A DNA stretch of 49,964 bases, taken from a virus. Location of the stretch: IMG/VR virus record IMGVR_UViG_3300009164_000109, positions 1 through 49,964 of that record; one strand, given 5' to 3'. This document shows positions 1 to 49,964 of the stretch, one piece after another (position 1 is the stretch's first letter; every line of letters begins with the position of its first letter). The translations under genes and the position numbers were made by a program. The notes beneath the pieces are model-generated. The model had not been told where the DNA came from. It saw nothing but the letters and a program-made list of their open reading frames with translations, and searched no databases.

Positions 1-7
1 AAATAAC

Positions 8-1189
8 ATGGCATGTAGTAAATATGTTTTAACAAACACAGGTTCAACTTCAGTAAACTTTAACTATAGAAGATGTGAAGACTCTTTATGGGAATATCAA
101 GTCGAATTGAATCCTAACCAAACTAAGAATATTTGGTTAATTGATGACACATATTCAATTGCTTTATCTTTTAAAAAATCAGTATCTTTGGTTAATCAAG
201 GTGTTTTTCCGGTGGTTAGCTCAAGTCAAACTCCAACTAACACACCTACACCAACGTCAACTGTTGGTACAACATCAACTGTTGGTACAACACCAACACC
301 AACACCAACATCAACTGTTGGTACAACATCAACTGTTGGTACAACACCAACACCAACACCTACAACTACGACAACAAAAACACCAACGACTACTCCAACT
401 CCAACAAAAACACCAACGACTACTCCAACTCCAACTAAAACTCCAACAAATACTCCAACAAATACTCCAACTAATACTGTCACACCATCGGTAACTCCAA
501 CTAATACTGTCACACCATCGGTAACTCCAACTAATACTCCAACTAATACTGTCACACCATCGGTAACTCCAACTAATACTGTCACACCATCGGTAACTCC
601 AACTAATACTGTCACACCATCGGTAACTCCAACTAATACAGGAACACCGGCAAATACTCCAACAAATACTCCAACTAATACTAACACACCGTCAGTAACT
701 CCAACAAATACTAACACATCCACTCCTACAAAAACACCAACTAATACTCCGACAAACACTAACACACCATCAGTAACACCAACTAATACTATTACACCAT
801 CAGTAACACCAACTAATACAAGTACACCAACTCAAACACCTACAATGACTAAGACACCAACACCAACACCTACAGGACTATCGCCTACAGGTAGTGTATG
901 TGTTAGTGGTGCTGGAAGTGCTGATTCAAATGGTACGTATACATATAATGGAACTAACACAATAAACGGAGTTACTAGACCACAATACATAAATGGTAGT
1001 TATAGTATGTTAGTTCAATCCGTTACAGGAACAACTGTATGGTCTATGTATAACGCTAGTGATGAGGGTACTCATTATTATGGTAACACTACACCTGCGC
1101 CACAATATCCTTATCTGGAAACTTCGTGGAGGTTAGCGGCATTAGGAGTTTTACCGGTACCAACAGTTAACTCGCTTGCTTGTCCCTAA
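8..1189 (+). CDS. Thr/Pro-repeat (mucin-like) virion or adhesin protein
   Basis: This 393-aa protein has three parts. Residues 1-73 form a small folded domain. Residues about 74-289 are almost entirely Thr, Pro, Asn, Ser and Val in short repeats such as TPTNT and TVTPSVTP. Residues 290-393 are a Gly/Tyr/Trp-rich beta-type domain that resembles terminal domains of phage fibres. No catalytic motif is visible. The layout of anchor, extended Thr-rich stalk and terminal domain fits a tail fibre or surface decoration, which is inference. The adjacent glycosyltransferase genes suggest the stalk could be O-glycosylated. The frame is open back to the window edge, only 7 bases upstream, so an earlier start cannot be excluded. 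A terminator follows directly. Confidence 0.6.
257..364 (+). repeat. In-frame 54-bp tandem repeat, two copies
   Basis: Two 54-bp copies start at 257 and 311. Each contains two STVGTT-coding 18-mers followed by a Thr-Pro run. The period is 18 codons, so gain or loss of a copy would keep the frame. Confidence 0.8.
469..632 (+). repeat. In-frame 30-bp tandem repeats, five copies
   Basis: A 30-bp unit encoding [10 protein letters not shown] occurs five times with almost no base changes. A 12-bp spacer separates the second and third copies. Near-identity at the DNA level suggests recent expansion by slippage or recombination. Confidence 0.85.
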
Positions 1190-1224
1190 TGGATATTAAT
1201 AATAATTTATTCAAAATATATTTT

Positions 1225-1256
1225 AAAAACCCTCGACTTATCCCGAGGGTTTTTTA
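1225..1256 (+). terminator. Rho-independent terminator after the repeat protein
   Basis: Inverted repeat CCCTCG/CGAGGG with an 8-base loop, extended by A/T pairs and followed by a T-run. It lies 36 bases after the stop codon and separates the repeat protein from the glycosyltransferase operon. Confidence 0.9.
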
Positions 1257-1279
1257 TTTTTAAATAAAAAAGTATTAGT

Positions 1280-2545
1280 ATGAAGATATTTGTTCAAATC
1301 GCGTCGTATAGAGACCCACAATTAGAACCAACAATTAAAGATATGTTGGCAAATGCTAAAAAACCTAAAAACATCACCTTTGGGATTGCAAGACAATTTA
1401 GTGAAGAAGATGGGTTTGATAAATTAGAAGATTATAGAAAAGACAAAAGATTTAGAATACTTGATATTCCTCATGAGGAATCGAAAGGAGTTTGTTGGGC
1501 CAGAAATTTAACTCAACAATTATATGATGATGAGACCTACACACTTCAAATTGATTCTCACATGAGATTCGTAAAAGATTGGGACGATATTTTAATCAAA
1601 ATGATTAAAGGGTTACAAAAGGATGGATACAAGAAACCTCTACTTACGGGTTATGTCCCATCCTTTGACCCTGAAAATGACCCTGCAGGACGAGTAAATG
1701 AGGCGTGGAGAATGGTGTTTGATAGATTTATCCCTGAAGGAGCGGTATTCTTTTTACCTGAGACAATTCCGGGATGGAAAGATTTGAAAAAACCTGTTAC
1801 TGCAAGATTTTATTCGGCTCACTTTTGTTTTACATTAGGAGCATTTTCAACTGAAGTTCAACATAACCCCGAATATTATTTCCATGGTGAGGAAATTTCA
1901 ATCGCAGCAAGAGCATACACTTGGGGTTATGATTTGTTTCATCCACAGATTCCGGTAGTTTATCACGAATACACAAGAAAAGGTAGAACAAAACAATGGG
2001 ACGATGACAAAGAGTGGGGTGATAAAAATAAACACTCTCACCATACAAATCGTAAATTATTTGGCATGGACGGAGAAGTTCAAGAAGGACATGATGGACC
2101 ATATGGTTTTGGGTCAGTTAGAACCCTGACAGATTATGAAAAATATTCAGGACTTTTATTCGAAAAAAGAGCGATTGATAAACATACTTTAGAAAAAAAC
2201 TACCCTCCAAATCCTTATAACTTTAAAACGGAAGAAGAATGGAAAAATAGTTTCTGTATGATGTTTAAACATTGTGTTGATGTTGGATATTCTAGTGTAC
2301 CTGAAACAGATTATGATTTTTGGGTAGTGGCGTTTCATAACGATAAAGACGAAACTCTTTTTAGAAAAGATGCAGATAAAAACGAAATCTCTAACATGAT
2401 GAGAGACCCGGACGGATATTGTAAAATTTGGAGAGAGTTTCAAACAGACACTCTACCTGATTATTGGGTTGTATGGCCTTATTCTGAATCAAAAGGATGG
2501 TGTGATAGAATTACAGGAAGAATAACCCACAATCACGTTAGTTAA
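1280..2545 (+). CDS. GT60-like N-acetylglucosaminyltransferase (Pfam GlcNAc family)
   Basis: This 421-aa protein opens with FVQIASYRDPQLEPTIKDML and carries an AR...LQIDSHMRF segment (residues about 74-97). That pairing is characteristic of the GlcNAc family that includes the Skp1 hydroxyproline GlcNAc-transferase. D92 and H94 form a DxH-type metal/nucleotide-sugar motif. Known relatives transfer GlcNAc from UDP-GlcNAc to hydroxyproline or threonine in proteins. There is no signal peptide or membrane segment, so it should act in the host cytoplasm during assembly. It is the first gene of a five-gene glycosyltransferase operon immediately downstream of the Thr/Pro-repeat protein, which makes that protein an attractive but unproven substrate. 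Confidence 0.85.
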   Translation: MKIFVQIASYRDPQLEPTIKDMLANAKKPKNITFGIARQFSEEDGFDKLEDYRKDKRFRILDIPHEESKGVCWARNLTQQLYDDETYTLQIDSHMRFVKDWDDILIKMIKGLQKDGYKKPLLTGYVPSFDPENDPAGRVNEAWRMVFDRFIPEGAVFFLPETIPGWKDLKKPVTARFYSAHFCFTLGAFSTEVQHNPEYYFHGEEISIAARAYTWGYDLFHPQIPVVYHEYTRKGRTKQWDDDKEWGDKNKHSHHTNRKLFGMDGEVQEGHDGPYGFGSVRTLTDYEKYSGLLFEKRAIDKHTLEKNYPPNPYNFKTEEEWKNSFCMMFKHCVDVGYSSVPETDYDFWVVAFHNDKDETLFRKDADKNEISNMMRDPDGYCKIWREFQTDTLPDYWVVWPYSESKGWCDRITGRITHNHVS

Positions 2546-2557
2546 AAATAATATAAT

Positions 2558-3265
2558 ATGAGTTATGCAATTGCAACATTTTGTTATGGTGAAAGATATT
2601 ATGACCAAACAAATAGAATGATAGAGTCATTCAAAAAAACACCAAATAGACCAAAAATTTTTATTGTTACAGATAAACCGGAATCCATTATTAAAGAGGA
2701 TTTTGTCTTTGTATCCGACATTAAAAACTATGATGAAAAATATTCAACATATAATACCAATTATTATGATTTTGATTTTTCAGTTAAAAGATTTTCCGTA
2801 AGATTTGCATTAGATAACGGATTTACTAAAATAATATTGACTGATACTGATGTTATTCCAAATGAGGGGTTATACAGTGATAAAACTATTTTAGAAACGT
2901 TTATTCCAAATAGTGTCTCAGGTCAAGTAACATATCTTTTTGAAAAAGAAATAGAGACTAATAGTATGTTAGGTAGAAGACTTAGACATTATGAAACATC
3001 ATTTGGAGTTGATTATAATAAAAAAGATATGTGGATGCCCGAAGATTGTATTCAATTTTTAGATATAGAAAAAGAAAAATTTTATTCTTTTTTATCTACA
3101 TGGGATAAATGTATTGAAATTAAATATTCGGATGACCTACACAATATTCCTGCGGGTAATATTGATGAGATGTGTTTTTCTGCACTTCACAATGGAATTG
3201 AGTTACATAATAACTCTGATAAACATATAAACTTACTAATTCCTAAACACGATAAATGGTATTAA
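2558..3265 (+). CDS. Putative GT-A fold glycosyltransferase
   Basis: This 235-aa protein has an N-terminal beta strand (YAIATFCYGERYY) and the sequence IILTDTDVIPN, in which D96-T-D98 is a DxD metal and sugar-nucleotide motif. This layout resembles small GT8-like or related GT-A transferases, but I cannot name the family or sugar. It is preceded by an A/T-rich leader without Shine-Dalgarno. Its last codons overlap the next gene by 10 bases, as expected for one operon of sugar-modifying genes. Confidence 0.6.
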   Translation: MSYAIATFCYGERYYDQTNRMIESFKKTPNRPKIFIVTDKPESIIKEDFVFVSDIKNYDEKYSTYNTNYYDFDFSVKRFSVRFALDNGFTKIILTDTDVIPNEGLYSDKTILETFIPNSVSGQVTYLFEKEIETNSMLGRRLRHYETSFGVDYNKKDMWMPEDCIQFLDIEKEKFYSFLSTWDKCIEIKYSDDLHNIPAGNIDEMCFSALHNGIELHNNSDKHINLLIPKHDKWY

Positions 3266-4101
3266 AAATAGTAACATCAGTATATGAGTTAAACTATGAG
3301 GACTCAAGAGGGGGTATGGTGTATAAATCGTATCCATTATTAACACAAACATTAAGAAACATCATTTTTGAAGGTTTCGAATATGTTATTTACACAAATA
3401 AATACACTTATGACAAGTATCATTTAGGTGAAGAATTTAATAAACCTAACATAACTATAAAATTTAGAGAATTAGATTCTGAATATTATCTTAATAATGT
3501 AAACCCAATTAGAGTATCCAATTATTCTGACGGGGAAATTCACGATAGAATTTATTGTGTAAAAAATTATATTGAAGTTATTTTTAATAAGTTACAATTT
3601 TTACTTGACGAATGTGAAGATGATAAAAATGTTGTGTGGATTGATTCCGGTTTATTCGGAACTAGCTGTCACGATAGATGGAGAGACTATATCAATGTTT
3701 TTGCACATTCAGAATTATTTTTAAATAAAATAAACGAAAAAATATTAGATAATGGTTTTATCTGTTTAAGAGGTGAGTCAATTCAAGTTAATTATGAGCT
3801 TAAAGATGTTTTGGTTGGTATGTTTAATACTGATTTTAAATTAGTTCCCGGTGGATTATTTGGTGGAAACAGTGAGTCAATTAAAAAAGTTTTATCAAAT
3901 TATCTATCAATTTTTGAAAAATATTATACTGAAACAAATAAATTAATTAGTGAACAAGAAGTTTTATCAATTTTAACACATACCAATGATGTTAAATTTT
4001 TTAATTTTGGAGATTGGTTGGATTTACAAAAGGGTATATTAGGCCTTATGGATTTGTTAGATACTGATAAATACAAAATAGATGAAAAATATGATGTCTA
4101 A
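3256..4101 (+). CDS. HtrL/YibB-like protein, putative glycosyltransferase
   Basis: This 281-aa protein opens with IVTSVYELNYEDSRGG, has VVWIDSG at residues 126-131 and ends its core with LVPGGLFGGN (196-205). These features match the HtrL/YibB family, whose members occur in LPS or capsule loci and are thought to be GT-A-type transferases; their reaction is unproven. The N-terminal half of the protein at 4657-6330 has the same architecture (FWIDGG, GGFFGG), so the two are paralogous domains. The ATG lies inside the last codons of the preceding gene, indicating translational coupling. Confidence 0.6.
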   Translation: MVLKIVTSVYELNYEDSRGGMVYKSYPLLTQTLRNIIFEGFEYVIYTNKYTYDKYHLGEEFNKPNITIKFRELDSEYYLNNVNPIRVSNYSDGEIHDRIYCVKNYIEVIFNKLQFLLDECEDDKNVVWIDSGLFGTSCHDRWRDYINVFAHSELFLNKINEKILDNGFICLRGESIQVNYELKDVLVGMFNTDFKLVPGGLFGGNSESIKKVLSNYLSIFEKYYTETNKLISEQEVLSILTHTNDVKFFNFGDWLDLQKGILGLMDLLDTDKYKIDEKYDV

Positions 4102-4660
4102 TTATTCTTTTAATATTATTTGTACAACAATAGGTCGAAAATCATTACCAAGGTTAATAGATAGTTTTAAAAATCAATTAACCCCGAATGATTATTTTAC
4201 AATAATTTCAGATACCAATCATGAAATTGTCGGAGACATCTTATCTAATTACACTTTTAATTTTAAAGTAAATCACATAATAAATGACGGTGAAAAATTA
4301 GGGAAATATGGACATCCTTTATTAAATAAATACATCAATGATGTTGAAGGTGATTTTATTATGTTTGCAGATGATGACGATTATTATGTTGATGACGCAT
4401 TTAGTAATATTAGAAAATTTGTGGTAGAAAAAAAATTATACATTTTTAAACATAAATGGGGAGAGACGATTAATTGGACCATAAAAGAAGTAATACTTGG
4501 TAATATTGGTAAATGTATGGGAGTAATTCCTAATACAAAAGAATTACCAAAATTTACTGAAGATATTTTTGGGGATGGTTTATTTTATGAGGAACTGTCT
4601 AAAATGATGGATTATGAATTTGTGGATAAAATAATATATAAAGTAAGAGATACTATATGA
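4082..4660 (+). CDS. Family 2-like glycosyltransferase, short form
   Basis: This protein of about 190 aa begins with a GT2-type strand (FNIICTTIGR, then PRLIDSF) and carries FADDDDYYVDDAF, the DxD-type motif of GT-A enzymes. It is short for GT2 (usually 230-300 aa), so the acceptor side may be minimal. Starts at 4082, 4091 and 4094 are all possible; 4094 gives MSNYSF and the most typical N-terminus. The gene overlaps its upstream neighbour, and its stop overlaps the next start as ATGA, so it is part of the same translational unit. Confidence 0.7.
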   Translation: MKNMMSNYSFNIICTTIGRKSLPRLIDSFKNQLTPNDYFTIISDTNHEIVGDILSNYTFNFKVNHIINDGEKLGKYGHPLLNKYINDVEGDFIMFADDDDYYVDDAFSNIRKFVVEKKLYIFKHKWGETINWTIKEVILGNIGKCMGVIPNTKELPKFTEDIFGDGLFYEELSKMMDYEFVDKIIYKVRDTI

Positions 4661-6330
4661 GTAATATAACATTAGTAACAGGAATTTGGGATATTGGTAG
4701 AGGAGACTTATCCGAAGGATGGTCAAGGTCATACCAACACTATTTAGATAAATTTGAACAACTTTTAGATGTTCAAGAGAATATGATAATTTTTGGAGAC
4801 GAGAGTCTTAAAGAATTTGTTTTTAGAAAAAGAAATGAATCAAATACTCAATTTATTGTTAGACCAATGAATTGGTTTACATCTTCTGAGTTTTTTCCAT
4901 TAATTCAAAACATTAGAAACAACCCTAACTGGTATACCCAAACCGGTTGGTTAGAACAATCAACACAAGCAAAATTAGAAAACTACAATCCTCTTGTAAT
5001 GTCAAAAGTTTTTTTATTACACGATGCTAAAATATTTGATAAATTTGATTCCGAATATATGTTTTGGATAGATGGTGGTTTAACAAATACAGTCCACCCG
5101 GGATATTTTACTCATGACAAAGTTTTAGATAAGTTATCAAAATATATCTCCAAATTTTCTTTTATTAGTTTCCCTTATGGTGCCGAAACAGAAATACATG
5201 GTTTTGAATATAATAAGTTAAACTCAATTGCTGGTGATAAAGTAACTAAAGTTTCTCGAGGTGGATTCTTTGGTGGTCCCAAAAGTTCAATAAGTGATAT
5301 TAACGGAATTTACTATGGGTTATTAAAATCTACATTACAAGAAGGTTACATGGGAACTGAAGAATCAATCTTTAGTATAATGTCATATAAACACTCTGAT
5401 TTAATTAATTACTTTGAAATTGAGTCAAGTGGACTGGTTGGAAAGTTCTTTGAAGATTTAAAAGATGATAAGTTAATACCAAAGAATGAATCCAAAATTA
5501 GTGTTGAAAATACTTTAGACACGAGTAAAGTGGGTCTTTATGTTTTAACATTTAATAGTCCTAATCAATTTAAAACTTTAATTAAATCGTTTGAAACATA
5601 TGATAATGATTATTTGTTAAAAACAAAAAAATATTTGTTAGATAATTCAACTGATTTATCAACAACTGAAGAGTATTTGAAACTATGTGAAGAACATAAT
5701 TTTGAACACATTAAAAAAGAAAATCTTGGAATTTGTGGTGGAAGACAATGGATTGCGGAACATTTTAATGAAACTGATTTAGATTATTATTTGTTTTTTG
5801 AAGACGATATGTTCTTTTTTCCTAATGAAGGTACAGTATGTAGAAACGGATTTAATCGATATGTTCCGAATTTATATACTAAATCTTTAGAAATAATTAA
5901 AAAAGAAAATTTTGATTTTTTAAAGTTAAATTATTCAGAATTTTATGGTGATAATGGAACACAATGGTCATGGTATAATGTACCACAATCAGTGAGAGAA
6001 GAATTTTGGCCGGATAAACCATCATTACCTCATTTGGGTTTAGACCCAAATGCTCCAAAAACTAAATTTACGTCAGTTTTATCTCATAAAGGATTACCAT
6101 ATGGTTCAGGAGAGGTTTATTATTGTAATTGGCCTCAAATTGTTAGTCGACATGGTAATAAAAAAATGTTTTTAGATACTACTTGGGGACACCCATTTGA
6201 GCAAACTTGGATGAGTCATATGTATCAATTAGTTAAAAAAGGTGAATTATTTTCAGGGTTATTATTATTAACTCCAACGGAGCATGATAGGTTTGAACAT
6301 TATAGCGGAGATTTGCGTAAAGAGAGCTAA
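4657..6330 (+). CDS. Two-domain HtrL/YibB plus GT2-like glycosyltransferase
   Basis: Residues 1 to about 270 form an HtrL/YibB-like domain (VTGIWDIGRGD at the start, FWIDGG at 136-141, GGFFGG at 202-207, then EESIFS). Residues from about 292 form a second transferase-like domain starting VGLYVLTFNSPNQ, with an acidic FFEDDMF motif at 381-387. A bifunctional sugar transferase is the simplest reading; donor and acceptor are unknown. The start overlaps the previous stop as ATGA. The gene ends in a strong terminator shared with the convergent HNH gene, closing the glycosyltransferase operon. Confidence 0.65.
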   Translation: MSNITLVTGIWDIGRGDLSEGWSRSYQHYLDKFEQLLDVQENMIIFGDESLKEFVFRKRNESNTQFIVRPMNWFTSSEFFPLIQNIRNNPNWYTQTGWLEQSTQAKLENYNPLVMSKVFLLHDAKIFDKFDSEYMFWIDGGLTNTVHPGYFTHDKVLDKLSKYISKFSFISFPYGAETEIHGFEYNKLNSIAGDKVTKVSRGGFFGGPKSSISDINGIYYGLLKSTLQEGYMGTEESIFSIMSYKHSDLINYFEIESSGLVGKFFEDLKDDKLIPKNESKISVENTLDTSKVGLYVLTFNSPNQFKTLIKSFETYDNDYLLKTKKYLLDNSTDLSTTEEYLKLCEEHNFEHIKKENLGICGGRQWIAEHFNETDLDYYLFFEDDMFFFPNEGTVCRNGFNRYVPNLYTKSLEIIKKENFDFLKLNYSEFYGDNGTQWSWYNVPQSVREEFWPDKPSLPHLGLDPNAPKTKFTSVLSHKGLPYGSGEVYYCNWPQIVSRHGNKKMFLDTTWGHPFEQTWMSHMYQLVKKGELFSGLLLLTPTEHDRFEHYSGDLRKES

Positions 6331-6353
6331 GATAAAATCTTAGCTCCTTTTTT
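6324..6353 (+). terminator. Terminator of the glycosyltransferase operon
   Basis: Perfect 10-bp stem GAGCTAAGAT/ATCTTAGCTC with a 3-base loop, followed by a run of six T. It begins inside the last codons of the plus-strand gene and also encodes the C-terminus of the convergent HNH gene. Confidence 0.92.
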
Positions 6354-7034
6354 CAAATTATCTTCAGCCCACAGTGGCTGAAGATTTGTGTAATGACAAA
6401 GTTTATAAAGTTCCTCTTCTGTTTTTGCTGATGATAATGGAATGATATGGTCAATATGAATATGTAGTCCCATTAATTCCCAAGACATTCCATCTGTAAA
6501 TTGTTTTTCTAAATGTTCTTTTAAAAATTCCGGAGAACAACCAATAATATTAAATGTTTTGTTTGTCTTAGTTAGATTTTTTAATTTAAGAAATGTTCTA
6601 ATTCTTTTACGAATGTTATTTGATACTCTAAATAATGGATTAGAATTATTTTTTATTCGGTAATTTTTACCATATGAAATAAATTTAACACTATTTTTTT
6701 TACGATACTCTTTATGGTATGTCAATATATCTTCCTTATTCTTTTCATAGTATGTTTTTTTACCAATAGAAATAAGATTTTTATTGGACTCTCTATATTC
6801 TTTTCGTTGTTTATTGACTTTTTCACGATTTAATTCCCTCCATTCTTTTATTTTTCCAATATTATCTTCATAATATTTTTTACGATGTGATGTTGTTTTT
6901 TCTCTATATTTTTTAGAATAAAGTTTTTGACAACTCTTACATTCACTTCTAAATCCTGTTATTTTATTCTTATCTTTATTGAATTCACAAACCTCTTTCT
7001 CTTCTTTACATTTACTACATATCTTTGTTCTCAT
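6327..7034 (-). CDS. HNH homing-type endonuclease
   Basis: This 235-aa protein has an N-terminal zinc knuckle (C6, C9, C32, C35), a long Lys/Tyr-rich helical linker, and a C-terminal HNH nuclease core with HIDHIIPL at 193-200, N217 and N226. The arrangement matches free-standing phage HNH endonucleases that promote their own spread. Its last 60 residues are nearly identical to those of the second HNH protein (17765-18373). The 3' end overlaps the terminator stem of the convergent operon by design or by insertion. The start lies inside the end of the small RHH gene upstream, so both are probably co-transcribed. Confidence 0.85.
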   Translation of the reverse strand: MRTKICSKCKEEKEVCEFNKDKNKITGFRSECKSCQKLYSKKYREKTTSHRKKYYEDNIGKIKEWRELNREKVNKQRKEYRESNKNLISIGKKTYYEKNKEDILTYHKEYRKKNSVKFISYGKNYRIKNNSNPLFRVSNNIRKRIRTFLKLKNLTKTNKTFNIIGCSPEFLKEHLEKQFTDGMSWELMGLHIHIDHIIPLSSAKTEEELYKLCHYTNLQPLWAEDNLKKGAKILS

Positions 7035-7170
7035 AATACTCTTTTAATAATTTATTTAGTAATGTCGATTTTTTTACTTTTTCTTTAACCATTCGGTCAA
7101 ATAAATCCCGGTCTAAACTTATTCCAAATTTAACCTTTCTTTCTTCTTCTAATTTTGTTGGTCTTGCCAT
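7015..7170 (-). CDS. Small ribbon-helix-helix-like protein
   Basis: A 51-aa ORF read directly from the minus strand: MARPTKLEEER, then a strand VKFGISLD, a helix RDLFDRMVKEKV and a second helix STLLNKLLKEYY. This pattern (basic strand, helix, S-x-L-helix) matches Arc/CopG-type ribbon-helix-helix DNA-binding domains. It overlaps the downstream HNH start by 20 bases. A TATTTATA element sits only 4 bases upstream of the ATG (7175-7182). It might regulate the HNH gene or phage transcription; that is inference. Confidence 0.7.
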   Translation of the reverse strand: MARPTKLEEERKVKFGISLDRDLFDRMVKEKVKKSTLLNKLLKEYYENKDM

Positions 7171-7244
7171 ATTATATAAATATATAGTTTATAGTTAAAG
7201 TTTCACTAAAACTAATAATAATTAAATATTTTTCTTAAATCAAG

Positions 7245-7252
7245 TATTTATA
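7245..7252 (+). promoter_or_regulatory. Candidate phage (late) promoter element TATTTATA
   Basis: TATTTATA followed by an A-rich stretch ends 15 bases before the ATG at 7268. The same element lies 14-29 bases before the starts at 22680, 28452, 30320 and 43390. It is the reverse complement of the T4 late consensus TATAAATA, so its assignment as a promoter is inference from position. Confidence 0.45.
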
Positions 7253-7267
7253 TATAAAAACAAATTA

Positions 7268-7645
7268 ATGCAGTTCTATATCAAACAAAACGCAACATTA
7301 CCTATATTAAAAATGCAAGTTGTGAAAGATGGCCGTTCAGGATATCAACAACTTATGCAAGATTTAGAAGTGTCAACAATATTTTTTACAATGATTGATG
7401 TGGAGACGGGTATACCTAAGATTGTATCCGCACCTTGTGAAATCGTAAATTTAATTTTACCTGACGGAGCAGCTCCGGAATACTACATTTACTTTAAATT
7501 TACCTCAAGAGATACTAATACTCCGGGAAGGTATGAGGGACAGTTTTTAATTAAAAATGATGAGGGTAATCTAATACTTCCAATTAGAGAAGAACTCTAT
7601 ATTAATGTCCAACCAAGTTTTATTTCTGAAACTGCTTGTTGCTAA
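7268..7645 (+). CDS. Conserved small protein, possibly BppU-like Ig domain
   Basis: This 125-aa protein runs TLPILKMQVVKDGRSG, then alternating strands, and ends GRYEGQFLIKNDEGNLILPI...LYINV. The pattern of a strand-rich domain describing an applied property resembles the N-terminal Ig-like domain of phage baseplate upper proteins (BppU/DUF2479). Function is not demonstrated; a virion role is inferred. It has no membrane segment. An AT-rich TATTTATA element lies 15 bases upstream of the start, and the gene stands alone before the polymerase unit. Confidence 0.5.
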   Translation: MQFYIKQNATLPILKMQVVKDGRSGYQQLMQDLEVSTIFFTMIDVETGIPKIVSAPCEIVNLILPDGAAPEYYIYFKFTSRDTNTPGRYEGQFLIKNDEGNLILPIREELYINVQPSFISETACC

Positions 7646-7646
7646 T

Positions 7647-7676
7647 TTGATTCTTAAATTTAATTAACTATATTTA
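7647..7676 (+). promoter_or_regulatory. Candidate Bacteroidetes-type promoter for DNA polymerase
   Basis: TTG at 7647-7649, 19 bases, then TATATTTA at 7669-7676. Compare the Bacteroidetes consensus TTG and TAnnTTTG. The leader to the polymerase ATG is about 60 bases and contains a 9-codon mini-ORF (7683-7712) of unknown significance. Confidence 0.45.
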
Positions 7677-7740
7677 TCTACGATGAGTAAGGTGAACTTC
7701 ACAACTAAGTGATTGCTAATATACCACTCCAAGATAATAT

Positions 7741-10455
7741 ATGATAGACAGTAAAGAAATTGAGTCATTCCTCCACGGAAATGACCCGGAAGAATTTATA
7801 GTTGCCATCGAGTATGACTACCGAGACAACTGTATTTACAAAGTACGTGAAGTTCCTGGTAAAGGGAAAGAAATCCGTAAAGACACTTTTATACCATTTG
7901 GTTGGGTAGGTGATTTAAAAAAACTAAAATTTTATAACGATTCAAGAGCCGCTCAGAAAGAGGCTATGACCAAGTATGGGATTTTGATTGAGAAATTGAA
8001 TACTCATGGAAATGAACGACTTGAAAAAGGATTGACTTACTTGGTTAAATCCATGAAAGGTTATAGAGAACTCATCCAATTCTTTAGAGATGGTGGATGT
8101 GACCCATGGGGTGATAAAGCTAAAGATAAAATAACTCTTTTATCTCCGGTAGAACAATACCTCGTATCCAAAGAAAAAAGATTATTCAAAGGGTTTGAAA
8201 ACTATAACGAAGTTACTCGAATGGTTTATGACTTGGAGACGACCGCACTTGAACCTAAGGACGGTCGTATCTTCATGATTGGAATCAAAACCAATAAAGG
8301 ATTCCATAGAGTAATCGAATGTACTGATGAGAACGAAGAAAAAGGTGCAATCATCGAATTCTTTAAAGTAATCAACGAAATCAAACCATCAATTATTGGT
8401 GGATATAACTCGGCAAACTTTGACTGGCATTGGATATTTGAGAGGAGTAAGATATTGGGAATTGATTTAAAGAAAGTATGTAAATCATTGAACCCCAATC
8501 ATTCTTACACTCGTAAAGACGGTATGTTAAAATTGGCGAATGAAGTTGAGACTTATACTCAAACTTCTATTTGGGGTTATAATGTAATTGATATTATTCA
8601 TGCAGTTCGTAGAGCTCAAGCAATCAACTCAAGTATTAAGGCGGCGGGTTTGAAATATATCACCAAATATATTAATGCTGAATCTCCAAGTCGTGTTTAT
8701 ATTGACCACTTAGACATCGGCCCATTTTATGCGAACAAAGAAGATTTTTGGTTAAATACGACCAATGGTAATTATAAAAAAGTTGGTGTTGACTCCAAGA
8801 TTGATGAAATCTGTGGAAGACGAACTGACACTTATGAAAAAACTAGTGGGGACAAATTAGTTGAGATGTACCTTGACGATGACTTAGATGAAACCCTTAA
8901 AGTTGACCAAGAGTTCAACCAAGGTTCATTCTTGTTAGCGGCAATGATTCCAACAACATATGAAAGGGTTTCAACCATGGGTACTGCAAGTCTGTGGAGA
9001 ATGTTACTTTTAGCGTGGTCATATAAATATAATTTAGCCATTCCAGTTAAAGAACCTAAGACTGACTTCGTAGGGGGTCTTTCAAGACTCTTAAAAGTCG
9101 GTTATAGTAAGAATGTACTAAAACTTGACTTTAGTTCCCTATATCCCTCAATTCAATTGGTACACGATGTATTTCCTGATTGTGATGTTACGGGAGCAAT
9201 GAAAGGTATGTTAACCTATTTCCGTAATACTCGTATCAAATATAAACAATTGGCTGAGGAGTTTTATGAAACAGACAAAGCAAAATCTGAGTCATATGGT
9301 AATAAGCAGTTACCAATTAAGATTTTCATTAATTCGTTATTTGGTGCTTTATCAGCTCCACAAGTATACGCTTGGGGAGATATGAATAAGGGTGAAAAAA
9401 TCACCTGTACCGGTAGACAATATTTAAGACAGATGTTAAAGTTTTTTACCAAAAAAGGTTATACTTCTTTGGTTTGCGATACTGATGGTATGAACTTTAC
9501 AATCCCCGATGGAGTTGAAACTCGTAGATATGTTGGTAAAGGGTTGAATTGGAAAGTAAAAAAAGATAAAGTTTATGAGGGTTATTACGCCGATGTTGCT
9601 GAATATAACGATATTTTCCAAAAAGGTGAAATGGCCTTAGACTGTGACGGAACTTGGGTGAGTTGTATTAATCTCGCTCGAAAAAATTATGCCGTAATGG
9701 AAACTAATGGTAAAATTAAATTAACCGGTAATTCAATTAAATCTAAAAAACTACCTTTATATATTGAGGAGTTTTTAGATAAAGGAGTGAAATTATTATT
9801 AGAGGGTAATGGTCAGGGGTTTGTCGAATATTACTATGAATACCTACAAAAGATTTACGATAAAGAAATTTCATTAAGTAAGATTGCTCAAAGAGCTAGA
9901 GTTAAATTATCATTAGATGATTACAAAAAACGATTAACTACGAAAACAAAATCCGGAAATAGTATGAGTAGAATGAGTCATATGGAACTAGCGATTCAAA
10001 ATAACTTAAAAGTTAATTTAGGTGATGTTATTATGTATGTTAACAACGGACTAAGGGCATCTCATGGAGATGTGCAAAAAAAGGGCGAAGGAGTTCAATT
10101 AAATTGTTACATGCTAGATAAGGATATTTTAACAGATAATCCTGAATTAAAAGGTGATTATAATGTTGCAAGGGCGGTTGTTACTTTCAATAAAAAACTA
10201 TTACCACTGATGGTTGTATTTCAAGATGAGGTTAGAAATAGTTTATTAGTTAATGAACCTGAAAAAAGAGGGATATTTACCAAGTCTCAATGTGAATTAA
10301 TTAGTGGGTATCCATTAAAAGATGGTGACCAAGATACTGTAGAAGAGTTATTAGAAATTACAGATTTAGAATTAAAATTTTGGGATAGAGTTGGTGTTAG
10401 TCCTGATTACATTTATGATTTGGCGGAAGAAGGATGGGAAGAATATATAAATTAA
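7741..10455 (+). CDS. 43: DNA polymerase, family B (T4 gp43-like)
   Basis: This 904-aa replicative polymerase has a proofreading exonuclease and a polymerase domain. Exo I is YDLETT (D164, E166), Exo II is IIGGYNSANFDWHW (218-231), and Exo III is probably Y377-LDD-D381. Polymerase motif A is KLDFSSLYPSIQ (D463), motif B is KIFINSLFGALS (K527, N531), and motif C is VCDTDGMNF (D580, D582). Motif C has Gly where most family B enzymes have Ser. Length matches T4 gp43 (898 aa). It should copy the genome with the gp32, gp41 and clamp-type partners. A bidirectional terminator follows. Confidence 0.97.
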   Translation: MIDSKEIESFLHGNDPEEFIVAIEYDYRDNCIYKVREVPGKGKEIRKDTFIPFGWVGDLKKLKFYNDSRAAQKEAMTKYGILIEKLNTHGNERLEKGLTYLVKSMKGYRELIQFFRDGGCDPWGDKAKDKITLLSPVEQYLVSKEKRLFKGFENYNEVTRMVYDLETTALEPKDGRIFMIGIKTNKGFHRVIECTDENEEKGAIIEFFKVINEIKPSIIGGYNSANFDWHWIFERSKILGIDLKKVCKSLNPNHSYTRKDGMLKLANEVETYTQTSIWGYNVIDIIHAVRRAQAINSSIKAAGLKYITKYINAESPSRVYIDHLDIGPFYANKEDFWLNTTNGNYKKVGVDSKIDEICGRRTDTYEKTSGDKLVEMYLDDDLDETLKVDQEFNQGSFLLAAMIPTTYERVSTMGTASLWRMLLLAWSYKYNLAIPVKEPKTDFVGGLSRLLKVGYSKNVLKLDFSSLYPSIQLVHDVFPDCDVTGAMKGMLTYFRNTRIKYKQLAEEFYETDKAKSESYGNKQLPIKIFINSLFGALSAPQVYAWGDMNKGEKITCTGRQYLRQMLKFFTKKGYTSLVCDTDGMNFTIPDGVETRRYVGKGLNWKVKKDKVYEGYYADVAEYNDIFQKGEMALDCDGTWVSCINLARKNYAVMETNGKIKLTGNSIKSKKLPLYIEEFLDKGVKLLLEGNGQGFVEYYYEYLQKIYDKEISLSKIAQRARVKLSLDDYKKRLTTKTKSGNSMSRMSHMELAIQNNLKVNLGDVIMYVNNGLRASHGDVQKKGEGVQLNCYMLDKDILTDNPELKGDYNVARAVVTFNKKLLPLMVVFQDEVRNSLLVNEPEKRGIFTKSQCELISGYPLKDGDQDTVEELLEITDLELKFWDRVGVSPDYIYDLAEEGWEEYIN

Positions 10456-10460
10456 TAATA

Positions 10461-10498
10461 AAAAAAAAAAGGTGTCATATTCGACACCTTTTTTTTTT
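10461..10498. terminator. Bidirectional terminator between convergent genes
   Basis: GGTGTC-atattc-GACACC with long A and T flanks on both sides, so it can serve both the polymerase gene and the minus-strand operon. The stem sequence resembles the terminator at 44331-44358. Confidence 0.92.
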
Positions 10499-10832
10499 AT
10501 GATTGTTTAAGTCCATCACTTGAAAGAACATACCAATTACCACCAACAAATCTAAATTCAATACACGAATATTTGTCCGCAATTACTTCATCATAATCTT
10601 CATCAATTTTACCGATGTCCGGTTTAATTGTAACTTTAGTCATTGATTTAATCACAATATGGTCAGTCGTTATTGAGTTTAAAGTAATTATTGATTCGGA
10701 AACCCCCCTTACTATGATACAACTTTCACCATTAGTTCTATAGTCTAATTCTGATATTACAGAAATTTCTGAGGTATCAATCACTATTCCATTTATAATT
10801 TTTCTTGAGGGGATTGATTTTATTATTGCCAT
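10497..10832 (-). CDS. Hypothetical small beta-rich virion-type protein
   Basis: This 111-aa protein is rich in Ile, Val and Ser with alternating strands and ends in RFVGGNWYVLSSDG. A strand-rich body with a terminal GGNWYVLS motif is common among short phage appendage or decoration proteins. I do not recognise a family. It starts one base after the stop of the gp13-like gene on the same strand, so both share an mRNA and probably assemble near each other. Confidence 0.5.
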   Translation of the reverse strand: MAIIKSIPSRKIINGIVIDTSEISVISELDYRTNGESCIIVRGVSESIITLNSITTDHIVIKSMTKVTIKPDIGKIDEDYDEVIADKYSCIEFRFVGGNWYVLSSDGLKQS

Positions 10833-10833
10833 A

Positions 10834-11958
10834 TTATATTACGTAAATTTGTCGAGGCATTGCTCTAAATTTCATTTGTTTGTTCAAATTCTCAGCGATT
10901 AACGCTTCTCTTTCCATTACTTTTTCAGGTCTTAATCTTGTTAACCATCCCTCTGCTCCGGTTAATTCTTCAAGTAATTTAGATTTTTCGTCTTTTGCCT
11001 CAGTTGATAGTGATTGATAATCCATGGTTAATTCACTATCGGGTGTTTTAAGATTACCACTATATTTCCCCCTAACTCTTGCTAACGTTTCTTTACAATA
11101 TGCGGTGAACCATCGTCTAACCCATTGTTGACCTGGTATGTTTAATTCTCCCCAAGTTAAATTATCCATTGGAACATCTGAAGGTAATTTAATTACATCA
11201 GGATTATTTTTTAAACAATCCGCTCTATTATCTGGTGACACATCGTAATACCAATACCATACGGCTTTACCCACATAATTAGTGAAACTACCCCAATTAA
11301 ATCTTCCACCCGGTGTATTGTATAAATGAATCATTTTTTTACCATCGGGTAAACCTGTAATTCTATATGTTAATGAACCACCTAAAATCCTATTAAGGAT
11401 ATTTGATTCTTGTGCTCTAATTAAGTAGTCAAATCCTGACATCATAAAGTAAGACCCTTGATTACCCATTTGGGCGAATCCTGCTTCATTGGCCCCAAGA
11501 CCAACACCACCAAAAGGGCCTCCAAAACCACCCATAGCACCAAGGTTATATGGTCTATCACTGAACCATAATAATTCATTTACCTCACGACCTGCGGGTA
11601 TTTCATATGTTTGAGTATTGGCACTTAAAACAAAATAATCTTTTTTCAACACCCAAGGACCATCGGTTTGTAATCCAACAATTTTTGAGTATGAAAAACT
11701 AAATTGTTGTTCGAAGTCCATTGTTCTAGTAATCAATGCCTTTGCAACTGATTTCTCATTCATGTTTAGATTAACTAAATTAACCCATTGACTATCTATT
11801 AACCACTGAAGAACGTATTCTTCGTAGTCTCCAATAGATAATTCCATTAACGAGTCCATCATTTCATCTTCAAGTTCAACACTTCTAAGAGGTGCCCCTA
11901 ACTGATGTTTGACTCTCGTATATATTTTACTTCTTTCTGGTTCCGGTATAACTGACAT
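10834..11958 (-). CDS. Neck (gp13-like) head-completion protein
   Basis: Read from the ATG at 11958 (the longer TTG start adds only MIFII), the product is 374 aa. It has an acidic helical N-terminus (LEDEMMDSLMELSI), a Gly-rich middle loop at about residues 145-170, and a C-terminal helical section with WFTAYCKETLARVRGKYSG, then QSLSTEAKDEKSKLLEEL. This last arrangement is typical of gp13-type neck proteins of T4-like phages, which close the portal after packaging. The assignment rests on pattern recognition, so another connector role is possible. It follows the PD-(D/E)XK-like gene by 11 bases. Confidence 0.55.
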   Translation of the reverse strand: MSVIPEPERSKIYTRVKHQLGAPLRSVELEDEMMDSLMELSIGDYEEYVLQWLIDSQWVNLVNLNMNEKSVAKALITRTMDFEQQFSFSYSKIVGLQTDGPWVLKKDYFVLSANTQTYEIPAGREVNELLWFSDRPYNLGAMGGFGGPFGGVGLGANEAGFAQMGNQGSYFMMSGFDYLIRAQESNILNRILGGSLTYRITGLPDGKKMIHLYNTPGGRFNWGSFTNYVGKAVWYWYYDVSPDNRADCLKNNPDVIKLPSDVPMDNLTWGELNIPGQQWVRRWFTAYCKETLARVRGKYSGNLKTPDSELTMDYQSLSTEAKDEKSKLLEELTGAEGWLTRLRPEKVMEREALIAENLNKQMKFRAMPRQIYVI

Positions 11959-11969
11959 AATTATAAATA

Positions 11970-12806
11970 TCAAGAAAGACTATAAATTAAATTTTGTTCC
12001 GGAAAAACAAAATTACCTTCATCAATTAAGGTATTTTTATTTTCAAATATTAAAATTTCTTTATTATTTTTTGCAAATATCAACCAATTAGTATTATATC
12101 GTTTAACATTTCCGGACCCCATTATTGTAGTAGTACCATTTTCGGTTTTAAAATGAGTAAATGGTTTGATTTGAGAGGTTTTTAAAACACCATCGACAGT
12201 TATTTTACAATCAACACCACCAATCATATCTTCACTACTTCCAAGTTTACCAATTGGTATAATATTATTACCCCCGAATCGTTTTTTAAGTATTTCAATT
12301 GTGGTGTCTTCTCGTTTTTGACCCCAACTGTGAGTTTGATTAAGAACCATCATTAAAGATTGAAATGTGGGTGAAGTAGTATTAAATATCCTATGTTTGT
12401 ATTCATCAATAATTTTAACAAATCTTGTAACTTGTTTTAATTGTTCATCAATACTTGGATTTTGGAATGAAATTAATTCTTGATTTTTAGATGAGAGTAC
12501 TTTATTAACATCTCTTAATAAAACACTGAAACAACTATAATTTGTGTTTAGTTTATTGATAACAGAACGTCCTTTTTGTTCTAAATCATATACTCCGGAC
12601 ATTTCACCGTTTTCATAACCATCTTTGTTATAGTGATAATTAGGAAAAACACCTTTTAAAATAGTATTAATTGAATTCTTAAATACGTTTTTAACCTGTG
12701 GGTTGGTATTAAAAATTTGTCTAATTTCTTCCACTTTGGATGGAGAACATTTTTCGGCTTTTTCAGTCAGTAAAATTAAATATGGACTTGTTTCAACAGT
12801 TTTCAT
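11970..12806 (-). CDS. Hypothetical protein with PD-(D/E)XK-like motif
   Basis: The 278-aa product from ATG 12806 (the longer frame begins at a TTG inside the promoter region) has a mainly helical N-terminal half. Its C-terminal half contains SSEDMIGGVDCKI (residues 190-202) and SQIKPF (211-216). The spacing D199...Q212-x-K214 resembles the D/E-QxK active site of some PD-(D/E)XK nucleases. No target or partner is known. It is preceded by the best Bacteroidetes-like promoter of the window, so it may be expressed by host polymerase early. The nuclease reading is tentative. Confidence 0.4.
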   Translation of the reverse strand: MKTVETSPYLILLTEKAEKCSPSKVEEIRQIFNTNPQVKNVFKNSINTILKGVFPNYHYNKDGYENGEMSGVYDLEQKGRSVINKLNTNYSCFSVLLRDVNKVLSSKNQELISFQNPSIDEQLKQVTRFVKIIDEYKHRIFNTTSPTFQSLMMVLNQTHSWGQKREDTTIEILKKRFGGNNIIPIGKLGSSEDMIGGVDCKITVDGVLKTSQIKPFTHFKTENGTTTIMGSGNVKRYNTNWLIFAKNNKEILIFENKNTLIDEGNFVFPEQNLIYSLS

Positions 12807-12831
12807 ATAGGCTTGTTTTATAATTAGGGGA

Positions 12832-12863
12832 CAAATATATACAAATAAAAACAATTACCAAAA
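12832..12863 (-). promoter_or_regulatory. Candidate Bacteroidetes-type host promoter
   Basis: On the minus strand TTG, 19 bases, then TATATTTG, an exact match to the TAnnTTTG -7 consensus. It lies just after the SOD stop and 26 bases before ATG 12806. Confidence 0.55.
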
Positions 12864-12871
12864 TTATTTAG

Positions 12872-13597
12872 TTATTTTTTTAAATTATTAATTTTTGTTT
12901 CAATTTTCATTTCATATAATTTGGAAACAAAATCCCAATTTACCACTTTCCAAAAGTTTGTGATATATTCGTCTCGTTTATTTCGATACTTAAGGTAGTA
13001 AGCGTGTTCCCATAAATCTAAACCTAATAGTGGGAACCCTCCATCTTCAATAACATTCATTAATGGGTTGTCTTGATTTGGAGTTGACATAATTTTTAAG
13101 GTATTTCTTGAGGTTAAAACCAACCATACCCATCCGGAACCAAATCTATCTTTGGCAATAGTTTCAAATTCCTTTTTAAAATCAGAAAAATTACCGTATT
13201 GTTTGTTAATTTTTATTAACAAATCACCTTTAAGTTTTGTGGGAGTTGGTGACAACATATTCCAAAACATTGCATGATTAAATGCCCCTCCTGCGTTGTT
13301 CCTTATTGTTTTGTCAAATCGACCAATTGTTTTAATTATTTGTTCTAATTCTAAATCCCCGTATTTTTTTTTTGACAACGCATCATTTAATTTTTTGACA
13401 TAAGACTTGTAATGTTTGTTGTAATGAAATTCCATTGTCTCGGGGTCAATAAATTGTTTCAAGGCAGAATAAGAGTAAGGAAGTTTCTCAATTCCTATTT
13501 TTTTCATTTCTGTAATTAACATATTTTTTTCTTTAATTACGTGACCCTCAAGAATTTTTGTTTCTAACTGTTGAATTTTTTGTTCTATTTTTTTCAT
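12872..13597 (-). CDS. sodA: Manganese-type superoxide dismutase
   Basis: The 241-aa protein converts superoxide to hydrogen peroxide and oxygen. After a 35-residue charged extension, the Fe/Mn SOD fold begins at LPYSYSALKQF. Metal ligands are H58 (EFHYNKH), H108 (GGAFNH), D194 and H198 (LDLWEHAYY). H62 and Y66 occupy the substrate-gate positions. Gly104 and Gln175 (NQDNPL) follow the Mn rather than the Fe pattern. All key residues are present, so it is probably active. It lies downstream of the SNF2 helicase with its own TATTTATA element at 13619-13626. Phage-encoded SODs are uncommon; protection of the infected cell is a plausible role. Confidence 0.93.
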   Translation of the reverse strand: MKKIEQKIQQLETKILEGHVIKEKNMLITEMKKIGIEKLPYSYSALKQFIDPETMEFHYNKHYKSYVKKLNDALSKKKYGDLELEQIIKTIGRFDKTIRNNAGGAFNHAMFWNMLSPTPTKLKGDLLIKINKQYGNFSDFKKEFETIAKDRFGSGWVWLVLTSRNTLKIMSTPNQDNPLMNVIEDGGFPLLGLDLWEHAYYLKYRNKRDEYITNFWKVVNWDFVSKLYEMKIETKINNLKK

Positions 13598-13618
13598 ATA
13601 TTTGGATTAACCATTACA

Positions 13619-13626
13619 TATAAATA
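13619..13626 (-). promoter_or_regulatory. Candidate TATTTATA promoter for the SOD gene
   Basis: TATTTATA in the sense direction, ending 21 bases before the SOD ATG, in the 42-base gap after the helicase stop. Confidence 0.4.
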
Positions 13627-13639
13627 ATCAAAAATTAAT

Positions 13640-16486
13640 TTAACGACGCATTTCATTGATTCTCTTTAAAATTTCTTCAGCGGCGTCGGCAGTATTTTGA
13701 TTATCACCCATAACGGTTGCAATCACTTGTTTTTTATTATGAAGTATGTCGTAAATAATTCCCTCAATTGTGTTTTCAAATATCGGGTAATAAACTAGTA
13801 CATTATTTTTCTGCCCATATCTGTATGCCCGGTCTTCCGCCTGTGCATGGTCAGACGGTAAGAATGATAAGTCATTAAAGATTACCGCTTCTGCAGATGT
13901 CAATGTAATACCAACTCCGGATGCTTTAATATTTCCAACAAATACCTTTATCTTATCGTTTTCTTGAAATTGGTCAACACTAAATTGTCTTCCAACTTTA
14001 GACATTGAACCGTCAAGTTTAACCGCAGACTTCCCAAAATGTTCTGTAATTTTATTTAATGAATCTGTAAAGTTACAAAAAATTATAACTTTTTTATCTT
14101 GTTCGATAATATTTTCAGCAATTTCTATTGTTTGACTTATTTTTTCATCTGCAATGATTTGACGAATTTTAGTTAATTTTGTAAATTGAACTGTTAAAGA
14201 TTTTGATTCTTCCGGATTCTTCTCGTACCAATTATAATAATCCCCCATCACTTCCTCATAAAGTTTAGACTTTAATCTTAGATAAACTGGTGTAATAATT
14301 TTGTCGGGTAAATCTAAAACATTTTCTTTTAATCTTCTTAAAGTTAATCCTGCAGTTCTATCTCGTAATTCTTCAAGATTAGATGCTCCTTGAACATTCC
14401 AAATTTTTCTCGGACCAACTTTGAATTGAAAACCCGCACAGTAACGAACCGCATATGCTAACCAATTTTTACTCACAGGTGAATCAATTAAACTCAGTAA
14501 ATTAAAATAGTCCATTGGACGGGAAGTCATTGGAGTACCCGATAATAACCACAATCTATTTATGTTTTTAACAACATCATTAATTAGCTTTGTTCTTTGA
14601 GCTTGAGGATTTTTAATGTAATGACAATTACTAACTAATATTGAATTCGCGAAATAATTATGATTATCTTTAATTTCTAAATCATAGACTCTTGTATTTT
14701 TTGAAGACACATTTGAGGATTTGTCGTAACTTCCTCGTTCCAAAATCTCAATACTTTCCACCCTAACGAATTTAATACTTCTGTTTTTCTTTTGTCTAAG
14801 AATTTCCATTTTTTTGTTTTGTGAGACTTTCCATCTATTTCTATTACAATTTTTTGATGAGTATTTCCAATATCTACTTTGTAACATGGGGGTAAACTTT
14901 TGAATGACAGTTTGACATTTTCTGTTAAAATTGGTAATTCCATTACCCACCCCTCTCCTAATAAATGATGTAGAGTTTCTTGTTGAATAGTTATTTTTCC
15001 ATTCCCTCCCCTTGATAGAAAGGTTCGACCAATTAATTTTTCTCTCATTTTTTCCAAAGTTTCCGGATTGAACATTGGATTTTTTATTTTCATCCTTTCT
15101 GAAGATAATTGGGACATATGTGGATTTTTCATGTGAGTTTTTTTCATATGTTCTGACCAACCCCCATTTTTTTCTATTGTTTTTCTTCTTTTTTCCCTCA
15201 CTTCTGAATCGTTTGACTTTACAATGTTTGAACAAATTACCGAACAATATGTTTTTAACATCATTTTCTTCTCTGTTGTAAATTCCATTAAATTCCCACA
15301 TTTCAAACAGGTCTTTTGAAATTTTATTTCTTTTGGTTTCTGAGGTGAAATTTTGTTTTTTATTATTGACGCACAACTTTTTGAACAACTCTTTGACTTT
15401 TTCCAAATTTGTTTCTTTGTTAGTGGTTTCTGACAACATATACAAGTCATCGGTTGTTGTGAGGTCTTTTGCTCTGACATATCCTTTATTATTTGTATAG
15501 AATTTATGATTATCTGTACATTCTATAAATAGTCCGTTGTTGAGTTTTATTTTGTATATAATGTTTTTATTTTTTCTAATCCATCTACATATTTCTTTAT
15601 ACTCTAATTTTTTTTCTTTGTGATTAAATGTTAATATTTTAACATCCAACCCATTTTCCACAACATCACCAATATTCATTTTACCTCTTTCAGTCATAAT
15701 TTTTGTATCATAAGTAAAACATTCGTCAACAATTACTAAATCAAAATTTGATTTTAATATTTGAGACTCATCTTTTTTCTTAAGGTCATGAAAATTCTTC
15801 ATAATATCGTAATTAACGATAACAAAATCATGTTCCGTACTAAATTGTTTACCTTCTGAAATAAAAATTGGTCGGTCAGAATAATTTTCAATCTCTCTTT
15901 TCCAATTGATTTTAAGAGTTGCCGGACAAATAATTAAAATTTTCTTTGCTCCGGTCTCTAACGCAGCCATAATTGTTGAAGTAGTTTTTCCTAATCCCAT
16001 ATCATCGGCAAGGATAAACTTTTTATTCTCAACTAATTTTTGGACAGCTTCTTTTTGATGTTCAAGAGGGGGACGATTAGAGTATTTTGAATAATCAATT
16101 ACAACATCCTTAACTGTATTATCTTTAATGATTGCGGCTTTTGGTAACCAAAAGTGGTGAAGTTCCTCATTCTCAAACACTTTACCCCAAATATGATAAG
16201 CCTTCTCTTTATCACATAATAATTTCTCCACCCAAACCTTTTGTGGTATTTCAGTATACAATTTATCATCCGCAAGTTTTTGTGCAAAGTAAGTGTCAAG
16301 AATAACCCATTTCTTAGCAACCTTAGGTTGTTTATCGTGATTATTGATAATGTATTCTGATTGACTTCTTGTTGGATAAAATTTCCGATTTAATTGAGAT
16401 TTACGTTTCAATTCAATTAAATAATTATTTCCACCTTCGTAATCTTCTAATAAAGATAATGCTTTTGATTCTAAACTAACATTCAT
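13640..16486 (-). CDS. SNF2-type DNA helicase/ATPase interrupted by an intein
   Basis: The 948-codon frame encodes a helicase of about 583 aa plus a 365-aa intein. Exteins show Walker A DDMGLGKTTST (161-171), motif II VDE-CH split by the intein, motif III LLSGTPMTSRPMDYF (647-661) and motif VI QAEDRAYRYGQ (882-892), all SNF2-like. T4-like phages use such ATPases in recombination and fork repair. The intein starts at C256 (CFTYDTKIM), carries block B GLFIECTDNHKF (T324, H327), and ends in YFANSILVSN (N620) before Cys+1 (621). Splicing would restore VDECHYIKNP. The middle of the intein frame is K/N/R/S-rich shadow translation of a nested endonuclease. The start overlaps the SET stop by one base. 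Confidence 0.9.
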   Translation of the reverse strand: MNVSLESKALSLLEDYEGGNNYLIELKRKSQLNRKFYPTRSQSEYIINNHDKQPKVAKKWVILDTYFAQKLADDKLYTEIPQKVWVEKLLCDKEKAYHIWGKVFENEELHHFWLPKAAIIKDNTVKDVVIDYSKYSNRPPLEHQKEAVQKLVENKKFILADDMGLGKTTSTIMAALETGAKKILIICPATLKINWKREIENYSDRPIFISEGKQFSTEHDFVIVNYDIMKNFHDLKKKDESQILKSNFDLVIVDECFTYDTKIMTERGKMNIGDVVENGLDVKILTFNHKEKKLEYKEICRWIRKNKNIIYKIKLNNGLFIECTDNHKFYTNNKGYVRAKDLTTTDDLYMLSETTNKETNLEKVKELFKKLCVNNKKQNFTSETKRNKISKDLFEMWEFNGIYNREENDVKNILFGNLFKHCKVKRFRSEGKKKKNNRKKWGLVRTYEKNSHEKSTYVPIIFRKDENKKSNVQSGNFGKNERKINWSNLSIKGREWKNNYSTRNSTSFIRRGVGNGITNFNRKCQTVIQKFTPMLQSRYWKYSSKNCNRNRWKVSQNKKMEILRQKKNRSIKFVRVESIEILERGSYDKSSNVSSKNTRVYDLEIKDNHNYFANSILVSNCHYIKNPQAQRTKLINDVVKNINRLWLLSGTPMTSRPMDYFNLLSLIDSPVSKNWLAYAVRYCAGFQFKVGPRKIWNVQGASNLEELRDRTAGLTLRRLKENVLDLPDKIITPVYLRLKSKLYEEVMGDYYNWYEKNPEESKSLTVQFTKLTKIRQIIADEKISQTIEIAENIIEQDKKVIIFCNFTDSLNKITEHFGKSAVKLDGSMSKVGRQFSVDQFQENDKIKVFVGNIKASGVGITLTSAEAVIFNDLSFLPSDHAQAEDRAYRYGQKNNVLVYYPIFENTIEGIIYDILHNKKQVIATVMGDNQNTADAAEEILKRINEMRR
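14627..15721 (-). other. Intein inside helicase motif II
   Basis: Codons 256-620 of the helicase frame. N-terminal splicing block A begins CFTYDTKIMTERG; block B contains TDNHKF followed by GYVRAKDL; block F is RVYDLEIKDNHNYF; block G is ILVSN followed by Cys. The penultimate residue is Ser rather than the usual His. Splicing would join Glu255 to Cys621. The middle of this frame has no LAGLIDADG or HNH motif; the endonuclease is in another frame. Confidence 0.9.
14677..15480 (-). CDS. Nested Vsr/EDxHD-type homing endonuclease
   Basis: This 267-aa protein is encoded on the same strand as the helicase but in a different frame, entirely within the intein. It has two zinc-knuckle clusters (C13, C15/C16, C32, C36 and C58, C61, C79, C83), a NUMOD-like NPMFNPETLEKMREK (134-148), and a C-terminal Vsr-like nuclease core: E214-I-D216, H220, D229, then GWKVLRFWNEEV (240-251). 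The Vsr-related EDxHD family is known from phage inteins and fractured genes. Its start lies in intein block B and its stop in block F. M11 is an alternative start. It probably cuts intein-free helicase alleles. Confidence 0.85.
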   Translation of the reverse strand: MSEQKTSQQPMTCICCQKPLTKKQIWKKSKSCSKSCASIIKNKISPQKPKEIKFQKTCLKCGNLMEFTTEKKMMLKTYCSVICSNIVKSNDSEVREKRRKTIEKNGGWSEHMKKTHMKNPHMSQLSSERMKIKNPMFNPETLEKMREKLIGRTFLSRGGNGKITIQQETLHHLLGEGWVMELPILTENVKLSFKSLPPCYKVDIGNTHQKIVIEIDGKSHKTKKWKFLDKRKTEVLNSLGWKVLRFWNEEVTTNPQMCLQKIQESMI

Positions 16487-16884
16487 TAAATAATTTCCGT
16501 ATGTGTTCTCCCGTCATTCCAATATGAATCATCTCCATAAAATACAAAAATTTCTTCGTCGGGGTTTATTTTTTTTAAAGAAACAAATTCAAATGTTCTA
16601 TTTTCATAATTTGTTCTCCAATATGCGTTAGGTTCTGATGAGTGATTGTAAATCATTGCACACCCTGTAGGGGCAACTTTTTTTTCCCAATCAATAACAT
16701 TTGATGGGTAGTTAAATCGATAATCAATTAAAATATGTGTGGATTCTCCTTTTGGTATATGCATATCAATAACTGCACATTCCTCAAGTATTTCCCCTTC
16801 CATTATAGTTTGTAGAGCGAAAACACCCAATCCGTGAATTGGACTTTCACTCACATATATTTTGGATGGTGGTAATATCTTCAT
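16486..16884 (-). CDS. SET-domain protein, putative lysine methyltransferase
   Basis: This 132-aa protein is a minimal SET domain: HGLGVFA (17-23), the SAM/pseudoknot motif NHSSEPNAYW (80-89), and a C-terminal INPDEEIFVFYGDDSYW (106-122), in which Y116 fits the catalytic tyrosine. SET proteins transfer methyl groups from SAM to protein lysines. No pre- or post-SET zinc cysteines are present, as in other small bacterial and viral versions. The substrate is unknown; host or virion proteins are both possible. It heads the minus-strand operon and its TAA overlaps the helicase ATG by one base. Confidence 0.85.
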   Translation of the reverse strand: MKILPPSKIYVSESPIHGLGVFALQTIMEGEILEECAVIDMHIPKGESTHILIDYRFNYPSNVIDWEKKVAPTGCAMIYNHSSEPNAYWRTNYENRTFEFVSLKKINPDEEIFVFYGDDSYWNDGRTHTEII

Positions 16885-16928
16885 AGTTTTTTTGTAAATA
16901 TAACAATATTGTGGGTATTTATCAAGAT

Positions 16929-17249
16929 ATGAAAATGAGTAAAGAAAAAACAGTTCAATCCGTTAATAAATTAGTAAATGCTTTAAAGCCGGATGGTGTT
17001 GTTTATATTGAATCAGAAATAGACCCCGTAGATATTCATGGGGAGGAATATTATATTCATATCACTTATGTAGTTCCAAATAATAGTAAATTTTTAAATA
17101 GAAATAATATAAGAAACACAGATTATTATAGAGATGTTTGGAACCGAGATTTAACACAATATCTAAAGAATTATTTAAATCTTAATGTGATATTAAGTAG
17201 TTCAAGTATTAATTCGGAGTCATACTATAATAGATTAAAAAATAATTAA
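16929..17249 (+). CDS. Hypothetical small protein
   Basis: The 106-aa product is read from ATG 16929; a GTG at 16911 would place a TATTTATC element inside the gene. It is mixed alpha/beta with KTVQSVNKLVNALKPDG at the start, YYIHITYVV in the middle and a Ser/Asn-rich end. I recognise no family. It starts a plus-strand run, divergent from the SET gene with a 44-base gap, and is one base from the next gene, which is a candidate tail or neck protein. Confidence 0.55.
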   Translation: MKMSKEKTVQSVNKLVNALKPDGVVYIESEIDPVDIHGEEYYIHITYVVPNNSKFLNRNNIRNTDYYRDVWNRDLTQYLKNYLNLNVILSSSSINSESYYNRLKNN

Positions 17250-17250
17250 T

Positions 17251-17763
17251 ATGCAAAAATTAGTTCCAATAACAAGATTAGGTAAGTTCTTCGGAGCCGA
17301 AGATTATTCTCTCGACATAGGTATGGGAGAAGAATGGTTATTGGGGGATATGAACTTTACTGTAATTCTTTATAGAGTTGATAGATACAAAACTAAAACG
17401 GATGATGTTTATGGTGAGGTGACCGAAGACGGAATCCAATTCATGGCACCTGTTGAATTACAAGGTTTGGTTCAAGTTTCGGGACCAACCAATAAATTAT
17501 TGGGGAATTCAAAGGTGAGACAATTGGAACCGGGTAATATGAAATTTTCTGTTTATCAAAAAACTCTCGATGATTTGAATGTTCAAGTTTCTTTGGGTGA
17601 TTATTTTGGGTATTATGAAACTGAGGATAAAGTAAGATATTATGTCGTTAGTGATGATGGAGTTGTTGTTTCTGATAATAAACATACATATGCTGGATAT
17701 CGTCCATTCTATCGCACCATAACCGCAACATTTGTCAGTGAAAACGAATTCAGAGGAATATAA
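17251..17763 (+). CDS. Putative virion neck or tail-completion protein
   Basis: The 170-aa protein is strand-rich with TRLGKFFGAEDY at the start, LQGLVQVSGPTNKLLGNSK near residue 70, and a C-terminal HTYAGYRPFYRTITATFV. The conserved aromatic C-terminus and its position in a late structural region suggest a connector or neck protein such as gp14, but the identity is inferred mostly from context. The product has no signal peptide or cysteine pair. It is followed by an HNH gene one base after its stop. Confidence 0.45.
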   Translation: MQKLVPITRLGKFFGAEDYSLDIGMGEEWLLGDMNFTVILYRVDRYKTKTDDVYGEVTEDGIQFMAPVELQGLVQVSGPTNKLLGNSKVRQLEPGNMKFSVYQKTLDDLNVQVSLGDYFGYYETEDKVRYYVVSDDGVVVSDNKHTYAGYRPFYRTITATFVSENEFRGI

Positions 17764-17764
17764 T

Positions 17765-18373
17765 ATGAAAAAATGTAATAAATGTCTCATTGAAAAAGAG
17801 TTTTGTGAGTTTAATAAAAAATTGGACTCCAAAGATGGGTATTACCCATCTTGTAAAGAATGCCGTAAAAAACATCACAAGTTATATTACTCTCAGAAAA
17901 AAAACGAAATATTAAAATATCAAAAAGATTATTACTCAAATAACTCGGAAAAAGTAAAAAATAGAGAAAAAAATAAAAGAAAAAATAATCCGGAGATATT
18001 CAAGGAGTATGAATTAAAAAGAAGGTCAATAAGAAAAGAATACTTATCTAAATACTTTATAACAAGAAGACAAAATGACATTTTATTTAAAGTTTCTGGT
18101 AATCTTAGAAATAGGATAAATAAATTTATTAAAAATAAATCAAAATCCACCGAATTAATTTTGGGTGTATCATTTGATGAGTTAAATATTTATTTGGAAC
18201 AAAAATTTAAAAATAATATGTCTTGGGAGAATTATGGTGAATGGCATATTGACCATATCATTCCTTTATCCTCAGCAAAAACTGAAAAAGAGATATATGA
18301 ATTATGTCACTATACCAACCTACAACCATTATGGGCAGAAGATAATTTAAAGAAAGGGTGTAAAGTATTATGA
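17765..18373 (+). CDS. HNH homing-type endonuclease, second copy
   Basis: The 202-aa product starts at ATG 17765, directly after the preceding stop. It has the N-terminal CxxC pair (C4, C7, C30, C33), a basic helical linker and a C-terminal HNH core with HIDHIIPL, TNLQPLW and EDNLKKG. The C-terminus is nearly identical in protein sequence to the HNH at 6327-7034 while the linker differs. Its TGA overlaps the next ATG, so it is embedded in the structural operon without breaking a gene. Intergenic insertion of a free-standing endonuclease is the simplest explanation. Confidence 0.85.
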   Translation: MKKCNKCLIEKEFCEFNKKLDSKDGYYPSCKECRKKHHKLYYSQKKNEILKYQKDYYSNNSEKVKNREKNKRKNNPEIFKEYELKRRSIRKEYLSKYFITRRQNDILFKVSGNLRNRINKFIKNKSKSTELILGVSFDELNIYLEQKFKNNMSWENYGEWHIDHIIPLSSAKTEKEIYELCHYTNLQPLWAEDNLKKGCKVL

Positions 18374-18675
18374 AATACATAATAACAGAGAGTAGATTAA
18401 ATTCAATTATTGAAAATTGGTTAAATGAAAACTATAGTGATTTAGAAAGATATCATCGTACTGAGTTTAGAGAAGTTTATTTATCCAAAAATGGAAGGTT
18501 TAAATTCATGTATAATCTAAGAACAAAACGATTATATGTTGTTAATGAAGTGTGGAATTTTATTATGAATATGTTTGGATTGAATTATGATGAGACTGCA
18601 AATATTCTATTAAATTGGTGTAATAATAAATTTAAGTTTAATGCAAAAAACCCTGTTAAGGTTGATGAAATATGA
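18370..18675 (+). CDS. Small protein with possible capsid-targeting leader
   Basis: This 101-aa protein begins MKYIITESRL. The first 30 bases of the gene are almost identical to those of the next gene, while the remainder is unrelated. T4 internal and Alt proteins have short leaders ending in (I/L)-x-E that are cut by the prohead protease; ITE fits. The body is helical and aromatic with LRTKRLYVVNEVWNF. Function is unknown. Both the start and the stop overlap neighbours as ATGA, so it sits in a tight operon. Confidence 0.5.
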   Translation: MKYIITESRLNSIIENWLNENYSDLERYHRTEFREVYLSKNGRFKFMYNLRTKRLYVVNEVWNFIMNMFGLNYDETANILLNWCNNKFKFNAKNPVKVDEI

Positions 18676-19076
18676 AATACATAATAACAGAAAGTAAATT
18701 ATTTAACGCCATCTATCAGTATCTTGATAGTTATTTAGACTCAAATGAAATTGATTGGGTCTATGGTAGAGATGAAGGTGAAGATGGTTATAATGGTGCT
18801 GATTTGGAAAATGAAAACTTTTTTATTTTTTACAAAGGGAATTGGGAAGGTGAAGATTTTACAGATATTATTTTTAATTATTTTGATATAGAATATTATA
18901 GTGACGCACCTTCAGCTAAACCACATAAAGACAAGGCACCAACATTAGAAGTTATGGGTGAATATGGTGAACATTTAGACAATATGTTTAACGAACATTG
19001 GGAAGAACCTATGAAAAAATGGTTTGAAAATAAATTTAATTTGCCAGTTAAATCGGTAACAACATATTACGAATAA
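18672..19076 (+). CDS. Acidic small protein with possible capsid-targeting leader
   Basis: The 134-aa protein begins MKYIITESKL, sharing its leader with the preceding gene at the DNA level. The body is very acidic (DEGEDGYNGADLENE) and aromatic, ending NLPVKSVTTYYE. The unusual acidity would fit a DNA-mimic or packaged internal protein, but that is speculation. The stop is followed immediately by the next ATG. Confidence 0.5.
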   Translation: MKYIITESKLFNAIYQYLDSYLDSNEIDWVYGRDEGEDGYNGADLENENFFIFYKGNWEGEDFTDIIFNYFDIEYYSDAPSAKPHKDKAPTLEVMGEYGEHLDNMFNEHWEEPMKKWFENKFNLPVKSVTTYYE

Positions 19077-19522
19077 TGAAAGTATTAGTAAAAGAATCAC
19101 AATTAAGAAGAATATATGAAATTGTCTTTAATGATGATGAAGAAAATAATTTTATAGGTAAACGAGTTATGGCGTATTATAATTTACATAAACGCACATT
19201 CTCAGTTAGATATAATAATAAAATAATTTTACATGCTGATTATGTTAAGTTAGAAAATGTTGAATTTAGAGTTAGACCGGGAGGTAAAGAAAGAGTTCGT
19301 TCTGAAAAACAAAAAAATGTTCATGCGTTTGTGATTGGAGATTTAATAGATTTTTGTGAATACCCGTGTGATGATATGCCAATTCCATCATCTGATGTGG
19401 TGGCAACTTACAACCCATATAAACACGATTCATTTGTTTATAAAGAAACGGATGACCCAGTTTATAGTGCAGATGAAGTAGAAATGATAAATTTAAAAGA
19501 TAAAATATTTATAATTAATTAA
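19076..19522 (+). CDS. Hypothetical protein with possible leader peptide
   Basis: The 148-aa product begins MKVLVKESQLRRIYE, similar in length and pattern to the two MKYIITES leaders, with VKE in place of ITE. The central part has two strands with RTFSVRYNNKIILHADYVKL and a motif RVRPGGKERVR. A segment FVIGDLIDFCEYPCDDMP follows. I recognise no family. It begins on the last base of the preceding stop codon, consistent with translational coupling. Confidence 0.5.
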   Translation: MKVLVKESQLRRIYEIVFNDDEENNFIGKRVMAYYNLHKRTFSVRYNNKIILHADYVKLENVEFRVRPGGKERVRSEKQKNVHAFVIGDLIDFCEYPCDDMPIPSSDVVATYNPYKHDSFVYKETDDPVYSADEVEMINLKDKIFIIN

Positions 19523-19535
19523 AGATAAAAATAAA

Positions 19536-21341
19536 ATGAAATTACTGAATTTACTTAATAAAAACATATTGAATGAGGTTTCCGAAAAAGTAAAAAACCA
19601 ATTATATTCAAAATTTGAAAATGAGACTTCTGATAGTCGTGAAATGGTTATGTCTTATATTAACTTATTTGACCGATATAAAGAAAGTTTAAGTCCGGAT
19701 AAAAGAGATATTACAAAATATTCATATAATGAATTAAAGTCTCTTTTGGATTCAAAACAATACGCGAAAACAATTTCAGATATTTTTAAACAATTTAAGA
19801 AAAAAGAAAAGGGAATTGAAAATAATACATTAACCAAATATATTAAAAAGTTTTTAGAAATTAAATCTGAGATTCAAAAAGAGTATCAAGATATTAATAA
19901 ATTAACTTATTTACAATTAGTCAAATTAATTGACAAAGGTTATTATCAATTATTAAATAAAAAAATGATTGAAAAATTTTCAACGGAAAACCCTAATTTA
20001 ACTAAAGAACAAATAATTTTTTATATTAACAATTACAATGAAAATTTTGATTTAATACCATTTGAAACTAAAGGAATTGATAAAATGTCTTTTTCTGAGT
20101 TGGAGCACTTATTAGATGGTTTGGAAGGTAAAAAAGAATCAACTGGTAACGATAAACAAGATGTTGAGGATATTGATTTGAAATATAACCAAAACAACTT
20201 AAAAATATTTGCACCAAAAACTAAAGACCAATGTATTCGTTTAAAGAATGGTAGAGGTTGGTGCACTAGTCGTGAAGGTAGTGGGAATATGTATTACAAT
20301 TATAGATTGGGTAGTGAAAGAACTCTTTATTATGTAATTGACGAAGACAAGAGTTTTGACGATTTAAACTTTGCAACCGTAATTCTTGTTGACCCTAATG
20401 GGAGAAAATCCATGGCCGATAAATCTAACTCGGGAAAATATGGAGGTAGTACAAATTTACCTTGGGATGAAATTGTTTCAAAAGTACCAAAACTCGAAGG
20501 GTTAGAAAGTATTTTTAAATCGGAACCTTTAACAGAGGAGGAGAGAGAATTAATTTCTATTGTTAAAAACGCAAGAGTTGGGAATAATCCAATGGAGTCT
20601 TTTGAAAATCCTCAACAAGTAGAAATGTGGTTAGAGTATAATAGTCCTAATTTATCTGATGTTCAGTATTCTAATTTAACACCAAATTTAAAGAAAAAAT
20701 ATATTGCATTAGGGATGAATTTATCTTCGGGAATGATTAATACATCAGAACCTGAAGTATTAAAATATTATATTACGAAAAAAATTGATACAATTAAAGA
20801 TAGTGATATTAGTAGATTATCAGGGGAGGATATTGCATTATTGAACACTCCAATGTTGAAAAAGGTTAAAGAAGAACTAAAACCTAAATTTGCGTCTTCC
20901 GTGACATCAAACAGTGGTGAGAAACTAGTTATTGATAGTTTTACTAATGGGGCTATCGGTAAATTTATTGGGCTTTACGGATTAGAAGATTTATTTAAAT
21001 CCTTACCTTCAAATTTGAAAGAATTTCAAATTCAAAACAAAGACGCTAATAATAATATCATTATTACTATACCTGAAGACATTGGAAGATTTAAAGAGTT
21101 AAATATGATTATGTTAGATAATTGTGTTAATGGTATTCCAGATTCTGTTTGTAGTTTACCAAAACTAAAATTTTTGGCATTAATAAATTGTGAACAATTA
21201 ACATCAGTCCCTGAATGTATTTCGACCTTACCCTCATTATTATTCCTTAACTTAAAAGGTAGTAATAATGTTAATGTACCTCAAGCGATTAGAGAAAAAG
21301 GAACCGACATGGGTGGAGGTATGTGGGACTTACAAGACTAA
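19536..21341 (+). CDS. Large protein with WCT-domain and leucine-rich repeats
   Basis: This 601-aa protein starts MKLLNLLNKNILNEV, with a possible (L)NE leader cut. Residues 20-200 are helical. Residues about 225-310 carry a domain with GRGWCTSREGSGNMYYNYR and LYYVIDEDKS, a WCT...Y...LYYVI pattern I have seen in phage proteins of unknown role. Residues about 491-585 contain three leucine-rich repeats (IPEDIGRFKELNMIML, IPDSVCSLPKLKFLAL, VPECISTLPSLLFLNL). LRRs suggest protein binding. A packaged or effector-type role is a hypothesis. The downstream spacing is 19 bases to the gp15-like gene. Confidence 0.55.
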   Translation: MKLLNLLNKNILNEVSEKVKNQLYSKFENETSDSREMVMSYINLFDRYKESLSPDKRDITKYSYNELKSLLDSKQYAKTISDIFKQFKKKEKGIENNTLTKYIKKFLEIKSEIQKEYQDINKLTYLQLVKLIDKGYYQLLNKKMIEKFSTENPNLTKEQIIFYINNYNENFDLIPFETKGIDKMSFSELEHLLDGLEGKKESTGNDKQDVEDIDLKYNQNNLKIFAPKTKDQCIRLKNGRGWCTSREGSGNMYYNYRLGSERTLYYVIDEDKSFDDLNFATVILVDPNGRKSMADKSNSGKYGGSTNLPWDEIVSKVPKLEGLESIFKSEPLTEEERELISIVKNARVGNNPMESFENPQQVEMWLEYNSPNLSDVQYSNLTPNLKKKYIALGMNLSSGMINTSEPEVLKYYITKKIDTIKDSDISRLSGEDIALLNTPMLKKVKEELKPKFASSVTSNSGEKLVIDSFTNGAIGKFIGLYGLEDLFKSLPSNLKEFQIQNKDANNNIIITIPEDIGRFKELNMIMLDNCVNGIPDSVCSLPKLKFLALINCEQLTSVPECISTLPSLLFLNLKGSNNVNVPQAIREKGTDMGGGMWDLQD

Positions 21342-21360
21342 TTAAAAAAAAATATTTAAT

Positions 21361-22401
21361 ATGCCCTTACCAAAAAAAGTTATACCAACATTACCTTTAG
21401 TACCACGGAAGACATTGTCTGCTCGTAGAGAACAACTATTGGAATACATCAACGAGGATGGAACATATCTTCCTAAATCGGTGTTGCACGCAGATTTGGA
21501 TAGAGGGATGTTAGATTTTGTTAAAACTGATTTAGAGGTTATTACAGCAGGGAAAACAGTTCCAATGGTTGATATTATAATTACATCACAAAACTGGTCT
21601 CAATATGTTGAGACTGCGTTATTTGTGGATTTAGATTATAATCCTTCCCCGCCCTTCATCACAGTGGTTAGAAGTCCCGAAGTTAAATTTGGAACCAACC
21701 CGGCGTTGAAATATACAATTCCGGATAGAAAACAATTTTATTACGCCTCGGTTCCGACTTGGAATGGAAATGTTCAAGGTATGGATATTTACACAATACC
21801 TCAACCAGTTCCCGTGGATATTAATTACAGTGTAAAAATTATATGTAATCGAATGAGAGAACTTAATCAATTGAATAAAGTGATTATGCAGAAATTCTCA
21901 TCAAGACAAGCTTATACATTTATCAAAGGTCAATATGTTCCAATTGTTATGAATAATGTTTCCGACGAATCTCAAATGAGTTTAGACTCAAGAAAATATT
22001 ATGTTCAAAATTATGACTTTACCATGTTAGGTTATTTAATTGACGAAGAAGAATTTGAGGTTAAACCGGCAATTGCGAGAGTAACATTACTTACAGAATT
22101 AACCGGTAATGGAAATAATAAAAAAAGAAACAAATACCCTAAAAACCCTAATAAATTTTTAGAAAATTATTTATTTATTATTGGGAATAATACCTTAACT
22201 GATGTTGTTTCATATACCGCAAATCTTTCTTTCGGGACTTCGTCTAATGTTGGGTCATACGATGTATATATCAATGGAGATTTTTATGGTTCTAATATTC
22301 AAAATATTCAAATAACAACTAACGATATTTTACGAATTGATGTTATTAAAACCAATAATAATTTAGAGTCGTCAATTCAATTCATTAACCTATTGGTTTA
22401 A
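21361..22401 (+). CDS. Tail sheath terminator/completion protein (gp15-like)
   Basis: The 346-aa protein has an N-terminal Pro-rich stretch, then a core with NYSVKIICNRMRELNQLNK (about 160-179), SSRQAYTFIKGQYVPI and VQNYDFTMLGYLIDEEEFEV. This arrangement resembles the gp15 proximal tail-completion proteins of T4-like phages, which cap the tail tube and hold the sheath; confidence is moderate. Residues from about 265 form an extra beta-rich domain not in T4 gp15. It lies upstream of sheath and tube genes, consistent with tail assembly. Confidence 0.55.
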   Translation: MPLPKKVIPTLPLVPRKTLSARREQLLEYINEDGTYLPKSVLHADLDRGMLDFVKTDLEVITAGKTVPMVDIIITSQNWSQYVETALFVDLDYNPSPPFITVVRSPEVKFGTNPALKYTIPDRKQFYYASVPTWNGNVQGMDIYTIPQPVPVDINYSVKIICNRMRELNQLNKVIMQKFSSRQAYTFIKGQYVPIVMNNVSDESQMSLDSRKYYVQNYDFTMLGYLIDEEEFEVKPAIARVTLLTELTGNGNNKKRNKYPKNPNKFLENYLFIIGNNTLTDVVSYTANLSFGTSSNVGSYDVYINGDFYGSNIQNIQITTNDILRIDVIKTNNNLESSIQFINLLV

Positions 22402-22559
22402 TCCTCTCCGTATATATCTTTCTTCTCTTTACAGGTTTCTACAATTAATTTTTCTAAAAACTTATAAATTTTTAATCCTCGTTTTTCACAGTACTTTTTG
22501 AGTATCTCATGGACGGCGGGGTCTATTTTAATGTTCTTGATTTTTTTTATCTGTTTCAT
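22398..22559 (-). CDS. Small basic protein, possible RHH-like
   Basis: The 53-aa ORF on the minus strand is MKQIKKIKNIKIDPAVHEIL, then KKYCEKRGLKIYKFLEKLI and an acidic end. A strand (NIKID) and two helices fit a compact RHH-like DNA-binding fold. Its stop overlaps the convergent gp15-like stop by 4 bases. It is the only minus-strand gene in the structural block, which suggests an independent early or regulatory role. Confidence 0.6.
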   Translation of the reverse strand: MKQIKKIKNIKIDPAVHEILKKYCEKRGLKIYKFLEKLIVETCKEKKDIYGED

Positions 22560-22642
22560 AGGCAGAAAAAAGGTAGACTTTATTCATACTCTTTACAAAT
22601 AGATATTCAAAAGTAAAGTTTTTTGATATTCTGTTGAATATT

Positions 22643-22650
22643 TATTTATA
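22643..22650 (+). promoter_or_regulatory. Candidate TATTTATA promoter for tail sheath
   Basis: TATTTATA followed by AAATAAATC, 29 bases before the sheath ATG. The region 22560-22679 otherwise holds no gene I can support. Confidence 0.45.
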
Positions 22651-22679
22651 AAATAAATCTACAATAGAATAATTAAATA

Positions 22680-25600
22680 ATGGCAACATCACAAGCAAAT
22701 CAAAAAGTTTTCGTTTCACCGGGTGTGTACACTTCAGAAACTGACTTATCATTCGTAGCACAAAGTGTGGGTGTTACTACCTTAGGTTTAGTTGGTGAGA
22801 CTTTAAAAGGTCCTGCTTTCGAACCGGTATTCATAACAAACTACGACGAATTCCAAGCCTTTTTTGGAGGAACGGAACCAACAAAATTTGTTAACACACA
22901 AATCCCTAAATATGAAGCGGCATACATTGCTAAATCTTACTTGCAACAATCAAATCAATTGTTTTTCACAAGAATCTTAGGTTTATCAGGATATGATGCA
23001 GGACCATCTTGGAGTATTAGAGTTACGGCAAATGTTGACCCAACAACTATTAATCAAAACCCAATTGGTTCCACTTCTTGGTCGGTATCTTTTACAGGTT
23101 CAACCGATACAGGAACCGTTAGTTTTACTAGTGGGTCATTTCCATCTGCGGTTCACACAGATTTCTTTAATCAATATCGACTTTCTGATGGAAGTACATC
23201 AACATACGATGACGATATAACAAACACTATACTAACATTAGTTGGTGACCCAACATTGTCTGCAACAACTGCCGTTGCTTATGGTTCAATACCTGAAAGT
23301 GATTATTATAATTTATTAAACCAATATGGTGCTATTGTAAATTCATATGGTGTTGATTCTCTTGATTTGTCAAATAATGATTTGACTGCTGGTCAAAATG
23401 ATTCATGGTACTACGCTAATTTTGATAATTATACAGGAAACTCTTACTCAGGTTATTCATTTGACTATATATTTAATTCAATTACTACGGGAGCGACTGG
23501 TAGTTTTTCAGGAACTATATCGGGAGATTACTATCGTTTTACCGGAACCGCATATACTGAATATAATAACATGGTTGTTGCAACAATTCGCTCAAGAGGT
23601 ATCTCGTTATATGTTAATAGTTCAACAAGTGATAATCACGGACCAGTTTACGAAGTAAGTGGATTAACAAATGTTAATTTACTATCTACTGACCAATACG
23701 CTGAAATTAATCAAAACCCATACGCATCATTTGGATTATCAGGTGTAACTAAAGATGGTGATAATTTTACTTTTGAAACAAATTTATCCGCATCATCTTC
23801 TAAATTTATAACTAAAGTATTAGGTGTTGATAACTTTGGAAAATCAAGAAATGAAGTCCCTTTATTTGTTGAAGAGATTTATCCGGGTTCATTAGCATAT
23901 GCCTATAACCAAGGATACATTAAAGGTATTAACCCTGTGTTAGTTTCGTTACCCGGTGCTAAAAGTGAGGACCCAACATCAATAGCATATAATTTGGCCC
24001 AATATCAATCACCAAGTACTCCTTATCTAGTTTCAGAATTGAGAGGTAATAAAGTTTATAAATTATTTAAATTTGTCTCAATTTCTGATGGAGACGCAGC
24101 AAATTTAGAGGTTAAAGTTTCAATTGCTAATTTATCATTTAATAATATGACATTTGATGTATTAGTAAGAAATTTCTTTGATACGGATTCTAACCCTGTT
24201 GTCATTGAAAAATTTACTAACTGTAATATGGACCCTAACTCTAACAACTTTGTTGCTAAGAAACTTGGTACAACTAACGGAGAATATGCGTTACTTTCAA
24301 AATATGTAATGATTGAAATGGCGGATGAGGCACCAATTGACTCAATTCCTTGTGGATTTGAAGGGTATACTCAAAGAGAATACGATACAGTTTTAAACCC
24401 ATCACCGGTTCCAAAATTTAAAACAAAATATTTCTTCCCTGGTGAAACAATTGCTAATCCACCGTTTGGAGCTGCAACAGGAGGTCAAAATCTTGTGGAA
24501 TCTCCGGGAGACATTGTTAGAAGAACTTATTTAGGTTTTTCAACACAATATGGTATTGATGAGTCATTCTTAACTTATAAAGGTAAACAAAATCCACAAT
24601 CGTGGGTTATTGCACCTCAACCGATTGAAGGGGCTTCTTGGAATTATGTGAGTAAAGGTTTCCACATGGACTCAGGTGCAACTGTGGTTACAATTACCAA
24701 TACTTCCTTAACTAGTGGTCAAACAGCGTTTGAATGTGGTACGGCTGAATTTAGAACAGACCCTGATACTCAAGAGAATCCATATTACTTCATCTACTCA
24801 AGAAAATATACTTTATGTTTTGCTGGAGGATTTGACGGATGGGACATCTATAGAGAGTTTAGAACAAATCAAGATAGATTCCAATTAGGTCAATCAGGAT
24901 TCTTAGCAGGAGCATCGTCTTCTACAAGATACCCTAATGCAACAGGTAGCGGTTTATTTAAAAGAATTACAGTTGCTAATAACACTCAAGATTTTGCAAA
25001 TACTGATTACTACGCTTACTTACTTGGTATTCTAACTTTTTCAAATCCTGAAGCAACAAATATAAATGTGTTTGCAACATCAAGTATTGATTATATCAAT
25101 AACTCTAACTTAGTTGAAGAGGCTATTGACATGATTCAATACCAAAGAGCTGATTCTGTTTATATTGCAACAACTCCTGACTACAACATGTATACTCCGG
25201 ATTCAACAAATTCTCAAGATATAATTTATTCTCAAGAAGCGGTTGATAATTTAGATAATACAGGAATCGACTCTAACTATACCGCAACTTATTATCCTTG
25301 GATTTTAACAAGAGACACTGTAAATAATACACAAATTTATTTACCTGCAACAGGTGAGGTTTGTAGAAATTTAGCATTAACAGATAACATTGCTTTCCCA
25401 TGGTTTGCATCTGCGGGCTATACTAGAGGTCTTGTAAATTCAATAAAAGCTAGAGTTAAATTAACTCAAGAAGATAGAGACACATTATACCAAGGTAGGA
25501 TTAACCCTATCGCTACTTTCTCTGATGTAGGTACAGTTATTTGGGGTAATAAAACGTTACAAGTCGCAGACACGGCACTTAATAGATTGAATGTAAGAAG

Positions 25601-25892
25601 ATTATTACTTCAAGCTCGTAAGTTGATTTCTGCGGTGGCGGTGAGATTATTGTTTGAACAAAACGACCAAATTGTTAGACAACAATTCTTAGACAGTGTT
25701 AACCCAATTTTAGACTCAATTAGAAGAGACCGAGGTTTATATGATTTCCGTGTAACGGTTTCATCATCACCTGAGGATTTAGATAGAAATACTTTAACAG
25801 GTAAAATTTATTTAAAACCAACAAAAGCTTTAGAATTTATAGATATTGAATTCTTTATTACTCCAACAGGAGCATCGTTTGAGAATATTTAA
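22680..25892 (+). CDS. 18: Tail sheath protein (gp18-like)
   Basis: This 1070-aa protein begins with SPGVYTSETD...GLVGETLKGPAF, the sheath N-terminal strand exchange region, and ends with a conserved C-terminal domain (LNVRRLLLQARKLISAVAVR, then GLYDFRV and FIDIEFFITP). The sheath contracts around the tube to drive injection. T4 gp18 is 659 aa; the extra length lies mostly in Ser/Thr/Tyr/Gly-rich insertions around residues 110-390, probably surface domains. A terminator follows. The start has no Shine-Dalgarno, only an A/T-rich leader. Confidence 0.95.
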   Translation: MATSQANQKVFVSPGVYTSETDLSFVAQSVGVTTLGLVGETLKGPAFEPVFITNYDEFQAFFGGTEPTKFVNTQIPKYEAAYIAKSYLQQSNQLFFTRILGLSGYDAGPSWSIRVTANVDPTTINQNPIGSTSWSVSFTGSTDTGTVSFTSGSFPSAVHTDFFNQYRLSDGSTSTYDDDITNTILTLVGDPTLSATTAVAYGSIPESDYYNLLNQYGAIVNSYGVDSLDLSNNDLTAGQNDSWYYANFDNYTGNSYSGYSFDYIFNSITTGATGSFSGTISGDYYRFTGTAYTEYNNMVVATIRSRGISLYVNSSTSDNHGPVYEVSGLTNVNLLSTDQYAEINQNPYASFGLSGVTKDGDNFTFETNLSASSSKFITKVLGVDNFGKSRNEVPLFVEEIYPGSLAYAYNQGYIKGINPVLVSLPGAKSEDPTSIAYNLAQYQSPSTPYLVSELRGNKVYKLFKFVSISDGDAANLEVKVSIANLSFNNMTFDVLVRNFFDTDSNPVVIEKFTNCNMDPNSNNFVAKKLGTTNGEYALLSKYVMIEMADEAPIDSIPCGFEGYTQREYDTVLNPSPVPKFKTKYFFPGETIANPPFGAATGGQNLVESPGDIVRRTYLGFSTQYGIDESFLTYKGKQNPQSWVIAPQPIEGASWNYVSKGFHMDSGATVVTITNTSLTSGQTAFECGTAEFRTDPDTQENPYYFIYSRKYTLCFAGGFDGWDIYREFRTNQDRFQLGQSGFLAGASSSTRYPNATGSGLFKRITVANNTQDFANTDYYAYLLGILTFSNPEATNINVFATSSIDYINNSNLVEEAIDMIQYQRADSVYIATTPDYNMYTPDSTNSQDIIYSQEAVDNLDNTGIDSNYTATYYPWILTRDTVNNTQIYLPATGEVCRNLALTDNIAFPWFASAGYTRGLVNSIKARVKLTQEDRDTLYQGRINPIATFSDVGTVIWGNKTLQVADTALNRLNVRRLLLQARKLISAVAVRLLFEQNDQIVRQQFLDSVNPILDSIRRDRGLYDFRVTVSSSPEDLDRNTLTGKIYLKPTKALEFIDIEFFITPTGASFENI

Positions 25893-25903
25893 TAAAAAAA
25901 AAT

Positions 25904-25928
25904 AAGTGGGGATTCGTCTCCACTTTTT
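25904..25928 (+). terminator. Terminator after the sheath gene
   Basis: AAGTGGGGA with a TTCG loop and TCTCCACTT, followed by TTT. One G-T pair is needed in the stem. It separates sheath from the HAD gene. Confidence 0.88.
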
Positions 25929-25936
25929 AGCCAATT

Positions 25937-26767
25937 ATGAAAAAAATAACATTACAAGAAGGAATTAATGAACAGGGTACTCCTGATATGAAATATTATG
26001 CGTTCGATTGGGATGATAATATTGTTCATATGCCAACAAAGATTATGGTTAAAACTGAGGACGGTGACGAAATTGGAATGAGTACTGATGATTTTGCGGA
26101 ATATAGACATCAATTAGGAAAAGAACCTTTTGAGTACAATGGAGAGACTGTTGTGGGATATGGTGAAGAACCTTTTAAAAATTTCCAAACACCGGGAGAT
26201 AAAGACTTCCTGATTGATTCAATGAGAGCTAAGATTGGACCAGCGTTTGACGACTTTAGAGAGGCAATTAACGGAGGTTCTATCTTTTCTATTATAACCG
26301 CTCGTGGACACAATCCTAATACCTTAAAACAAGCCGTTTACAATTATATTATCGAAGGATTTAAGGGTATTGATAAAAACGAATTAATTAAAAATCTTAA
26401 AAAGTATAGAAGTATCTCCGGTGATGATGAAATGAGTGATGATGAATTGATTAAAACTTATTTGGATATGTGTAAGTTCCATCCTGTATCTTATAATGAT
26501 GTAGAAGGTGCTGCAAATCCGGAAGAAGCTAAAGTTCGTGCTATGGATAAGTTTGTTGATTATATTAAAGAAATATCATCTGATTTGGATAAAAGGGCAT
26601 TCCTGAAAAAAGATGTGAGTAATAATTTTATACCATCAAAACCGACAATTGGATTTTCTGATGACGACATACGAAATGTTGAGGTTATGAAAAAACATTT
26701 TAAAAATAAGCCTGGTAATATTGTTAAAACTTATTCAACAGCTGGAGGAATAAAAAAAGAATATTAA
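25937..26767 (+). CDS. HAD-family phosphatase-like protein
   Basis: This 276-aa protein has HAD motif I FDWDDN (D24, D26), motif II SIITARG (T121) and motif IV GFSDDDIRN (242-244), so phosphatase or related hydrolase activity is expected. The substrate is unknown. The first residues MKKITLQEGINEQ precede a second Met at 18 (MKYYAFDWDD). If the long start is used, the leader with LQE resembles a prohead-protease cleavage site. A short start at 25988 is also possible. It sits between sheath and tube, an unusual place for a metabolic enzyme. Confidence 0.75.
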   Translation: MKKITLQEGINEQGTPDMKYYAFDWDDNIVHMPTKIMVKTEDGDEIGMSTDDFAEYRHQLGKEPFEYNGETVVGYGEEPFKNFQTPGDKDFLIDSMRAKIGPAFDDFREAINGGSIFSIITARGHNPNTLKQAVYNYIIEGFKGIDKNELIKNLKKYRSISGDDEMSDDELIKTYLDMCKFHPVSYNDVEGAANPEEAKVRAMDKFVDYIKEISSDLDKRAFLKKDVSNNFIPSKPTIGFSDDDIRNVEVMKKHFKNKPGNIVKTYSTAGGIKKEY

Positions 26768-26839
26768 CTAGTTATAAAGAACTAGAATTAAATAAATAAT
26801 TAAAAACTAGTTAAAATAACTAGAATTAAATAAACTAGT
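26766..26839 (+). repeat. Imperfect tandem ACTAG-rich repeat
   Basis: Two copies of a 31-35 bp unit beginning AACTAGTTA and containing ACTAGAATTAAATAAA, in the 175-base gap before the tube gene. Each copy contains paired ACTAG motifs. No ORF is supported here. A TATTTATG element at 26902-26909 precedes the tube start. Confidence 0.6.
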
Positions 26840-26942
26840 CTGGATTATAATGATAATAAATTAAATTCGGAAAGTCAACAGAAATATTTTCCAAAAGGAT
26901 ATATTTATGATAATAAACAAAGAAAAACTAATTTAAAATAAT

Positions 26943-27431
26943 ATGGCTGATTTATTGATGAAAATGCCGATTCCTTACGAACCGAAAAGACAGAATCGAT
27001 TCATATTAAGGTTTCCATCAAGCTTAGGGATTAACGAATGGTTTGTAGAAAGTACTGCAAGACCTAAAATTAAAATTGCTTCAACTGAAATACAATTTTT
27101 AAATACATCAACCTATGTTGCGGGTAGATTTAATTGGGAAGAACTACCTGTTAAATTTAGAGACCCAATTGGTCCATCTGCATCTCAAGCTCTTATGGAG
27201 TGGGTTCGTTTACACGCCGAATCTGTTACAGGTCGTATGGGTTATGCTGCGGGTTATAAAAAAGATATTGACCTTGAAATGTTAGACCCAACAGGTGTTG
27301 TGGTTGAAAAATGGATTTTGTATGGTACATTCTTAACTAGTGTTGATTTTGGTTCATTAGGGTATAGTACTGATGGTCTTGCAGACATTACTGTTTCACT
27401 TCGTATGGACCGTTGTGTATTAGTTTATTAA
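26943..27431 (+). CDS. 19: Tail tube protein (gp19-like)
   Basis: This 162-aa protein is close to the 163 aa of T4 gp19. The pattern NRFILRFPSSLGINEWFVES, a central VKFRDPIGPSASQALMEWV and the C-terminal VDFGSLGYSTDGLADITVSLRM is typical of myophage tube proteins. It would polymerise as hexameric rings inside the sheath. The gene is followed by an intrinsic terminator that lies only a few bases before the next start. Confidence 0.9.
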   Translation: MADLLMKMPIPYEPKRQNRFILRFPSSLGINEWFVESTARPKIKIASTEIQFLNTSTYVAGRFNWEELPVKFRDPIGPSASQALMEWVRLHAESVTGRMGYAAGYKKDIDLEMLDPTGVVVEKWILYGTFLTSVDFGSLGYSTDGLADITVSLRMDRCVLVY

Positions 27432-27459
27432 TTTTTTAATATTAATAAAAACATATGTG

Positions 27460-27489
27460 TTGATAAAAAATCAATACTAATTATATTTA
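27460..27489 (+). promoter_or_regulatory. Candidate promoter for the tail chaperone gene
   Basis: TTG at 27460-27462, 19 bases, TATATTTA at 27482-27489. It overlaps the start of the terminator hairpin, so a transcript from here would begin within or just before that stem. Confidence 0.35.
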
Positions 27490-27523
27490 ACCGTAAAGAC
27501 ATAAACTTTACGGTTATTTTTTT
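27489..27523 (+). terminator. Terminator after the tube gene
   Basis: AACCGTAAAG, 7-base loop, CTTTACGGTT, then ATTTTTTT. It ends 2 bases before the ATG at 27526, so it may also limit expression of that gene. Confidence 0.88.
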
Positions 27524-27525
27524 AT

Positions 27526-28269
27526 ATGGAAAATCAAACAAACGAATACGGACAACAAAACTTTACGTTACCACACGATGTAGTACCACTACCATCGGGA
27601 GGAGTGTTTTACAAAAATAAAAAGAAATCTATCAAGGTAGGTTATCTAACTGCAAATGATGAGAATATTTTAATGGCAGGTGGGAGTGATATGACCACAA
27701 CACTATTAAGAAATAAAATCTACGAACCGGACCTCAGGGTTGAAGATATGTTAGAGGGAGATGTTGAGTCAATTTTAATATTCTTAAGAAATACTGGTTT
27801 TGGTCCTGAAATTAATTTAAATTTAATTGACCCTTCAAATAGAAAACCATTTCAAGCAACAGTTCTTTTAGACGAGTTAAATGTAATTAATGGTCAAACA
27901 CCTAACGAAGATGGAACTTTTATCACAACCTTACCAAAATCACAGGTAACTATTAAACTAAAACCATTAACTTATGGGGAAGTTTTAGAAATAAGTAAAT
28001 TGGAAGATTCATACCCTAAAGGGAGAGTAGTACCAAAAGTTACTTGGAGATTACAAAAAGAAATTATAGAGGTAAATGGAAATACTGATAAATCAGAAAT
28101 ATCAAAATTTGTTGAACAAATGCCGATTTTGGATTCAAAATTCATAAGAAAATTTATGAATGATAATGAACCAAGATTAGATTTAAGTAAAGTTGTAAAT
28201 ACCCCATCAGGAGAAAAGATGACAGTTAATGTCGGATTTGGGGTTGACTTTTTTCGTCCTTTCTTCTGA
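27526..28269 (+). CDS. gp26-like tail assembly chaperone/baseplate hub protein
   Basis: The 247-aa protein starts with FTLPHDVVPLPSGGVFYKNKK, followed by IKVGYLTANDENIL and MLEGDVESILIFLRNTGFG. This is the signature of T4 gp26-type proteins, which help assemble the tail hub. It ends in GFGVDFFRPFF. A second ORF in the +1 frame overlaps its 3' end, at the position usual for two-part tail chaperones between tube and tape measure. Confidence 0.7.
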   Translation: MENQTNEYGQQNFTLPHDVVPLPSGGVFYKNKKKSIKVGYLTANDENILMAGGSDMTTTLLRNKIYEPDLRVEDMLEGDVESILIFLRNTGFGPEINLNLIDPSNRKPFQATVLLDELNVINGQTPNEDGTFITTLPKSQVTIKLKPLTYGEVLEISKLEDSYPKGRVVPKVTWRLQKEIIEVNGNTDKSEISKFVEQMPILDSKFIRKFMNDNEPRLDLSKVVNTPSGEKMTVNVGFGVDFFRPFF

Positions 28270-28408
28270 TTATAGAAAAGGACAGATAGATGAATTCTAC
28301 TATTTGAACAAATTAATGAACATAACGTATCAAGATTTTCAATCAATGCCACTATTTGTTAGAAAATATTTATTAGATAAGTGGTTAGAAGATAACACAA
28401 AGGACTGA
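28229..28408 (+). CDS. Overlapping +1-frame tail chaperone ORF
   Basis: This ORF is shorter than usual gene-caller limits. It runs from ATG 28229 (the +1 frame is closed by TGA at 28220-28222) for 59 aa: SSDYRKGQIDEFYYLNKL, then MNITYQDFQSMPLFVRKYLL. The 41-base overlap includes TTT-TTT-C, where tRNA-Phe could re-pair after a +1 slip, so a fusion with the gp26-like protein is possible. Independent initiation is equally possible. The Tyr/Leu/MP pattern resembles the C-terminal partner of other tail chaperone pairs. Confidence 0.65.
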   Translation: MSDLGLTFFVLSSDYRKGQIDEFYYLNKLMNITYQDFQSMPLFVRKYLLDKWLEDNTKD

Positions 28409-28424
28409 AAACTCAGTCCTTTTG
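28399..28424 (+). terminator. Terminator after the chaperone pair
   Basis: AAAGGACTGA, 4-base loop, TCAGTCCTTT followed by T. The stem includes the stop codon of the +1-frame ORF. Confidence 0.85.
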
Positions 28425-28432
28425 TATTTATA
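28425..28432 (+). promoter_or_regulatory. Candidate TATTTATA promoter for tape measure
   Basis: TATTTATA ending 19 bases before ATG 28452, immediately after the terminator. Confidence 0.45.
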
Positions 28433-28451
28433 TTAAAACACCATTCAAATT

Positions 28452-30269
28452 ATGGCAACAGGAGATACTATTCAAGAATTAAGTTTTACTCAAAAATTAG
28501 CTAAAGAGGCAACAGTTACGTTTGAAACATTAACAAATACAATTGTAAACACAACTAAAGTCCAAGTTGAACTTAATAAAACTTTTGGACAAGGACAAGA
28601 AAGACTTTCAGAAACATACAAAGCAATTTCAGATGCGGCTCCAAGAGTTGCTCGTTTAGGAGGTTCAATTACGGATGTTCAAACTACAATGCAAGGTATT
28701 GCTGAAGCGTCAAGACGTAATGTTATTGCAAACACCGAAGATGTAGAAAAACTTTATGCCGCTACTCAATTGATTGAGGGTAGTGCTGATAGTTTAAGTA
28801 CTTCATTTTTAGATATTGGTGTTGGGATTGAACAAGTTGGAAAACAATTAGAAGATTCTATTAATTACATCCGTAGTATTGGTGGTAATACTAAAACGGT
28901 TATGAAGGATGTGACCGATAACATGGCTCAAATGAATCGGTTCCAATTTGAAGGAGGTGTTCAAGGTTTAACTAAAATGGCAGCACAAGCGTCGATGTTA
29001 AGGTTTGATATGAAAGAAACATTCAAATTGGCCAATGATGTTTTAGACCCTGAAAGAGCAATTGATGTTGCATCGGCATTTCAAAGGTTAGGAGTTTCCG
29101 CTGGAAATCTTACCGACCCTTTCCAATTAATGAATCTGTCTATTAACGACCCATCAGGATTACAAAATAGTTTGGCGGACGTGGCAAAACAATTTACTTA
29201 TTTTGATGATAAAACTAAAACCTTTAAAATTAACCCTCAAGGTGTTTTAACACTTAAAGAGATGGAGAAACAGACAAATGTTAGTGCTACGGAAATGAGT
29301 AAAATGGGTCTTGCGGCTGCGGAGTTAGACCAAAGATTGTCGGCAATTAATATGGCGGGTTTAAATGTTAATGAGGAAGATAAACAATATCTTTCAAACA
29401 TTGCTAAAATGGGTGAAGGTGGTCAGTATGAAGTTAAACTTACAAATGAAAAGGGAGATGAGTATACTAAAAAGTTAAGTGATATTACTCAAACTGAATT
29501 AGGAAACTTAATTGAACAACAAAAAACAGGTCCAAAAACTTTAGAAGAAATTGCAAGTAAACAATTAAGTATTGATGAAAGTATTTTATTTAATGTTAAA
29601 GGAATGAATGTGGCTCTTTCTCAAGGGTTAACAAGTCCAAAACAAATTAGACAAGGAATTGCTGCAACACAAAGAGTCACTAGTACAGTTCTTGGTGAAA
29701 CATCTGATAAATTTGGGCAAACAAAAGATTATAGGGATTTAAGTGAAGGTATATTAACTACTTTAGGTAAGGTTGCAATGGATTTTAAAGAAGGTAATAA
29801 ACCTCTCACCGATATATTTTCTAATGGGTTAAATAGCCTTGGTTCTACTTTAGACGCTTCTCAAAAAAGATTTACTGAGGTACTGAAAGAAGTTGGCGAA
29901 AATATTGGAAAAAAATTAACAAATCAAAGCACTGGTGAAGTTATGATAAAAAGTGGTGTTAATAAAGCGGTAGAGGTTCTTGGGGGAAATACAACTTCAT
30001 CAGTTCCATTAAGTACTACAAGTAATATTAATTCCGGCACATTACAAAACACACAAAATAATTCAGTTGTTCAAACTACTAATTCAAAAATGGATATAGG
30101 TGGAAAACTTGAAATTAATGTCAACGCTCCTGCAGGACTTTCAACCGAACAATTAAAACAAGCTTTTGACACGGCATTTAATAGTAATTCGTTTAAAGAT
30201 TATATTGTTAGAGTGTCATCTCCATCTGATTCTAATAGAGAACCTATTTCAAAAACTTATTCGGCGTAA
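28452..30269 (+). CDS. Tail tape measure protein (gp29-like)
   Basis: This 605-aa protein is mostly alpha-helical, with coiled-coil-like stretches (TQKLAKEATVTFETLTNTIV; LNKTFGQGQERLSETYKAIS) and few aromatics. It lies directly after the chaperone pair and before the baseplate genes, the standard place of the tape measure. T4 gp29 is 590 aa. It would set tail length and occupy the tube lumen. There is no obvious membrane-spanning or lytic domain; the C-terminus is Ser/Asn/Thr-rich. Confidence 0.75.
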   Translation: MATGDTIQELSFTQKLAKEATVTFETLTNTIVNTTKVQVELNKTFGQGQERLSETYKAISDAAPRVARLGGSITDVQTTMQGIAEASRRNVIANTEDVEKLYAATQLIEGSADSLSTSFLDIGVGIEQVGKQLEDSINYIRSIGGNTKTVMKDVTDNMAQMNRFQFEGGVQGLTKMAAQASMLRFDMKETFKLANDVLDPERAIDVASAFQRLGVSAGNLTDPFQLMNLSINDPSGLQNSLADVAKQFTYFDDKTKTFKINPQGVLTLKEMEKQTNVSATEMSKMGLAAAELDQRLSAINMAGLNVNEEDKQYLSNIAKMGEGGQYEVKLTNEKGDEYTKKLSDITQTELGNLIEQQKTGPKTLEEIASKQLSIDESILFNVKGMNVALSQGLTSPKQIRQGIAATQRVTSTVLGETSDKFGQTKDYRDLSEGILTTLGKVAMDFKEGNKPLTDIFSNGLNSLGSTLDASQKRFTEVLKEVGENIGKKLTNQSTGEVMIKSGVNKAVEVLGGNTTSSVPLSTTSNINSGTLQNTQNNSVVQTTNSKMDIGGKLEINVNAPAGLSTEQLKQAFDTAFNSNSFKDYIVRVSSPSDSNREPISKTYSA

Positions 30270-30297
30270 GTTTTAATATAAAAACTTATCCTTAATC

Positions 30298-30305
30298 TAT
30301 TTATA
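30298..30305 (+). promoter_or_regulatory. Candidate TATTTATA promoter for the 1674-aa protein
   Basis: TATTTATA followed by AATAAAAA, 14 bases before ATG 30320. The overlapping TATAAATA is an exact match to the T4 late consensus in the same direction. Confidence 0.5.
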
Positions 30306-30319
30306 AATAAAAATCATAG

Positions 30320-33300
30320 ATGTCAAATAGTCCATTAGATTTAATTAACTCGGATTCGTTCAGAAAAAAACTTATAACGAGAAATTTAGTACCTTATGCT
30401 AAATCTCCAAACAGACCTTCTGTCCAAGTCCCGTATGAATATATTTCATCAGATTTGTCTGTAATTGATAGTCCTGACCAACTTATTGATGTTCCTTCAT
30501 TCGCCAATCAATTATATCCTTTAAACAGATATGGTAATGAGGGTGGATATGAACAAGTTCCGGACCCAAATAGGTTAACTAATTCAATTTCAAACCAAGG
30601 GTTATATGGACCGGGGCAACAAGACGCTCATATTGTTGATGAGGGTTATGACGCGGTTAGATTATGGAGACCTTTAAACGCTTATGCAGACGGATTAAAT
30701 GTATTTGATTCAGCTGAATCATTCTCAAGTTTAGAAACAGTTAGACCCGACCAAGATAGACAAGGAAATGGACAACCATATCCGGGGTCTATTGTTGTGT
30801 CAAGTTATTCTCCGTTATCAATATTACTATCTAATAACCCTACAGGTGATAATGGTTCTATGAGTCAGGATTCATATATTGCTCGTTTAGGTGCTCAAAC
30901 ACTTAGAAGTGAGTTTCAAGAACGAATTGCCGCAAGGATTAGATTAGAAACAATAGGAAGAGCCAACATATTAAATGTGACTAGTGGGACGGACTTAGTT
31001 AATATTCTATCAGGACAGGTTCCACTATTAGAACCAAATTATCAAATAACGGTTCCCTCAAATCCAATAAGTGCCGCCGCTGATTTTGCTCTTCGTTTAG
31101 GTGGTAGTATTTTACCCGTGAGTTTAATTCCGGGGTCGTATTTTGACCCAAAGATTAATCCGGGACAACCAACTACGATTCAACAAGTTACGAATGCAAT
31201 TGCCGGAACAACAGTTGGAAACTTTTTTAATCAATTATTAGGTGCGGGACAAACCGGGTCACAAATTTTTTATAATAATACAGGTGCTGGTCAAAAATCT
31301 CGTTTGTTTAAAAATATTGATTATAACAAATACAAACCACATTATGATAGAGGTGTGTTTGATAGAGTTGCCGGTGCATTAACCGGAACATTGTCGGACA
31401 ATAGTAATTTTTATGTTGGGTCAAGGAACTCTGACCCCTCAAGAATATTTTCTCCGGGAGGAGATTTACCGGTTGACCAATTTGGTAAAGAACAACAATC
31501 ACCTGTATACGGACCTCAAGAGTTGGCTCAACTTTATGAAGGACCAAGTAAGGATATTCGATTAGGGGCTAATGGTCCGACATATTCTAATGGTGGTGGT
31601 ATTGAAGGTGGATTCACTTGGACATCTCCAAAGTATAAAGATAATGCCGGTAAAAAAGTTGGTTTAGGTGGTGAGGTTACAAATGAGGATGAAGACTTTA
31701 AACCTTCGTCATACAACACAACTGAATCGACAAACAGGACTTTTAAAGGAGGTTCTATATTAGATGATACTCAGAGATTAATTAATAGCCAACCTCAAGG
31801 AGGGAGAAGACTACAACATGTGGGGAACGCAATTGACCAAGTCAGTAAAGTTTTTCATGATGGATATAAAGAAATAACTAAAGGGTCTCGAGTTTATCGA
31901 TATATAGGGGCTGTTGGTCAAGAAGTTGGAACTGAGTATTGTCGTATTTTTGCTAAAGATTTACCATATCTTCAATATAATGATTTACAAAAAACAGATG
32001 GTATAACAACATCAGGGAGACGATTTTCAGATTCTGTTTTTGATAACACATATAATTTAAACATTGCACCAAACAAACAAGAAGGAGGACAAGACTCAAC
32101 AAATTTGATTGGTAATATGAATACCGGATATGCCAAAAAATATATGTTTTCATTAGAAAATTTGGCATGGAGAACATCAAGTACGCCAGGTTTTTCAGTT
32201 GCAGATTTACCAATATGTGAAAGAGGTCCTAATGGTGGAAGAGTTATGTGGTTTCCACCATATGGTTTAACTTTTACTGAATCAAGTACTGCGAATTGGA
32301 ATCAAAGTGATTTTCTTGGAAGACCTGAACCAATATATACTTATAAAAATAGTAGTCGTACCGGGTCAATAACGTGGAAAATTGTTGTTGACCATCCATC
32401 GGCGTTGAATGTTGTTGTAAATAAAATATTAAGTAATGAAACTAATAAAGTTAGAATTGATAGTATTTTAGAATCATTCTTTGCTGGATGTAGAAAATAT
32501 GATTTATATGAATTGGCCAAAAAATATTACACTGTTAATCCAAATGATTTGTATCAATTACAGGAGGCAATATCATCAAAAGAAACGACTAAAGAACAAA
32601 CTGAGTATATAAAGAAAAATATACAAGTACCAAATGAGGTTTCCCAAGAAGGTGGTGGTGGAAATACTAATGTTGATTTCGGCAAATATAACCAATTAGG
32701 GTTTTATTTTGGAAACGATTTTCCTAAAAAAGATAAACCAGTCCCTAATTACACTGAAGAATATACGAGATATACTAGCTCGACTAATAGACAATACTAT
32801 AACAGTAAACCAAATGCTCAAGAAACTAGTGTGTTTTTTGATTCGGTGGTTACACCAAATTATAATTTAGCAAAAGAGTTTGTTAATGATTTGGCAAAAC
32901 AATTAACTCAATATAAAGAAAGTGATGGGACAATTACAGTAACAATTGACGCAAGTTGTTCAGCCCCTGCTAGTGTGTCATACAATAAAGAATTGGCTCA
33001 AAGAAGGGTTGATTCCATTCTTAAATTTTTTAACGAAAGTGCGGTTTTACAACCATTTATAAAAAACCAAAAATTATTATTTAAAGGAACTGTTCTTGGT
33101 GAAAATGCTCAAGTATTACAATTTGACCCTGTGAAAAAAGAGTTTAAAATTGGTAAAAACGTAAATTGTACTGATAGTGACCCTAACGCTGTTAATGGTG
33201 ATACTCAAGTTGGACCTAATGATATTACAACAACAAATGCGATGGCTTGTAGACGAGGATATGTTAAAGCGATATTACCAACAATCAAACAACCAACTAC

Positions 33301-35344
33301 TACACCACCGGCACAATACACAACAGTTGTTGAGGAAAATAAAGTGTTAAAAACGGTTAAAGAAGAAGTTATATCACAAGAATGGAAACCAAGAGACAAT
33401 ATTACTAAACGAGTTTTAAGAGCTTTATTATCGGAGTGTGACTATTTTGAAACAATTAAAGCTGAGACACCTATGGTTTATGATAACCTTAGAGATAAAT
33501 TAAAATTCTTCCAACCAGCATTTCATTCGACAACACCGGAAGGATTAAACTCTCGTCTAACATTTTTACAACAATGTATGAGACCGGGAGACACAATTCC
33601 AACAATTAAAGATATTGCGGGTAAACCAATATTACAATATAATAACGCAACAAATACTTCATTTGGGGCACCACCGGTGTTAGTATTACGTATTGGTGAT
33701 TTTTATAACACTAAAATTATTCCGGATAATTTAAATTTAACATACGAATCGTTAGATATTAATCCTGAAGGGATTGGTATTCAACCGATGATTGCAAACG
33801 TAACTTTAACATTTAAATTTGTTGGAGGAAGTGGATTAAAGGAATCAATTGATAAACTACAAAACGCATTGACATTCAACTATTACGCAAACACTGAAAT
33901 TTGGGATGATAGGGCAGATGTAACTTCAAATAACGAATTTCTTAAGTCGTTAGATAAAGAATTTTTGGCAATGGCACCTCCACCATCAGCTCCTGCAATT
34001 AATCAGGCGGCAGTTGAGAACGGACAAAATAATAATAGTACTATTGGAACAACTATTACTAATGTAATTGGAGAAACTAGTGAAACTGGAACTATTAGTT
34101 ATTCTGATTTCATGGTTAAATTTGTAAATGAAACACAAACTTATTTTCAAACAGTAGTGAATAAAACAAAAGAAAGTGTTAATCAATATAATAATGCCGT
34201 TAAACAACAATGGATGTTAGAGCGTTCTTACACACAAGGTAATTTTGCGGTTAGTACAAATAAATCAGTTTTATTCGGTAAACCAAGTAATGTTGAAAAA
34301 AGATTTGACGATATTTTTGGTGAATTAGAATCTAATATTCAGAGTGGTAATGAAGGGTTTATTAAATTTATGTCATTAGCAACTTGTAATTTTTCACCAA
34401 AAGTTATTCGTCAATTAAAACAAAATTATAGAAATTTGGTTAAAGATAAAAGGTCCTCATTTCAAAATAGTATTACAAAAATAACTCAAGATATAACCAC
34501 AATTGAACAAAATTATATTCAAACTATAGGAAGAGCGAACACGATTATATTTGATGGAACTACAACTTATGTGAGTGGTACAGATGGGTATCAAGCAAAA
34601 TCAGGACCAGTTAGAATTTATGTAACAAGTGGAACAACTAATGTTAGTCCAACATCAAATGGTGCTGCTAATACATTGATTGAACTTGCAAACGACATTA
34701 GAAAAATATATGATGGTATTAGTGAGTTTAACGGTCTTATATGGAGTGAAACTGAATTTGTTAACCCTTCTGATGGATTAACATATAAAGGAGTGTTGGT
34801 GTTCCAAACAGATGACAAAGGTAAAAGTACAAAAGGTCCCACAGTTGATGATGTGTTCTTTCCTTTTAGTAAAAATACCCAATTTGAAAATAAAATATTT
34901 AGAAGAGTTTATATGGCAATCTCAGACGATGTTATTGATACTAAAAAATATGAAACATTTAAAACGGCGATGATTGGTAATATAATTAATAATAGTAGTT
35001 TATTAAGTGGTGGGTTTGACGATGTTGAGGCTAAATTTGACAATTATTGGATTACACAAACAAGACCTTTATTTACTAATGAAAATAATATTACTAAGGC
35101 GTTTATTGACGATGTTGAAAAAAATAAATTAAAAAATTATATAAAATACACTCCGTTTGATAAAAAAGACAGGGTACTTATATATTCAACAGAGACAAAT
35201 GGAAGTGATAATGTTAAAAAATCACAAAAAACTATGATATCATCATTGGCGGATACAACAAATAGAAACACGGATAATAATAAATGGAACTCTGAAGATG
35301 GAGTTTCGGCAAGTGCATACATATCAAAAGTAAAACTTAATTAA
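30320..35344 (+). CDS. Large baseplate/tail structural protein with OmpA-like segment
   Basis: The 1674-aa protein is rich in Asn, Gly, Ser and Tyr, with no transmembrane segment, as for large tail proteins. Around residues 830-930 it shows VFFDSVVTPNYNLAKEFV, ITVTIDASCSAPASVSYN and ELAQRRVDSILKFF. That order resembles OmpA C-terminal peptidoglycan-binding domains (NxxLxxxR pattern). It follows the tape measure and abuts a gp53/LysM-like gene, so a baseplate location near the cell wall is likely. The rest of the protein is not recognisable to me. Confidence 0.6.
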   Translation: MSNSPLDLINSDSFRKKLITRNLVPYAKSPNRPSVQVPYEYISSDLSVIDSPDQLIDVPSFANQLYPLNRYGNEGGYEQVPDPNRLTNSISNQGLYGPGQQDAHIVDEGYDAVRLWRPLNAYADGLNVFDSAESFSSLETVRPDQDRQGNGQPYPGSIVVSSYSPLSILLSNNPTGDNGSMSQDSYIARLGAQTLRSEFQERIAARIRLETIGRANILNVTSGTDLVNILSGQVPLLEPNYQITVPSNPISAAADFALRLGGSILPVSLIPGSYFDPKINPGQPTTIQQVTNAIAGTTVGNFFNQLLGAGQTGSQIFYNNTGAGQKSRLFKNIDYNKYKPHYDRGVFDRVAGALTGTLSDNSNFYVGSRNSDPSRIFSPGGDLPVDQFGKEQQSPVYGPQELAQLYEGPSKDIRLGANGPTYSNGGGIEGGFTWTSPKYKDNAGKKVGLGGEVTNEDEDFKPSSYNTTESTNRTFKGGSILDDTQRLINSQPQGGRRLQHVGNAIDQVSKVFHDGYKEITKGSRVYRYIGAVGQEVGTEYCRIFAKDLPYLQYNDLQKTDGITTSGRRFSDSVFDNTYNLNIAPNKQEGGQDSTNLIGNMNTGYAKKYMFSLENLAWRTSSTPGFSVADLPICERGPNGGRVMWFPPYGLTFTESSTANWNQSDFLGRPEPIYTYKNSSRTGSITWKIVVDHPSALNVVVNKILSNETNKVRIDSILESFFAGCRKYDLYELAKKYYTVNPNDLYQLQEAISSKETTKEQTEYIKKNIQVPNEVSQEGGGGNTNVDFGKYNQLGFYFGNDFPKKDKPVPNYTEEYTRYTSSTNRQYYNSKPNAQETSVFFDSVVTPNYNLAKEFVNDLAKQLTQYKESDGTITVTIDASCSAPASVSYNKELAQRRVDSILKFFNESAVLQPFIKNQKLLFKGTVLGENAQVLQFDPVKKEFKIGKNVNCTDSDPNAVNGDTQVGPNDITTTNAMACRRGYVKAILPTIKQPTTTPPAQYTTVVEENKVLKTVKEEVISQEWKPRDNITKRVLRALLSECDYFETIKAETPMVYDNLRDKLKFFQPAFHSTTPEGLNSRLTFLQQCMRPGDTIPTIKDIAGKPILQYNNATNTSFGAPPVLVLRIGDFYNTKIIPDNLNLTYESLDINPEGIGIQPMIANVTLTFKFVGGSGLKESIDKLQNALTFNYYANTEIWDDRADVTSNNEFLKSLDKEFLAMAPPPSAPAINQAAVENGQNNNSTIGTTITNVIGETSETGTISYSDFMVKFVNETQTYFQTVVNKTKESVNQYNNAVKQQWMLERSYTQGNFAVSTNKSVLFGKPSNVEKRFDDIFGELESNIQSGNEGFIKFMSLATCNFSPKVIRQLKQNYRNLVKDKRSSFQNSITKITQDITTIEQNYIQTIGRANTIIFDGTTTYVSGTDGYQAKSGPVRIYVTSGTTNVSPTSNGAANTLIELANDIRKIYDGISEFNGLIWSETEFVNPSDGLTYKGVLVFQTDDKGKSTKGPTVDDVFFPFSKNTQFENKIFRRVYMAISDDVIDTKKYETFKTAMIGNIINNSSLLSGGFDDVEAKFDNYWITQTRPLFTNENNITKAFIDDVEKNKLKNYIKYTPFDKKDRVLIYSTETNGSDNVKKSQKTMISSLADTTNRNTDNNKWNSEDGVSASAYISKVKLN

Positions 35345-35667
35345 TGGCATTTCAATACTGGAACAGATATAGTGATTTTTTAATTAACGGTGAACAAACC
35401 GTTGTACCTTATGTGCAATTACCTCAAAAACCGACAGACAAGGCGTTTATTTATAAAGTTGGTAGAAGTAGGTTAGATAAAGTATCTCAAGATTATTACG
35501 ACTCTCCTTACTTTGGATGGTTAGTTCTTCAAGCTAATCCTCAATATGGGGGTTTAGAGAATACTATACCGGATGGTAGTATATTGATAATTCCTTTTCC
35601 TTTACTACCTTCATTACAGGACTATAAGGGGGCGTTAGAAAATCATTTTTATTATTATGGCAGGTAA
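35344..35667 (+). CDS. gp53/LysM-like baseplate wedge protein
   Basis: The 107-aa protein has YKVGRSRLDKVSQDYYDSPY, then GWLVLQANPQYGGLENTIPD, then SILIIPFP. This is the LysM-like arrangement in T4 gp53 and related small baseplate proteins that clamp adjoining wedge proteins. T4 gp53 is 196 aa, so this is a core-only version. It overlaps the last base of the previous stop and overlaps the next gene by 11 bases. Binding of peptidoglycan is possible but not shown. Confidence 0.65.
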   Translation: MAFQYWNRYSDFLINGEQTVVPYVQLPQKPTDKAFIYKVGRSRLDKVSQDYYDSPYFGWLVLQANPQYGGLENTIPDGSILIIPFPLLPSLQDYKGALENHFYYYGR

Positions 35668-38600
35668 CTTAAGAGCAGACAATAGTGGAGACATATTAGT
35701 TGAGTTTGATTACAATAACATTATTGTAGTGGACCCCAACAAAACAATAGACTCCCAAGGGAAAATACAAGAAAGATTAATAGACCATGAAAGTTTAGTA
35801 ATGTTTGCTAATTTGGAGGCCGAAGTTCTTCCAAGAACTAAACTTGCAGTAGGTGGAAGTCCTGAGGATAGAATTAGAACAATCTCTGTAGCTAAAATGA
35901 ATTTTTTAAAACCAACTAAAGATAGTTTTTTAGGGGTTGGTTATTATGATGAATTAACAGGTGATAATTCAACCAAATTCAAGGCTGATAATCAGATGAA
36001 GGAAAAGACTACCGTCCCTACTGATGGAACTAAACCATATAACACTATTTCTCCCGCTGATTTAACAAATGTTTTTGATAATGGATTACTTGGGATTACA
36101 TCGATTAATATAACAACTAATTCATCTTTTGTACCTTCAGTTAGTATGAAGTTAGAGGATGTTCAGGGTAAAGCATTGTTCTCGTTGGGTAATAATTCAC
36201 CTTATGCTGCGTTTTTTAATCTTCCTTACCCACCATTTTATTTAACATTAAAAGGGTATTATGGACAAGCAATTAGATATCAATTAAATTTAGAGAAATT
36301 TCACGCAACATTTAACACATTTAGTGGTAACTATCAAGTGGATTTACAATTTAAAGGGTATAAGTTTAATGTGTTGAATGAAATTTCAATGGGTCATTTA
36401 ATGGCTGTACCACACATGTATGGACAAACTTTTAATATTTCAACAACACCTGGAGGTACTCAGGAGTCTAATAAGGATGCAGAATCCCAATCAAAAGTTC
36501 AAGGAGTTGTTTCAAAAAATAATTCGCTGAGTGATACTTCAATTGTGTCACAAATAGTTTCTGAAAAGGGATACCAAAAAATCGTTGAGGTTTATAGTGA
36601 ATATAAATCAAAAGGATTAATTCCTAATGATTTACCGGAATTAACATTGTTTCAATTGATGACAAAGTTAAGTACCTTTGAGAATAATATTATGGATTCA
36701 TTCCCTAAAGCTAAAGTTGAACCTCTTACCAACATTAGAAATTATAAAGAAGTTTTAAAACAATATTTTTCTGCCGTTAGAGGTGCTAATATTTCTTGGT
36801 TTAACACTTATCTTGACCCAAAACCAATTGTATTAAATAATACAAATGAAAAAGTTTATATTTTTAAAAAATTAACTCAGGGAGAAAAAGAAACTGCGTC
36901 TAAATTATTGGAGAGTTATGTCAATAAATTTAACAAAGCTTTATTTGAAAATGCTACGTTAGGAAAAAATGGGACATCACCAATACCAAACCCAATTAAA
37001 TTTGTTAATCTTATAATCGACCCACCCGCAGATGGTTCAATAAATTGGAAAGAAACAATTAGATTACAAACAGGTAAAGTACTACCAACAGAAGAGGATA
37101 TCATTACACTTAAAGAACAAATATATCAAACAAAAATACCTGTTCTTGTGGCAACTGAAGTTAATGGAAAACAAACAACAGAGGTTGTGAATTCAAGTTT
37201 CTTTATATTTGAAGGCAATGGTAGATTTGACAATCAAATTTCGTTATTAGAAACAGATGCAAATAAAAAATTATCAGAATATGAATCATTAATTTCTGCG
37301 GAATTATTAAGAAAAATTGAAGATACTGATACGGGTCTTGGATTTAAACCAACGGTTAGAAATATGATTGCCGTTGTTATGGCTTCGGCTGAGGCGTTTG
37401 TCCGATTACTTGATGATGTTCATACAAATGCTTGGAATGTGAAATATGACCCTGTTAGAAAACAAGCAATTATGGATAATCCATCTTCCGCTCAAAGTTC
37501 TGAAACAAGACAAAATGTTAAAATATCTACTAGTGCGAAAGAATCTAATCAAGGTTTATCGAATTCAGAAGAACCTGTTTACCCATGGCCGTTATTTTTT
37601 GTTGAAACACCTGAAGATAAAAAAGGTAGATTTCAATTAAAATATATTGCCGACCCCACAGTTGTTAATTTAACTCAAGGATATCTTTTTGATAAGTGGC
37701 CCGAAGTAGAATTTGTTGAAGAATATATGAAGGGATTAACTCAAAAATTTACAATACCAATTGCTCCACCACCATTAGATAATGAAAGAGATACTAATAG
37801 AATCAACATTAATGCAATTGAATTTCCGTCAGCCGGATTACCATATGTTAATAAGGAAGAGGTTAAATTCTTTTATGAAATATGGGAGAGACAATTTTTG
37901 ACATCACATTATTCCGGATTAATTAGAGCAAATTCTAATCAAATTGATGAATTAATTAAATTAAATGTTGAGGCGGAAGTTAACAACATTGTTAATGGAC
38001 TTGGTGTGAGTTCACCGTATCTAACATTAAAACTTAAAAATTATAATTTAAAGGCAAATTCGTATCCGCAATTTCTAAGTACTATTTCGAATAATGGGAC
38101 AGGTCGGGCATATCAAGATTATATTCGTGACTTCTTTGTTACTCCATATATCAAAAATCTTGTTGATAATTCCTATAGTATTTTGTCAACATCTGATATT
38201 GGAAAAATACCTCAAGTTAGTACTAAATCGTTAGCACTTGAAACGTTATTAAAAAATGCTTCAAACGAACCATTAGTTGTGGATACATTACCTTACACAG
38301 ACCCTACGTGGTGTTTGACTAATTTAAGCTCAAGTAAAAAATCTGCGGGTAACGAAGTATATAATACTAAAAAAACTTTAAAAATATTTGAACCAAGAAA
38401 AATCATATCAAATTTTAATGATGTGTATGATTTTACGACTAATAGACCGGTTACAAATTTTTCGTTTTACCAAAATCAAAATCCATCATTAGTTGCATCA
38501 CAATTTAACTCATCAAATCCTTATGGGTTTGTTGATTTTTATAAAGGTCAGGAACCTAAAAATTTTATTGCGACTGAGGGTTATTGTGATTTTACAACTC

Positions 38601-41600
38601 CGACAAATCAGTTACCATTCAAAACCACAACTTCAATGTTGAATACACCATATTTTGTTAATTCAATACTGAATGGTGTTCAAAACAATAGAACAAGTGA
38701 CCCATATCCATATATTCAATCCGCTTACCTTTTTTTAAATTCATTACCATTAGCGACTTTAAGAGAACGATATAAGACCAAGACTAATACAATTCCTGAT
38801 GAATTAGATTATATTTCTTCTTGTTTTAAAAAATTTGGTGCAATACATAAACTACCATATGCTTGGATATTAAAGTATGGGTCTATATGGCATCGTTATA
38901 AAAAATACAAAGAAACCAATGTTGATATTTTATTAAGTGCTTGGACCAATTTTGATTATAAAACAAACTATAGTCCTATATTAAGTTCTATTACTCAAAC
39001 ATATCAATTTAATTATAATGAGGCTCCAATCTCAATTACATTACAACAAGAAACAACAACAACTGCAAACATGAATGTAGGTTTCTACCCTAAAGTAATT
39101 AATGATTTTAATGTATTTTATAATGGGTTTGAATTATATGAAAACTATACTAATCTTGAGATTGAAAATAGTGTTAAGGGTGGAATGAAATTGTATAATT
39201 TCTCAGATTCAAGTATATTTGCAATACAAAACGGTAAAACATTAAATGTCAAAACATTTTCGGTATTACTCAGTAGTGGTAATTATTATCCTGATGTTAA
39301 TTGTAATCCAATAAGTAATACTAAAGGTACTGATTACTATGTTGTACCTTCATTTGGTAACCCTCTAAACCAATCAAAAATTGCCTGTGTTGATAATCTA
39401 ACTACCGACCCTATTACTAAGGTTAATTTAACTTCAAACCCAAATGTCTATAACGGTTCTGTTAGAACACTATGGTCGGCTCCAAACTATGGATACTTTG
39501 ATAATAATCAAATCGCTTACCCACAACCGGATTCTTATATTAATTTAATTAATAATGGTGAAACACAATCTCCTTTATATTTTTTAAATGGTGACAATTA
39601 CACAAAAATAGAAGAAATATTTGCCGTGTTTGAGAAAAAAATATTAGATTCATTTGAACAAGAATTTTTAAATTTTAGCAAACCAATTACAAATAGTTCA
39701 ACAATTACTCAAGTTGCTCAATTCGATATATCGGTAGTCAATGTTGAAGACAATTTTAAAAACTTTCAATCATTATTTAGAAACTTAATGACGGTTCCTA
39801 TTCAGGGAAAAGGGGTTTCAGACCTTGAATATTTTTCTAATACAATTGGGAATCAGTATAATGTATTTCAAGCGGGTATTAAAGATTTTATAAATTACGA
39901 TGTTTTATTTAGATATGGTAATCCTTCAAATTATAGACGAAGAATTTTTGATTCATATTTGTCGCATAATAATACTCAAAAAGTTGTCGACCCGATTGAG
40001 TTTCAACCCTACGTACCAAATACTTTACCAACGAGAAGTAGTTCGTTAAGCCTTAGTCAATCTCAAATATTGAATGCGAGGGCTTGGTTAGCACTTGAAA
40101 CTGAAGTAGGGTTCTCAACAATTAATAATGTCGTTTACAGTAGTACTGGTTCATATATAACAGACTTTTTTATTGATAATAATATTCAATTTACAGTTGA
40201 AAATGTTGTTTTATTGGCTCCAATTATTAAAATGTATGCAACACAAAAGTTAAAAAATCCAAATACTACTGTTTCACAATTCCAATCACAAATTAACCAA
40301 TACTTGACAAATGAAAGTGTATTACAAGAAAATTTTTTAAATCTTGTTTTAGATGGAGTTAGAAACAAATTACCAAACCAACAACAACTACCCGAAAAAA
40401 CAATACAAAGTGCCATTGATGGTCAGCAAAGTAAAGTTGAAAACTATGAAGTATTTAAAGCGTTAAATGATAAGTGGATATCCGGTGGTGATTATAAAAC
40501 TAAAACATTATTTGAAGATATTTTATTTTTAGACAGGGCGTCGAGAAACATTGGTGACACAATTCTACTAGACATTTTTGAAATGAGAAATATGTTTAAT
40601 AAAGAGTCGATAAACGAGTCAATGAGTGTTTATACTTTTATTAGTGGGTTATTAATTAAAAATAATTTCACGGTAATGAATTTACCATCATATATTAATT
40701 TTTATAATGTTCAAGATGTTGATGGTACTACCATTCCAAACAAAGCGGAAGGTTCGTTAGAATTCGCCAATAACCTATGGGGAACATTTTTAAATGTTGA
40801 TTATCGAAAATCAAGTTCTAAAATGGTTTGTTTCTATGTTGGTAAACCTTCACAATACTTAGATTTACCAAAAGGTAATTTTAGATTTCGAGATGATGCT
40901 TTTGATATGAGTAGAGCGTCTGAAAATCCTTTGATTGAAAATCAAGTGGGTAAAAAAGATTGGGGGGTTTCAAATAAATGTGTTGGGTTTACTGTTGATA
41001 TTGGTATTAGAAATCAAAATGTTTTTTATTCATTTAATGTCTCTCAAGATAATGGGACCGCGACTTCAGAATCAATTGCCACACAATTAAACATGGTTGA
41101 CCAAGCTTCGGGTAAGAATGTTGCAACTCAAAGTGCTAGTTTGTATAATTTATATAAACAAAGAAGTTATAAATGTACAGTTATTTGTTTAGGTAACGCA
41201 TTATTACAACCAACAATGTATTTTAATTTAAGACACGTCCCAATGTTTAATGGTCCATACATGATACAACAAGTTGAACATGTAATTCAACCGGGACAGT
41301 TTCAAACAAGTTTTCAAGGAATTAGACAAGGTGTATATGATTTACCTGCAATTGATAATTTTATTCAAAGTATTAACCAAAATTTATTAACAAAAGTTGA
41401 AGGACTTCTTAAGATTAAAAAAGACACAATTAATGTTTTAAGTGCTTCTACTGAAAGTAATAAATCAAATAACATAGTACAATCCGCAAATAATACTAAA
41501 GGGACAACTAATGAGTGTGAAAATAAATTATTAAAAATTTACCTTGATAAAAAATATCAGTCAACTAATGCCGTGCTTACTGGAATGACACCAACAGAGT

Positions 41601-43357
41601 TCTCTGTTATTTTGAAAAGGATTATGCCAAATAATCCTCAATTGGCGACAATTATTTATTGTATTTCATACATTAGAACATTTCAAAAGGATAGTAATAG
41701 CAAATTAGGTAAGTTTAATGGTTGGAATAATAATTTCGCAACTGCGCCTTTAAATGTTGATTACGGACAAATTGATGGGACTTTTTTAAGTACCTATTCT
41801 TGTGTTAGTCTTAACCCAACTCCATCAACAAAATCGACATTACCTATTGCTAATTTTGCAACAATTGATAATTTTATCTCTTTTATGTCGGCAAGACTAC
41901 GAGAAAGAGTTCAACAAATATTAGACCTTGGTCTTGTTAAATATTATGTTTGTTATTGGCCGGTTAAAAGTGAAACTGTTTCTGAATCTTATTATGATAC
42001 CCATATTAAAGATTATGAAACAGTAAAAGAAACTTTTGACAACGCTTTAACTTCGGCACTTAGTGTTGGTATTACAACGAAGGATATAGTTGAAGATTTG
42101 AAAAATACAATAACTAATGTTGAGAGTCAAGGTTCAAGTAATGGGGTTCCTACAACTACTGCAGTGGCCTCACAATTATCTTGTCCTCCACCAATAATTA
42201 CATCATTCTCACCACTATCAGGTAATACCGGAACAATAGTTCAAGTTAATGGTACGGATTTTAATGGAACAAGTTCAATTAAAGTGAATGGGGTTAATGT
42301 ACCGTCAACAGAGTTTACAGTATTTAATGGAACTACCTTAAGATTTAATACTCCGATAGTTGGTACAGGTAATGTAGTTAATAAAGGTAAAATTATTATT
42401 ACAACACCTAATGGGGTATTTACAAGTGTTGGTGATTATACATTTGACCCATCAATTGTTGCTTCTCAGGCATCATCTCCGGGTGGTTATCAAAACCCTC
42501 AGAATCAAACTCCTAATTCACCGCAATCGGAAACTCCAAATATTAATCCTCAAACTGTGGGTAATATTACTATGATAGGAACTGAAGTTCAATTAAATGA
42601 CAGTAAAACTCAATCATTAAATGTTAAAATAAATCCACAGGAAATTGGATGGATATTATCTCCTAACGCTGATATGAGTTATACTGTTTACGAATTGGAA
42701 GAAGTAAATAATGTTGTTAGTAGAAAATATATATCAAAAAGTAAAATAGGTGTTGGTGGGCAAGTAATAAACGGGGAATTTAATGTTACCTTAAATGATG
42801 TTGAAAGTTATTTTATTAATAATATTCCAAAAATTGAAGGTAAAACACAAATAGATATTGTTTTTATTCTTAAAGCATATAGAGGACAAGAACAACCTGT
42901 TATCCAGCAATTTCCATTTAAGGTTTGGTATACTTTACCTAATCAATCTCAAGTACCTGTGAATAACATTCCATCAAATCAAACATTACCAACATTCCCA
43001 CAGAAAAAGATATCATTAATTAGACTTCCCGATTCTCCAAATTTACAAGGGGATGGGTTTAGTTATTATAATATTAAAAAACCTGCGGGCGGTTATGTCA
43101 CATATGATATTACTATTGACAATACTGAATTTAACGAACAAAATGTTAGTAATCGTAAAATTTTAGATGCTAATACATATGAAGTAGTTAATTATAGTGG
43201 AATTGGAGGAATATCAACAAATTATACTAATGAAATAACAATCAACAAATTAGGGTCATTTAGATTACAAGTTGAATATAGACCATACGGATTTACCAAC
43301 CCAATTGGGGGTGAAGTATTAGTACAAACAATACTAAGTGATGTTTTCACTTTATAA
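35657..43357 (+). CDS. Giant baseplate hub-type structural protein
   Basis: At 2566 aa, this is the largest protein in the window. Near residues 1863-1892 it has GPYMIQQVEHVIQPGQFQ followed by TSFQGIRQG, the final strand pattern of baseplate hub/gpD-like beta domains. Near residues 2175-2265 it has a TIG/IPT Ig-like domain (ITSFSPLSGNTGTIVQVNG). Long Asn/Tyr-rich regions of unknown fold make up the rest. Hub plus host-contact modules in one chain is the likely design. It ends the tail operon. Confidence 0.6.
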   Translation: MAGNLRADNSGDILVEFDYNNIIVVDPNKTIDSQGKIQERLIDHESLVMFANLEAEVLPRTKLAVGGSPEDRIRTISVAKMNFLKPTKDSFLGVGYYDELTGDNSTKFKADNQMKEKTTVPTDGTKPYNTISPADLTNVFDNGLLGITSINITTNSSFVPSVSMKLEDVQGKALFSLGNNSPYAAFFNLPYPPFYLTLKGYYGQAIRYQLNLEKFHATFNTFSGNYQVDLQFKGYKFNVLNEISMGHLMAVPHMYGQTFNISTTPGGTQESNKDAESQSKVQGVVSKNNSLSDTSIVSQIVSEKGYQKIVEVYSEYKSKGLIPNDLPELTLFQLMTKLSTFENNIMDSFPKAKVEPLTNIRNYKEVLKQYFSAVRGANISWFNTYLDPKPIVLNNTNEKVYIFKKLTQGEKETASKLLESYVNKFNKALFENATLGKNGTSPIPNPIKFVNLIIDPPADGSINWKETIRLQTGKVLPTEEDIITLKEQIYQTKIPVLVATEVNGKQTTEVVNSSFFIFEGNGRFDNQISLLETDANKKLSEYESLISAELLRKIEDTDTGLGFKPTVRNMIAVVMASAEAFVRLLDDVHTNAWNVKYDPVRKQAIMDNPSSAQSSETRQNVKISTSAKESNQGLSNSEEPVYPWPLFFVETPEDKKGRFQLKYIADPTVVNLTQGYLFDKWPEVEFVEEYMKGLTQKFTIPIAPPPLDNERDTNRININAIEFPSAGLPYVNKEEVKFFYEIWERQFLTSHYSGLIRANSNQIDELIKLNVEAEVNNIVNGLGVSSPYLTLKLKNYNLKANSYPQFLSTISNNGTGRAYQDYIRDFFVTPYIKNLVDNSYSILSTSDIGKIPQVSTKSLALETLLKNASNEPLVVDTLPYTDPTWCLTNLSSSKKSAGNEVYNTKKTLKIFEPRKIISNFNDVYDFTTNRPVTNFSFYQNQNPSLVASQFNSSNPYGFVDFYKGQEPKNFIATEGYCDFTTPTNQLPFKTTTSMLNTPYFVNSILNGVQNNRTSDPYPYIQSAYLFLNSLPLATLRERYKTKTNTIPDELDYISSCFKKFGAIHKLPYAWILKYGSIWHRYKKYKETNVDILLSAWTNFDYKTNYSPILSSITQTYQFNYNEAPISITLQQETTTTANMNVGFYPKVINDFNVFYNGFELYENYTNLEIENSVKGGMKLYNFSDSSIFAIQNGKTLNVKTFSVLLSSGNYYPDVNCNPISNTKGTDYYVVPSFGNPLNQSKIACVDNLTTDPITKVNLTSNPNVYNGSVRTLWSAPNYGYFDNNQIAYPQPDSYINLINNGETQSPLYFLNGDNYTKIEEIFAVFEKKILDSFEQEFLNFSKPITNSSTITQVAQFDISVVNVEDNFKNFQSLFRNLMTVPIQGKGVSDLEYFSNTIGNQYNVFQAGIKDFINYDVLFRYGNPSNYRRRIFDSYLSHNNTQKVVDPIEFQPYVPNTLPTRSSSLSLSQSQILNARAWLALETEVGFSTINNVVYSSTGSYITDFFIDNNIQFTVENVVLLAPIIKMYATQKLKNPNTTVSQFQSQINQYLTNESVLQENFLNLVLDGVRNKLPNQQQLPEKTIQSAIDGQQSKVENYEVFKALNDKWISGGDYKTKTLFEDILFLDRASRNIGDTILLDIFEMRNMFNKESINESMSVYTFISGLLIKNNFTVMNLPSYINFYNVQDVDGTTIPNKAEGSLEFANNLWGTFLNVDYRKSSSKMVCFYVGKPSQYLDLPKGNFRFRDDAFDMSRASENPLIENQVGKKDWGVSNKCVGFTVDIGIRNQNVFYSFNVSQDNGTATSESIATQLNMVDQASGKNVATQSASLYNLYKQRSYKCTVICLGNALLQPTMYFNLRHVPMFNGPYMIQQVEHVIQPGQFQTSFQGIRQGVYDLPAIDNFIQSINQNLLTKVEGLLKIKKDTINVLSASTESNKSNNIVQSANNTKGTTNECENKLLKIYLDKKYQSTNAVLTGMTPTEFSVILKRIMPNNPQLATIIYCISYIRTFQKDSNSKLGKFNGWNNNFATAPLNVDYGQIDGTFLSTYSCVSLNPTPSTKSTLPIANFATIDNFISFMSARLRERVQQILDLGLVKYYVCYWPVKSETVSESYYDTHIKDYETVKETFDNALTSALSVGITTKDIVEDLKNTITNVESQGSSNGVPTTTAVASQLSCPPPIITSFSPLSGNTGTIVQVNGTDFNGTSSIKVNGVNVPSTEFTVFNGTTLRFNTPIVGTGNVVNKGKIIITTPNGVFTSVGDYTFDPSIVASQASSPGGYQNPQNQTPNSPQSETPNINPQTVGNITMIGTEVQLNDSKTQSLNVKINPQEIGWILSPNADMSYTVYELEEVNNVVSRKYISKSKIGVGGQVINGEFNVTLNDVESYFINNIPKIEGKTQIDIVFILKAYRGQEQPVIQQFPFKVWYTLPNQSQVPVNNIPSNQTLPTFPQKKISLIRLPDSPNLQGDGFSYYNIKKPAGGYVTYDITIDNTEFNEQNVSNRKILDANTYEVVNYSGIGGISTNYTNEITINKLGSFRLQVEYRPYGFTNPIGGEVLVQTILSDVFTL

Positions 43358-43367
43358 CATAACGATA

Positions 43368-43375
43368 TATTTATA
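43368..43375 (+). promoter_or_regulatory. Candidate TATTTATA promoter
   Basis: TATTTATA followed by ATAAAAAC, 14 bases before ATG 43390; also readable as TATATTTA one step upstream. Confidence 0.45.
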
Positions 43376-43389
43376 ATAAAAACAATTTT

Positions 43390-43614
43390 ATGAACATAAA
43401 ATCAGCATTAGACAACTATCTTGGAAAATCAACAAGATTTTCACAAGAAGACAACGGAGACGGGACACAACAAGTTTGTGATTTAGACACAGGTAGCTGT
43501 TACACAGTAAGAGAAAGAGATGGACTTATTGAAAGAGCGGGACATCAAACAACAATTAACAGAAAAGTTAGAGTTGAGACTGCGAGTGGAATTAAACAAT
43601 TATTAAACGGATAA
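43390..43614 (+). CDS. Conserved small phage protein
   Basis: The 74-aa protein has DGTQQVCDLDTGSCYTVRER and DGLIERAGHQTTINRKVRVET, ending SGIKQLLNG. The two Cys (in VCDLDTGSC) could form a small loop or bind metal. I recognise the pattern as common among uncultured phage proteins but know no function. It is 6 bases upstream of the next gene, so both are probably co-expressed late. Confidence 0.55.
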   Translation: MNIKSALDNYLGKSTRFSQEDNGDGTQQVCDLDTGSCYTVRERDGLIERAGHQTTINRKVRVETASGIKQLLNG

Positions 43615-43620
43615 TTAAAA

Positions 43621-44319
43621 ATGAGTTTAGATAGAAAATTAATACAAGAAATTACAAGGTATCATAATATTAATAATTATATTATGGAACAGACTGCGGT
43701 TGAACCTGAAACTCCTATCGAGGATGAATTAGGAGCTTTAACACCACCACCGGCACCACCGGGAGAAGAAATTACACCGGCTCCGGCACCATCTGAAGCG
43801 GTTCCACCACCAGCACCTGGTGGTATACCACAAGCAATTGATGTTGCAAGTGACCCCGATGTGGAAAAAATTGATGATGAGGGTAGTTCTGAAGAATCAA
43901 CAGATGATAGTGGAAGTGAAGAACTTGAAATTACTGATTTAGTTAATTCTCAAAAAAATATTGAAACCAAACAAGATGAATATTTTGAAAACTTATTCAG
44001 TCAACTCTCTAACTTAGAGGCCAAATTAGGGGAGATGGATAATGTAATGAACAAACTAAACTCACTTGAAACTAAAATTGAAAAATATCGAGAAAAAACA
44101 CCTCAAGAGAAATTAGAATTGAGAAGTTACGATTCATACCCCTTCAATCAAAAATTATCTCAATTTTTTGATGACAAACAAGATGAGATGGAAATGACCG
44201 GAAAAAATGAATATGTCTTAACTTCCGACGAAGTTGAAGATATTAACTCAAGTGATATTAAAAATTCTTTCCAACCTGGCTCTCAACGAGATGAATATAA
44301 ACCCTCATTCAAACGATAA
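43621..44319 (+). CDS. Acidic Pro-rich coiled-coil protein, possible scaffold/internal protein
   Basis: The 232-aa product has an N-terminus MSLDRKLIQEITRYHNI with LIQE and IME sites that fit prohead-protease cleavage, a Pro/Ala/Glu-rich segment (residues 24-70), an acidic Ser/Glu stretch (78-105) and a coiled coil (about 110-160). This composition resembles T4 scaffold or internal core proteins. There is no catalytic motif. A terminator follows. The role as a scaffold is inferred from composition only. Confidence 0.45.
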   Translation: MSLDRKLIQEITRYHNINNYIMEQTAVEPETPIEDELGALTPPPAPPGEEITPAPAPSEAVPPPAPGGIPQAIDVASDPDVEKIDDEGSSEESTDDSGSEELEITDLVNSQKNIETKQDEYFENLFSQLSNLEAKLGEMDNVMNKLNSLETKIEKYREKTPQEKLELRSYDSYPFNQKLSQFFDDKQDEMEMTGKNEYVLTSDEVEDINSSDIKNSFQPGSQRDEYKPSFKR

Positions 44320-44330
44320 TAAAAAACTTC

Positions 44331-44358
44331 AAAGGTGTCTCAATAGACACCTTTTTTA
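44331..44358 (+). terminator. Terminator upstream of gene 32
   Basis: AAAGGTGTCT, 4-base loop, AGACACCTTT, then T-run. It separates the late genes from the replication block. Confidence 0.92.
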
Positions 44359-44360
44359 AT

Positions 44361-44391
44361 TTGACTTTTCCCGATTTATCACTTATGTTTA
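44361..44391 (+). promoter_or_regulatory. Candidate promoter and leader for gp32
   Basis: TTG at 44361, 20 bases, TATGTTTA at 44384-44391. It can also be read as TTGACT-N17-TATGTT. The following leader to 44423 is an unstructured AU repeat with TTTAACA motifs. Confidence 0.45.
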
Positions 44392-44423
44392 TCTAACAAT
44401 TTAACAATTTAATTATTTAACAC

Positions 44424-45275
44424 ATGAGTTCATTAGACGCCGTATTGGCACAGTACGAAAATTCAAAACAATCAGGGGGCGGGGCCCAAGGAAAAATGTC
44501 GCAAGACGAAAGAATGAAAAAATATTTTGCACTTATCTTATCGGATAAAGAGCAATCTGGACAAAGAAGAGTTAGAATCCTACCTACAAGTGATGGTTCA
44601 TCACCATTTAAGGAAGCTTGGTATCATGAGATACAAGTTGGAGGACAATGGCAAAAATTCTACGACCCGGGAAAAAATGATAACGAGCGTTCACCTTTAA
44701 ATGAGGTTTACGAAGAGTTAATCTCAACCGGAAAAGAATCCGACAAACAATTAGCTGCTCAGTATCGTTCTCGTAAATTCTATATCGTAAAAGTTATCGA
44801 TAGAGATAATGAGGACCACGGAGTTAAATTTTGGAGATTCAAACATAACTACAAAAATGATGGTATCTTAGATAAAATCATTCCAATTTGGAGAAATAAA
44901 GGTGATATTACCCTCCCTAAAGAGGGTAGAGATTTAATCATTGAATTAACAAAGGCTAAAACTCCAAAAGGAAAAGAATACACGAGTGTTTCTACAATCA
45001 TGTATGAAGATAAAGGTCCTGTACATACGGACCAAGCACAATTAGATGCTTGGATTAATGATGAATTAACTTGGTTAGACGTTTACTCTAAAAAACCTGT
45101 TGAATACCTTGAAGCGATTGCTCGCGGGGAAACTCCAAGATGGGATTCAGATAAAGGTGGATATTCTTACGAAAGTGATTCAGTTGGTACAGAGTCTTTC
45201 GGAGGGGCTAAATCAAATGAAACTCCTATTGACCCACAAATGAATGATTTACCTGATGAAGAGCTTCCATTCTAA
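44424..45275 (+). CDS. 32: Single-stranded DNA-binding protein (gp32-like)
   Basis: The 283-aa protein has the gp32 plan: a basic N-terminal region (DERMKKYFALILSDKEQSGQ), a core OB fold (RVRILPTSDGSSPFKEAWYH, KFYIVKVIDRDNED) and an acidic tail ending DLPDEELPF. There is no cysteine, so the zinc site of T4 gp32 (C77, C87, C90) is missing. The tail should contact partners such as polymerase, UvsX and helicase. It is followed by a strong hairpin without T-run, which may stabilise the mRNA. Confidence 0.93.
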   Translation: MSSLDAVLAQYENSKQSGGGAQGKMSQDERMKKYFALILSDKEQSGQRRVRILPTSDGSSPFKEAWYHEIQVGGQWQKFYDPGKNDNERSPLNEVYEELISTGKESDKQLAAQYRSRKFYIVKVIDRDNEDHGVKFWRFKHNYKNDGILDKIIPIWRNKGDITLPKEGRDLIIELTKAKTPKGKEYTSVSTIMYEDKGPVHTDQAQLDAWINDELTWLDVYSKKPVEYLEAIARGETPRWDSDKGGYSYESDSVGTESFGGAKSNETPIDPQMNDLPDEELPF

Positions 45276-45289
45276 AATAAAATAATAAA

Positions 45290-45322
45290 ACTTGGACAGT
45301 AAGACATACTTATTGTCCAAGT
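45290..45322 (+). promoter_or_regulatory. Long hairpin after gene 32 without a T-run
   Basis: A 14-bp stem (ACTTGGACAGTAAG paired with CTTATTGTCCAAGT, one G-T pair) and a 5-base loop. The lack of a T-run argues against a standard terminator; RNA processing or 3' stabilisation is more likely. Confidence 0.6.
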
Positions 45323-45339
45323 ATTAATAATATTATTAT

Positions 45340-45636
45340 ATGACATTTAAAGAAGAAATTGATTTACAATTGAGGGACAATAAAATGTTGTCTTATGAAA
45401 TTTTAAGTCAACTAAAAGATAAAACTTACTTTTCAGGTAGGAGTAAACAAATTGGTGATAGCGTTTTATTTGGGATGTTAGACGAGGAGACCAATGAAGA
45501 GGGTGTAATTAGTAGTCGGATAATTACTTTTCATGAAGAAGAGATTGATGTACTATATGAAGAGGACCCTTCAAAATACAATAGAAATAAAACAAACAAA
45601 TTACCACACATTAAAAAAATAGAAAATGGCGATTAA
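45340..45636 (+). CDS. Hypothetical small protein between gp32 and UvsX
   Basis: The 98-aa protein is acidic and helical (EEIDLQLRDNKMLSYEILSQ) with a C-terminal segment of alternating Lys and Glu. I recognise no family. It overlaps the uvsX start by 11 bases, so it is in the recombination operon; a helper role for recombinase loading would be a guess only. Confidence 0.5.
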   Translation: MTFKEEIDLQLRDNKMLSYEILSQLKDKTYFSGRSKQIGDSVLFGMLDEETNEEGVISSRIITFHEEEIDVLYEEDPSKYNRNKTNKLPHIKKIENGD

Positions 45637-46627
45637 GAAAAACGATTTTAAATCAATTAAAGATAAATTCTCTGTATCGGCAAAATATAAACCACAAAGA
45701 TTTTTTGACTTAGGTCCGGACTTCTTGGATGCGGTTGGTTTACCGGGGCCTGCTATTGGACATATTAATATGTTTTTAGGACACTCTGATACGGGCAAAA
45801 CAACTGCGCTTGTGAAAACTGCTGTTGATGCTCAAAAGAAAGGTATTCTTCCCGTGTTTATTATAACAGAACAGAAATGGTCGTTCGAACACGCTAAGTT
45901 AATGGGGTTTGATTGTGAAGAGGTGGTTGATGAACAGACAGGAGAGTTAGATTGGGATGGTTTTTATATATTCAATAATAATTTTAATTATATTGAACAA
46001 ATCACGGACTATATCAATAATTTATTGGACGAACAAGAGAAAGGTAATTTAGATTACAGTTTATGTTTTATGTGGGATTCAGTTGGTTCTGTACCTTGTA
46101 AAATGACTTATGAAGGTAAGGGTGGTAAGCAACATAATGCGTCCGCACTAGCTGATAAAATTGGTATGGGTATTAATCAGAGAATTTCAGGGTCTCGTAA
46201 ATCAGACTCTAAATATGAAAATACTTTAATCATTGTAAACCAACCATGGGTGGAGTTACCGGATAATCCTTTCGGTCAACCTAAAATTAAGGCTAAAGGT
46301 GGAGAGGCGATTTGGTTAAACTCATCATTAGTTTATTTGTTTGGAAATCAAAAAGGTGCGGGTACTACTAAAATAACCGCGACTAAAGATAAACGAACAA
46401 TTAAATTTGCATCAAGGACTAAAGTATCTGTCATGAAAAATCACATTAATGGACTTGGATATGACGATGGAAAGATTATCGTTACACCTCACGGATTCAT
46501 TGCAGGTAAAGACAGTGCGGAGGAAAAAACAAATATTGAAAAATATAAAAAAGAATATGCAGAATATTGGAAAGATATCATCGGAACTGACGGTGACTTT
46601 GACCTAAAAGAAGAAAAAGAAGATTAG
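45626..46627 (+). CDS. uvsX: UvsX/RecA-like recombinase
   Basis: The 333-aa protein is a strand-exchange ATPase. Walker A is GHSDTGKTT (52-60), Walker B is LCFMWDS (146-152), and an L2-type segment lies at residues about 168-190. The final residues DFDLKEEKED are acidic, as in T4 UvsX. Shorter than T4 UvsX (391 aa). It forms filaments on ssDNA and works with gp32 and the helicases in recombination-dependent replication. The start lies within the preceding gene's 3' end. Confidence 0.93.
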   Translation: MAIKKNDFKSIKDKFSVSAKYKPQRFFDLGPDFLDAVGLPGPAIGHINMFLGHSDTGKTTALVKTAVDAQKKGILPVFIITEQKWSFEHAKLMGFDCEEVVDEQTGELDWDGFYIFNNNFNYIEQITDYINNLLDEQEKGNLDYSLCFMWDSVGSVPCKMTYEGKGGKQHNASALADKIGMGINQRISGSRKSDSKYENTLIIVNQPWVELPDNPFGQPKIKAKGGEAIWLNSSLVYLFGNQKGAGTTKITATKDKRTIKFASRTKVSVMKNHINGLGYDDGKIIVTPHGFIAGKDSAEEKTNIEKYKKEYAEYWKDIIGTDGDFDLKEEKED

Positions 46628-46653
46628 ATATTATTCACCTTTAAATCACCAAT

Positions 46654-47655
46654 GTGATTAAAACATTATTAATTGACGGGTCCAACTTAATGAAGATTGG
46701 ATTCCACGGAGTAAAAGACCTCTACAGTGACGGAAGTCACTTAGGGGCAATTTACCACTTTATCAATACCATTCGAAAATTCCTTGAAGAACATAACTAT
46801 GATAAGGTAGTTGTATTTTGGGATGCCGAACATAGTTCATCCACCCGGAAAGAACTTTATCCACAATACAAAGGAAATAGAAAACAAGATATGAATGAGT
46901 ATAAACTTGAATCATATCTAACTCAAAACGCTCGTATTAAAGAATATCTTGAAGAAGTATTTGTTAGACAAGTTGAGATGAGTTATAATGAGGCCGATGA
47001 TTTAATTGCTCATTATTGTCAAATGTCGATTGATGAAGAGATTACCATTTTTTCATCAGATAAAGACCTTACACAACTTATCTCGGATAAAGTATCCGTT
47101 TACTCACCAAACTTAAAACAGTACTTTAAACAGGGTGATATGATTACCATCAATAAAGTTCAAATCCCACACTATAATGTCTTAACTTGTAAGATTCTTA
47201 CAGGAGATAATTCTGATAATATTAATGGTATTGAAGGTTTAGGTGAAAAAACTTTAGTTAAATTATTCCCTGATATGCTGGTTAAACCATGCACTATGGA
47301 CGAAATACGAGTTAATGCCGGGATTCTCACGCAAGTAAAAAAATCAAAAGTATTAGAAAATATTTTGATTGGTAAAACAAAAAATGGTATACTTGGTGAA
47401 GAGTTTTACTTAACAAACAAAAAAATAGTCGATTTATCTAACCCTTTAATTACAGAAAATGCAAAAGAATTAGTAAACCAAATTATTACCGATACGATTG
47501 ACCCCACCGATAGGGGATATAAAAATCTAATGAGACTTATGATGGAAGATGGTCTCTTTAAATATCTTCCAAAAAATGATGAGGCTTGGGTTAATTTCCT
47601 AAGACCATTTATGAAATTAACGAGAAAAGAAAAAAGAAACACAAACAAAAACTAA
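46654..47655 (+). CDS. FEN/RNase H-like 5'-3' exonuclease
   Basis: The 333-aa protein starts with GTG (an overlapping ATG is followed directly by a stop). It has acidic active-site residues in LLIDGSN (D8), FWDAEH (D57), NEADDL (113-116), SSDKD (136, 138) and TGDNSDNINGIEGLGEKT (D185, D188), the order of PIN-like flap nucleases such as T4 RNase H. It would remove RNA primers and flaps during lagging-strand synthesis. It follows uvsX by 26 bases in the same operon. Confidence 0.88.
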   Translation: MIKTLLIDGSNLMKIGFHGVKDLYSDGSHLGAIYHFINTIRKFLEEHNYDKVVVFWDAEHSSSTRKELYPQYKGNRKQDMNEYKLESYLTQNARIKEYLEEVFVRQVEMSYNEADDLIAHYCQMSIDEEITIFSSDKDLTQLISDKVSVYSPNLKQYFKQGDMITINKVQIPHYNVLTCKILTGDNSDNINGIEGLGEKTLVKLFPDMLVKPCTMDEIRVNAGILTQVKKSKVLENILIGKTKNGILGEEFYLTNKKIVDLSNPLITENAKELVNQIITDTIDPTDRGYKNLMRLMMEDGLFKYLPKNDEAWVNFLRPFMKLTRKEKRNTNKN

Positions 47656-47659
47656 AATT

Positions 47660-48112
47660 ATGAGAGAACAAGAAAGTACTAAGATGGAATTCTTATTGTC
47701 ATTAAACGATAATATCGTAGTTCAAAGATTCTTCAATGTAAGAGGGTATAACTCAAAGGCGAAGAATTCGATTGAATTATATGAGTTCATTGCGGAATTC
47801 AAAGAAGAAATGCAAGAATACTTGAAAATGAAAACATTGGCATATATGATGGATAACCAAGATTCAATTATGCATGACCCCACAATTATGGACACATCGT
47901 TCACTGATGGACCTGAAGTATTTAACATTTATATTAAATTAGGAGAACAGACAATTTGTCATAGAATTTTTGATGGAAAATTTTATCCACCAAAAGTTCG
48001 TTATACTGTCGATGTAAGACCTTTCTTGAAGGAAACTCTTCGAGGATTAACTGACATTTTTTCAGACAAAAAATTAAGTTACAATTATTTGGAACTTGAC
48101 TTGGCTAAGTAA
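47660..48112 (+). CDS. Hypothetical protein of the replication operon
   Basis: The 150-aa protein has VQRFFNVRGYNSKAKNSIEL at the start, a central helical EEMQEYLKMKTLAYMM and a C-terminal VRPFLKETLRGLTDIFSDKK. I do not recognise a family. It lies 4 bases after the exonuclease stop and before the replicative helicase, so a replication-linked function is plausible but unsupported. Confidence 0.55.
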   Translation: MREQESTKMEFLLSLNDNIVVQRFFNVRGYNSKAKNSIELYEFIAEFKEEMQEYLKMKTLAYMMDNQDSIMHDPTIMDTSFTDGPEVFNIYIKLGEQTICHRIFDGKFYPPKVRYTVDVRPFLKETLRGLTDIFSDKKLSYNYLELDLAK

Positions 48113-48148
48113 GTATTTAATAATACAAGGATAACTTTAAAACAATTT

Positions 48149-49528
48149 ATGAATAAAAATTTCGATTACTTAGGCAACACATTTCAAATACAATTACTAA
48201 ATCAGATAATAGTGGATAAAGATTTTTCATCATCTATAATGGATGTTATAGAGTCTGTATATTTTGATAACAAGTATTTTAAAATCATTTTACAGATGAC
48301 AAAAGAATATTATAAAAAATATGAATCTACTCCAAATTTTGATACATTAGGACAAATAGTTAGGTCCGAAATCTCACAAGAAATGGTCGCTAAGATTGTT
48401 TTAGACACAATTAAACAAATTCAGGACGCTCCAATTGAAGGAACAATGTTTGTTCAGGAAAAGGCTTTGAAGTTTTGTAAACAACAAGAACTTCAAAAGG
48501 CAATGGACAAAGCTCAGAAAATTATTACTCAGGGGGACTTTGAATCATATGACAAAGTTGAAGGATTAATGAGGGATGCATTACAAGTTGGTGAAATTGA
48601 TAAAGGTCAAACAGACATATTTGAAAACTTGGATACTGTTTTAGACGAAGACTATCGTCATCCAATACCAATGGGGATTCCGGGGATTGATAAACTATTA
48701 AAAGGTGGTTTAGCTAAAGGGGAGATTGGTGTAATACTTGCTCCAACCGGTGTTGGAAAAACCACTATTCTTTCTAAAATTGCGAACACCGCATTTAATT
48801 TAGGGTACAATGTTTTACAAATATTCTTTGAAGACAACCCAAAAATTATTCAAAGAAAACACTTTACGATGTGGACAGGTATTGAACCTGATAATTTAGT
48901 TTTACACAAAGAAGATGTAATGTCTAAAATCACAGAGATTAAAGAAACAATGCAAAATCGATTGATATTGAAAAAAATGGCATCAGATACGATGACAATG
49001 AATCAAATCAAAGGTCAAGTTAGAAAAATGATTGCGGACGGAATTAAAATTGATTTGGTATTAGTTGATTACATTGATTGTATCTTACCGGAATCAAGTA
49101 GTAGAGATGAATGGAAGGCTGAAGGTTCGGTAATGAGAGGATTTGAGGCGATGTGTCATGAACTTGATTTAGTTGGATGGACGGCAACACAAGGTAATAG
49201 GTCTTCAATATCTGCTGAAGTAGTGACAACTGACCAGATGGGTGGGTCAATTAAAAAGGCTCAGGTTGGGCATGTCATTATTTCCGTGGCAAAAACATTA
49301 ACACAAAAAGAAATGAATTTGGCAACTATCGCTATTACAAAATCTCGTCTTGGAAAAGATGGGGTTGTCTTTGAAAATTGTAAATTCAATAATGAATTAC
49401 TTGAAATTGATACTGAGAGTTCAGTTACGTTTTTAGGGTTTGAAGAACAACAAGAAGACCGAAAAAGAGATAGAGTTAAAGAATTATTAGAGAAGAGAAA
49501 ACAAAGAGAACAACAACAAAATAATTAA
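48149..49528 (+). CDS. 41: DnaB-type replicative helicase (gp41-like)
   Basis: The 459-aa protein has an N-terminal helical domain and a RecA-like ATPase core with Walker [10 protein letters not shown] (198-206), Walker [11 protein letters not shown] (about 302-311) and a conserved [10 protein letters not shown] region. Length is close to T4 gp41 (475 aa). It unwinds DNA at the fork with primase and polymerase. The C-terminus is a charged run ending EQQQNN. It is 8 bases upstream of nrdB. Confidence 0.93.
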
Positions 49529-49536
49529 AAAAAAAA

Positions 49537-49964
49537 ATGAAAGAAAAAATTTTAGAACCAAACAATGACAGATTTGTCATTTTCCCGATTGAACATAATG
49601 ACATATGGGAATTTTATAAACAACATCAAGCCGCGTTTTGGACAGCCGAGGAAGTTGATTTATCCAACGATATTAGAGATTGGGAGAACCTATCAGATAA
49701 TGAAAGGTATTTTCTTAAAAATATATTAGCATTCTTTGCTGCGTCTGATGGTATTGTAAATGAAAATCTGGCGGAGAACTTCCTTAAAGAAGTTCAATAT
49801 GCTGAAGCTAAATTCTTTTATGGATTCCAAATCATGATGGAGAACATTCACTCATTAATGTACTCATTACTTATTGATACTTATGTATCTGATGATAAAG
49901 AAAAAGATGAATGTTTCCATGCGATTGATAGATTACCTGCGGTTCAAAAGAAGGCTAAATGGGC
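49537..49964 (+). CDS. nrdB: Ribonucleotide reductase small subunit NrdB (3' truncated)
   Basis: 142 codons are in the window; the end is beyond it. The start [20 protein letters not shown], then [13 protein letters not shown] with its acidic residues, and MENIHS (E-x-x-H) fit the di-iron centre of class I R2 proteins. With NrdA it makes deoxyribonucleotides for phage replication. The start follows a pure A-run rather than a Shine-Dalgarno. Confidence 0.9.

Follow-up and report, generated by a model that had tools for sequence, protein, structure and literature searches.

A virus record from IMG/VR (IMGVR_UViG_3300009164_000109), analysed here over 49,964 nucleotides (in the following, the window), carries a helicase gene with an intein, and inside this intein lies a homing endonuclease gene that is read in a different frame of the same strand. 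This raises the question of what the two overlapping frames encode, and whether the intein frame is open across the endonuclease gene by chance, as a by-product of composition, or because it is kept open.

Layout of the helicase, the intein and the endonuclease gene

The SNF2-type helicase ORF (13640..16486, minus strand, 948 aa) runs without a stop codon through the intein and matched SNF2 (4e-22), Helicase_C (4e-16), and the DNA helicase family phrog_62 (5e-105) in profile searches. The intein comprises 365 aa (14627..15721, minus strand), corresponding to helicase codons 256–620, which are exactly the boundaries that had been proposed in a sequence-only reading of the window. It was recognised above cut-off by TIGR01445 (intein N-terminus, helicase residues 256–331, 6.3e-13) as well as TIGR01443 (intein C-terminus, residues 600–621, 4.3e-7), and Pfam Intein_splicing also matches. 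The insertion site lies in the Walker B motif, the DECH box of the helicase (DE/CFTYDT...LVSN/CHY), and the +1 residue of the C-extein is encoded by a TGT Cys codon (14624..14626, minus strand), where the inspected alleles without intein have GCN (Ala). The intein starts with Cys, contains block A and block B with the Thr-x-x-His motif, and ends with a block F/G in SN, which is followed by Cys. In an alignment of 36 inteins C1, F2, H72, V363, and N365 are invariant and T69 is nearly so; the penultimate residue is Ser, not His, in the window clade. The predicted structure has a HINT fold, with a Foldseek match to the Ssp DnaE intein 1zd7 at 1.6e-7 and 64 chains below 0.001. The N-terminal splicing half (residues 1–99 with C1 and block B TDNH; 15425..15721, minus strand; pLDDT about 90) and the C-terminal splicing half (residues 315–365, ending with VSN; 14627..14779, minus strand; supported by profile, alignment, and model) were modelled with confidence, whereas the shadow linker in between (residues 100–314; 14780..15424, minus strand; pLDDT about 40), which runs through the endonuclease gene, is predicted to be disordered. 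Read in the intein frame, the stretch across the endonuclease matches no nuclease domain.

The endonuclease gene (14677..15480, minus strand, 267 aa) is offset from the helicase ATG by 1006 nt, which leaves a remainder of 1 and thus places it in the +1 frame. This agrees with the earlier claim of an endonuclease in another same-strand frame of an otherwise intact intein, since there is no stop in the intein frame, and it means that the endonuclease is not fused into the intein frame as in a canonical intein. The N-terminal part is Cys-rich and zinc-finger-like (residues 13–84; 15229..15444, minus strand), with a CxxC...CxxxC pattern that is kept in most relatives. The DUF559/EDxHD-like catalytic domain (residues 200–265; 14686..14883, minus strand) is supported by the DUF559 match (7.5e-16), alignment, and fold, and the candidate catalytic residues E214, D216, H220, and D229 are invariant or conserved at over 90% in the endonuclease family alignments. 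The endonuclease model has a mean pLDDT of 90, and its C-terminal domain superimposes on 3HRL (Z 12.1), I-Bth0305I (3R3P; Z 10.9, rmsd 2.4, 88 aligned residues), and Vsr (Z 9.8). The predicted model therefore shows the Vsr-like catalytic fold of an EDxHD (I-Bth0305I-type) homing endonuclease, the kind of nuclease that had been named from the letters of the sequence. The catalytic-domain fold and a C-terminal nuclease placed after extended modules are shared with both I-Bth0305I and Vsr. For I-Bth0305I, however, the mobile element is a group I intron in phage recA rather than an intein.

Fractured phage genes, reportedly described by Dassa and colleagues in 2009, are said to contain split inteins that enclose a free-standing endonuclease gene. 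They would share with the window locus a free-standing Vsr/EDxHD-type endonuclease between two intein halves, but there the host ORF is broken into two and splicing occurs in trans, whereas here one continuous ORF of 948 aa is found. In the standard account intein endonucleases are fusions (PMC3943268). Canonical large inteins with a LAGLIDADG or HNH endonuclease in frame have in common with the window intein the HINT halves that flank the endonuclease region, the insertion at a conserved active-site motif, and homing; they differ in that the window endonuclease is separate and out of frame and the insert of the window intein is a disordered shadow peptide. The nearest known case is the ShiLan domain, described together with the Pacc40 gp60 insertion by Arsenault, Gosselin and Gogarten (2025, PMC11855218): here phage DNA methylases contain an HNH endonuclease that is out of frame, yet there is no intein. 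As in the window, the ShiLan insertion is mobile, unannotated, and open in the host frame, with the endonuclease encoded in a different frame. However, ShiLan has no splicing domain, its endonuclease is of the HNH and not the DUF559/EDxHD type and occupies the third frame (host +2), where the window endonuclease occupies host +1, and the insertion is thought to remain in the protein (PMC11855218); the window locus has a DUF559 nuclease and splicing domains. In the open literature that we searched, no intein with an endonuclease out of frame has been described, but a 2025 preprint on the “non-canonical architecture” of actinophage inteins may hold examples. Judging from its title and from its being cited in PMC11855218 for overlapping frames, this preprint may describe something similar.

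Related loci and traces of homing

Relatives were sought by the protein sequence of the endonuclease and not by the arrangement, which yielded 84 further loci from viral contigs, bacterial assemblies, and public phages, and then six more, so that 90 loci, nearly all of phage origin, were available besides the window. The scans were uneven, with one yielding no relatives and another four loci, and some loci represent one virus present in two collections. Clustering of the first 85 loci, window included, at 90% endonuclease identity resulted in 65 clusters. In each of the 90 relatives, the endonuclease is read in frame +1 relative to a single long ORF on the same strand. The sequence-only reading had called for a search for the same arrangement elsewhere and had named relatives whose frame is scattered with stops as the observation that would speak against it; the phase turned out to be identical in all of these loci, and an intein-frame stop across the endonuclease occurs in none of the 90. 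The viral and genome scans gave nested members of the endonuclease family exclusively, with neither free-standing nor in-frame ones among them, and the plasmid matches covered the nuclease domain alone, whereby the five examined are ordinary DUF559 genes. Among the public phages, the nested endonuclease is found in CP-T1, phi673, MR14, and Vibrio lentus phages. The public records have just a helicase, hypothetical, or similar protein annotated under the endonuclease match, so the “helicase” annotations of these cultured phages conceal a second gene, and in these isolates splicing, dual translation, and homing could be tested directly.

The insertion follows DE in 59 of the 61 clusters with settable boundaries, and in one cluster each it follows EE or a DEMHR variant; the +1 residue is Cys in 60 clusters and Ser in one. 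Judged by eye from their motifs, the hosts are SNF2/SF2 helicases and clamp-loader-like ATPases. The suggestion that the arrangement is a transient step towards a split intein does not hold: it is a stable architecture common to at least 65 divergent lineages in these helicases and ATPases. A Mantel comparison of the endonuclease, intein, and host distances (0.63, 0.54, and 0.65) did not discriminate.

The intein is absent from 79 of the 80 nearest helicase relatives, the sole intein-bearing one being L001 seen again (L155). The empty alleles that were inspected read DE/AH where the window helicase reads DE/CH, so that the Cys needed for splicing would have arrived with the intein. Compared to 13 distinct empty alleles, the identity of the window helicase is 0.11–0.17 below the among-empty level from about -60 to +180 of the site only, and beyond this range the window helicase is an ordinary member of its group. 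The divergent tract, with an upstream part (about -60 to -1; 15722..15781, minus strand) and a downstream part (about +1 to +180; 14447..14626, minus strand), appears as expected for a trace of co-conversion at homing, and it points indirectly to site-specific cleavage of the empty allele. A deletion allele is present in two loci (L029:3760-4302 and L030:3760-4302), whose exteins are 95–97% identical to those of the reference L056. Here, 552 nt (intein nt 394–945) are deleted at the short repeat CAAAGG, which removed most of the endonuclease, while the remaining mini-intein of 181 aa keeps every splicing block in frame. This allele indicates that the intein frame has a value that is independent of the endonuclease.

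Three further loci deserve mention. L180:1473-4772 contains two inteins in one helicase gene: the one in the P-loop (GKT) has, as judged by eye, an in-frame HNH-like motif, and the one in the DECH box has the out-of-frame DUF559 endonuclease. L084:2944-5706 is a member without the Walker B DE/C context in a gene that looks terminase-like, and thus the class may extend beyond helicases and clamp loaders. In L012:1684-4671, which differs from its near-twin L010, the host frame ends 5 nt past the endonuclease stop; this allele may have decayed or been fractured, or the assembly may be wrong here.

Probable functions of the two reading frames

Selection in both frames, a measurement that had been proposed along with the original observation, was determined from six close relatives including the window, all with inteins of 1095 nt. 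Over endonuclease codons 21–240, pN/pS is 0.26 in the endonuclease frame versus 1.30 in the intein frame, and because of the latter value the intein frame is considered a tolerated linker in this region. The intein-only parts outside of the overlap have values of 0.23 and 0.11. At the 3′ end of the endonuclease, both frames are constrained. In this dual-coding zone (14677..14760, minus strand), endonuclease codons 241–268 (GWKVLRFWNEEV..) overlie the intein strand FVRVESIEILERGSYD.., and variable sites are suppressed in both frames: endonuclease third positions vary in 4 of 28 codons compared to 160 of 220 over codons 21–240 (p = 3e-9), and intein third positions in 7 of 28 compared to 46 of 80 in the intein-only N part (p = 0.004). 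In the models, the same DNA encodes the intein strand FVRVESIEIL and the endonuclease strand WKVLRFW, and a strand folds in both, so that one segment of the overlap would serve two folds.

It is very probable that the locus represents a mobile intein with two functions in two overlapping frames of one strand, namely a splicing precursor and a free-standing homing endonuclease. The first frame would encode a helicase-intein-helicase precursor, in which the two HINT halves would fold with a disordered linker between them, and splicing would restore the helicase at its DE/CH box; this linker is a shadow reading of the endonuclease gene that is kept stop-free through synonymous choice. The second frame (+1) would provide a free-standing DUF559/EDxHD-type endonuclease from its own internal start, which would cut the empty Walker B (DEAH/DECH) site in the helicases of other phages, whereupon the intein would be copied into the cut helicase along with its Cys codon and some flanking sequence. 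The architecture, its conservation, the selection on both frames, and the homing footprint are documented in the sequences themselves; splicing, DNA cleavage, and the internal translation start are what we infer.

The proposed start of the endonuclease is an ATG (15478..15480, minus strand) with an A-rich leader and without a well-placed Shine-Dalgarno sequence, like nearly all other genes of the window, and a good Shine-Dalgarno sequence is also missing at this start throughout the window clade. The conservation of the ATG is weak evidence, because it is partly dictated by the intein codons GGA TAT GTN (Gly-Tyr-Val). It could be that ribosomes shift by +1 from the intein frame and make a fusion of N-intein and endonuclease instead of a free-standing enzyme, which would fit with the phase being always host +1 and with the many loci in which the endonuclease frame is already open before the conserved domain. 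We regard this as unlikely, since six relatives (L001, L002, L004, L005, L009, and L056) have an endonuclease-frame stop 12 nt before the ATG, which leaves almost no room for a shift and counts against frameshifting. Furthermore, a good Shine-Dalgarno sequence precedes an endonuclease start in several other loci, such as L017 (GGAGG), L022 (AGGAG), and L024 (AAAGGA).

Still less probable is that splicing has been lost and that the endonuclease is carried along by a helicase which tolerates the insert or has no need of it, as has been proposed for ShiLan. The Ser in place of the penultimate His in the window clade would be in line with such a loss. However, the insert is located inside Walker B, so that an unspliced helicase would probably be dead, and the intein-only parts are under the constraint given above. 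Moreover, the +1 Cys is maintained in nearly all clusters although the empty alleles have Ala, and the deletion allele retains the splicing frame.

Selection on the open intein frame

In the phase found here, a stop in the intein frame arises only where an endonuclease codon NNT stands directly before AA, AG, or GA, and NNC always avoids it. In the equivalent frame (gene frame +2) of 24 other window genes, 15.1% of 12,196 codons are stops and the longest open run spans 42 codons; from this control, the probability of 268 open codons is approximately 1e-19, in accordance with the earlier view that a stop-free shadow frame is unlikely to occur by chance. The corresponding frame of the five ordinary DUF559 genes from plasmids contains 3–14 stops, and an open frame by chance is ruled out by these controls and the following codon counts. 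At the risk codons of the window endonuclease, C and T are found at a ratio of 9:0, compared to 8:61 at other pyrimidine-ending codons (P = 3.8e-9). Across the 65 clusters, the risk codons have 890 C and no T, compared to 1186 C and 2565 T at other pyrimidine-ending codons and to 519 C and 1006 T in a tight control. These counts argue that the intein frame is held open by selection, as had been suspected from the window copy. It has only a very remote chance that the composition and codon usage of the endonuclease leave the intein frame open passively. Proteins rich in K, N, and R have few T-ending risk codons and the window copy offers just nine risk sites, but the ratio of 890:0 against the tight control refutes this explanation, and stops are common in the corresponding frame of the other window genes and the ordinary DUF559 genes. 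That a sequencing or assembly error moved an ordinary in-frame endonuclease out of frame is practically negligible, even though the window is a single virus record, since the phase is identical in 90 further loci including sequenced isolates, which refute it, and coordinated indels would be required at both frame boundaries.

The host +1 arrangement is able to persist because a change from NNT to NNC removes every possible intein-frame stop and leaves the endonuclease unchanged. In the alternative phase, Met before an A-initial codon creates TGA, which is mostly unavoidable (254 such sites in the 65 endonucleases), and across the 65 clusters 1303 stops were counted in the other same-strand frame. 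The constant phase is compatible with this synonymous escape and is equally explained by a single origin, and neither explanation excludes the other.

Overall, we consider it probable that these loci represent a widespread class of phage inteins, in which the +1 frame permanently holds the endonuclease as a free-standing gene, this phase being fixed as the only same-strand one that can always be opened synonymously. The class would be specialised on the Walker B boxes (DEAH/DECH) of NTPases that are unrelated to each other, and two proteins, both under constraint, would be encoded at its 3′ end. Such a class would supply the missing combination of an intein with a free-standing endonuclease, and its arrangement would uncouple the dose of the endonuclease from the host protein and from splicing. 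With at least 65 clusters, it would also provide a large natural set of overlapping genes, in which one frame is a real enzyme and the other a tolerated linker.

In the surroundings of the helicase gene, an iron/manganese superoxide dismutase gene (12872..13597, minus strand) lies directly downstream, and a gene for a small SET-domain protein (16486..16884, minus strand; 1.9e-13) overlaps the helicase start. The window also contains a contractile-tail sheath gene (22680..25892) and, as unusual phage cargo, a gene for an HtrL_YibB domain protein (4657..6330, plus strand; 3.7e-20).

Follow-up and report, generated by a model that had tools for sequence, protein, structure and literature searches.

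A widespread and apparently undescribed intein architecture in a viral SNF2-type helicase gene, with a predicted EDxHD-type endonuclease encoded out of frame and a dual-coded 3' seam

In most descriptions an intein is a single-frame protein, with the homing endonuclease as one domain of the insert. A different organization is that of fractured genes, reportedly described by Dassa and colleagues in 2009 as split inteins whose halves flank an endonuclease gene, and it is to such fractured split-intein loci that the Vsr-like or EDxHD family was first tied. I-Bth0305I is located in a group I intron and not out of frame in an intein. Published sources describe the EDxHD family (PMC3943268), other inteins (PMC9403480, PMC6293099) and the ShiLan-type elements, which are out-of-frame HNH insertions in phage methylases, show no splicing domain and are thought not to splice (PMC11855218). 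Among the published cases found, the ShiLan element is the nearest to the locus reported here. A literature search over titles and abstract openings, with most subscription papers beyond its coverage, found no intein with an out-of-frame endonuclease.

The locus lies in a viral DNA stretch of 49,964 nucleotides (IMG/VR virus record IMGVR_UViG_3300009164_000109; the whole stretch is termed the window), in which a single minus-strand ORF at 16486-13640 comprises 948 codons and encodes an SNF2-type helicase (Pfam SNF2-rel_dom, 4e-22; Helicase_C, 4e-16) with an intein of 365 amino acids (15721-14627, minus strand) at the helicase Walker B motif. The ORF of a putative endonuclease is nested in the intein, and its stop at 14679-14677 straddles host codons 603 (its end) and 604 (its first base), as had been read in the preliminary description. 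Both ORFs, their coordinates and their readings were confirmed, with RVESIEILERG of the intein frame at 14764-14732 and RVYDLEI at 14692-14672. The overlap, which had been placed at 14677-14785, is indeed dual-coded there, but it really extends over the entire endonuclease (804 nt). The features are collected in Table 1, where intein blocks A, B, F and G are named after the usual nomenclature. In all, the locus is highly probably a mobile intein with a homing endonuclease encoded out of frame inside it, for which splicing, cleavage and an internal start are predicted.

Table 1. Positions of the helicase, intein and endonuclease features in the window.
Feature	Position	Strand	Basis
N-extein, SNF2-type helicase, ending ...VDE (Walker B)	15722..16486	-	Pfam SNF2-rel_dom 4e-22; intein-less relatives run on as DE/AH
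Intein reading frame, 365 aa, Cys1 to Asn365, without stop	14627..15721	-	Pfam Intein_splicing 7e-11, residues 11-365; Hint fold
Intein block A (CFTYDTKIMTERG), Cys1 nucleophile	15683..15721	-	C1, T10 and G13 invariant in 20 aligned inteins
Intein block B region, residues 63-76 including T69 and H72	15494..15535	-	H72 invariant, T69 at least 90% (20 aligned inteins)
Predicted endonuclease ORF, DUF559/EDxHD, 267 aa, nested in intein, codons begin one base after intein codons	14677..15480	-	Pfam DUF559 7.5e-16; I-Bth0305I 3r3p by sequence and fold; pLDDT 92.6
5' seam: end of Hint N-part (intein residues 81-100) = endonuclease N-terminus	15422..15480	-	AAAGGATATG conserved in most of window clade; intein model confident to about residue 100; silent variation 7/15
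Middle: functional in endonuclease frame, predicted disordered linker (residues 101-313) in intein frame	14783..15421	-	pLDDT <50; identity 0.52 vs 0.74
3' seam, dual-coded: intein strand 316-328, loop, first block F residues; endonuclease strand 242-247 and two C-terminal helices	14677..14782	-	Conservation, wobble bases, models
Bases for intein beta strand 316-328; one base shifted, endonuclease helix end, strand 242-247 and start of helix 248-253 (modelled)	14738..14776	-	Both structure models
Intein block F (RVYDLEIKDNHNYF); endonuclease overlap RVYDL only	14651..14692	-	Coordinates
Intein C-terminal block G (NSILVSN), then Cys +1	14627..14647	-	N365 invariant in 20 aligned inteins
C-extein (CHYIKN..., Helicase_C), stop included	13640..14626	-	Pfam Helicase_C 4e-16

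The arrangement has both common features with and differences from each of the described systems. The ShiLan element is alike in carrying a homing endonuclease ORF out of frame in an insertion that is open in the host frame, with a patchy occurrence in phages; it differs in that neither a splicing domain nor an intron was detected, in its HNH nuclease and in a host-frame product predicted to stay in the protein, and the available portion of the source describes no seam with folded domains encoded in both frames (PMC11855218). In the window the out-of-frame endonuclease in an open insertion is likewise present, but together with a complete Hint domain. Conventional full-length inteins (with in-frame LAGLIDADG or HNH endonucleases) also have a Hint domain, an endonuclease between its halves and homing into a conserved motif, but there a single frame encodes intein and endonuclease as one polypeptide, whereas the endonuclease of the window is in a separate frame. 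Fractured genes contain a separately translated endonuclease between IntN and IntC, as is predicted for the window, but there the intein is split; in the window the halves lie on one open host ORF, and none of the 73 distinct loci described below contains a host-frame stop inside the endonuclease. I-Bth0305I (PDB 3r3p) displays the same catalytic fold as that modelled for the window endonuclease. The gp41-1 split inteins were rejected as a parallel case: in the three loci viewed in full of 50 fetched (L129, L149, L162), stops occur between the intein halves, the ORF between them is of another type (GIY-YIG by eye), and it falls short of IntC, ending about 550-700 nt before it.

The predicted product of 15480-14677 is an EDxHD (Vsr-like) endonuclease by its active-site residues and its modelled Vsr-like fold, with cleavage and homing predicted. 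In the endonuclease alignment Y200, D203, E214, H220 and D229 are invariant and D216 is conserved in at least 90% of the sequences. The AlphaFold model is confident (pLDDT 92.6), I-Bth0305I was reached both by profile (E 0.002) and by Foldseek (TM 0.69, target length), and 3r3p and 1vsr (Vsr) are among the five best Foldseek matches, although no match had an E value under 0.001. The segment GWKVLRFWNEEV (14763-14728), which had been taken as the Vsr-like core, proved instead to be a conserved C-terminal strand; the conserved E214, D216 and H220 are located upstream of it, and the catalytic residues lie outside the seam.

Across the endonuclease ORF there are 0 stops in the host frame, and the third frame is dense with stops. 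Random codings of the endonuclease protein with the codon usage of the window gave an expectation of 25.4 host-frame stops (sd 3.7) and were stop-free in 0/20000 cases, and random codings of the host protein gave 8.4 expected endonuclease-frame stops and were stop-free in 1/20000. A host-frame stop arises when an endonuclease codon ending in T precedes a codon starting with AA, AG or GA; over 47 distinct host ORFs, many of them related, T was present at 0 of 3163 such positions, against 1811/6124 at other endonuclease codons and 1604/4879 at equivalent sites of the C-extein control, which was not deduplicated. In the window alone the counts are 0/93 and 61/173 (Fisher 5e-14), and its dual openness is far beyond chance. 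In two loci (L004, L010) the gene with the out-of-frame type also has a second, conventional intein, which sits at Walker A and contains an in-frame LAGLIDADG domain, and the other two frames of this intein contain 23 and 57 stops in L004 and 55 and 107 in L010, where the stretch includes some extein.

Openness of this kind might be passive, with the endonuclease as the sole selected product, a host frame that only avoids stops, and a conserved seam that reflects constraint on the endonuclease or on the DNA. The middle of the element behaves so. Among six equal-length relatives in the window clade, pairwise identity for the intein frame, the endonuclease frame and the DNA is 0.52, 0.74 and 0.77 in the middle, and residues 101-313 of the intein model, like residues 330-340, have pLDDT <50, which indicates that the endonuclease-only region is probably a disordered linker in the intein. 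For the middle, it is accepted that the intein frame is apparently merely passively open. The 3' seam (interval 14785-14678 in this comparison) behaves differently, with identities of 0.81, 0.84 and 0.91. At endonuclease codons with an invariant residue, silent variation falls from 69/93 in the middle to 4/21 in the 3' seam (Fisher 4e-6), with 7/15 in the 5' overlap; this p-value and those for the wobble bases below are nominal because the loci are related, and the relatives were collected with the nested endonuclease or the intein as query. In single-coding stretches of the host frame, silent variation is seen at 27/50 codons in the N-part of the intein, 7/13 at its C-end and 82/89 within the first 200 codons of the C-extein. 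Selection in both frames on about 100 bases at the 3' seam is thus supported in the window clade. The synonymous-constraint check suggested with the preliminary description had a divided outcome, significant in the window clade and, in three further, more distant clades, not significant in any (middle against seam 44/61 vs 6/10, 51/53 vs 6/6 and 25/27 vs 4/6, with few codons and near saturation), and the latter result agrees with passive openness.

A comparison across clades was based on the silent bases of the conserved endonuclease motif GWxVLR in 71 distinct loci. The Gly codon before Trp has G as its wobble base in 55/70 and A in 0/70, with G in 145/501 and A in 147/501 of control Gly codons, and the overlapping intein codon thus reads Val or Leu and never Met. 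The Val codon ends in A or G in 61/62 (control 164/262), which makes the intein residue Ile or Val in most loci. The Arg codon showed no shift at its wobble position (60/71 vs control 397/504, p 0.35). The silent bases at the Gly and Val codons thus place Val/Leu and Ile/Val in the intein strand, which argues against passive openness at the seam, as does the intein model, in which the seam folds confidently within Hint. Confidence in that model is mostly high for residues 1-100, 314-329 and 341-365, and these resemble the solved inteins DnaE, NrdJ-1 and DnaB (Foldseek). The seam would therefore encode beta strand 316-328 of the intein and, in the frame shifted by one base, three elements of the endonuclease, namely a helix end, a strand and the first of the C-terminal helices. 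Passive openness, already disfavoured for the seam, is very unlikely to account for the whole. The claim of true dual coding, and not read-through, is supported by the drop in silent variation and the wobble bias of the 71 loci, with the three distant clades not adding significance.

The place at which the two reading frames part is variable. For 70 parsed distinct loci, the distance from the endonuclease stop to the intein end is 50 nt in 23 loci, 8 nt in 12, 44 nt in nine, 11 nt in nine, 65 nt in seven and 23 nt in seven, with 20, 5 and -34 nt in one locus each. In the 8-11 nt groups the endonuclease spans block F and most of block G, and in L031 (-34 nt), the sole case of its kind, it extends into the extein. 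Block F had been described as lying in the overlap, which holds for its first five residues, but the intein portion inside the overlap consists mainly of the strand preceding block F. Homologues with block F wholly downstream of the endonuclease stop had been named as evidence against dual coding; they do exist as the 65-nt group (7/70), in which the endonuclease ends just upstream of block F, yet the preceding strand is still shared there, and the original wording fits most members but not all.

Relatives were collected by scanning viral contigs with the endonuclease, the intein and the endonuclease alignment, together with genome contigs, and five cultured phage records were examined of 41 matching. 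In total 125 endonuclease loci were observed, of which 73 are distinct, and all 73 distinct endonuclease DNAs have the same frame relation. The host ORFs of the first 58 loci range between 548 and 1369 codons. In a tree built from 71 endonucleases, the end branches have a median length of 0.43 changes per column, which indicates that the layout was kept across very divergent members. The cultured phages with the arrangement are CP-T1, 1.088.O, 104E43.1, Corynebacterium phage phi673 and Pseudomonas phage MR14, in all of which the annotated product is the host-frame protein only, as one CDS. Plasmid records gave short matches to the endonuclease core only, in 16 records and with 80% coverage in none. 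An assembly or sequencing frameshift in a single metagenomic contig might be suspected, as the window comes from an IMG/VR virus record and not from an isolate, but the arrangement recurs in 73 distinct sequences as well as in all five cultured phages examined, which refutes this explanation and leaves it a negligible likelihood.

Translation of the endonuclease from an internal start is inferred from the sequence around the candidate ATG. This ATG (15480) is located inside the intein codons for Gly-Tyr-Val and is conserved in the window clade, with AAAGGAT before it in most members; for the window ATG itself, no ribosome-binding motif was found at the usual spacing. Among all endonuclease-region ATGs, 20/115 have a ribosome-binding motif at the usual spacing, in comparison with 33/1302 control ATGs. 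Counted by distinct loci, a recognisable ribosome-binding motif stands before an ATG in only 19/73, and 9/73 are without any ATG within the range examined. Alternatively, a ribosomal frameshift out of the intein frame might give a fusion of N-extein, IntN and endonuclease with no internal start; this would suit the absence of a clear motif in most loci and the fact that in some loci the endonuclease frame is free of stops for up to about 370 nt before the match begins. The enrichment of motifs before endonuclease-region ATGs speaks against it, however, as do the loci L001, L002, L004, L009, L046 and L050, in which the endonuclease frame opens only 12 nt before the conserved ATG, and frameshifting is considered unlikely.

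The intein itself exhibits the residues expected for splicing, with Cys1, H72 and Asn365 invariant and T69 conserved in at least 90% of 20 aligned inteins, a Cys at +1 in the window, and a Hint splicing domain detected by Pfam (Intein_splicing, 7e-11) and by Foldseek matches to DnaE, NrdJ-1 and DnaB inteins. The penultimate residue of inteins is usually His, and in the window it is Ser. This residue, together with the existence of ShiLan-type elements that are thought not to splice (PMC11855218), would be in line with a non-splicing loop retained around the out-of-frame endonuclease. Against such a loop stand the Pfam match, the invariant Cys1, H72 and terminal Asn, the Cys at +1 and the similarity to solved inteins, and a 365-aa insert left in Walker B should presumably abolish the ATPase function; a retained loop is thus very improbable. 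A splicing intein is also in agreement with the insertion at a conserved active site for which intein-less alleles exist, as 79 of the 80 best-matching helicase C-exteins are without an intein, with DE joined directly to the following sequence (the five displayed read DE/AH), and the intein allele among those 80 reads N/CH after the intein. The changed +1 codon seems to travel with the intein, to judge from these alleles. For 3/4 of the intein-less alleles compared, similarity to the window tends to be lower in the flanks close to the site than in those farther away, though unevenly, and the fourth (L206) displayed no such trend.

These observations are consistent with a life cycle in which the host frame would be translated into one helicase-intein precursor, from which the Hint domain (intein residues 1-100 and 314-365) would excise itself and restore Walker B as DE/CH, intein residues 101-313 being a mere disordered linker, probably the shadow of the endonuclease gene. 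From the internal ATG at 15480, the frame one base later would yield a separate 267-aa EDxHD-type endonuclease, predicted to cut intein-less Walker B alleles (DE/AH) and thereby to drive copying of the whole intein together with the Cys codon required at +1. The architecture is apparently new, widespread and undescribed, with a dual-coded 3' seam and with splicing, cleavage and translation predicted; the endonuclease would be a separate protein in the other frame, in a layout kept across very divergent members and several host genes. Such an element may serve as a natural dual-coding system with one read-out per frame, splicing and cleavage, and as a natural counterpart of engineered gene entanglement. 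Annotation presumably misses endonucleases of this type, as the cultured phage records, with the host-frame protein only, imply.

A broader interpretation is offered tentatively and is possible though rather doubtful, namely that a fourth architecture exists beside full-length, mini and split inteins, an entangled intein, in which a dual-coded seam at either end would tie the endonuclease gene to the splicing domain and the layout would have been kept while host genes changed. If so, damage to the endonuclease close to a seam, whether point loss or frameshift, would also cost the host its helicase, and the selfish gene would be shielded from decay; the entangled intein might also be a stepping stone to split inteins, as one stop in the linker frame would be enough to fracture the gene.

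The host proteins observed are helicases (SNF2, ResIII/DEAD), clamp-loader-like AAA+ proteins and at least one other, mostly with the insertion at Walker B (DE/C). A single clade of clamp-loader hosts was rejected, as 5 changes were required on the tree, with the host label taken from a simple motif. The element may have changed host genes, between the Walker B of helicases and that of clamp loaders, with the layout kept. Two loci differ from their near twins. In L012, a near twin of L010, the intein frame is lost just after the seam, which counts against the proposed arrangement. In L051, whose structure speaks in its favour, a natural deletion of 552 nt relative to its near twin L046 has removed the middle of the endonuclease and kept the intein frame; the deletion ends at the start of the seam strand, and the last 150 nt of the two display 0 mismatches.

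The nested-intein element seems to change host genes, as suggested by the endonuclease sequences of two loci, L021 and L024, which are close kin (100/99 support) and which reside in different hosts, namely a ResIII-type helicase gene and a clamp-loader-like gene. A nested intein of the same kind was also observed at locus L123, where the host has no helicase match and the insertion point lies after WVGIEKF instead of DE. Two intein architectures are held by a single helicase gene at loci L004 and L010, because a conventional intein occupies the Walker A motif of the gene that carries the nested intein.

Features at related loci and in the window
Feature	Position	Strand	Remarks
Nested intein in host lacking a helicase match	L123 1944-4703		
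Conventional intein	L004 2380-3520		In-frame LAGLIDADG domain; Walker A motif
Conventional intein	L010 1729-3570		In-frame LAGLIDADG domain; Walker A motif
Endonuclease ORF	L031 4001-4456		
SET-domain protein	Window 16486-16884	Minus	Pfam 2e-13; immediately upstream of helicase gene
Iron/manganese superoxide dismutase gene, in a phage record	Window 12872-13597	Minus	Pfam 1e-39
Candidate HNH endonuclease ORF	Window 17732-18373	Plus	Resemblance by eye (WHIDHIIPLSSA); Pfam search, no match at E 0.001

Loci L057-L061 come from records of phages of Vibrio, Corynebacterium and Pseudomonas; in these records the annotation gives the host-frame protein only, and the nested endonuclease is absent from it. 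The intein frame of L012, a near twin of L010, is broken by a deletion close to the seam; the allele may be defective, or else the break stems from misassembly. The endonuclease ORF of L031 apparently extends about 34 nt beyond the intein end into the C-extein, and therefore extein bases would also be dual-coded.
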